Position numbers and translations under genes: made by a program. A DNA stretch of 29,172 bases from a virus: positions 1 to 29,172 of IMG/VR virus record IMGVR_UViG_3300012919_000028; one strand, given 5' to 3'. The notes below the pieces were generated by a model. The model was not told the origin of the DNA, made no database searches, and saw nothing but the letters and a program-made list of their open reading frames with translations. Positions 1-29,172 of this stretch are shown in pieces. How positions within the stretch are numbered: the first letter of the stretch is position 1; the number at the start of each line of letters is the position of its first letter.

Positions 1-1
1 C

Positions 2-268
2 GCAGCAAACAACGACGACAATCAGTATTACGTTGTTGGTTATAAGGGTACATCTCCTTATGATGCTGGATTATTCTACTGCCCATACGTTCCTCTACAG
101 ATGGTTCGTGCAGTTGGTCAGGATACATTCCAACCAAAAATTGGTTTCAAAACCAGATACGGTATGGTTGCTAACCCATTCGCTGAAGGAACTGATCAAG
201 GTCTTGGTCGTCTTGCAGTTAATGCTAACCGTTACTACAGAAGAGTTAAGGTTGCAAACCTTATGTAA
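2..268 (+). CDS. gp23: Major capsid protein gp23, C-terminal part (partial)
   Basis: The reading frame is open from the window edge and runs 88 codons to a TAA. It carries the conserved end of T4-type major capsid proteins, with DAGLFYCPYVPLQMVRAV followed by FQPKIGFKTRYGMV. This protein forms the hexameric shell of the head and in T4 is processed by the gp21 protease. Only the last fifth or so is present; the start lies outside the window. A strong terminator follows 20 bases after the stop, as expected for the end of a highly expressed late unit. Confidence 0.95.
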   Translation, partial: AANNDDNQYYVVGYKGTSPYDAGLFYCPYVPLQMVRAVGQDTFQPKIGFKTRYGMVANPFAEGTDQGLGRLAVNANRYYRRVKVANLM

Positions 269-288
269 TTCATTTTACATATCTTTTC

Positions 289-316
289 AAGAGACCCAAA
301 TGGGTCTCTTTTTTTT
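289..316 (+). terminator. Rho-independent terminator after gp23
   Basis: A 10-bp perfect stem (AAGAGACCCA at 289-298, TGGGTCTCTT at 301-310) with a tiny AA loop runs into a T tract ending at 316. It would end gp23 transcription. Confidence 0.9.
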
Positions 317-381
317 GTCTAGGTATATGTGCGTAGGCATTTCTTTTTGTTAAGATTTTCTTTAGGAAATGCACACTTTTC

Positions 382-389
382 AATAAATA
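382..389 (+). promoter_or_regulatory. Candidate late promoter (AATAAATA)
   Basis: AATAAATA matches the T4-type late box TATAAATA at 7 of 8 positions. It lies between the gp23 terminator and the small gene at 482, where a late start would be useful. Confidence 0.5.
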
Positions 390-481
390 ATAGTAGAATT
401 AGGGACAACAAGATGCTCTAAAACTTCTATATTATGAGTTTAAAAAATAGAAGAATTGTCATCATTATAGGATAAAAAAGT

Positions 482-637
482 ATGCACAATTTAATTTCTT
501 TCAATCAGTTGGCAGGTTCAAAACATTTCGATGAACCGAAAAACGATTTAATCGATGAATACTACGAGTGCCTCATAGATTGTAGTGATGACTCACACAT
601 ATGTAAACGTTACTGTAAGGAAGTATTTTTTGTATAA
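482..637 (+). CDS. Small cysteine-containing hypothetical protein, 51 aa
   Basis: The frame runs from ATG 482 to TAA 637. The product is acidic in its centre and has four cysteines in its last 22 residues (C30, C34, C41, C45), which could form disulfides or bind metal. It stands alone between two terminators, so it is a single-gene unit probably read from the late promoter near 382. I do not recognise a family. The isolated setting with its own candidate promoter and terminator supports a real gene, although the ribosome site (GGATAAAAAAGT) is weak. Confidence 0.6.
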   Translation: MHNLISFNQLAGSKHFDEPKNDLIDEYYECLIDCSDDSHICKRYCKEVFFV

Positions 638-657
638 CACAAGTTAAGTTTGAAAAA

Positions 658-680
658 GGGAGGGCGACCTCCCTTTTTTT
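658..680 (+). terminator. Rho-independent terminator with GNRA loop
   Basis: GGGAGG (658-663) pairs with CCTCCC (668-673) around a GCGA tetraloop. Seven Ts follow and five As precede. It closes the single-gene unit at 482-637. Confidence 0.88.
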
Positions 681-684
681 ATGA

Positions 685-692
685 TATAAATA
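685..692 (+). promoter_or_regulatory. Late promoter, perfect TATAAATA
   Basis: This is an exact match to the T4 late consensus, placed just after a terminator and before a run of small late-type genes (698-1785). Initiation about 6 bases downstream would fall on the ATG at 698. Confidence 0.7.
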
Positions 693-697
693 CCTAT

Positions 698-853
698 ATG
701 AAAGATAAAAAAGCAGCAAAGCTTATTATCAAAAGGGCAAAGAAAAATCCTAAATTGTATAGCAAACAAGATGTTTACTATGCAAAATTACTGAAAAAAC
801 GACTTAAGAAAGATGACATACTACATCAAGAAGAAGAGCAGTCTGGACAATAG
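698..853 (+). CDS. Small basic hypothetical protein, 51 aa
   Basis: The product is lysine-rich, with many Lys and Arg in the first 38 residues and an acidic, glutamine-rich tail. An upstream in-frame start at 650 lies inside the terminator and is unlikely. ATG 698 lies about 6 bases after a perfect late promoter, so mRNA from that promoter would have almost no leader. It overlaps the next ORF by 41 bases, which makes one of the two starts uncertain. No family recognised. Confidence 0.5.
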   Translation: MKDKKAAKLIIKRAKKNPKLYSKQDVYYAKLLKKRLKKDDILHQEEEQSGQ

Positions 854-1010
854 TAAAGACATTTATTATGTTGAATCAGTAAAAGGATTTGCAAAATGGA
901 GTGATGATTTTAGTAAACGCAGAACATATAAAGTTGATCCAACTTATCTTACAAAAAATGATGATGGTAAGAATGGTGGATGGTCAGGTGTAACTGTCGT
1001 ATCAGAATAA
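813..1010 (+). CDS. Hypothetical protein, 65 aa
   Basis: This is a small soluble protein rich in Lys, Asp, Ser and Tyr, with a Gly/Trp-containing C-terminus (GGWSGVTVVSE). It overlaps the preceding ORF by 41 bases, so the true start may be internal. It sits in the group of small late genes between gp23 and gp3. I do not recognise a family. Confidence 0.5.
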   Translation: MTYYIKKKSSLDNSKDIYYVESVKGFAKWSDDFSKRRTYKVDPTYLTKNDDGKNGGWSGVTVVSE

Positions 1011-1035
1011 CTAAATAACTAAAAACATATCTGAA

Positions 1036-1194
1036 ATGAACCCATCACCTCGCCAAGCAAAAAAGGCAAAAGAGATTTACGAGCAACTTGTAAATCATTT
1101 AATTGAAGAAGGTTATGCATCTACCAAGACTGACGCTGATAATGTTATCAGTGGTATGAGTGAAGAATGGTATAACATGATTATCAATGACTAA
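1036..1194 (+). CDS. Small helical hypothetical protein, 52 aa
   Basis: The frame runs from ATG 1036 to TAA 1194 and overlaps the next start by 8 bases. It looks mostly helical (AKKAKEIYEQLVNHLIEEG) and ends with GMSEEWYNMIIND. From memory, similar short proteins with this ending recur in cyanophage genomes, but no function is known to me. Confidence 0.7.
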   Translation: MNPSPRQAKKAKEIYEQLVNHLIEEGYASTKTDADNVISGMSEEWYNMIIND

Positions 1195-1471
1195 GAATTT
1201 TTCTAAATTTATAGAAGAATCACAATCTCCAAAATGCCCAAAAGGTCATAGGTTTGATACAAAACTTAAGAGTTGTGTTCCAACAAAACGCTATCCATAC
1301 TATCCTTATGGTATGATAGGTAGAAATAGGGAGGAGCCTAAAAATGGGAATGGAAATGGAAATGGCAACGGTAATGGTAACGGTTCTAGTAACGGTAATG
1401 GTTCTAACGGGCATTCTGGTGGGAATGGTGGTGGAGCTTCGGGAGGGAACGGTGGAGGGAACGGGGGATGA
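1187..1471 (+). CDS. Asn/Gly-repeat protein with capsid-targeting-like N-terminus, 94 aa
   Basis: The product starts MTKNFSKFIEESQS. This resembles the capsid-targeting peptide of T4 internal proteins (MKTYQEFIAE, cut by gp21 after I/L-x-E); here the predicted cut is after FIEE. Residues 16-32 hold a Cys pair (CPKGHRFDTKLKSC), and a Tyr/Pro stretch follows. The last 43 residues are almost only Asn, Gly and Ser, encoded by an imperfect 6-base repeat at about 1342-1471. The tail is expected to be disordered. It is coupled to the genes on both sides by short overlaps. Function unknown; an internal head protein is the best inference. Confidence 0.65.
   Translation: MTKNFSKFIEESQSPKCPKGHRFDTKLKSCVPTKRYPYYPYGMIGRNREEPKNGNGNGNGNGNGNGSSNGNGSNGHSGGNGGGASGGNGGGNGG
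1342..1471 (+). repeat. Imperfect 6-bp tandem repeat (Asn-Gly codons)
   Basis: About 130 bases are built on units like AATGGN and AACGGT, coding for Asn-Gly and then Gly-rich residues in the C-terminus of the gene at 1187. Third-base variation (ggg, gga, ggc, ggt) shows the repeat is not freshly expanded. Confidence 0.75.
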
Positions 1472-1785
1472 AAACCTTAAAAGAATTCCTAGCAGAATCA
1501 AATCCCAGAATTCCTAGAAAAAAGGGACAACCTGCTAAATCAAAAAAACATTCTGATTTATATACGGATGAAGATCCTAAAGGAACTATTCATGGACTTG
1601 GTTTCAAGGATGTCGCAACTGCAAAAGCATCTGTTTCAAAAATACGTAAATCTTCAAGATCGCATGCTCATAAAATTCAAGCAGCGATTGCTATGGAGCA
1701 GAGAGCAAGAGTAATGGGTAAGACATCAGAGGCAGCAGTATATCGAAAGTTCATAAATTCTATGAAGAAGAAAACTAAAAAATGA
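1468..1785 (+). CDS. Basic protein with capsid-targeting-like N-terminus, 105 aa
   Basis: The N-terminus MKTLKEFLAES closely resembles the T4 internal-protein capsid-targeting peptide, with a predicted gp21-type cut after FLAE. The rest is very basic. A central part (GTIHGLGFKDVATAKASVSKIRKSSRSHAHKI, given here in pieces: GTIHGLGFKD, then SRSHAHKIQAAIAMEQRA) forms a compact conserved-looking unit, and the C-terminus is poly-Lys. From memory this resembles a small domain of unknown function common in marine phages (possibly DUF5824). It starts 4 bases inside the preceding gene and overlaps gp3 by 4. Role inferred: DNA-associated protein packaged in the head. Confidence 0.75.
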   Translation: MKTLKEFLAESNPRIPRKKGQPAKSKKHSDLYTDEDPKGTIHGLGFKDVATAKASVSKIRKSSRSHAHKIQAAIAMEQRARVMGKTSEAAVYRKFINSMKKKTKK

Positions 1786-2342
1786 CCTCATCATTTAACA
1801 GAGGCCCTCTTGCAGGGCAAATTGAAAATCGTAATTACCTATCACCAGTAGGTTTTAAGTTTTCTCTTGCAAAATTTCCCAAGATAGATTTCTTTTGTAA
1901 CTCTGCATCGATACCAGAAATCTCTCTCGGCACTTATCAACAACCATCATACTTAAAAACTATTGATGTACCCGGTGAAAAATTAACATATGGAGATTTA
2001 GATATTCGATTCTTAGTTGATGAGAATATGGAAAACTATGCAGCAGTTCATAACTGGTTGACAGGACTAGGTTTTCCTGAGTCTCCTCAACAATTTATTG
2101 ATAAAACAACTGACTCAGATGGTATTCGTGATTTAGAAGAACAATTCTGTGATGGATCTCTTCACATCCTAAACAGTAACTTTCGTGATGTCGCAGTAGT
2201 CAAATTTCAAGACTTATTTCCTACATCATTGACATCTTTAACATTTGATGCTACAGATAATGACATACAGTACTTTACAGCAAGTGCATCTTTCCGCTAT
2301 ACTATATACAGACTAACTGATAAATTTGGCAAACTTTTATGA
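1782..2342 (+). CDS. gp3: Tail-tube-fold protein, probably gp3 tail completion protein
   Basis: The product is 186 aa. It has the pattern of the T4 gp19-like tail tube family: PVGFKFSLAKFPKIDFFC, SIPEISLGT, then a VPGEKLTYGDLDIRFLVDE segment and HNWLTGLGFPES. The C-terminus returns to beta strands (ASASFRYTIYRL). T4 gp3 caps the tail tube and stabilises the sheath, and it belongs to the same structural group. The position just before uvsY and uvsW and well away from the main tube gene fits gp3 of cyanophages. Assignment to gp3 rather than another tube-fold protein rests on this position and size. Confidence 0.7.
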   Translation: MTSSFNRGPLAGQIENRNYLSPVGFKFSLAKFPKIDFFCNSASIPEISLGTYQQPSYLKTIDVPGEKLTYGDLDIRFLVDENMENYAAVHNWLTGLGFPESPQQFIDKTTDSDGIRDLEEQFCDGSLHILNSNFRDVAVVKFQDLFPTSLTSLTFDATDNDIQYFTASASFRYTIYRLTDKFGKLL

Positions 2343-2770
2343 ATCTTGAGCAAATTCAGGAGATGTGGCAGAAAGATTCTGTCATAGATCCTGATAACCT
2401 ACATGATGAGTCACTTAAAATACCCCAACTTCACTCAAAATACTACACACTATACAATACGATTACCTTACTCAGAGAGAAAGCAAGGGAGTCATATAGT
2501 CGTATTCGTTTGGAAAGATATAATTACTACACTGGTAAGGCCACAGCAGAGGTATATGCTGAAGAACCATTTCCATACAAGGTAAGAGAGAAAGATGCTA
2601 TACAACGTCACCTAGATGCTGACGATAAACTATCTAAGATAGACATGAAGATAAAGTATTACGATGTCATGCTTAAGTTTCTTGAAGAAATAATAAGAGT
2701 TGTTTCAAATCGCACTTATCAAATCAAAAATGCTATCGAATGGAATAAATTCCAGTCTGGATTTGGGTAA
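2339..2770 (+). CDS. uvsY: UvsY recombination mediator
   Basis: At 143 aa it is close to T4 UvsY (137 aa). It is highly helical, with the typical layout of an acidic start (IQEMWQKDSVID), a conserved IPQLHSKYYTLYN segment, a Tyr-rich centre (RLERYNYYTGKA) and a long C-terminal helix ending in RTYQIKNAIEWNKFQ. UvsY helps load UvsX on gp32-coated single-stranded DNA. It overlaps gp3 by 4 bases and is followed by uvsW, a pairing also known in T4. Confidence 0.9.
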   Translation: MNLEQIQEMWQKDSVIDPDNLHDESLKIPQLHSKYYTLYNTITLLREKARESYSRIRLERYNYYTGKATAEVYAEEPFPYKVREKDAIQRHLDADDKLSKIDMKIKYYDVMLKFLEEIIRVVSNRTYQIKNAIEWNKFQSGFG

Positions 2771-2776
2771 TAAATA
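2769..2776 (+). promoter_or_regulatory. Candidate late promoter (AATAAATA) for uvsW
   Basis: AATAAATA overlaps the uvsY stop (2768-2770). Initiation about 6 bases downstream, near 2782, falls inside the left arm of the hairpin at 2778-2796. T4 uvsW is also a late gene. Confidence 0.55.
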
Positions 2777-2777
2777 A

Positions 2778-2796
2778 CTATAGGTGATTCCTATAG
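2778..2796 (+). promoter_or_regulatory. Hairpin next to the uvsW start
   Basis: CTATAGG (2778-2784) and CCTATAG (2790-2796) form a perfect 7-bp inverted repeat with a 5-base loop, ending two bases before the uvsW ATG. In read-through mRNA it could block ribosome entry. mRNA begun at the adjacent late promoter would lack most of the left arm. Confidence 0.6.
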
Positions 2797-2798
2797 TA

Positions 2799-4262
2799 AT
2801 GTCTCATTTGAGTATATCAAAAAAGAATGAGGTTTATCTTCAAGTAGAATCAGATCCACATGTATATTATGAACTGTCAGATCAGTTCACCTTTGAGATT
2901 CCGGGAGCTAAATTCATGCCTCAATATCGTAATCGATATTGGGATGGTAAAATCCGTCTATTCAACGTAAAGAACGGAGAGATCTACGTTGGTTTATTGG
3001 ATAAGATACAAAAGTTTTGCGAAGATCACGAATATACCTACGAGTTTCTAGATAATAAATTTTTCGGTACACCTTTTGAAGTCAATGAGAATATCTCATA
3101 TGAGGGTGTGAAAGATTATATGACATCTATAAGTAAGTATTCTCCCCGTGAGTATCAAGTTGAGGGAGTATACGACGCTTTAAGACATAATAGAAGGTTG
3201 TTGATATCCCCAACTGCATCGGGTAAGTCTCTGATGATATACTCGATTGTGAGATATTATGTTGAAAGGCAGCAAAATACTCTGATAGTTGTTCCGACGA
3301 CTTCCCTAGTAGAACAGATGTATAAAGATTTTGCAGATTATGGATGGGACGTAGGTTCATTTTGTCACAAAATTTACGCAGGAAAAGAAAGAGAGACAGA
3401 CTCTCAAGTCATTATTACTACGTGGCAATCAATCTACAAACTCCCCAGAAAGTATTTTGAGCGATTCTCTGTTGTAATTGGGGATGAGGCTCACCAGTTT
3501 AAATCAAAGTCATTAATATCTATAATGACAAAACTCCACAAGGCCAAACATCGGTTTGGGTTTACTGGCACACTGGATGGAACACAAACACATAAGTGGG
3601 TTTTAGAAGGATTATTTGGCCCATCATATAAAATTATTAAGACAGACGAATTAATGAAGAAGGGTCACGTTGCAAAACTTGACATAAATGTTCTCCTACT
3701 CAAACATCCTGCTTCAAAGTTTGAAACATTTGAAGATGAAGTTCAGTATATAATTAACCATGATCAGAGAAATAAATTTATTCGTAATCTGGCACTTGAT
3801 CTAAAAGGTAATACTCTGATATTATATTCAAGAGTTGAAACTCATGGAAGGGTCTTATATGACATGATAAATAGTAATGTACTAGAACAACGCGAAGTCT
3901 TCTTTGTACATGGAGGTGTAGTAGCAGAAGATAGAGAAAATGTAAGAGAAATCACTGAAAAAGAAGACAACGCTATTATCATCGCATCTTATGGGACTTT
4001 CTCCACAGGAATTAACATTAAAAATCTTCATAACGTCATTTTTGCATCTCCATCTAAATCTCGAATACGGAATTTACAGTCAATAGGTAGGGTTCTCCGT
4101 AAAGGAAGTAACAAAACAAAAGCAACACTCTATGACATAGCTGACGACATTTCCTACAAAACAAGAAGAAACTACACTTTGAATCATCTTGTAGAAAGAA
4201 TCAAAATCTACAACGAAGAAAACTTTAATTATGACATCATCTCAATTCCACTTAAAAAATAA
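2799..4262 (+). CDS. uvsW: UvsW ATP-dependent helicase (superfamily 2)
   Basis: The product is 487 aa from ATG 2799; the in-frame GTG at 2784 lies inside a hairpin and is less likely. Superfamily 2 motifs are clear: Walker A SPTASGKS at residues 137-144, DEAH at 229-232, motif III GFTGTLDGT and motif VI QSIGRVLRKG. The N-terminal domain before residue 115 matches the UvsW pattern (FEIPGAKFMPQYRNRYWDGKI region). In T4, UvsW unwinds R-loops and branched DNA and shifts replication from origin-driven to recombination-driven. It follows uvsY and overlaps the next ORF by one base. Confidence 0.95.
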   Translation: MSHLSISKKNEVYLQVESDPHVYYELSDQFTFEIPGAKFMPQYRNRYWDGKIRLFNVKNGEIYVGLLDKIQKFCEDHEYTYEFLDNKFFGTPFEVNENISYEGVKDYMTSISKYSPREYQVEGVYDALRHNRRLLISPTASGKSLMIYSIVRYYVERQQNTLIVVPTTSLVEQMYKDFADYGWDVGSFCHKIYAGKERETDSQVIITTWQSIYKLPRKYFERFSVVIGDEAHQFKSKSLISIMTKLHKAKHRFGFTGTLDGTQTHKWVLEGLFGPSYKIIKTDELMKKGHVAKLDINVLLLKHPASKFETFEDEVQYIINHDQRNKFIRNLALDLKGNTLILYSRVETHGRVLYDMINSNVLEQREVFFVHGGVVAEDRENVREITEKEDNAIIIASYGTFSTGINIKNLHNVIFASPSKSRIRNLQSIGRVLRKGSNKTKATLYDIADDISYKTRRNYTLNHLVERIKIYNEENFNYDIISIPLKK

Positions 4263-4531
4263 TGGACACTGACATCAAAGTGACTATCAACTTAACTAAA
4301 ATTGTTGAAGAACGAATTAAAAAAATGGGTGCATACCGTGATTTTGCTAAAAAATCTATAATGGGTACACTTGTTTCAACGAGTGACATTGATGAAATAG
4401 CAGTCAAAAGTCGTTCTTGTATTAAATTATCTGACACTTATACTGCTATTGATAAACTTATTTGTGAACATTTAGGTGTTCGAGAATCAACTTTAGAAGA
4501 CATGATATTTGGAGAAAGACGGAATGGGTGA
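4262..4531 (+). CDS. Hypothetical protein between uvsW and the Sm-like gene, 89 aa
   Basis: It begins one base inside the uvsW stop (TAATG) and overlaps the next gene by 8 bases, so it is part of the same translated unit. The sequence is mixed charge and probably helical (VEERIKKMGAYRDFAKKSIMG, within 20-residue limit: VEERIKKMGAYRDFAKK) and ends in a basic ERRNG. It lacks the LDFLL-type tail of the T4 late co-activator gp33, so I do not assign it to that. No family recognised. Confidence 0.75.
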   Translation: MDTDIKVTINLTKIVEERIKKMGAYRDFAKKSIMGTLVSTSDIDEIAVKSRSCIKLSDTYTAIDKLICEHLGVRESTLEDMIFGERRNG

Positions 4532-4946
4532 CGAATTTTACAGCATTCTTAAACTTGTGTCCGGAGAAGAAGTCTTCGCACTTGTTTGTGTGGATGAATC
4601 TGAAGATGAACCTATTTTAATATTACACAATCCAATTATAATGAAACCTCTATCACCTTTTGGTGGGATAAACTATGTAAAGGTAACACCTTGGATGGAG
4701 ATGTCTGATGAGGATATGTTTGTATTAAGAATGGATAAAGTAATTACTATGACAGAATGTAATGATAAAAAATTAATTAATATATACAAGCAATATGTGG
4801 AAGAAGCAGAAAACGAAGGCCTCGGTGTATTCAAACCCACAGATAATAAAGTAAAATTAAACTCACAACTTGGACTTATATCGAGCGTAGAAAAAAAACG
4901 TGAGTCTTTGGAGAAGCTATTTAAAGAAAACTCTAAAGATACTTAA
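4524..4946 (+). CDS. Sm-like (Lsm-fold) protein with C-terminal extension, 140 aa
   Basis: ATG 4524 has a GGAG site 9 bases upstream; the in-frame TTG at 4509 is less likely. Residues 1-90 have the short beta-barrel pattern seen also in the products at 24569 and 24861: YSILKLVSGEEVFALV, then ILHNPIIMKP, then TPWMEMSDED, then MDKVITMTE and a final KLINIYKQYV. The last 50 residues are an added charged, helical tail. Sm/Lsm proteins usually form rings that bind RNA. From memory, an Sm-like protein of probable cyanophage origin has been solved structurally. The assignment rests on pattern, not on a search. Confidence 0.6.
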   Translation: MGDEFYSILKLVSGEEVFALVCVDESEDEPILILHNPIIMKPLSPFGGINYVKVTPWMEMSDEDMFVLRMDKVITMTECNDKKLINIYKQYVEEAENEGLGVFKPTDNKVKLNSQLGLISSVEKKRESLEKLFKENSKDT

Positions 4947-5009
4947 TATCCCTTTCAACCCTTACAGTGTTGATTGTACATGTTTTAGAGGGTCTTGTCA
5001 AGTGTCACC

Positions 5010-5037
5010 TTGTCACCTCACAAAAATGTGTTATAAT
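5010..5037 (+). promoter_or_regulatory. Sigma70-type promoter for gp55
   Basis: TTGTCA (5010-5015) and TATAAT (5032-5037) are spaced 16 bases apart in the only sizeable intergenic gap before gp55. A second TTGTCA at 4995-5000 belongs to a short direct repeat (TTGTCAAGTGTCACC, TTGTCACC). ATGTGTT (5026-5032) and AACACAT (5054-5060, covering the start codon) form a 7-bp inverted repeat around the expected start of transcription. The host RNA polymerase would read this early or middle. Confidence 0.65.
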
Positions 5038-5058
5038 AATAACAGTTAGGTAAAACAC

Positions 5059-5535
5059 ATGCCGAAGAAGAAGTCAGAGCATTATGTAAATAACAAGGAG
5101 TTGCTAGAAGCATTGATTGTTTATAGGGCAAAGGTTGCTAAGGCTGCAGATGAGGGAAAACCAAAACCACGGATCACAAATTATCTTGGATCTTGTTTTT
5201 TAAAGATTGCAACACACCTGTCATATAAACCAAATTTCGTTAATTATATGTTCCGTGATGATATGATATCAGATGGTATTGAGAATTGTGTACAATACAT
5301 CCATAATTTCGATCCAGAGAAGTCTCGTAATCCTTTTGCATACTTTACCCAAATCATACACTATGCCTTTCTGAGACGCATACAGAAGGAGAAGAAACAA
5401 TTAGATATTAAAAATAAGATTATTGAGAAGACAGGATTTGATGAAGTGATGACTGTAGAAAGTGGTGCATTGACAGGAGCAATGTCGGAGTATAATACAA
5501 TTAAAGACAATATTGCACAGAAAAAGAATAGATGA
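5059..5535 (+). CDS. gp55: gp55 late sigma factor
   Basis: The product is 158 aa (T4 gp55 is 185). It shows the region-2-like core of T4-type late sigma factors: YMFRDDMISDGIENCVQYI, then NFDPEKSRNPFAYFTQIIHYAFLRRIQKE, the part that binds core polymerase and the -10 element. The N-terminus is basic and the C-terminus is a short helix. gp55 directs host RNA polymerase to TATAAATA promoters together with the gp45 clamp, also encoded here. It has its own sigma70-type promoter and overlaps gp47 by 4 bases. Confidence 0.93.
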   Translation: MPKKKSEHYVNNKELLEALIVYRAKVAKAADEGKPKPRITNYLGSCFLKIATHLSYKPNFVNYMFRDDMISDGIENCVQYIHNFDPEKSRNPFAYFTQIIHYAFLRRIQKEKKQLDIKNKIIEKTGFDEVMTVESGALTGAMSEYNTIKDNIAQKKNR

Positions 5536-6566
5536 AAATTGCCATTATAACTGATACCCATTTTGGTGCACGAAAGGGATCAAAGAATTTGCATGATTAT
5601 TTTGAATTATTCTATAAGAATGTATTTTTTCCTAAGTTAGAAGAGTATGGAATAGATACTATCATTCATATGGGTGATGTATTTGATAGTCGTAAGGCTA
5701 TTGATCTACAAACACTTGAATGGTCAAATCGTGTTGTCTTTGAACCACTGAAGAAGTATAAGGTATATGCAGCAACAGGAAACCATGATGCATATTATAA
5801 GAATACAAACTTTGTAAACTCACCTGAGTTGTTACTTACATCTTATAAAAATTGGGAAATATATTCAAGTGCAAAGGAGATACAAGTAGGTGGATTGGAT
5901 ATATTATTACTTCCTTGGATTACTACAGAAAATTATGAACACACCTTAGATGTAATTAAAAGTTCTAAATCTAAAGTGGCCATGGGTCATCTTGAACTAA
6001 ATGGATTCAGAGCAACTCGTGGACATATGATGGAAACAGGTATGGATGTGAGTGTCTTTGATAAGTTTGATACTGTATTTTCTGGACATTTTCATACACG
6101 TTCAAATGATGGTAAAATATTTTATTTGGGTAATCCTTATGAGATGTTTTGGAATGATGTAAATGATAAAAGAGGTTTTCATATCTTTGATACTGAGACT
6201 CTTGAATTACTTGAAATTAATAATCCTTATAAATTGTTTTATAACATATACTACGAAGATACTAATCATCGTATCTTTAACACCAGTCAGTATGAAAATA
6301 AGATTGTAAAGGTTATTGTTCGTAAAAAGACAAATCCCAAGGAGTTTGAGAAGTTTATTGATAAGTTATTCAATGCAGGTGTTCAAGATCTGAAGATTAT
6401 TGAAAACTTTGCTATAGCAGAGAATGAAGAGTTTGAAGTTGAAGAGGATGAAAATACTATTTCAATATTGAATCGTTATATTGATGAAGCAGAAATGAAG
6501 TTTGATAAGACTATAGTAAAAGATATCTTCCGTGATTTATACCGACAAGCCTGTGAGGTAGAGTAA
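5532..6566 (+). CDS. gp47: gp47 recombination nuclease subunit (SbcD/Mre11-like)
   Basis: The product is 344 aa, the usual size. Metallophosphoesterase motifs are intact: D8 and H10 in TDTHFG, GD at 48-49 (HMGDVFDSR), GNHD at 83-86, and later GHLELNG and GHFHTR. gp47 is the nuclease of the gp46/47 complex, which resects DNA ends for recombination-dependent replication. It overlaps gp55 by ATGA. A small gene separates it from its partner gp46. Confidence 0.95.
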   Translation: MKIAIITDTHFGARKGSKNLHDYFELFYKNVFFPKLEEYGIDTIIHMGDVFDSRKAIDLQTLEWSNRVVFEPLKKYKVYAATGNHDAYYKNTNFVNSPELLLTSYKNWEIYSSAKEIQVGGLDILLLPWITTENYEHTLDVIKSSKSKVAMGHLELNGFRATRGHMMETGMDVSVFDKFDTVFSGHFHTRSNDGKIFYLGNPYEMFWNDVNDKRGFHIFDTETLELLEINNPYKLFYNIYYEDTNHRIFNTSQYENKIVKVIVRKKTNPKEFEKFIDKLFNAGVQDLKIIENFAIAENEEFEVEEDENTISILNRYIDEAEMKFDKTIVKDIFRDLYRQACEVE

Positions 6567-6841
6567 TGTATCTCTTAACACTTAAAAATAGAAAAACGGA
6601 TGGAGCATATGCTGTTTCTGATGAAAAAGGAAGTAGAGTTTTATTTTTATTTGAAGAGGAAGATGATGCTACAAGATATGGTTTAATGCTTGAGGATAAT
6701 GGTGATAAACAAATGGAAGTTGTAGAAGTTGACGATGAGCTTGCCATAAAGACATGTAGGATGTATAATTATAAGTATGCTGTCATCACTCCTGATGACT
6801 TTGTGATTCCTCCTAGTAATGATAAGATTCAAGAAGATTAG
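6566..6841 (+). CDS. DUF3110-like small protein, 91 aa
   Basis: It starts MYLLTLKNRKTDGAYAV, then FLFEEEDDATRYGLMLED, then VVEVDDELAIKTCRM and ITPDDFVIPP. This pattern resembles DUF3110, a small family of cyanobacteria and their phages with no known function. It shares one base with the gp47 stop and overlaps gp46 by 23 bases, so it is made together with the nuclease subunits. Being wedged between gp47 and gp46 suggests co-expression but does not prove a role in the complex. Confidence 0.75.
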   Translation: MYLLTLKNRKTDGAYAVSDEKGSRVLFLFEEEDDATRYGLMLEDNGDKQMEVVEVDDELAIKTCRMYNYKYAVITPDDFVIPPSNDKIQED

Positions 6842-8531
6842 ATGGAAAAACTTTCTTTCCACTGGTGATCACTGGACAGAAGTTGATTTTTTACAACACA
6901 ATACAAATTTAATAATTGGAACCAATGGGTCAGGTAAATCTACTATGTTAGATGCACTGACTTTTGTATTGTTTAATAAACCTTTTCGTAAGATCACTAA
7001 ATCACAGTTGATTAACACAACTAATGAAAAGGGTACATTAGTAGAGATTGAGTTTGATGTGAACGCAAAAGACTATTTGATTCGTAGAGGCATTAAACCA
7101 AATACATTTGATATTGAGGTAAATGGCACACCTCTTCATCGTGAGGCTGATGACCGATCAAATCAAAGAATACTTGAGGAGACGATACTCAAAGTAAACT
7201 ATAAATCTTTTACTCAAATAATCATACTGGGTAGTAGCACCTTTGTTCCATTCATGCAATTGAATGCACCGAATCGAAGAGAGGTGATTGAAGACTTATT
7301 GGATATTCGTATATTTTCTTTTATGAATAATTTACTGAAAGATAAATTAAGAGAGAAAAGGGAAAGAGTTCGATCACTTAATCTTAAAAAAGAAACTCTT
7401 GCAGATAAAATTAAGATGCAAGAAAAATTTATTAAGGAGATAGAAGATCGTAGTAAAGAAGATATTAAAGGTAAGAAATCTAAAATTAATAGTTTAATAA
7501 AAGAAACTGATGGATATGTTCTTACTAATGAAGAGTATGAACTTGAGGTAACTGGTCTTATAGAAGATCAGGAAAAGGTTGCAGGAGCAGATAAAAAGTT
7601 AAGGAAACTTAATAATTTAAAAGGTAAAATATCGAATAAAGTATCAACCATAACCAAAGAACATAAGTTCTTTACCGATAATGTTACATGTCCTACATGT
7701 GATCAGGATATAGAAGAATCATTTAGGTTAAATAGAATTGCTGATGCTCAAGCTAAGGCAAAGGAGTTGCAATCTGGTTATCAAGAACTAGAAGAAGCAA
7801 TTAAAAACGAAGAAGATCGAGAGCGTCAGTTCACTAAACTCACAAAGGAGATTTCTAAACTCAATAATGTCATTTCTCAAAATAATACTAAAATCTCAGG
7901 TTGTCAGCGACAAGTCAGAGATTTGGAATCTGAAATTCAAAAATTTACCGAGCAACTTAAAAACAGAAATACTGAACATGAGAAACTAACTGAGTTCAAA
8001 GAAAGTCTTCAAACAACTATTACAGAATCATCTGAGAAGAATCAAGACATTGTACATCATGATTTTGCATACTCACTCTTGAAAGATGATGGTGTTAAGA
8101 CGAAGATAATTAAAAAATATCTACCACTTATTAATCAGCAGATCAATCGTTATCTGCAGATGATGGATTTTTACATCAATTTTAAATTAGATGAGGAGTT
8201 TAGTGAAACTGTAGAATCACCAATACATGAAGACTTTTCATATGCTTCATTTAGTGAGGGTGAAAAAATGAGAATTGATTTGGCACTACTATTCACATGG
8301 AGAGAAGTGGCTAGAGTTAAGAACTCTGTCAATACAAATCTATTAATCATGGATGAAGTATTTGATAGTTCTCTTGATGGATTTGGTGTGGATGAATTTA
8401 TGAAAATTATTCGTTTTATAATTAAGGATGCAAACATATATGTCATATCTCACAAATCAGATTTGCATGATAAATTTGAAAATGTCATCAAATTCGATAA
8501 AATCAGAGGTTTCAGTAAAATTGTATCATAA
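6819..8531 (+). CDS. gp46: gp46 recombination ATPase subunit (SbcC/Rad50-like)
   Basis: The product is 570 aa, close to T4 gp46 (560). Walker A GTNGSGKS is at residues 34-41. The two ATPase halves are joined by a long coiled coil with a zinc-hook CPTC near residue 290. The ABC signature FSEGEKMR lies near 478 and Walker B LLIMDEVFD near 510. With gp47 it processes DNA ends. The start at 6819 is preferred because MIRFKKIRWKNFLSTG is the typical gp46 N-terminus. The stop overlaps a candidate late promoter (CATAAATA). Confidence 0.95.
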   Translation: MIRFKKIRWKNFLSTGDHWTEVDFLQHNTNLIIGTNGSGKSTMLDALTFVLFNKPFRKITKSQLINTTNEKGTLVEIEFDVNAKDYLIRRGIKPNTFDIEVNGTPLHREADDRSNQRILEETILKVNYKSFTQIIILGSSTFVPFMQLNAPNRREVIEDLLDIRIFSFMNNLLKDKLREKRERVRSLNLKKETLADKIKMQEKFIKEIEDRSKEDIKGKKSKINSLIKETDGYVLTNEEYELEVTGLIEDQEKVAGADKKLRKLNNLKGKISNKVSTITKEHKFFTDNVTCPTCDQDIEESFRLNRIADAQAKAKELQSGYQELEEAIKNEEDRERQFTKLTKEISKLNNVISQNNTKISGCQRQVRDLESEIQKFTEQLKNRNTEHEKLTEFKESLQTTITESSEKNQDIVHHDFAYSLLKDDGVKTKIIKKYLPLINQQINRYLQMMDFYINFKLDEEFSETVESPIHEDFSYASFSEGEKMRIDLALLFTWREVARVKNSVNTNLLIMDEVFDSSLDGFGVDEFMKIIRFIIKDANIYVISHKSDLHDKFENVIKFDKIRGFSKIVS

Positions 8532-8534
8532 ATA
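8527..8534 (+). promoter_or_regulatory. Candidate late promoter (CATAAATA)
   Basis: The box overlaps the gp46 stop codon (8529-8531) and lies 24 bases before the next ATG. It matches TATAAATA at 7 of 8 positions. Confidence 0.45.
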
Positions 8535-8557
8535 TTTTTAATCGTTTACATTAGAAT

Positions 8558-8857
8558 ATGTTATCAACCCAGTATCGTCTTCGTCTAGAAGGCATTTGCA
8601 AATCCATCGCGTCAGGAACAGAGGTTAGTATAGATGATATGATATGGGCTCAAAAATTAGCAAAAGCAAATACGAGTGCAAGAGGTATGTTAAATCAAGC
8701 AAGAAGACTAGCAACAAATCCGAACGATTCTTTTCTGAATAACTTGAATATTGGAGACCCCGATTCAAGTAATCACCGTAGGGGTTTCGATCATCCAGAT
8801 GAGATCGTAGATTGGTTTCATCAAGAACGTAGCGATGACTGGAGACAGAGAGACTAG
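8558..8857 (+). CDS. Conserved hypothetical protein, 99 aa
   Basis: The protein starts with a helical stretch (LRLEGICKSIASGTEVS), then DMIWAQKLAKANTSARGMLNQARR, and ends acidic and Trp-containing. From memory, similar proteins of about 100 aa with the motif W-A-x-K-L-A-K-x-N-T-x-A-R-G recur in cyanophages next to gp46. No function is known to me. A possible late promoter overlaps the end of gp46 just upstream, and the unit ends at the terminator at 8883. Confidence 0.8.
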   Translation: MLSTQYRLRLEGICKSIASGTEVSIDDMIWAQKLAKANTSARGMLNQARRLATNPNDSFLNNLNIGDPDSSNHRRGFDHPDEIVDWFHQERSDDWRQRD

Positions 8858-8859
8858 TA

Positions 8860-8881
8860 GACAGTTTACAAAGTGTCCACT
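8860..8881 (+). repeat. 22-bp regulatory element, copy A
   Basis: The copy reads GACAGTTTACAAAG followed by TGTCCACT and matches copy B at 11193-11214 at 20 of 22 positions. It is an imperfect dyad (GACA...TGTC). It starts 3 bases after the stop of the upstream gene and is followed directly by a terminator. Confidence 0.75.
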
Positions 8882-8882
8882 C

Positions 8883-8905
8883 AACCGTCCTTCGGGACGG
8901 TTTTG
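8883..8905 (+). terminator. Terminator with UUCG tetraloop
   Basis: AACCGTCC (8883-8890), loop TTCG, GGACGGTT (8895-8902), then a short T run. The C(UUCG)G loop is exceptionally stable. Confidence 0.88.
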
Positions 8906-8909
8906 TTAT

Positions 8910-8915
8910 TATAAT
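8910..8915 (+). promoter_or_regulatory. -10 box for the VWA peptidase gene
   Basis: TATAAT directly follows the terminator and lies 23 bases before ATG 8939. No good -35 is visible, because the terminator hairpin occupies that place. A perfect 8-bp palindrome GATATATC (8917-8924) covers the expected start of transcription. Confidence 0.5.
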
Positions 8916-8938
8916 GGATATATCAACAGAGATCCCAC

Positions 8939-11188
8939 ATGACTATCCAATACGAAATCAAATCACAACTTGCTAAATTACTTGCTACAGAAGATCTAAT
9001 TGTAGAGCACAAGAGAGTTGAGACTGCATGTTTCAATGTCGCAACTCGTGTTCTTACTCTACCTGTTTGGGATACAACAGATAAGGTTGTTGATATGCTT
9101 GTAAGTCATGAAGTTGGCCATGCACTCTATACTCCTAATAGAGACTGGTGGTTAGAGAAGGAGTGGAAAATGAATCCATCATTTGTTAACATCGTAGAAG
9201 ATGCTCGTATTGAGAGAATGATGAAGCGTCGTTATGAAGGTATCTCTAAGACATTTTTCAAAGGATATTCAGAGTTAGTATTACAGGATTTCTTTCAAGT
9301 AGATGGTAAAGATATTACAAAGATGAATCTTGCAGATCGTATCAATCTTCACTACAAGATCGGCACACATCTTGATATTCCTTTTGCAGAGGATGAGATT
9401 CTTTTTGTAAGAAGAATTGATACATGTGAAACATTCGATCAGGTTCTTCAAATCTCTCAGGATCTATATGATTACTGTCAAGAACAGTTTGATAAAGAAA
9501 AGGAAGCATTAGAAAATACACCAGATCAGTTACAGGCAGTTAGTGAAGCAAAAGATGGTGAGAAGATGGGTGCTCAAAGTTCATCTGAATCTGATTCCGA
9601 AGAGCAAGATGGTGATAGTAATTCAGAGTTAGGTGAGTCTAATCCTCGATATGAATCAAGTGATGATTCTTCTGATTCTTCTGAACTTAATCCTAATCCA
9701 AGTGAACTACCAATTGGTGGTCAGGGAGCTGGTGCTGCTGAAGATGGCGAACTCAAGATCGAAACTGCTGACGCTCTTGCAGATGCACTTAAGAATCTTG
9801 CACAGATGGAAGGTAGAGAGAATGTATATGTAGAATTACCAAAGTTGAACCTAGATAATATAATCATCCCTAATGAAGAGATTCATGAAGAGATTGAGAA
9901 GTTACATGCTGAAATCAAAGAACCTGCTCCTATTTTAAGAGATAACTCTCTTCCAGAATTTAATTTCACTCTTGCTGAAATGAGAGACACATACAATTTT
10001 ATACAGGAGACAGATGAGGACTTTGCTAAGTTTAAAAAGTCTGCACAAAAGGAGGTAAACTATCTTGTCAAAGAATTCGAGAGACGCAAATCTGCAGGAG
10101 CTTATGCTCGCACTACTACTAGTCGCACTGGTATCCTTGACACCAAAAATCTTCACACTTATAAGTTCAATGAGGATTTATTTAAAAAGATCTCTGTCGT
10201 GCCCGATGGTAAAAACCACGGACTAGTATTTGTTCTTGATTGGTCAGGTTCTATGAGTCATGTGATGCAGGATACTATCAAGCAATTATATAATCTTGTT
10301 TGGTTCTGCAAGAAAGTTCAGATTCCTTTTGAAGTTTATGCTTTTACAGGCAGTTACAACAAAGGTGAGGAGAGAAGTCAAATGTATGTTGAGAGATCTG
10401 GTCTAGTTTCTATGGACAGAAACTTTGCAATGATGAATATCCTTTCCAGTAAAGTTCGTACAAAGGATTTTAATCGTCAATTAATCAATCTTTACAGAGT
10501 TGTATCTGCATTCAGAGGATGGCACAATCACAAAGTTGTTCCTATTGGTATGAATCTATCCGGTACACCTTTGAATGAAGCAGTTATTACACTTCATGAT
10601 ATCATTCCACAATTCCAAAAAGAGAATGGAGTTGAGAAAGTAAACTGTGTGATTCTTACTGATGGTGAAGCACAATCATCTTCATACCATCGTGAGGTTC
10701 ATAGAAGATGGGAAGATGAACCATTTATTGGTAATGCTAGTATCGGTGGCGGTGTATTTCTTCGCAATCGTAAAACAGGTAGATCTCATTCTTTTGGTGG
10801 TCAATGGTATTCATACACAAAGGTATTTCTAAATGATATATCAGATACTTTCCCTGATGTAAACTTTGTTGGTATTCGTTTGATGGATTCAAGAGAAGGT
10901 TCACGTTTCATTCTATGCAATCAACATGGTGATGATTACACAGAGGGTAGTTTCTATAGAACTAAGTTGGCTGAGTGGAGAAAGAATAAGGCATTAGTTC
11001 TTGATAACAAAGAAGCAGGATTTGATGTTTATCTTGCACTTGCAACATCTGCAATCCGTAATGATACAGAGTTTGAAGTTGTTGAAGATGCAACTAAGGC
11101 ACAGATCAAAGCTGCATTTACTAAGACTCTTAAAAACAAGAAGATGAACAAGAAGATTCTTAGCAAATTTGTGGAGATGGTAGCATAA
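8939..11188 (+). CDS. Zinc-peptidase-like / VWA-domain protein (CobT-like)
   Basis: The product is 749 aa. The N-terminus has a zinc-peptidase motif HEVGH at residues 57-61, with a possible third ligand in NIVEDARIE near 84-92. Residues about 205-265 form a Ser/Asp/Glu-rich disordered linker. The C-terminal half holds a VWA domain with a complete MIDAS: DWSGS from D434, a later Thr in LSGTPLNE, and LTDGE. VWA proteins of this type work with a MoxR-family AAA+ partner, and such a gene follows directly (11277). The layout recalls CobT but adds an intact peptidase motif. Expression is set by an element-terminator-promoter cassette upstream. Confidence 0.85.
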   Translation: MTIQYEIKSQLAKLLATEDLIVEHKRVETACFNVATRVLTLPVWDTTDKVVDMLVSHEVGHALYTPNRDWWLEKEWKMNPSFVNIVEDARIERMMKRRYEGISKTFFKGYSELVLQDFFQVDGKDITKMNLADRINLHYKIGTHLDIPFAEDEILFVRRIDTCETFDQVLQISQDLYDYCQEQFDKEKEALENTPDQLQAVSEAKDGEKMGAQSSSESDSEEQDGDSNSELGESNPRYESSDDSSDSSELNPNPSELPIGGQGAGAAEDGELKIETADALADALKNLAQMEGRENVYVELPKLNLDNIIIPNEEIHEEIEKLHAEIKEPAPILRDNSLPEFNFTLAEMRDTYNFIQETDEDFAKFKKSAQKEVNYLVKEFERRKSAGAYARTTTSRTGILDTKNLHTYKFNEDLFKKISVVPDGKNHGLVFVLDWSGSMSHVMQDTIKQLYNLVWFCKKVQIPFEVYAFTGSYNKGEERSQMYVERSGLVSMDRNFAMMNILSSKVRTKDFNRQLINLYRVVSAFRGWHNHKVVPIGMNLSGTPLNEAVITLHDIIPQFQKENGVEKVNCVILTDGEAQSSSYHREVHRRWEDEPFIGNASIGGGVFLRNRKTGRSHSFGGQWYSYTKVFLNDISDTFPDVNFVGIRLMDSREGSRFILCNQHGDDYTEGSFYRTKLAEWRKNKALVLDNKEAGFDVYLALATSAIRNDTEFEVVEDATKAQIKAAFTKTLKNKKMNKKILSKFVEMVA

Positions 11189-11191
11189 ATA
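11184..11191 (+). promoter_or_regulatory. Possible late promoter (CATAAATA)
   Basis: The box overlaps the stop of the VWA gene (11186-11188). A start here would run at once into the terminator at 11215, so its use is doubtful. Confidence 0.3.
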
Positions 11192-11192
11192 G

Positions 11193-11214
11193 GACAGTTA
11201 AAAAAGTGTCCACT
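11193..11214 (+). repeat. 22-bp regulatory element, copy B
   Basis: The copy reads GACAGTTAAAAAAG followed by TGTCCACT, 20 of 22 identical to copy A at 8860. The larger unit GGACAGTT-AAAA-AAGTGTCC is a dyad with one mismatch per arm. It lies 4 bases after the stop of the VWA gene and before a terminator, the same placing as copy A. Confidence 0.75.
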
Positions 11215-11237
11215 AAGGGGTCACAAGACCCCTTTTT
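11215..11237 (+). terminator. Rho-independent terminator before cobS
   Basis: AAGGGGTC (11215-11222), loop ACAA, GACCCCTT (11227-11234), then Ts to 11237. It separates the VWA and CobS transcripts. Confidence 0.9.
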
Positions 11238-11263
11238 CAGTTATAATAAGTACATAACTGAAA
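11235..11263 (+). promoter_or_regulatory. -10 box inside a 10-bp inverted repeat, cobS
   Basis: TATAAT (11242-11247) overlaps TTTCAGTTAT (11235-11244), which pairs perfectly with ATAACTGAAA (11254-11263) across a 9-base loop. A second pairing, ATAATAAG (11243-11250) with CTTATTAT (11268-11275), reaches the base before the ATG spacer at 11277. This could be an operator over the start of transcription, or an RNA hairpin present only in read-through mRNA. Confidence 0.6.
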
Positions 11264-11276
11264 CCCCCTTATTATT

Positions 11277-12389
11277 ATGACATTCGAGTTAAAGATGACC
11301 AAAGAGCAAGTCGTATCTAAACTACGCGATCTATATGGTGCCGAGTTCACCACACCTGATGTTAGAGCATTCTGTGCGATGAATGATATCTCATATTCAA
11401 CTGTCACAAAGAAGTTGAGAGAGTTTAAGGTAACTAAAGGTAAGTGGAATCTTGAAGTTACTGCTACAGCAGTTCAAGACATTGAAAGATCTTTTGCAAA
11501 ACCTTCCGTTCTTCCACCACAGGTTCAAAACTTAGTTCCTACAAAAGATGACACTTTTGTTAAGTTTGGCCCTTTCACTGATGTCAAAAAGATCATTCAG
11601 TCCAAGCAATTCTATCCTGCATTTATTACAGGATTATCTGGTAATGGTAAGACCTTTTCTGTTGAACAGGCATGTGCTCAACTAAATAGAGAGTTAATTA
11701 GAGTTAACGTAACTATAGAGACAGATGAAGACGATCTTATTGGTGGGTTTCGTCTTGTTGATGGTAACACTGTTTGGCACAATGGGCCAGTCATCGAATC
11801 TTTGGAGAGGGGAGCTATTCTCCTTTTAGATGAGATCGATCTAGCATCTAACAAGATCTTATGTTTACAGTCTATTCTTGAAGGTAAAGGTGTCTTCTTG
11901 AAGAAGATAGGTAAGTGGGTAAAACCTGCTGCAGGATTCAACGTGATTGCAACAGCAAACACAAAAGGAAAGGGATCAGATGATGGTAGATTCATTGGAA
12001 CTAACGTATTGAATGAAGCATTCCTAGAAAGATTCCCTGTGACCTTTGAGCAGTCATATCCTCATCCAAAAGTAGAGGAGAGAATGTTACGTCTACACTC
12101 TGCTAGTGTTGGTGTTTATGATGATAAGTTTATCAAGAAACTTGTTGATTGGGCAGACATCATTCGTAAGACATTCTATGATGGTGGTATCGAAGAGATC
12201 ATCTCTACTCGTCGTCTAGTTCACATCATTCGTGCAATGTCTATCTTTAATGACAAGGCAAAAGCAATCGAAGTTTGTGTCAATCGTTTTGATGACGAAA
12301 CAAAACAGTCATTTATGGAATTGTATGATAAAGTAGATGCAGACGTTGACTTTGACAAGGAGAACAATGAATCTGTGGAAACAGTATAA
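11277..12389 (+). CDS. cobS: MoxR-type AAA+ ATPase, CobS-like
   Basis: The product is 370 aa. After a helical N-terminal region (1-110), the ATPase core has Walker A GLSGNGKT, Walker B AILLLDEID, sensor 1 VIATANTKGKG and an arginine-finger segment NEAFLERF. It is the protein usually named CobS in cyanophages. True CobS powers cobalt insertion with CobT and CobN, but no other cobalamin gene is here. It follows a VWA protein, the classic partner of MoxR ATPases, so a remodelling complex acting on an unknown target is at least as likely. It overlaps pebS by 23 bases. Confidence 0.88.
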   Translation: MTFELKMTKEQVVSKLRDLYGAEFTTPDVRAFCAMNDISYSTVTKKLREFKVTKGKWNLEVTATAVQDIERSFAKPSVLPPQVQNLVPTKDDTFVKFGPFTDVKKIIQSKQFYPAFITGLSGNGKTFSVEQACAQLNRELIRVNVTIETDEDDLIGGFRLVDGNTVWHNGPVIESLERGAILLLDEIDLASNKILCLQSILEGKGVFLKKIGKWVKPAAGFNVIATANTKGKGSDDGRFIGTNVLNEAFLERFPVTFEQSYPHPKVEERMLRLHSASVGVYDDKFIKKLVDWADIIRKTFYDGGIEEIISTRRLVHIIRAMSIFNDKAKAIEVCVNRFDDETKQSFMELYDKVDADVDFDKENNESVETV

Positions 12390-12990
12390 GGAGGTCTTAC
12401 ACAACACTATCGCACTTCATAACGGAGTCGATAGTGTTTGGGCCGAGTGGGAGTCAAAGGGGATGACTCTTTTAGCAAAGACCTACACTAATCAGTATCT
12501 GATTAAGTCAAGAGAGGTTGAGATATGGAGTGATAAGTGTTGCATCTACAATAACATTCTTTATCCAAAAACAGGGAGTAATCTCCCTTGTTTTGGTATG
12601 GATTTGATGGGGTTTAATGAGAAGAGAGTTATCATTGTATTTGACTTTCAACATCCTGTAGAGAACTATAGATTCTCTGTTGATGGATTGCCAAAGAGTG
12701 AAGGTGATTATCGTTTCTTTGAAGTAGGGAATCATTTCTCAGATAACATTTATGTTGCTAAATGCGAGATGAAAGATGTGAATGATCACCTTGAAATGTT
12801 TACAACCTACTTGACTAAGTACAAAGACATGCTAGAATTAAAGAAACCAACTGGTAAAGATACTAGTGAATATAAAGACTTTGATTCTTACATGACCAGA
12901 CTCGATCCAGTAGCAGGTTTTCTCACTGGTAAGTTTGGGAAAGAAAAAGCAGAGAGTCTTGTAAATGATTTTTTATTCAATTATGGTTAA
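12367..12990 (+). CDS. pebS: Phycoerythrobilin synthase-like bilin reductase
   Basis: The product is 207 aa from ATG 12367, which has an AAGGAG site upstream. It matches the ferredoxin-dependent bilin reductase PebS as I remember it from cyanophage P-SSM2: NNILYPKTGSNLPCFGMDLM, FDFQHP, NYRFSVDGLP, FFEVGNHFS and LDPVAG. The catalytic aspartates fall at D79 and D180, the same 26-residue offset from PebS D105 and D206, so the protein simply has a shorter N-terminus. PebS reduces biliverdin to phycoerythrobilin in two steps with ferredoxin. It is translationally coupled to cobS. Confidence 0.9.
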   Translation: MNLWKQYKEVLHNTIALHNGVDSVWAEWESKGMTLLAKTYTNQYLIKSREVEIWSDKCCIYNNILYPKTGSNLPCFGMDLMGFNEKRVIIVFDFQHPVENYRFSVDGLPKSEGDYRFFEVGNHFSDNIYVAKCEMKDVNDHLEMFTTYLTKYKDMLELKKPTGKDTSEYKDFDSYMTRLDPVAGFLTGKFGKEKAESLVNDFLFNYG

Positions 12991-13597
12991 TGCATGGAGT
13001 CTCGCAGGCTCAATTTTAAATGGCACTTTTGACAAGGACTACCCTATGACTGATATTAAAATTACACCACAAGAAAGTGATGAATATGATATTCCTCATA
13101 ATACAGATTGGCAGGACGGTCTTGATTATGAAGTGAATTACTACGGTGATTATATGGCAGATGTAGATGACCAAAGGGCACATCATTTTACAAATGCAAA
13201 TTCATTCTATAATGATGGATGGACTCAACAATATCATAGAGATCAATTAGAAAAAATGGATTACGAACCACAAAGAAATCATCAATACAAATATCACGAA
13301 GAAGAAATTCTAAAAGATATTGAAGAATATGTTTCTAGAACATATCAAGGACACTACACAGGAACAAAACATGAGTTTCGTAAAGTGCAAACTATTGATC
13401 TGATGGCTGCTAGAGATATTGCACCACAATTCTGTCAAGCAAATATACTTAAGTATGGAAGTCGTTATGGTAGTAAAGATGGTAGAAACAAAACAGACTT
13501 GCTAAAAGTTATACATTATGCTATGCTACTATTACATTTTGATGGGCACTACGGGAAACCATCTATGCCATCTGGCGATTTTGAACAAATGCCCTAA
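12983..13597 (+). CDS. DUF3310-like protein, about 204 aa
   Basis: The start is uncertain: ATG 12983 overlaps pebS by 8 bases, and ATG 13046 is also possible. Residues before about 110 are Asp/Tyr/His-rich and look disordered. The C-terminal 90 residues carry a pattern like DUF3310: IDLMAARDIAPQFCQANILKYGSRYGSKDG, given as FCQANILKYGSRYG and then KTDLLKVIHYAMLLL. DUF3310 occurs in many phages, sometimes in nucleotide-metabolism proteins, without a settled function. It overlaps gp45 by one base. Confidence 0.7.
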   Translation: MVNAWSLAGSILNGTFDKDYPMTDIKITPQESDEYDIPHNTDWQDGLDYEVNYYGDYMADVDDQRAHHFTNANSFYNDGWTQQYHRDQLEKMDYEPQRNHQYKYHEEEILKDIEEYVSRTYQGHYTGTKHEFRKVQTIDLMAARDIAPQFCQANILKYGSRYGSKDGRNKTDLLKVIHYAMLLLHFDGHYGKPSMPSGDFEQMP

Positions 13598-14286
13598 TGA
13601 AATTACGACCTAAAATGACCATGAATTTAAGTGACAACACTGTAAACATTCTTAAGAACTTTGCAGGTATTAATAACTCTATACTTGTAAAGCAAGGTAA
13701 TCAGTTACGCACTATATCTGTCGCAAAGAACATTCTTGCAGAGGCAGAGATTCCAGAAGATTTTCCAAGAGATGTTGCCATCTATGATCTTAATCAATTT
13801 TTAAATGGATTGAGTTTACATCACGATCCTGATTTAGATTTTACTGAAGATACTTATCTTACTATTCGCGAAGGTAAAAGAAGAGTAAAGTATTTCTATG
13901 CAGATCCACAGGTTATTATCGCACCACCTGATAAAGAGATTACACTTCCAACTGAAGATGTATGTTTCCAATTAGATGGTCAGGCACTTGAGAAAATGCT
14001 CAAGGCTGCTGCAGTATATCAATTACCTGATTTGTCTGCTATCGGTAAAGATGGTGCAGTCAGATTAGTTGTAAGAGATAAGAAGAATGATACATCAAAT
14101 GAGTTTGCAGTTGTTGTAGGTGAAACAGATAAGGATTTTGTATTTAATTTTAAGGTAGAGAATATTCGTATTATTCCCGGTTCTTATGATGTAATTGTAT
14201 CATCTAAATTACTATCTAAGTTTAGTAATAGTAAGTTAAATCTTACATACTTTATTGCATTAGAGCCTGATTCAGAATTTGAGTAA
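13597..14286 (+). CDS. gp45: gp45 sliding clamp
   Basis: The product is 229 aa, equal to T4 gp45 (228). It shows the typical start (MKLRPKMTMNLSDNTVNILKN in part: NLSDNTVNILKNFAGIN) and the repeated clamp fold, with IYDLNQFLNGLSL in the first domain and VIVSSKLLSKFSNSKLNLTYFIALE at the end. The trimeric ring tethers gp43 to DNA and, in T4, also activates gp55-dependent late transcription. It shares one base with both neighbouring genes. Confidence 0.95.
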   Translation: MKLRPKMTMNLSDNTVNILKNFAGINNSILVKQGNQLRTISVAKNILAEAEIPEDFPRDVAIYDLNQFLNGLSLHHDPDLDFTEDTYLTIREGKRRVKYFYADPQVIIAPPDKEITLPTEDVCFQLDGQALEKMLKAAAVYQLPDLSAIGKDGAVRLVVRDKKNDTSNEFAVVVGETDKDFVFNFKVENIRIIPGSYDVIVSSKLLSKFSNSKLNLTYFIALEPDSEFE

Positions 14287-14480
14287 TGAATACATTTTCT
14301 TTCACTGATGAAGAGTTAGAATGTATAAGGGTTTGTGTGAGTAATTCACCAATCCCTTATGATATCACTAAGAAAAAAATTCCTAAAAAAATTTTAGACA
14401 AGATAGGTGAACCCACACCTTTAGAAGAGGATGGTTTACCTTTAATTAAATTAGATTTGACAAGGTATGAACATGAATAA
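14286..14480 (+). CDS. Small hypothetical protein, 64 aa
   Basis: It starts one base inside the gp45 stop (TAATG) and overlaps the next peptide gene by 8 bases. The sequence starts with an acidic helix (FTDEELECIRVCVSN) and has a Lys-rich centre. From memory, short proteins of this type follow gp45 in cyanophages. Function unknown. Confidence 0.7.
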   Translation: MNTFSFTDEELECIRVCVSNSPIPYDITKKKIPKKILDKIGEPTPLEEDGLPLIKLDLTRYEHE

Positions 14481-14592
14481 CATCGGATTAGAGGTTGTTT
14501 TCTGGACTGTGCTTTCAATTTATTTGATGGCACAGTTTGGTGTTTTTAAGAAAAAATCTAAAAAATCTTATAGTAGAAAAAAAAGGAAATGA
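14473..14592 (+). CDS. Small single-pass membrane peptide, 39 aa
   Basis: The frame runs from ATG 14473 to TGA 14592. Residues 4-24 are hydrophobic (IGLEVVFWTVLSIYLMAQFGV core), followed by a very basic tail (KKKSKKSYSRKKRK). This layout predicts an N-out, C-in inner-membrane peptide. It is locked between neighbours by overlaps of 8 and 4 bases. No family recognised. Confidence 0.6.
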   Translation: MNNIGLEVVFWTVLSIYLMAQFGVFKKKSKKSYSRKKRK

Positions 14593-14780
14593 GATTGCAA
14601 TTTTGGTACTCAGAAGATGTTAAGGAATGGCACTGGTCATTTCATACTCGACACTATGCTCCAAAAGGATCTGCATATTATCAATCCTCTGGATCAGGAA
14701 CTAATGTCAGAGAAGTTATGGATAAAGTAGCAACAGAAATTGAACTTTTAGTTGAACAAAAAAAGGATGAAACAAGCTGA
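14589..14780 (+). CDS. Conserved hypothetical protein, 63 aa
   Basis: The protein is aromatic-rich at its start (LQFWYSEDVKEWHWSF), with a Ser/Gly centre and a C-terminal helix (VREVMDKVATEIELLVEQ). It starts in an ATGA overlap. From memory, similar proteins starting with FWY and ending in one helix are widespread in cyanophages. Function unknown. Confidence 0.75.
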   Translation: MRLQFWYSEDVKEWHWSFHTRHYAPKGSAYYQSSGSGTNVREVMDKVATEIELLVEQKKDETS

Positions 14781-15054
14781 ACCTAGATTTACCGTTGATG
14801 GAAATCAATACGCTCGTGATTTACATAAGAAACCTACTGATAATTTAGAGACACTTATGAAAGAACTTACCGAGAGATTGGAAGAGACAAGTCAGGAAAG
14901 TAAAGAAACAATAGCATATCTTTTAGGTTGTAGAGATATTGTTGATTATCTGAGAACAGGAAAACTGCCGAGTGAAAAAAATTATACTCCGATAAAAACA
15001 GATTCTGGATTACAATTCCAAGAAAAAGTAACTTTTATTCCAAGATACTTATGA
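14767..15054 (+). CDS. Hypothetical protein, 95 aa
   Basis: ATG 14767 is preceded by AAAAGG; the in-frame TTG at 14752 is less likely. The product is helical and acidic in its middle (LETLMKELTERLEETSQESKE), shown as LMKELTERLEETSQES, and has AYLLGCRDIVDYLRTGKLP. It overlaps its upstream neighbour by 14 bases and the next gene by 4. No family recognised. Confidence 0.7.
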   Translation: MKQAEPRFTVDGNQYARDLHKKPTDNLETLMKELTERLEETSQESKETIAYLLGCRDIVDYLRTGKLPSEKNYTPIKTDSGLQFQEKVTFIPRYL

Positions 15055-15329
15055 AACTTACACAAGAAATGATTGACGAAATCCAAAGACTTATGGAACA
15101 TACCAAGAAAGATGGTAGTATGAACTGGGTTGATGGGGAAGATATAGAGATCAGTTTAGCAGGAACTTTTGCTGCTGATCGATTTATTGTTATTAACAAT
15201 AGATCAAAGAAACCTTGGGATCCATCAATAAATAGTTCACATCATCCTGATTATGATCCGAAACCTGCAGAGGAGTTTTATAAAAAATGGCCTCATTTAT
15301 TAGAACCACCTTATAGAGAAAAAAAATGA
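15051..15329 (+). CDS. Hypothetical protein, 92 aa
   Basis: The N-terminus is a charged helix (LTQEMIDEIQRLMEHTKK), followed by a probable beta segment (IEISLAGTFAADRFIVINN) and a Pro/His/Tyr-rich tail. Starts and stops are coupled to both neighbours by 4-base overlaps. I do not recognise a family. Confidence 0.7.
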   Translation: MKLTQEMIDEIQRLMEHTKKDGSMNWVDGEDIEISLAGTFAADRFIVINNRSKKPWDPSINSSHHPDYDPKPAEEFYKKWPHLLEPPYREKK

Positions 15330-15478
15330 GTGAAAGTAAAGAACGTATTATACAACGCATCATAGAACTTACTACCTTACTAGATGGAAATGTAAAACAA
15401 ATGTTAAGGTCTAATAGTGGGGGTAGACAAAGTAGAGTGATTGAGATAGAATATGATGTAAAGGAGACTAGAGGTTGA
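15326..15478 (+). CDS. Small hypothetical protein, 50 aa
   Basis: The frame runs from ATG 15326 to TGA 15478 and fills the space between two coupled genes with 4-base overlaps at both ends. The first half is helical (ESKERIIQRIIELTTLLDG) and the second half charged. Function unknown. Confidence 0.65.
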   Translation: MSESKERIIQRIIELTTLLDGNVKQMLRSNSGGRQSRVIEIEYDVKETRG

Positions 15479-15675
15479 AAAAAGTATGGAGAATTTGGGC
15501 AAAGGCACTTGGTGACAAGTCTGGTAATTCTGATAAAGAAGCAGACTTTGTTGCTATCATCCGAACCCTTATATTCATACAACTTGTAGTCACCAACTGT
15601 TTCATCGTTGCCGGTAACATTCGTCACTGGAACGATCATTACATCCCACCTCATTATGAACGTATTCGTGACTGA
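15475..15675 (+). CDS. Conserved membrane protein with TTG start, 66 aa
   Basis: The start is TTG in a TTGA overlap with the previous stop, with GGAG 10 bases upstream; no suitable ATG exists. It has a basic start (KKVWRIWAKALGDKSG), a membrane segment (AIIRTLIFIQLVVTNCFIVAG) shown as IIRTLIFIQLVVTNCFIVAG, and a His/Pro-rich end. From memory, proteins of this form (KxW..WAKALG, one membrane span, GxIRHW) are common in T4-like cyanophages. Function unknown. Confidence 0.75.
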   Translation: MKKVWRIWAKALGDKSGNSDKEADFVAIIRTLIFIQLVVTNCFIVAGNIRHWNDHYIPPHYERIRD

Positions 15676-16192
15676 ACAATGCCCTTACAAATCGGCAGAA
15701 GTATTACCAGACAAACACATAGTTAAGATGCCACTTGAGACTTGCCAGATGTTGGCTGTAGTCTATTCCAAGTGGTATTTTAATTGGGGAGATGAATTAC
15801 TCCACAAGAAAGATGGATCACCTTATAACACAAAGAAAGGTGCTTTCCGTGGACATCCTTGCACAGTATGGGCAGCAGAAGATATTAATAAGACTGCGTG
15901 GTTAATTGCACACGGAGTTGCCTTATGCTATGAATATTGGAAAAGATATGATAAAATACATTCATGTTCAAAAACAATACAGGAGGCAAGAGAAGTTTTT
16001 ACTAAACAAACCAAGAAAGACCTATCAATTCACAGAGATGTGAAAGACTTTGCATTTGCGGGGCCTGATGAGTTCAAGTATGATACAAGTATTGATATCT
16101 TTACTCAATACAAGAAATACATTGCATCCAAACCTTGGGTCAAAGATAACTATCTTCGCATACCAGATCGTAAACCTAATTGGGTATCATAA
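15656..16192 (+). CDS. Conserved phage protein of unknown function, 178 aa
   Basis: ATG 15656 gives MNVFVTEQCPYKSAEVLPDK, the form I remember for this family in cyanophages; the in-frame start at 15608 is inside the preceding gene. Conserved-looking blocks are LPDKHIVKMPLETCQMLA, GAFRGHPCTVWAAE and TAWLIAHGVALCYEY, all containing His or Cys and possibly an active site. The C-terminus is KPNWVS. A DNA-repair role has been suggested for related phage proteins, but I cannot support it from sequence. Confidence 0.8.
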   Translation: MNVFVTEQCPYKSAEVLPDKHIVKMPLETCQMLAVVYSKWYFNWGDELLHKKDGSPYNTKKGAFRGHPCTVWAAEDINKTAWLIAHGVALCYEYWKRYDKIHSCSKTIQEAREVFTKQTKKDLSIHRDVKDFAFAGPDEFKYDTSIDIFTQYKKYIASKPWVKDNYLRIPDRKPNWVS

Positions 16193-16362
16193 TGTTTGAA
16201 GAAGAAGAACACGTTAACGATCTTTATGAAGATATGATAAGATTAAACTCTCTCTATGAAGAGTTGATGTGGGAACATAAAGACATACTTGAATTTATTC
16301 CCGATTATGATAATAATAGAATTATCATACAAAATAAAACTATGATGGACAGAAATGAGTGA
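16192..16362 (+). CDS. Small acidic hypothetical protein, 56 aa
   Basis: ATG 16192 overlaps the previous stop by one base (TAATG). It is strongly acidic (MFEEEEHVNDLYEDMIRLN) and helical, and ends 8 bases inside gp44. The placement directly before the clamp loader suggests co-expression. No family recognised. Confidence 0.65.
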   Translation: MFEEEEHVNDLYEDMIRLNSLYEELMWEHKDILEFIPDYDNNRIIIQNKTMMDRNE

Positions 16363-17296
16363 TTTTATATGGGTTGAAAAATACAGACCCAAAACAATTG
16401 AAGAGTGTATTCTCCCTGATGGTATCAAAAAAACTTTTAGGGATTTTCTATCCAGTGGTGAGATTCCAAATATGTTGTTATCAGGCCCACCGGGTATTGG
16501 TAAGACAACAGTTGCGAAAGCAATGTGTAGTGAACTAGGAGCAGATTTTTATGTCATTAATGGATCAGATGAAGGACGTTTTCTCGACACTGTTCGGAAC
16601 AACGCAAAGAACTTCGCGTCTACAGTCTCTCTTACGAGCGAGTCGAAACATAAAGTCATCATCATTGACGAAGCAGACAATACCACTTCCGACGTACAAC
16701 TCCTCCTTAGAGCGTCGATTGAAGAGTTCTCCAGAAACTGCAGATTTATTTTCACCTGCAACTACAAGAACAAAATTATTGAACCACTCCATAGTAGGTG
16801 TGCCGTTATTGACTTTAATGTTAATAAAAGAGACAAACCAACAATCGCAGCAGGATTCTTCCAACGAATCATAGAGATACTTGATTTAGAGAAAGTCAGA
16901 TACGATAAGAAAGTTATAATTGAATTGATAAACAAACACTTCCCTGATTGGAGAAGAGTGTTAAATGAGTGTCAAAGATATTCTGTGGGTGGTGAAATAG
17001 ATTCTGGCATTCTTGCTTCTTTTTCTGATGTATCTGTAAATGAACTTCTTAAAAACCTTAAAGACAAAAACTTTTCTGAAGTACGTAAGTGGGTCAACAC
17101 TAACTTGGATAATGATACTACTTTACTTTTTCGTCGCATTTATGATAGTCTATATGATTCCTTGGTCGCTAGTTCTATTCCTGCTGCTGTACTCGTTCTG
17201 GCTAAATATCAATATCAAGTGGCATTCGTAGCAGATCAGGAAATTAATCTACTTGCCTGTCTAACAGAGATCATGGTTGAATGTGAATTTAAATGA
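16355..17296 (+). CDS. gp44: gp44 clamp loader large subunit
   Basis: The product is 313 aa (T4 gp44 is 319). AAA+ motifs are Walker A GPPGIGKT at residues 44-51, Walker B VIIIDEAD at 101-108 and the clamp-loader SRC motif at 147-149. The start VEKYRPKTIEE is typical. Four gp44 and one gp62 load gp45 using ATP. Unlike T4, gp62 is not next: about 3.6 kb of accessory genes lie between. Confidence 0.96.
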   Translation: MSDFIWVEKYRPKTIEECILPDGIKKTFRDFLSSGEIPNMLLSGPPGIGKTTVAKAMCSELGADFYVINGSDEGRFLDTVRNNAKNFASTVSLTSESKHKVIIIDEADNTTSDVQLLLRASIEEFSRNCRFIFTCNYKNKIIEPLHSRCAVIDFNVNKRDKPTIAAGFFQRIIEILDLEKVRYDKKVIIELINKHFPDWRRVLNECQRYSVGGEIDSGILASFSDVSVNELLKNLKDKNFSEVRKWVNTNLDNDTTLLFRRIYDSLYDSLVASSIPAAVLVLAKYQYQVAFVADQEINLLACLTEIMVECEFK

Positions 17297-17415
17297 AGAA
17301 AAAATCGAAGCAGTTTAAAATAAATTGTTTTGGTATCCTTGGAATAGTGCTATTAATAAGTGGCATTTTTTCTGGTTTTGTGGTATACTATGCATGGATG
17401 GAGATTCTTAAATGA
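17293..17415 (+). CDS. Small single-pass membrane peptide, 40 aa
   Basis: The frame runs from ATG 17293 to TGA 17415, with 4-base overlaps with gp44 and pyrE. A basic start (MKKKSKQFK) precedes a long hydrophobic span (ILGIVLLISGIFSGFVVYYA). Predicted inner-membrane peptide of unknown role. Tight coupling on both sides supports it. Confidence 0.6.
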   Translation: MKKKSKQFKINCFGILGIVLLISGIFSGFVVYYAWMEILK

Positions 17416-17960
17416 AAGTTTACAGAGATGAACTACTAAAGATGTTAAAAAAACATGCCTATAAAAAAGGTGAGTTTACTTTATCTTCTGGTAGAAAAAC
17501 AGATCATTACATAAATTGTAAACCTGTTACTCTTGATGGAAGAGGTTTGGCAATTGTAAGTGCCATGCTTGCTGAATGTATTGAAGATAATTCAGTCGCA
17601 GTAGCAGGACTTACTTTAGGTGCCGATCCTTTAGTATCAGGTGTTGCTATGGTATCTGCTTTGAATCAAGGTAAACTTACTGGATTGATAATCCGCAAAG
17701 AACCTAAAGGTCATGGCACAGATGAATATATCGAAGGCCCATTACCTGAGAAAGGTTCAAAAGTAACTGTATTAGAAGATGTTGTTACTACAGGTGCATC
17801 ATCAATTAAAGCAGTTAAGAGACTTCGTGATGCAGGTTATGAAGTTAAACGTGTAGTTTCAATTGTTGATCGTCAAGAAAATGATGAAGCTAATACTAAT
17901 TTTAAAATGGCAGGCCTTGAGTTCTATAGTTTATATCCTTTAGAGGAGATTGTAGAATGA
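17412..17960 (+). CDS. pyrE: Orotate phosphoribosyltransferase
   Basis: The product is 182 aa. PyrE converts orotate and PRPP to OMP in pyrimidine synthesis. The PRPP-binding motif VTVLEDVVTTGASS lies at residues 118-131. The OPRTase loop RKEPKGHG is at 95-102 and FTLSSGRKTDHYIN at 22-35 matches the family start. The active-site motifs are intact, so an active enzyme is likely. It is coupled to its neighbours by 4-base overlaps and would help supply pyrimidines during replication. Confidence 0.93.
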   Translation: MKVYRDELLKMLKKHAYKKGEFTLSSGRKTDHYINCKPVTLDGRGLAIVSAMLAECIEDNSVAVAGLTLGADPLVSGVAMVSALNQGKLTGLIIRKEPKGHGTDEYIEGPLPEKGSKVTVLEDVVTTGASSIKAVKRLRDAGYEVKRVVSIVDRQENDEANTNFKMAGLEFYSLYPLEEIVE

Positions 17961-18139
17961 ACTGTTGGCATTGCAATACTGAACTGATATGGGGATCAGA
18001 TTTTGATGGTGAAGATTATGGATGTGAAGAGGAATACTCTATCGTAACTAATCTCACTTGCCCTAAGTGTCAATCATTTGTACAAGTTTATTATCCGAAT
18101 CAAAATGACTCAAATAACGAAATTGAAACATCAAATTAA
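17957..18139 (+). CDS. Zinc-ribbon-like small protein, 60 aa
   Basis: Two CxxC knuckles, CWHC at residues 3-6 and CPKC at about 36-39, predict one bound zinc. Between them is an acidic stretch (GSDFDGEDYGCEEEYS). From memory, closely similar zinc-ribbon proteins starting MNCWHC are found in many cyanophages. Target unknown. It overlaps pyrE by 4 bases. Confidence 0.8.
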   Translation: MNCWHCNTELIWGSDFDGEDYGCEEEYSIVTNLTCPKCQSFVQVYYPNQNDSNNEIETSN

Positions 18140-18314
18140 ATCGAACAAATATTATTTGTTTTGGGGTGCTGCAACTATAGCAGTAATGACAGGACAAATT
18201 TATGTTGGTAATGGTTATCGTCAAATGTCACAAGATGTTAGAGACCTTACTGAAATGATCACTATTCAAATCGAACTCGATGAACTTAGAAACAACAATG
18301 GAGTATTTTATTAA
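18105..18314 (+). CDS. Small membrane protein, 69 aa
   Basis: ATG 18105 overlaps the zinc-ribbon gene by 35 bases. Residues about 15-30 form a membrane span (YYLFWGAATIAVMTGQIYVG), followed by a charged helix (MSQDVRDLTEMITIQIELDE). Predicted single-pass membrane protein of unknown role. Confidence 0.65.
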   Translation: MTQITKLKHQIKSNKYYLFWGAATIAVMTGQIYVGNGYRQMSQDVRDLTEMITIQIELDELRNNNGVFY

Positions 18315-18585
18315 TGTAATCCCACATGGAGATTACTCAGGACTACCACCTACAGGAGTATTCATTTTTTGGATCGTAGTATCTCTAGTCTCTTTAGTAG
18401 GATATGGTTTATATCTTACATTTGGTGAAGGTGGTAAAGATTTAAAGGACGAAATCAAAGAACATGCTAGAATGCATGAGTTAGGCATTGCTCATGGTCA
18501 CGAAGGTCGTCATCCAGTTATGACACAGAAAGCACAAGAGCAAGATTATCCACAACATAAACATGATGGTAATAAGCAAGGTTGA
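18298..18585 (+). CDS. Membrane protein with His-rich tail, 95 aa
   Basis: ATG 18298 is chosen; ATG 18280 in the same frame is possible. After GDYSGLPPTG comes a membrane span (VFIFWIVVSLVSLVGYGLYL). The C-terminal 45 residues are charged and contain many histidines (ARMHELGIAHGHEGRHP, then DYPQHKHDG), which could bind metal. It overlaps the genes on both sides. Function unknown. Confidence 0.7.
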   Translation: MEYFINVIPHGDYSGLPPTGVFIFWIVVSLVSLVGYGLYLTFGEGGKDLKDEIKEHARMHELGIAHGHEGRHPVMTQKAQEQDYPQHKHDGNKQG

Positions 18586-19696
18586 TACAAGTAAAGCAGA
18601 ATGGGCTGCTGATAAATTTATTGACTACTTCAAGAACTTTAGTTCTATTGAAGATTACTTGCGTTTTGCAAAAGGAGAAGCAGTATCGAGTATGGCAACC
18701 ATACCCGGTATTTCTGATAAAGATGCTTTTTTGAATGAGGATATACATCCTCAAGATATGGATTTTGAAGTTAAGTTTGTTGGAGATAGATTTAAAGATA
18801 GTATTAGTCAGGAGATGTATATCAAATATCTTACTGCTACGTCATCTCATGTGATTGAACATAATATTCCCGGTAGAGAGTTACGTTGGATGATATATGA
18901 AAAGAATACTAAAAAGATAATTGGTTTTATTCGTTTTGGTTCACCTACAATAAACTCTAAGCCTAGAAATATTTGGTTAGGAAAAGCACCAGATCTTTCT
19001 AGATTTAATCGTCATGCTGTAATGGGATTTGCTATTGTTCCATCTCAACCTTTTGGATTTAATTATCTTGGCGGTAAACTACTTGCTCTTATGTGTGTAT
19101 CTCACTATGCAAGAGAGGAAGTATCCAAAGTATTTGAAAAAAATATTGCATTATTTGAAACAACATCCTTATATGGATCTACTACATCAGCATCACAGTA
19201 TGATGGATTAAAACCTTTTATTAGATATAAAGGTCTAACTGATAGTAAATTCTTACCTTTATTACATAGAGAATCTTTTCATGAATTACATAATGCATTT
19301 TCTGAATGGAATAATAATCAACCATTAACAGAGAACAGAGCATCTTCTAAGAAGATGAAGAGACAAACTAAGATGATTTCTATCATTAGAAATAGTTTAG
19401 AAGATAAAACAAAATTAGATAAGTTTAACTCTGTTATTAATATGGCATTTAATCTTACACAAAGAAAAAGATCATACATATCAGATTATGGATATGGTAA
19501 TGTTCGTGAAGTTATATCTGGTGAGCAGGAGGAGTTAGTTCGTGGACAAAATTGGGATAAGTTTTATCTTGAAAATATTATTGCATGGTGGAAGAAGAAG
19601 GCAGGTAAAAGATACGACAAATTAAAGAAAGAAGGTAGATTTAGAGATAAGGTTGAATTATGGACAGAGGATGAGGATATACAAATCATTCGTTAA
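18563..19696 (+). CDS. DUF4338 (DruA-like) domain protein, 377 aa
   Basis: The central part (about 105-230) shows a pattern like DUF4338, the family of the Druantia defence protein DruA: IIGFIRFGSPTINSKPRNIW, LSRFNRHAVMGFAIVP, FNYLGGKLLALM, NIALFETTSLYG and KPFIRYKGLTD. The C-terminus is basic and helical. From memory, cyanophages often carry such a protein without assigned function. The similarity to DUF4338 is distant and seen by eye only. A late promoter box overlaps the stop. Confidence 0.7.
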   Translation: MMVISKVDTSKAEWAADKFIDYFKNFSSIEDYLRFAKGEAVSSMATIPGISDKDAFLNEDIHPQDMDFEVKFVGDRFKDSISQEMYIKYLTATSSHVIEHNIPGRELRWMIYEKNTKKIIGFIRFGSPTINSKPRNIWLGKAPDLSRFNRHAVMGFAIVPSQPFGFNYLGGKLLALMCVSHYAREEVSKVFEKNIALFETTSLYGSTTSASQYDGLKPFIRYKGLTDSKFLPLLHRESFHELHNAFSEWNNNQPLTENRASSKKMKRQTKMISIIRNSLEDKTKLDKFNSVINMAFNLTQRKRSYISDYGYGNVREVISGEQEELVRGQNWDKFYLENIIAWWKKKAGKRYDKLKKEGRFRDKVELWTEDEDIQIIR

Positions 19697-19702
19697 TAAA
19701 TA
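19695..19702 (+). promoter_or_regulatory. Candidate late promoter (AATAAATA)
   Basis: The box lies directly after the TAA of the preceding gene (19694-19696 overlap) and 21 bases before the capsid-tagged protein gene at 19723. A late start fits a head protein. Confidence 0.55.
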
Positions 19703-19722
19703 CTTAAAACTTAGTGCGAAGG

Positions 19723-20217
19723 ATGAAGACATTTAAACAATTTTTAGATGAGAGTAGTCTCTCAAGAATAAAAAGTAAAGCAGATAAGAAAGGTATTGCT
19801 GTCATGTCTGCATCTAGAGCTAATCTCTCTTCAAAGGAAAATAGATCAAGAGCAAAAGATTTGGATAAAGATATTCGTAGCAAATTTGGTAGAGGTGCTA
19901 CAAAGGTTACAGGATCATATTCCGAGAAAGATGAAAAAACTGGTAAGGAAACCAAAGTGAAGGAAAGGAGTCATGTAATAGATAGTGGTAAGATGGGTAA
20001 AAGAAAGTTTAAGAAAGAAGTTAAGAAGTTAGGTAAAAAATATGGACAAGATTCTGTATTGACATCAGGCAAAAAAGGTGGTACACTATCAGCAACACGC
20101 AAAGGTGGTCTCGGCAAGAAAAAAGGTATAGGTGTGGGTAAATTCAAACCACAAGGAACAAACCCAGATGGTCAATCTCAGATCAAGGGAAAAACTTTTT
20201 CATTTAACAAAGACTAA
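19723..20217 (+). CDS. Very basic protein with capsid-targeting-like N-terminus, 164 aa
   Basis: The product starts MKTFKQFLDESS, almost the T4 internal-protein capsid-targeting peptide, with a predicted gp21-type cut after FLDE. The remainder is extremely rich in Lys and Gly (for example GKMGKRKFKKEVKKLGKKYG and TSGKKGGTLSATRKGGLGKK), as expected for a DNA-binding protein packed in the head. ATG 19723 is chosen because it places the tag at the N-terminus; a GTG at 19714 is possible. A late promoter box is just upstream although neighbours are replication genes. Confidence 0.75.
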   Translation: MKTFKQFLDESSLSRIKSKADKKGIAVMSASRANLSSKENRSRAKDLDKDIRSKFGRGATKVTGSYSEKDEKTGKETKVKERSHVIDSGKMGKRKFKKEVKKLGKKYGQDSVLTSGKKGGTLSATRKGGLGKKKGIGVGKFKPQGTNPDGQSQIKGKTFSFNKD

Positions 20218-20471
20218 TGACAAACAAACTTTATGATGACTCCAACTGGAGAAATGAATACAAGAGTTACACCAGTGATAAAAGGGAACTCGAATTACTT
20301 GAAAATGGGCCTCACAGTCTTACAGATTCATGGCATCTTCAAGCAATGTATGGTGATTGGAAAAAGAAGAAGGGTTATAATAAGTTAGATCCGAAAGAAA
20401 ATAAAGGACAGATGCAATCATCTTTACAAGAGTTTTTTGAAAGAACAGATCAACGTGATCAGGCTATCTGA
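20217..20471 (+). CDS. Hypothetical protein, 84 aa
   Basis: The product is charged, with several Trp and Tyr (YDDSNWRNEYKSYTSDKREL, then SWHLQAMYGDWKKKKGY). It begins one base inside the preceding stop and ends one base inside the oxygenase gene. From memory, similar proteins occur at varied places in cyanophage genomes. Function unknown. Confidence 0.7.
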   Translation: MTNKLYDDSNWRNEYKSYTSDKRELELLENGPHSLTDSWHLQAMYGDWKKKKGYNKLDPKENKGQMQSSLQEFFERTDQRDQAI

Positions 20472-20953
20472 TGAATGTAAAAATTTATGATGATTTCTTC
20501 TCAGAGCAAATCAGAGAAGAAATTTGGGATATAATGTTAAGACCTAGATGGTCTCCTGATGGTGGAAATGTTGGTCATTGGTTTTGGCATATGGATAAAC
20601 TGGAAGAAGAAAAATTTTTTAGTGAATTCCTTTATGAAAAAATATGTCAAAAATTAAATATCAATTATAAAATAGGAAGAATATATGCTAATGGTCAAAG
20701 TTGTGGGCAGTGTGGCAACCCACATAAAGATGACGGTGATTTTACTTTTTTGTATTATCCAAATCCACAATGGGAATTAGCTTGGCAGGGTCATCTTATC
20801 TTTTCAGAAGATGGTAATGAACCAACAAAAATTATTGGATACAAACCAAATCGAGCAGTAACCTTCCCATCAAATATGATTCATTATGCAGATGCACCAC
20901 ATAGATATTATAATGGATTTAGAGTTTCCCTTGCGTACAAATTTGATTTTTAA
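20471..20953 (+). CDS. 2OG-Fe(II) oxygenase-like protein, 160 aa
   Basis: The fold pattern of 2-oxoglutarate/Fe(II) dioxygenases is visible. HKD in GNPHKDDGDFTFLYYPN supplies two iron ligands, the distal His lies in FPSNMIHYADAPHR, and a following Arg in FRVSLAYKF would hold 2-oxoglutarate. The middle WQGHLIFSEDG fits the core sheet. Such proteins are frequent in cyanophages, where their substrates are mostly unknown. It ends 5 bases before gp62. Confidence 0.82.
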   Translation: MNVKIYDDFFSEQIREEIWDIMLRPRWSPDGGNVGHWFWHMDKLEEEKFFSEFLYEKICQKLNINYKIGRIYANGQSCGQCGNPHKDDGDFTFLYYPNPQWELAWQGHLIFSEDGNEPTKIIGYKPNRAVTFPSNMIHYADAPHRYYNGFRVSLAYKFDF

Positions 20954-20958
20954 TTATT

Positions 20959-21342
20959 ATGGCAGAATTGAAAGATTGGTTGAACTCAATCAACCTTAAC
21001 AAAAAGAACTTGATTGATGAAGATCCATCAATCGAAAAAGAGTATCCTCCCTTCATTGTGAACAAGTGTTTGTCAGGACATCTTGACACTGTGATGTTTG
21101 CTAATGAGATGAATAAGTATCCTTTTTTACCAAAAAAGATGCAACATGATTTTCTTATACATATAGTGAGGAAGAAGAAAAGATTTTCTCCTTGGTTGCG
21201 TAAAGACAAGATCAAGAACCTTGATAGTGTCAAGACATACTATGAATGTAGTAATGCTAAAGCGGAACAGATTCTAAAAATTCTTACAAAAGAACAACTG
21301 AATTTTATTAAATCTAAACTTGATATTGGAGGAAGACAATGA
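20959..21342 (+). CDS. gp62: gp62 clamp loader small subunit
   Basis: The product is 127 aa, shorter than T4 gp62 (187) as usual in cyanophages. Recognised by ELKDWLNSIN at the start, YPPFIVNKCLSGHLDTVMFA, MNKYPFLPKKMQHDFL and KKRFSPWLRKDK. It completes the gp44/gp62 loader. It overlaps regA by 4 bases, keeping the T4 order 62-regA. Confidence 0.92.
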   Translation: MAELKDWLNSINLNKKNLIDEDPSIEKEYPPFIVNKCLSGHLDTVMFANEMNKYPFLPKKMQHDFLIHIVRKKKRFSPWLRKDKIKNLDSVKTYYECSNAKAEQILKILTKEQLNFIKSKLDIGGRQ

Positions 21343-21779
21343 GTGTTCTTAAGGAACCAGAAGTGAAATGGAATCCTGACCAGATGGTCGAAGTGACATT
21401 AAATGAACCAGATGATTTTCTCAAGGTGAGAGAGACTCTGACACGTATAGGTGTAGCATCCAGAAAAGAGAAAAAGATTTATCAGTCCTGTCATATTCTT
21501 CATAAACAGGGTAGATATTTTTTAGTACACTTCAAAGAATTATTTGCATTGGATGGTAAGCATGCAAATCTTACATCTAATGATGTACAACGTAGGAATC
21601 GTATAGCACAGTTACTTGTAGATTGGGGCCTTGTAGGCATAGTTAGTTCAGATATTATTCAGGATGTAGCACCACTTAATCAGATAAAAGTTTTATCTTT
21701 TAAGGATAAGGGTGACTGGATTTTAGAAACAAAATATAATATTGGATCTAAAAAGAAAAAGGTAGAGGAAACCGAATAG
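21339..21779 (+). CDS. regA: RegA translational repressor
   Basis: The product is 146 aa (T4 RegA is 122). It matches RegA by VEVTLNEPDDFLKVRETLTR, RIGVASRKEKKIYQSCHILH, VHFKELFALDGK and RRNRIAQLLVDWGLVG. RegA binds near the start codons of early phage mRNAs and lowers their translation. A GGAGG site precedes ATG 21339. The C-terminus is a longer, Lys-rich tail than in T4. Confidence 0.93.
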   Translation: MSVLKEPEVKWNPDQMVEVTLNEPDDFLKVRETLTRIGVASRKEKKIYQSCHILHKQGRYFLVHFKELFALDGKHANLTSNDVQRRNRIAQLLVDWGLVGIVSSDIIQDVAPLNQIKVLSFKDKGDWILETKYNIGSKKKKVEETE

Positions 21780-21808
21780 TTGACAAATTAAAAAAGTCAT
21801 GCCATACT
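21780..21808 (+). promoter_or_regulatory. Sigma70-type promoter for the ParB-like gene
   Basis: TTGACA (21780-21785, perfect -35) and CATACT (21803-21808) are 17 bases apart, starting right after the regA stop. The spacer TTAAAAAAGT resembles part of the element at 11193. Confidence 0.7.
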
Positions 21809-21882
21809 AAATATGTACAGGTCTAACACTCCATTTAAGGTTTGTTATTCCACTCAATAAACAAAAGTTTTAGGAGACAATC

Positions 21883-22938
21883 ATGGCAACACCATCAGAG
21901 TATTTTGAGAACGCTGATATTAATAATATCCCAGTTCCAGACTGGTCACATCTGGATGTTATCTCACCATCAACAGAACCCACTATAAGGTTGAATTGGG
22001 ATGATGTCTACATTGATGACATTGACGGAAACACGACTAAAGAAGAACCACATTCTGCAGAAGAAATTGAAGCACTTCGATTATCTTTTTCTGCAAAAGT
22101 TGATGAGAAAGAATATACACCTGCAGTAGTTTACAGAGGTAAAGCATATCTTAAACCTTGGAAACTTGTCTACGGATATGGAAGATCTGAGGCTCTTAGA
22201 TTATTAGGAACTAAGGGTTGGTTCTTTACTGTTCTCGAAGGAACAGAGGATGCACTTGAGGATGTGCAAGCACAAGAAAATGAAATGCTTCCGAAAAGAG
22301 TGAATGAGGAAGTTGATATGAGAAAGTTCCTCATAGGAAAAGTTAATGAAGGTAAGATAGAGAAAAATGTCGATGCGATCATAGCAAAGTTTAAAAAGGT
22401 ATATCCATACCGTAGAAAGGAGACTATGAATCGTGTGATTCCTCAAGTCTTAAAAGAGTTAAATGTTAAACTTCCGTACATACTCTACACCTCTGCACCA
22501 AAAGCTCAGGATTGGATTGATAACCACTCTAAAGAGGATTATGTTATCGGTGAATCATATGACATTGAACGTGGCATGTATGGAGTCCTTATGAAAGAGG
22601 GTTACGACTGGAGGGTTGTAATGAATGCAATGCAAACGTATGTCGAAACTGGTAAAAAAACATACGTTATTTGTCATTGTGGTGCACCGACTAAGAAACA
22701 AAACTTCTCAACAAAGAGAAAGAAAATCCTTGCAAGATTCAAGCATTGGGAAACAGTGTTTAAGCAAATGGGTGTTAAAGTTTTCCCAGTTGTTGTTTTG
22801 GGTGCATTACCACAAGATAGAAAGAATGATAACATGAAAGTATTAGTCACAATGGGTGACGATGCAAAAGAGGTATTAGAGGATACCGATGGTATAGATT
22901 CAACTCTTAATGTTGAGTACTCGTATACAGCAGCATAG
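21883..22938 (+). CDS. ParB/Srx-type N-terminal domain protein, 351 aa
   Basis: Residues about 65-140 follow the ParB-like nuclease domain pattern: EALRLSFSAK, YTPAVVYRGKAYLKPWKLVYG, GRSEALRLLGTKGW and VQAQENEMLPKRV, where ParB has GERRxRA and a final EN. The rest (about 160-340) is unique to the phage protein in my reading and ends in VVVLGALPQD and TMGDDAKEVLED. ParB-fold proteins bind or cut DNA and some hydrolyse CTP. The gene has its own strong promoter, an AGGAGA site and its own terminator, so it is a single-gene unit. Confidence 0.72.
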   Translation: MATPSEYFENADINNIPVPDWSHLDVISPSTEPTIRLNWDDVYIDDIDGNTTKEEPHSAEEIEALRLSFSAKVDEKEYTPAVVYRGKAYLKPWKLVYGYGRSEALRLLGTKGWFFTVLEGTEDALEDVQAQENEMLPKRVNEEVDMRKFLIGKVNEGKIEKNVDAIIAKFKKVYPYRRKETMNRVIPQVLKELNVKLPYILYTSAPKAQDWIDNHSKEDYVIGESYDIERGMYGVLMKEGYDWRVVMNAMQTYVETGKKTYVICHCGAPTKKQNFSTKRKKILARFKHWETVFKQMGVKVFPVVVLGALPQDRKNDNMKVLVTMGDDAKEVLEDTDGIDSTLNVEYSYTAA

Positions 22939-22944
22939 ATGATG

Positions 22945-22970
22945 GGGGGTAAATACTACCCCCTTTTTTT
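22945..22970 (+). terminator. Rho-independent terminator after the ParB-like gene
   Basis: GGGGGTA (22945-22951) pairs with TACCCCC (22957-22963) around AATAC, followed by seven Ts. Confidence 0.92.
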
Positions 22971-22981
22971 GTGTCTTATGG

Positions 22982-22989
22982 TATAAATA
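22982..22989 (+). promoter_or_regulatory. Late promoter, perfect TATAAATA, for hsp20
   Basis: An exact late consensus lies between the terminator and hsp20. The 5' leader contains an imperfect hairpin (TGTCGCC-TTC-GGGGACA, one mismatch) before the AGGAGA site at 23031-23036. Confidence 0.75.
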
Positions 22990-23042
22990 GTAGTGTCGCC
23001 TTCGGGGACAAAAACTAAACTCGCTTACATAGGAGAACTATT

Positions 23043-23471
23043 ATGAATGCTCTACAAAGATACCATGCTGCAAATCTTCCAGAATTGTTTGATAAGATTT
23101 CAAAGAACAGCATAGGATTAGATGATTATTTTGATCGATTTTTTAATGGTGATTTAAACCCCAGTTATCCACCATATAATCTAATAAACATTTCTAATCA
23201 TGAATCAAGATTAGAAGTTGCACTAGCAGGCTTTAAGAAGAAAGAAGTTAAAGTTTACACAGAGTATGGTAAACTAACAATTGAAGGTTCTAAAGAAATC
23301 AAAGAAGATACAGATTATGCACATAGAGGATTAGCACAAAGATCATTTACAAGATCTTGGACACTATCAGATGATACTGAAGTCAAAGATGTTAGTCTTG
23401 AAGATGGATTATTAACTGTAACACTTCAAAAAGTTGTACCAGACCACCATGCTAAGAAGGAGTATCTATGA
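23043..23471 (+). CDS. hsp20: Hsp20 / alpha-crystallin small heat-shock protein
   Basis: The product is 142 aa. The alpha-crystallin domain spans about 45-135 with SNHESRLEVALAGFKKKEVK, KLTIEGSKEI, FTRSWTLSDDTEVKDVSLED and GLLTVTLQK. Hsp20 is a core gene of T4-like cyanophages, assumed to hold unfolded proteins during infection or virion assembly. A strong AGGAGA site and a perfect late promoter precede it, pointing to late expression. Confidence 0.95.
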   Translation: MNALQRYHAANLPELFDKISKNSIGLDDYFDRFFNGDLNPSYPPYNLINISNHESRLEVALAGFKKKEVKVYTEYGKLTIEGSKEIKEDTDYAHRGLAQRSFTRSWTLSDDTEVKDVSLEDGLLTVTLQKVVPDHHAKKEYL

Positions 23472-23563
23472 AACTATTAACCCCCTTTAGCGTTATCAAA
23501 GATGCTATCAGTGATATCAAACGCACTAAGAAAAAAACTAATTGCAAAAAAGTAGTTCTATGA
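23468..23563 (+). CDS. Very small basic peptide after hsp20, 31 aa
   Basis: The frame runs from ATG 23468, in an ATGA overlap with hsp20, to TGA 23561-23563. The product is basic and partly amphipathic (LLTPFSVIKDAISDIKRTKK). Its 3' end overlaps the purM promoter. Coupling to hsp20 supports translation; function unknown. Confidence 0.5.
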   Translation: MKLLTPFSVIKDAISDIKRTKKKTNCKKVVL

Positions 23564-23569
23564 TATAAT
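23542..23569 (+). promoter_or_regulatory. Sigma70-type promoter for purM
   Basis: TTGCAA (23542-23547) and TATAAT (23564-23569) are 16 bases apart. The -10 box lies inside the left arm of the inverted repeat at 23563-23591. Confidence 0.6.
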
Positions 23570-23591
23570 AAGTTTATTGTACTTATTATAT
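23563..23591 (+). promoter_or_regulatory. Perfect 11-bp inverted repeat across -10 and start codon of purM
   Basis: ATATAATAAGT (23563-23573) and ACTTATTATAT (23581-23591) pair perfectly around TTATTGT. The left arm contains the -10 box, the centre matches the expected transcription start, and the right arm includes the A and T of the purM ATG. Confidence 0.75.
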
Positions 23592-24546
23592 GGATTACAA
23601 ATCATCTGGTGTAGATATCGAAGCAGGAAATGCTTTTGTAGATAGTATTAAAGATTCAGTCAAGTCCACTCACAGGCCAGAGGTCGTGGGTGGACTTGGT
23701 GGTTTCAACGGTATGATGAAAATACCTAAGAAATATAAGAAACCAGTATTAGTATCTGGTGCAGATGGTGTGGGAACTAAACTTGAAATTGCACAGATAT
23801 GGGATAAACATTATAACGTAGGTGTTGATTTAGTTGCAATGTGCGTGAATGATGTAATCACAAGTGGAGCAGAACCATTATACTTTTTAGATTATATTGC
23901 TACTGGTAAATTGCAGAAAGATAAATTAAAGGAAATAGTAGAAGGTGTTGTTAATGGATGTGTCATGTCAGGTTGTACTTTGATAGGAGGAGAGACGGCT
24001 GAGATGCCTAGTATGTACACCTCTATGAGATATGATCTTGCAGGTTTTTGCACAGGAGTTGTAGAAGAAGATGAGATAATAGATGGTAGTAAAATTAAAG
24101 AGGGTGATAAGATAATTGGTATTGCAAGTAGTGGGATTCATAGCAATGGTTTTAGTTTAATAAATGAATTGATATGGAGACATAAACTTGCATTTTTAGA
24201 CATACCAGAAATAGCCACACCTACACGTATCTACGCACCTTTAGTTAAATATCTTACAAAAAGAATTCCTATTCTTGGTATGGCACATATTACAGGTGGT
24301 GGTATTCCGGGAAACTTGCCAAGGTGTATGCCAAAAGGGTTGCAACCATTAATTGATTGGAACTCATGGAAGATACCAGATGTGTTTAACAAAATTATGA
24401 TAGCAGGTGATATATCAAAAGAGGAGATGTGGAGAGTTTTCAATATGGGAATTGGATATTGTATAGTGGTTTCTAAAGAACATGTGAATGATGCAATGAG
24501 TTTGATTGGAAACGATTGTTGGACAATTGGAGAAGTTGTGGTATAA
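23590..24546 (+). CDS. purM: AIR synthetase (phosphoribosylformylglycinamidine cyclo-ligase)
   Basis: The product is 318 aa, slightly shorter than bacterial PurM (about 345). It shows the family start DYKSSGVDIEAGN, the ATP-binding SGADGVGTKLEIA, GGETAEMP and the later GIHSNGFSL and ITGGGIPGNLPR. PurM closes the imidazole ring of the purine precursor AIR. The active-site blocks are intact. Its promoter and start codon are embedded in a long inverted repeat, and there is no clear Shine-Dalgarno site. Confidence 0.94.
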   Translation: MDYKSSGVDIEAGNAFVDSIKDSVKSTHRPEVVGGLGGFNGMMKIPKKYKKPVLVSGADGVGTKLEIAQIWDKHYNVGVDLVAMCVNDVITSGAEPLYFLDYIATGKLQKDKLKEIVEGVVNGCVMSGCTLIGGETAEMPSMYTSMRYDLAGFCTGVVEEDEIIDGSKIKEGDKIIGIASSGIHSNGFSLINELIWRHKLAFLDIPEIATPTRIYAPLVKYLTKRIPILGMAHITGGGIPGNLPRCMPKGLQPLIDWNSWKIPDVFNKIMIAGDISKEEMWRVFNMGIGYCIVVSKEHVNDAMSLIGNDCWTIGEVVV

Positions 24547-24547
24547 T
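24519..24547 (+). promoter_or_regulatory. Possible promoter for the Sm-like pair
   Basis: TATAAT (24542-24547) overlaps the purM stop; TTGGAC (24519-24524) is 17 bases upstream but a weak -35. TATAAT is mirrored by ATTATA (24561-24566) just before ATG 24569. Confidence 0.45.
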
Positions 24548-24568
24548 TAATATAGATCGTATTATAAA

Positions 24569-24877
24569 ATGGCTGTAAAACTTGCCCTTCTTCAATCGGG
24601 TGATCAAATTATTGCAGATGTGACTGAAGTATTATCAGGTGATAAGGCAGTTGCATATCTGTTTGAAAAACCACAAAAACTTAGTTACAATGCTCCTATT
24701 TTTTTAGAGCAGGATAAGGGTGGTGAAGCTTCAGTTGAAGTTACATTGTCTAACTGGATCACAGTTGCAGATGATGACAAAATTCCAGTAACACTTAATC
24801 AAGTTGTTGCTCTAGTTAATCCTATTAAGGATGTTGTAAACATGTATAACGCAAAGATCAATGCAGGAACAAATTAA
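24569..24877 (+). CDS. Sm-like (Lsm-fold) protein, 102 aa
   Basis: The product has the short barrel pattern shared with those at 24861 and 4524: LALLQSGDQIIADVTEV, then YLFEKPQKL, then SNWITVADDDK, then LNQVVALVNP and DVVNMYNAKI. Sm/Lsm proteins form rings that bind RNA or act as scaffolds. It is made from its own possible promoter and overlaps the next Sm-like gene by 17 bases, so two different subunits may assemble together. The fold is inferred from pattern. Confidence 0.68.
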   Translation: MAVKLALLQSGDQIIADVTEVLSGDKAVAYLFEKPQKLSYNAPIFLEQDKGGEASVEVTLSNWITVADDDKIPVTLNQVVALVNPIKDVVNMYNAKINAGTN

Positions 24878-25142
24878 ATGTCTTTTACTCAAGAATGGTG
24901 ATATCATCATATCTGAGATTATGGAAGTTGACACTGAACTCGGTGGCCCTGATTGTAAATTAATCAATCCAGTAAAGATGACTGAAGTTATCTCAAAAAA
25001 TAATAATAATGATTATGATATGGCATCATGGTTAGACTTTACTGCACAGAGTGAAATGATGATACATTCTGACAGTATCATGACAATAGTTGCTCCAACA
25101 TCTGCTATACTATCAAAGTATCTTGATGTGATTGCCCAATGA
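24861..25142 (+). CDS. Sm-like (Lsm-fold) protein, 93 aa
   Basis: It is a paralogue of the preceding gene: CLLLKNGDIIISEIMEVD, CKLINPVKMTEV, MASWLDFTAQSE, SDSIMTIVAPTS and ILSKYLDVIA follow the same order. It overlaps the upstream Sm-like gene by 17 bases and gp43 by 4, so it is coupled to DNA polymerase translation. Whether it binds RNA cannot be seen from sequence. Confidence 0.68.
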   Translation: MQEQIKCLLLKNGDIIISEIMEVDTELGGPDCKLINPVKMTEVISKNNNNDYDMASWLDFTAQSEMMIHSDSIMTIVAPTSAILSKYLDVIAQ

Positions 25143-27640
25143 AGTTTTACACTAACGTACAATTAGTAGGTGATAACTTTCTTGTTCGTGGTTATGATAA
25201 TGGTAAACATTTCATGACTCGTGAGAAGTTCTATCCTACTCTTTTTGTTCCGTCTAAAAGAAAATCAAAGTACAAAACATTGACAGGTGATTATGTTGAA
25301 CCAGTCAATCCCGGAACTGTGCGTGAGTCCCGTGAATTTATCAAAAGATATGATGGTGTAGAAAACTTTAGTGTGTATGGAAATGACAGATATATCTATC
25401 AGTACATCTCTGAGATGTATCCCGAAGAAGAAGTCAAGTTTGATATTAGTAAGATCAAGTTGACCACTCTTGATATTGAGGTGAAGTCTGAGAATGGATT
25501 CCCTGATGTAGAATCTGCAGCAGAAGAAATATTACTTATTACAATACAGGATTATACAACAAAACAGATTCGCACTTGGGGGCAAGGCCCATTTAATAAC
25601 AAACAAGATAATGTCATTTACAAGTCATACAATTCTGAGTATGAACTTCTAAATGGTTTTATTAACTGGTGGATGATGGAAGAGAATACACCAGAGGTTG
25701 TAACTGGTTGGAATATTGAACTATATGATATTCCATATCTATCCCGTAGACTTGAAAGAGTTCTTGGTGAGAAGTTGATGAAAAGACTTTCACCTTGGGG
25801 TCTAGTAACTGAAGATGAAATCTATATTGCAGGTCGTAAGAATATTGCATATGATGTTGGCGGTATCACTCAACTTGATTATCTTAATCTATACAAGAAG
25901 TTTACTTACAAGGCACAAGAATCATATCGTCTGGATTACATTGCAAAGGTTGAACTTGGTCAGCAGAAACTTGATCACTCAGAGTTTGATACATTCAAAG
26001 ACTTCTATACAAAAGGTTGGCAGAAGTTTGTAGAATACAACATCATTGACGTAGAACTTGTTGACCGTCTTGAGGACAAGATGAAGTTGATTGAACTTGC
26101 AATCACAATGGCATATGACGCAAAGGCAAACTATGTTGATGTGTTTTCACAGGTTCGTATGTGGGACACAATAATCTATAACTACTTAAAGAAAAGAAAT
26201 ATTGTTATTCCTCCAAAGAACAGGTCTAACAAGAATGAAAAATACGCAGGTGCTTATGTCAAAGAACCGATTCCCGGAAAATATGATTGGGTGGTTTCGT
26301 TCGATCTTAATTCTCTGTATCCTCACCTTATTATGCAATATAATATTTCCCCTGAAACCCTCAAGGATGAACGACACCCAACAGCTTCGGTTGATCGAAT
26401 CCTTTCGGAAGAACTAAACTTTGAACTTCATCAGGATAGTGCGGTCTGTCCTAATGGAGCAATGTATCGAAAGGACGTTCGTGGTTTTCTTCCAGAGATT
26501 ATGGAAAAGATATACAAGGATCGCACAGTTTATAAGAAGAAGATGCTTGCAGCAAAACAGGCATATGAAAAAACCCCCACAAAGAAACTTGAGAAAGAGA
26601 TTGCTAGATGTAACAATATACAGATGGCAAGAAAGATTCAATTGAATAGTGCCTATGGTGCTATTGGTAATCAATACTTCCGCTATTACAAACTGGCAAA
26701 TGCGGAGGCGATTACTTTATCTGGTCAGGTATCAATCCGTTGGATTGAGAACAAGATGAATCAAAAGATTAATGAAATTCTAAACACGGAGGATGTTGAT
26801 TATGTTATTGCTAGTGATACTGATAGTATCTACCTCAATCTGGGCCCTTTGGTTGACGCTGTATACGAAGGGCGAGAGAAGACTAATCAAAGCGTTGTTA
26901 CGTTCCTTAACAAGGTGTGTGAAAACAAATTTGAACCTTTTATTGAGAGTTCTTACGAAACGTTGGCCTCGTACGTGAATGCATATGATCAGAAGATGTT
27001 CATGAAACGTGAGAATATTGCTGAACGTGGTATTTGGACAGCAAAGAAAAGATATATTCTAAACGTATGGGATAGTGAGGGAGTTAGATATGATGAACCT
27101 AAACTAAAGATGATGGGTATTGAGGCAGTCAAGTCATCAACTCCTGCACCTTGTCGCACCATGATTAAAGATGGACTTAAGTTGATGATGAATGGAACAG
27201 AAGAGGATGTAATTAAGTTTATTGATGACTGTAGAGTCAAGTTCAAATCACTTCCCCCAGAGGAGATTGCATTCCCTCGCACAGTATCAGATGTAAAGAA
27301 ATATTATAACTATACAGACATATATTCTAAGGGCACACCGATACATTGTCGTGGGGCACTTTTGTTTAATCACTATATAAAGGAGAACAAGTTAGATAAA
27401 AAGTATTCCTTAATTGGAAACGGTGAGAAGATTAAGTTTTTATATTTGAAGAAACCTAACATTATCCGAGAGAATGTTATCTCCTTCATACAGGATTTTC
27501 CTACCGAACTTGGTCTTGACAAATACATAGATTATGATCTACAATTCGAGAAGAGTTTTGTAGAACCACTTAAAGCAGTTCTTGATGCGATTGGGTGGAA
27601 TGTCGAAAAAACTGTAAACTTAGAATTGTTTTTTACCTAA
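25139..27640 (+). CDS. gp43: gp43 DNA polymerase (family B)
   Basis: The product is 833 aa (T4 898). The exonuclease motif D112-I-E114 has the same numbering as T4. Motif A FDLNSLYPHLIMQYN has its Asp at about 389, motif B is KIQLNSAYGAIGN, and motif C is ASDTDS with Asp at 560 and 562. Both proofreading and polymerase centres are intact in one uninterrupted frame. It follows the Sm-like pair in an ATGA overlap and ends one base inside a small membrane peptide gene. Confidence 0.97.
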   Translation: MKFYTNVQLVGDNFLVRGYDNGKHFMTREKFYPTLFVPSKRKSKYKTLTGDYVEPVNPGTVRESREFIKRYDGVENFSVYGNDRYIYQYISEMYPEEEVKFDISKIKLTTLDIEVKSENGFPDVESAAEEILLITIQDYTTKQIRTWGQGPFNNKQDNVIYKSYNSEYELLNGFINWWMMEENTPEVVTGWNIELYDIPYLSRRLERVLGEKLMKRLSPWGLVTEDEIYIAGRKNIAYDVGGITQLDYLNLYKKFTYKAQESYRLDYIAKVELGQQKLDHSEFDTFKDFYTKGWQKFVEYNIIDVELVDRLEDKMKLIELAITMAYDAKANYVDVFSQVRMWDTIIYNYLKKRNIVIPPKNRSNKNEKYAGAYVKEPIPGKYDWVVSFDLNSLYPHLIMQYNISPETLKDERHPTASVDRILSEELNFELHQDSAVCPNGAMYRKDVRGFLPEIMEKIYKDRTVYKKKMLAAKQAYEKTPTKKLEKEIARCNNIQMARKIQLNSAYGAIGNQYFRYYKLANAEAITLSGQVSIRWIENKMNQKINEILNTEDVDYVIASDTDSIYLNLGPLVDAVYEGREKTNQSVVTFLNKVCENKFEPFIESSYETLASYVNAYDQKMFMKRENIAERGIWTAKKRYILNVWDSEGVRYDEPKLKMMGIEAVKSSTPAPCRTMIKDGLKLMMNGTEEDVIKFIDDCRVKFKSLPPEEIAFPRTVSDVKKYYNYTDIYSKGTPIHCRGALLFNHYIKENKLDKKYSLIGNGEKIKFLYLKKPNIIRENVISFIQDFPTELGLDKYIDYDLQFEKSFVEPLKAVLDAIGWNVEKTVNLELFFT

Positions 27641-27753
27641 TGGACTTTATTCTTACATCAATGTCTAGTTTCTTATATCAGTCTGTAATCTTTTCGGCTG
27701 GTGTAGTGATTGGATATTTGGTTGGTATTAACACACCACCAGAAGGAAGATGA
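27640..27753 (+). CDS. Small membrane peptide, 37 aa
   Basis: The frame runs from ATG 27640, one base inside the gp43 stop, to TGA 27753. Residues 12-30 form one membrane span (LYQSVIFSAGVVIGYLVGI), followed by NTPPEGR. It is the first of three tiny coupled membrane ORFs after gp43. No family recognised. Confidence 0.55.
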   Translation: MDFILTSMSSFLYQSVIFSAGVVIGYLVGINTPPEGR

Positions 27754-27884
27754 TGTTAGGGACAGTTTTGTTACTTTCAGCACTTCCTTTTGTATCATTA
27801 ACACTTTACTTTGGTACAAAAGGTGGTTATTATGATAGTGATGATTACACTGGTGATGGATGTGCTCATGATGTAAAACGATGA
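27750..27884 (+). CDS. Small membrane or secreted peptide, 44 aa
   Basis: The frame runs from ATG 27750 (a second ATG at 27753 is possible) to TGA 27884, with AAGGAAG just upstream. A hydrophobic start (MLGTVLLLSALPFVSLTLYF) is followed by a Gly/Tyr/Asp-rich tail (GGYYDSDDYTGDG). It overlaps both neighbours by 4 bases. Function unknown. Confidence 0.5.
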   Translation: MMLGTVLLLSALPFVSLTLYFGTKGGYYDSDDYTGDGCAHDVKR

Positions 27885-27955
27885 TCATTCACGCAGCAGT
27901 TTACCTTTCTATCTTCATTCTTATTATTCTTGCTTTTGGAGCCTTTGACCCATGA
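27881..27955 (+). CDS. Very small membrane peptide, 24 aa
   Basis: The frame runs from ATG 27881 to TGA 27955, in 4-base overlaps with both neighbours. The product is almost only a membrane span (VYLSIFILIILAFGAF). It is supported mainly by its exact fit between two coupled ORFs. Confidence 0.45.
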   Translation: MIIHAAVYLSIFILIILAFGAFDP

Positions 27956-28143
27956 ATTATGAACCCGTGACTGATTTTAACAAAGATGTTAAACGTATTG
28001 CTAACAGTCTGGAGCGTATTGCTACCATTCTAGAAAGTAATGTTCATATAAGTATTGATCATGGTCATATTGAACATATTGATCATGTAGATCATGCTAC
28101 AATTGATAGTGGTGATATTAATACACATCCTAAGACATGGTAA
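27952..28143 (+). CDS. His/Asp-rich small protein, 63 aa
   Basis: A helical first half (DFNKDVKRIANSLERIATIL) is followed by a second half in which His and Asp alternate with Ile (ISIDHGHIEHIDHVDHATID). Such a pattern could bind metal ions or form a narrow beta structure. Starts in an ATGA overlap. I do not recognise a family. Confidence 0.65.
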   Translation: MNYEPVTDFNKDVKRIANSLERIATILESNVHISIDHGHIEHIDHVDHATIDSGDINTHPKTW

Positions 28144-28247
28144 TCACCACGGAAAAATTACTGAGGATATACAAAGCAGTTAGGGCAAAACCTAAACCAA
28201 AGTATCCACCAGTTCGTAAGTCTTACAACATTCATACATTTGGATAA
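28137..28247 (+). CDS. Small basic peptide, 36 aa
   Basis: The frame runs from ATG 28137, 7 bases inside the previous gene, to TAA 28247, which shares one base with the ndhI ATG. The product is Lys/Pro-rich ([18 protein letters not shown]). It fills the only gap before ndhI. Function unknown. Confidence 0.5.
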
Positions 28248-28846
28248 TGTTTAATCAGGTTTTAAGTTACTTAAAAGAAATTAAAAATGCTGCGAAGTAT
28301 TTGTATGATGGTTTTTCTGTAACTCTTGACCACATGGGTCGTAGACCTGTGACAGTGCAATATCCATATGAGAAACTCATACCTTCTGAAAGGTATCGTG
28401 GCCGCATACACTATGAGTTTGATAAGTGTATTGCATGTGAAGTATGTGTAAGGGTTTGCCCTATAAATCTCCCAGTAGTCGATTGGGTGATGAACAAACA
28501 AACAAAGAAAAAAGAATTACGAAATTATTCGATTGACTTTGGAGCATGTATCTTCTGCGGTAATTGCGTAGAATACTGTCCAACTAATTGCTTATCTATG
28601 ACGGAGGAATATGAACTTGCTACATTTGACAGACATCAACTCAACTATGATAATGTCGCTCTTGGACGATTGCCCACTAATGTTACAAGTGATCCCACTG
28701 TTAGGTCACTTCGTGAACTTACATATCTCCCCAAAGGTCAGATGGATCCCCACACAGTAAAGGATTCTGATCCTAGAGTGGGTAAATTACCAACTGAAGT
28801 TCTTGATTGGATGACACAAGATGGAACATCACAAACCAAACAATGA
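28247..28846 (+). CDS. ndhI: NAD(P)H dehydrogenase subunit I (NdhI)
   Basis: The product is 199 aa with two [4Fe-4S] motifs: C61, C64, C67, C71 in [13 protein letters not shown] and C101, C104, C107, C111 in [32 protein letters not shown] and [17 protein letters not shown] are typical of cyanobacterial NdhI. In the host, NdhI carries electrons in NDH-1, which serves respiration and cyclic electron flow around photosystem I. A phage copy could replace or add subunits during infection. All eight cysteines are present. The start shares one base with the preceding stop. Confidence 0.95.
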
Positions 28847-28940
28847 TGACAAAATACCACTTTGGTTCTATTATACAGTTATAAGTATGGGAATCATGGT
28901 ATTTGTTGCTTTTGGCCTTATACTTTTGGGTTCTTTATGA
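28821..28940 (+). CDS. Small single-pass membrane protein overlapping ndhI, 39 aa
   Basis: The frame runs from ATG 28821, 26 bases inside ndhI in another frame, to TGA 28940. A hydrophilic start ([13 protein letters not shown]) leads into one membrane span ([20 protein letters not shown]). Size and layout fit the small single-span subunits of NDH-1 (such as NdhP), but I cannot confirm that by sequence. The close link to ndhI is the main reason to consider it. Confidence 0.55.
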
Positions 28941-28946
28941 TATAAT
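28941..28946 (+). promoter_or_regulatory. -10 box for uvsX
   Basis: TATAAT follows the previous stop directly, and uvsX starts 33 bases later. The -35 region (TTATAC at 28918-28923) is poor. ATAATATAA (28942-28950) is mirrored with one mismatch by TTAAATTAT (28969-28977) next to the start codon. Confidence 0.45.
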
Positions 28947-28978
28947 ATAAGGAACCGATGTTTTTTGATTAAATTATT

Positions 28979-29172
28979 ATGGATTTCTTAAAAGAAATAG
29001 TAAAAGAGATTGGAGATGAATACACACAGATTGCGTCAGACATTGACGAAACTGAAAGATTCATTGACACAGGATCTTACATCTTTAATGGACTCGTTAG
29101 TGGGTCTATTTTTGGCGGTGTTTCTAGTAATCGCATTACTGCTATCGCTGGTGAGTCGAGCACTGGTAAAAC
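28979..29172 (+). CDS. uvsX: UvsX recombinase, N-terminal part (partial)
   Basis: The product starts [20 protein letters not shown] and runs off the window after Walker A GESSTGKT. The segment [18 protein letters not shown] before the P loop is the T4 UvsX form of the RecA core. UvsX drives strand exchange in recombination-dependent replication, with UvsY, UvsW and gp46/47 encoded upstream. About 64 residues are visible. Confidence 0.93.

Follow-up and report, generated by a model that had tools for sequence, protein, structure and literature searches.

An inverted repeat between the -10 box and the start codon of purM in a T4-like phage fragment: a possible block on read-through translation

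Introduction

Does the inverted repeat that joins the -10 box of purM to its start codon in a T4-like phage control translation, or is it a by-product of an AU-rich leader? Read-through hairpins are known in phage T4 for genes e (lysozyme), soc, 49 and I-TevI, where late genes are silenced in early or middle RNA and the effects have been measured (PMC3014915, PMC2988022). The original prediction proposed that the purM AUG would be hidden in mRNA read through from hsp20, and that mRNA made at the local promoter would lack the left arm. The window analyzed here is a whole virus record of 29,172 bases, a fragment of a T4-like (P-SSM2-like) phage in which the gene order (gp55, gp47/46, peptidase, cobS, gp45, gp44, gp62, regA, hsp20, purM, gp43) matches that of Prochlorococcus phage P-SSM2. 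In its phage replication region, the protein encoded at 18563-19696 matches Pfam DruA (Druantia; E 6e-10) as well as PHROG 19197.

Results and discussion

The 11-bp perfect inverted repeat predicted to run from the -10 box to the purM start was confirmed, with 11 of 11 positions paired around a 7-nt loop (Table 1). As the ATG occupies 23590-23592, the right arm includes the A and T of the start codon; the placement of the -10 box in one arm and the AUG in the other thus stands as originally described, and the transcription start, which had been assigned to the centre, would fall in the loop, as it is expected approx. 7 nt after the -10 box.

Table 1. Features of the window around purM and in the cobS leader
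Feature	Position	Strand	Remarks
Intrinsic terminator 5' of hsp20	22944..22964	+	
T4-late-type promoter of hsp20, TATAAATA	22982..22989	+	kept in relatives as TATAAATAG or TTAAATAG
hsp20	23043..23471	+	PF00011, PHROG 432
31-codon ORF MKLLTPFSVIKDAISDIKRTKKKTNCKKVVL	23468..23563	+	between hsp20 and purM; overlaps hsp20 stop (ATGA)
-35-like hexamer TTGCAA	23542..23547	+	16 nt 5' of -10 box; overlaps small-ORF coding
Possible outer helix	23552..23598	+	GUAGUUC (23552-23558) with GGAUUAC (23592-23598); read-through RNA
Extended -10 element TGATATAAT	23561..23569	+	TG 23561-23562, TATAAT 23564-23569; conserved
Left arm ATATAATAAGT	23563..23573	+	
Loop TTATTGT	23574..23580	+	7 nt; putative transcription start near 23575-23578, from -10 box position
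Right arm ACTTATTATAT	23581..23591	+	terminates in AT of purM ATG
purM (phosphoribosylaminoimidazole synthetase)	23590..24546	+	PHROG 1207
cobS leader dyad TTTCAGTTAT-AATAAGTAC-ATAACTGAAA	11235-11263		10-bp perfect; overlaps -10 box; ATG 11277

The claim that such a match is unlikely by chance was assessed with shuffled sequences, including the comparison around gene starts that the original prediction had called for. An 11-bp stem was present in 7 of 4000 dinucleotide shuffles of the 70-nt purM start region. Across the 31 gene starts tested, AUG-covering stems of at least 11 bp occurred in 3 of 300 shuffled sets, and AUG-covering stems of at least 7 bp were found at 3 starts as compared to 0.67 expected. 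For the window as a whole, 0.28 stems of 11 bp (loop of 3-20 nt) were expected and 2 were seen, the other one (653-678) being GC-rich with a terminator-like T run. The purM repeat is therefore unusual, with a chance of about 1% over all starts, but not astronomically so; the AT content by itself is enough for repeats of this kind to be not especially rare at any place in the window. Overall, the repeat is real and moderately surprising.

The promoter into which the left arm is built shows a broader distribution. TGATATAAT was invariant, approx. 20 nt 5' of the AUG, in 20 of 20 aligned purM leaders, which had been picked among those with a -10 box; more distant relatives (e.g. L114, L134 and L140) have no -10 box in this form. 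TTGCAA is also present in L007 and L120-L125. TGATATAAT coincides in part with the stop of the preceding gene: in the window its TGA ends the small ORF, which overlaps its neighbours with both its start and its stop and has similar counterparts in L004 and L007, while in most relatives that have no small ORF the hsp20 stop occupies the site, as read from the sequences. The purM leader in the window contains about 17% GC, and the local promoter is of the sigma70 type rather than T4-late (TATAAATA). Judging from the aligned leaders, the promoter-start module is firmly conserved, whereas the palindrome is not. An antisense or convergent promoter arising from the palindromic -10 box was also considered and was rejected on sequence inspection, as the minus strand has neither a TG extension nor a good -35 hexamer and the right arm is unconserved.

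Upstream, hsp20 is preceded by a T4-late-type promoter, and a similar layout of its leader is retained in distant relatives including P-SSM2. In the window this leader (22982-23042) contains TATAAATAG, a hairpin with a TTCG loop, CTCGCTTA and then GGAG. A terminator search of 22800-24900 found only the terminator 5' of hsp20, and thus no recognisable terminator lies between hsp20 and purM. A literature search on the timing of hsp20 and purM expression found no reports.

These features are compatible with a model in which purM would be transcribed from a compact sigma70-type promoter of its own, and this mRNA would have a leader of approx. 14 nt and no Shine-Dalgarno sequence. In the lineage of the window, this leader has acquired complementarity to the -10 stretch. 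Read-through RNA from hsp20 would hold both arms, which could pair in the cell as an 11-bp hairpin that covers the purM AUG. Transcripts of the local promoter would begin in the loop, without the left arm, because the left arm is the -10 region itself, and their AUG would be freer. purM would be translated mainly from these local transcripts and to a small extent from hsp20 mRNA, the promoter of which is late-type.

Predicted folds give this model partial support. The read-through leader of the window has a minimum free energy (MFE) of -8.9 kcal/mol as compared to a mean of -2.5 kcal/mol with shuffled spacers (p 0.002). At 37 C, the predicted probability that the AUG is unpaired was 0.14-0.17 in read-through RNA versus 0.44-0.46 in local RNA, but at 22 C the two values were 0.25 and 0.35, respectively, a difference small enough that the switch may be shallow. 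Over all purM leaders, AUG hiding showed no clear general effect (mean of 0.32 with read-through and 0.37 with foreign upstream sequence). The possible outer helix gave a z of -1.9, with 9 of 200 shuffles folding equally well and a different fold at 22 C. Rfam 15 models had no match in 22900-24900 at E up to 1. The proposed hiding of the AUG is supported in part, by the geometry, the MFE, the 37 C exposure and similar stems built from other letters in two relatives, and is weakened by the shrinkage at 22 C and by the lack of paired changes in relatives.

To compare relatives, purM leaders were collected by four viral-contig scans and covered protein identities from 100% to below 60%. Contigs with 89-97% purM identity share the 11-bp repeat unchanged, and it is absent elsewhere; the exact fold is recent and limited to the nearest relatives of the window (at least 89% protein identity). 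Between the window and L004, 0 of 27 leader bases and 29 of 115 fourfold sites have changed; as the first 60 nt of purM also differ at only 1 site, the identity of the L004 leader may be regional. The leader of L007 (80%), with 14 of 27 bases changed, forms ATAATAGT-AATA-ACTATTAT and additional pairs, in all a stem of 8 bp, a bulge and 5-6 further pairs up to the AUG (MFE against spacer shuffles, p 0.022). L110 carries a different 9-bp stem, ATTATATTA-GATAATG-TAATATAAT, which has a 7-nt loop and ends in the AT of the ATG. L138 alone has a terminator at this site, GC-rich and with T6, which lies between TGATATAAT and the ATG; its left arm is probably cut by the local transcription start. Most relatives have no AUG-covering stem. 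In short, the structure persists in the nearest clade, has formed anew in L007 and L110, and is absent in most leaders. Paired changes, which the original prediction expected in relatives, did not appear in the register of the window: RNAalifold found no common structure among the purM leaders, covariation in the fixed register beat letter shuffles but not some slid registers, and the AUG is predicted to be free in L120-L125.

We also performed a swap test, in which the promoter stretch of each lineage was joined to its own leader or to leaders of other lineages and stem lengths were compared. Own-lineage pairing exceeded cross-lineage pairing for purM (z 2.4-3.5) and cobS (z 2.5-5.2) in the several variants run, the permutations of which only partly remove relatedness, and 72 gp55 leaders showed no excess (z -0.6 to -1.0). 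Without the window clade, z for purM was 2.4; it was 2.1 when L138 was also left out and 1.5 after dereplication, which leaves a marginal general excess for purM (z 1.5-2.1) once both are set aside. For AUG-covering stems, the signal was gone without the window clade (z 0.2-0.6), which indicates that the AUG-hiding form belongs to the lineage of the window. A weaker tendency to form promoter-spanning dyads may be older than this lineage and is clearest at cobS, which retained z 3.3-4.3 in the reduced-set test.

As at purM, the arms of the cobS dyads, identified here in T4-like cyanophages, flank or overlap the -10 box and covary between lineages; both arms would thus be present only in read-through RNA. 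Among 54 cobS leaders the arms vary (e.g. TTTTGAT/ATCAAAA, TTTCGTTT/AAACGAAA and TTGATAT/ATATCAA), and own-lineage pairing still exceeds cross-lineage pairing. Unlike at purM, the right arm mostly stops before the AUG and many leaders have a terminator just upstream. A separate 10-bp perfect inverted repeat, AACACTATCG/CGATAGTGTT, lies directly after the cobS stop in the window (12403-12438). Most gp55 leaders (L307-L386) contain TG-N-TATAAT, many with TTGTCAAG upstream, and they have no excess of inverted repeats. A 7-bp repeat that reaches the ATG of gp55 (start at 5059) was rejected as chance, as it is absent in L307, the protein of which is 100% the same, and as the 72 leaders showed no excess.

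Compared to T4 genes e and I-TevI, purM in this T4-type phage shares a local promoter within the region of the 5' arm, and it is predicted to share a start hidden in long transcripts and released in local ones that lack this arm. The purM start codon lies in a predicted stem that requires upstream sequence, and local RNA would lack the 5' arm, as the left arm contains TATAAT and the putative start is in the loop. On the other hand, the hidden T4 genes have a local T4 late promoter, which in the case of gene e is TATAAATA, whereas the local purM promoter is of the sigma70 type and it is the upstream promoter that is late-type. T4 homing endonucleases have a consensus Shine-Dalgarno sequence; purM has none, and its stem is nearly all A-U. 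Moreover, the T4 effects were measured, while the purM hairpin is known from sequence and predicted folds. Tentatively, and with less than even confidence, we thus read the palindrome as a lineage-specific block, of the gene e type, on read-through translation of purM.

A palindrome formed by chance or by template switching is nearly as likely. The -10 form TATAATAA and an AU-rich leader that lacks a Shine-Dalgarno sequence would each be favoured for their own reasons and are near reverse complements, so that a chance change or a template switch could have completed the repeat. The low GC content of the leader fits this explanation, as do the absence of the repeat in most relatives and the chance level over all starts, which is not tiny given the many features scanned; in addition, template switching is reported to create and maintain hairpins (PMC8794818). 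It accounts less well for the other stems that L007 and L110 have gained at this position, and for the excess of own-lineage over cross-lineage pairing, which gp55 leaders, although equally promoter-driven, do not show.

The original prediction had also named a DNA operator. In this case the dyad, which runs across the -10 box and the start site, would be bound by a dimeric repressor or a host factor. It sits over the core promoter, and the cobS promoters of the same phages likewise have covarying dyads, but an operator should keep its arm sequences, which vary among lineages. An IMG/VR scan for a shared operator (TATAATAAGT N3-30 ACTTATTATA) returned 41 contigs, with copies at purM only in the clade of the window and the rest scattered. 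An operator is therefore not favoured, and we regard it as improbable.

It is quite improbable that the hairpin acts on the 3' end of hsp20 mRNA, by stabilising or terminating it, instead of controlling purM. The window has no terminator between hsp20 and purM, and L138 has a true one, with T6, at the site of the hairpin; however, in place of the G+C-rich stem and U run of an intrinsic terminator, the stem in the window contains a single G-C pair and is not followed by a U run, and most relatives have no strong stem.

Finally, the palindrome would be a side effect if the AU-rich leader were in part a RegA-type translational operator; a RegA homologue (PHROG 242) is among the proteins of the window, and the leaders of L117, L120-L122 and L124 carry, just 5' of the start, AUUGUUAUGUAA, which fits the T4 RegA SELEX consensus aaAAUUGUUAUGUAA (PMC3014915), but such an operator is very improbable, as the leader of the window itself lacks AUUGUUAUGUAA and the RegA operators of T4 and RB69, while AU-rich at the start codon like the purM leader, are described as unstructured, with the protein and not a hairpin blocking the ribosome. 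In the same five leaders, AUUGUUAUGUAA also forms an AUG-UAA that overlaps the start, as AUGUAAUG.

Conclusions

Together, the late-type hsp20 promoter and the sigma70-type purM promoter suggest an order opposite to that in T4. It is conceivable, though unlikely, that the gene e-type block on purM is a T4 timing switch in reverse, in which a sigma70-driven metabolic gene would be silenced late by the fold in hsp20 read-through RNA, and that T4-like cyanophages repeatedly evolve promoter-spanning dyads (purM, cobS) that shield a gene from upstream transcripts, with drifting arms and retained complementarity. If the gene e-type block on purM itself is real, it would widen the range of read-through hairpins, which in T4 act on late lysis and homing genes, by an early-type metabolic gene of a marine phage. 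It would also illustrate how timing is achieved without a terminator for a gene within a long operon. The comparison of cobS and gp55 provides a ready list of promoters for tests in cultured cyanophages.
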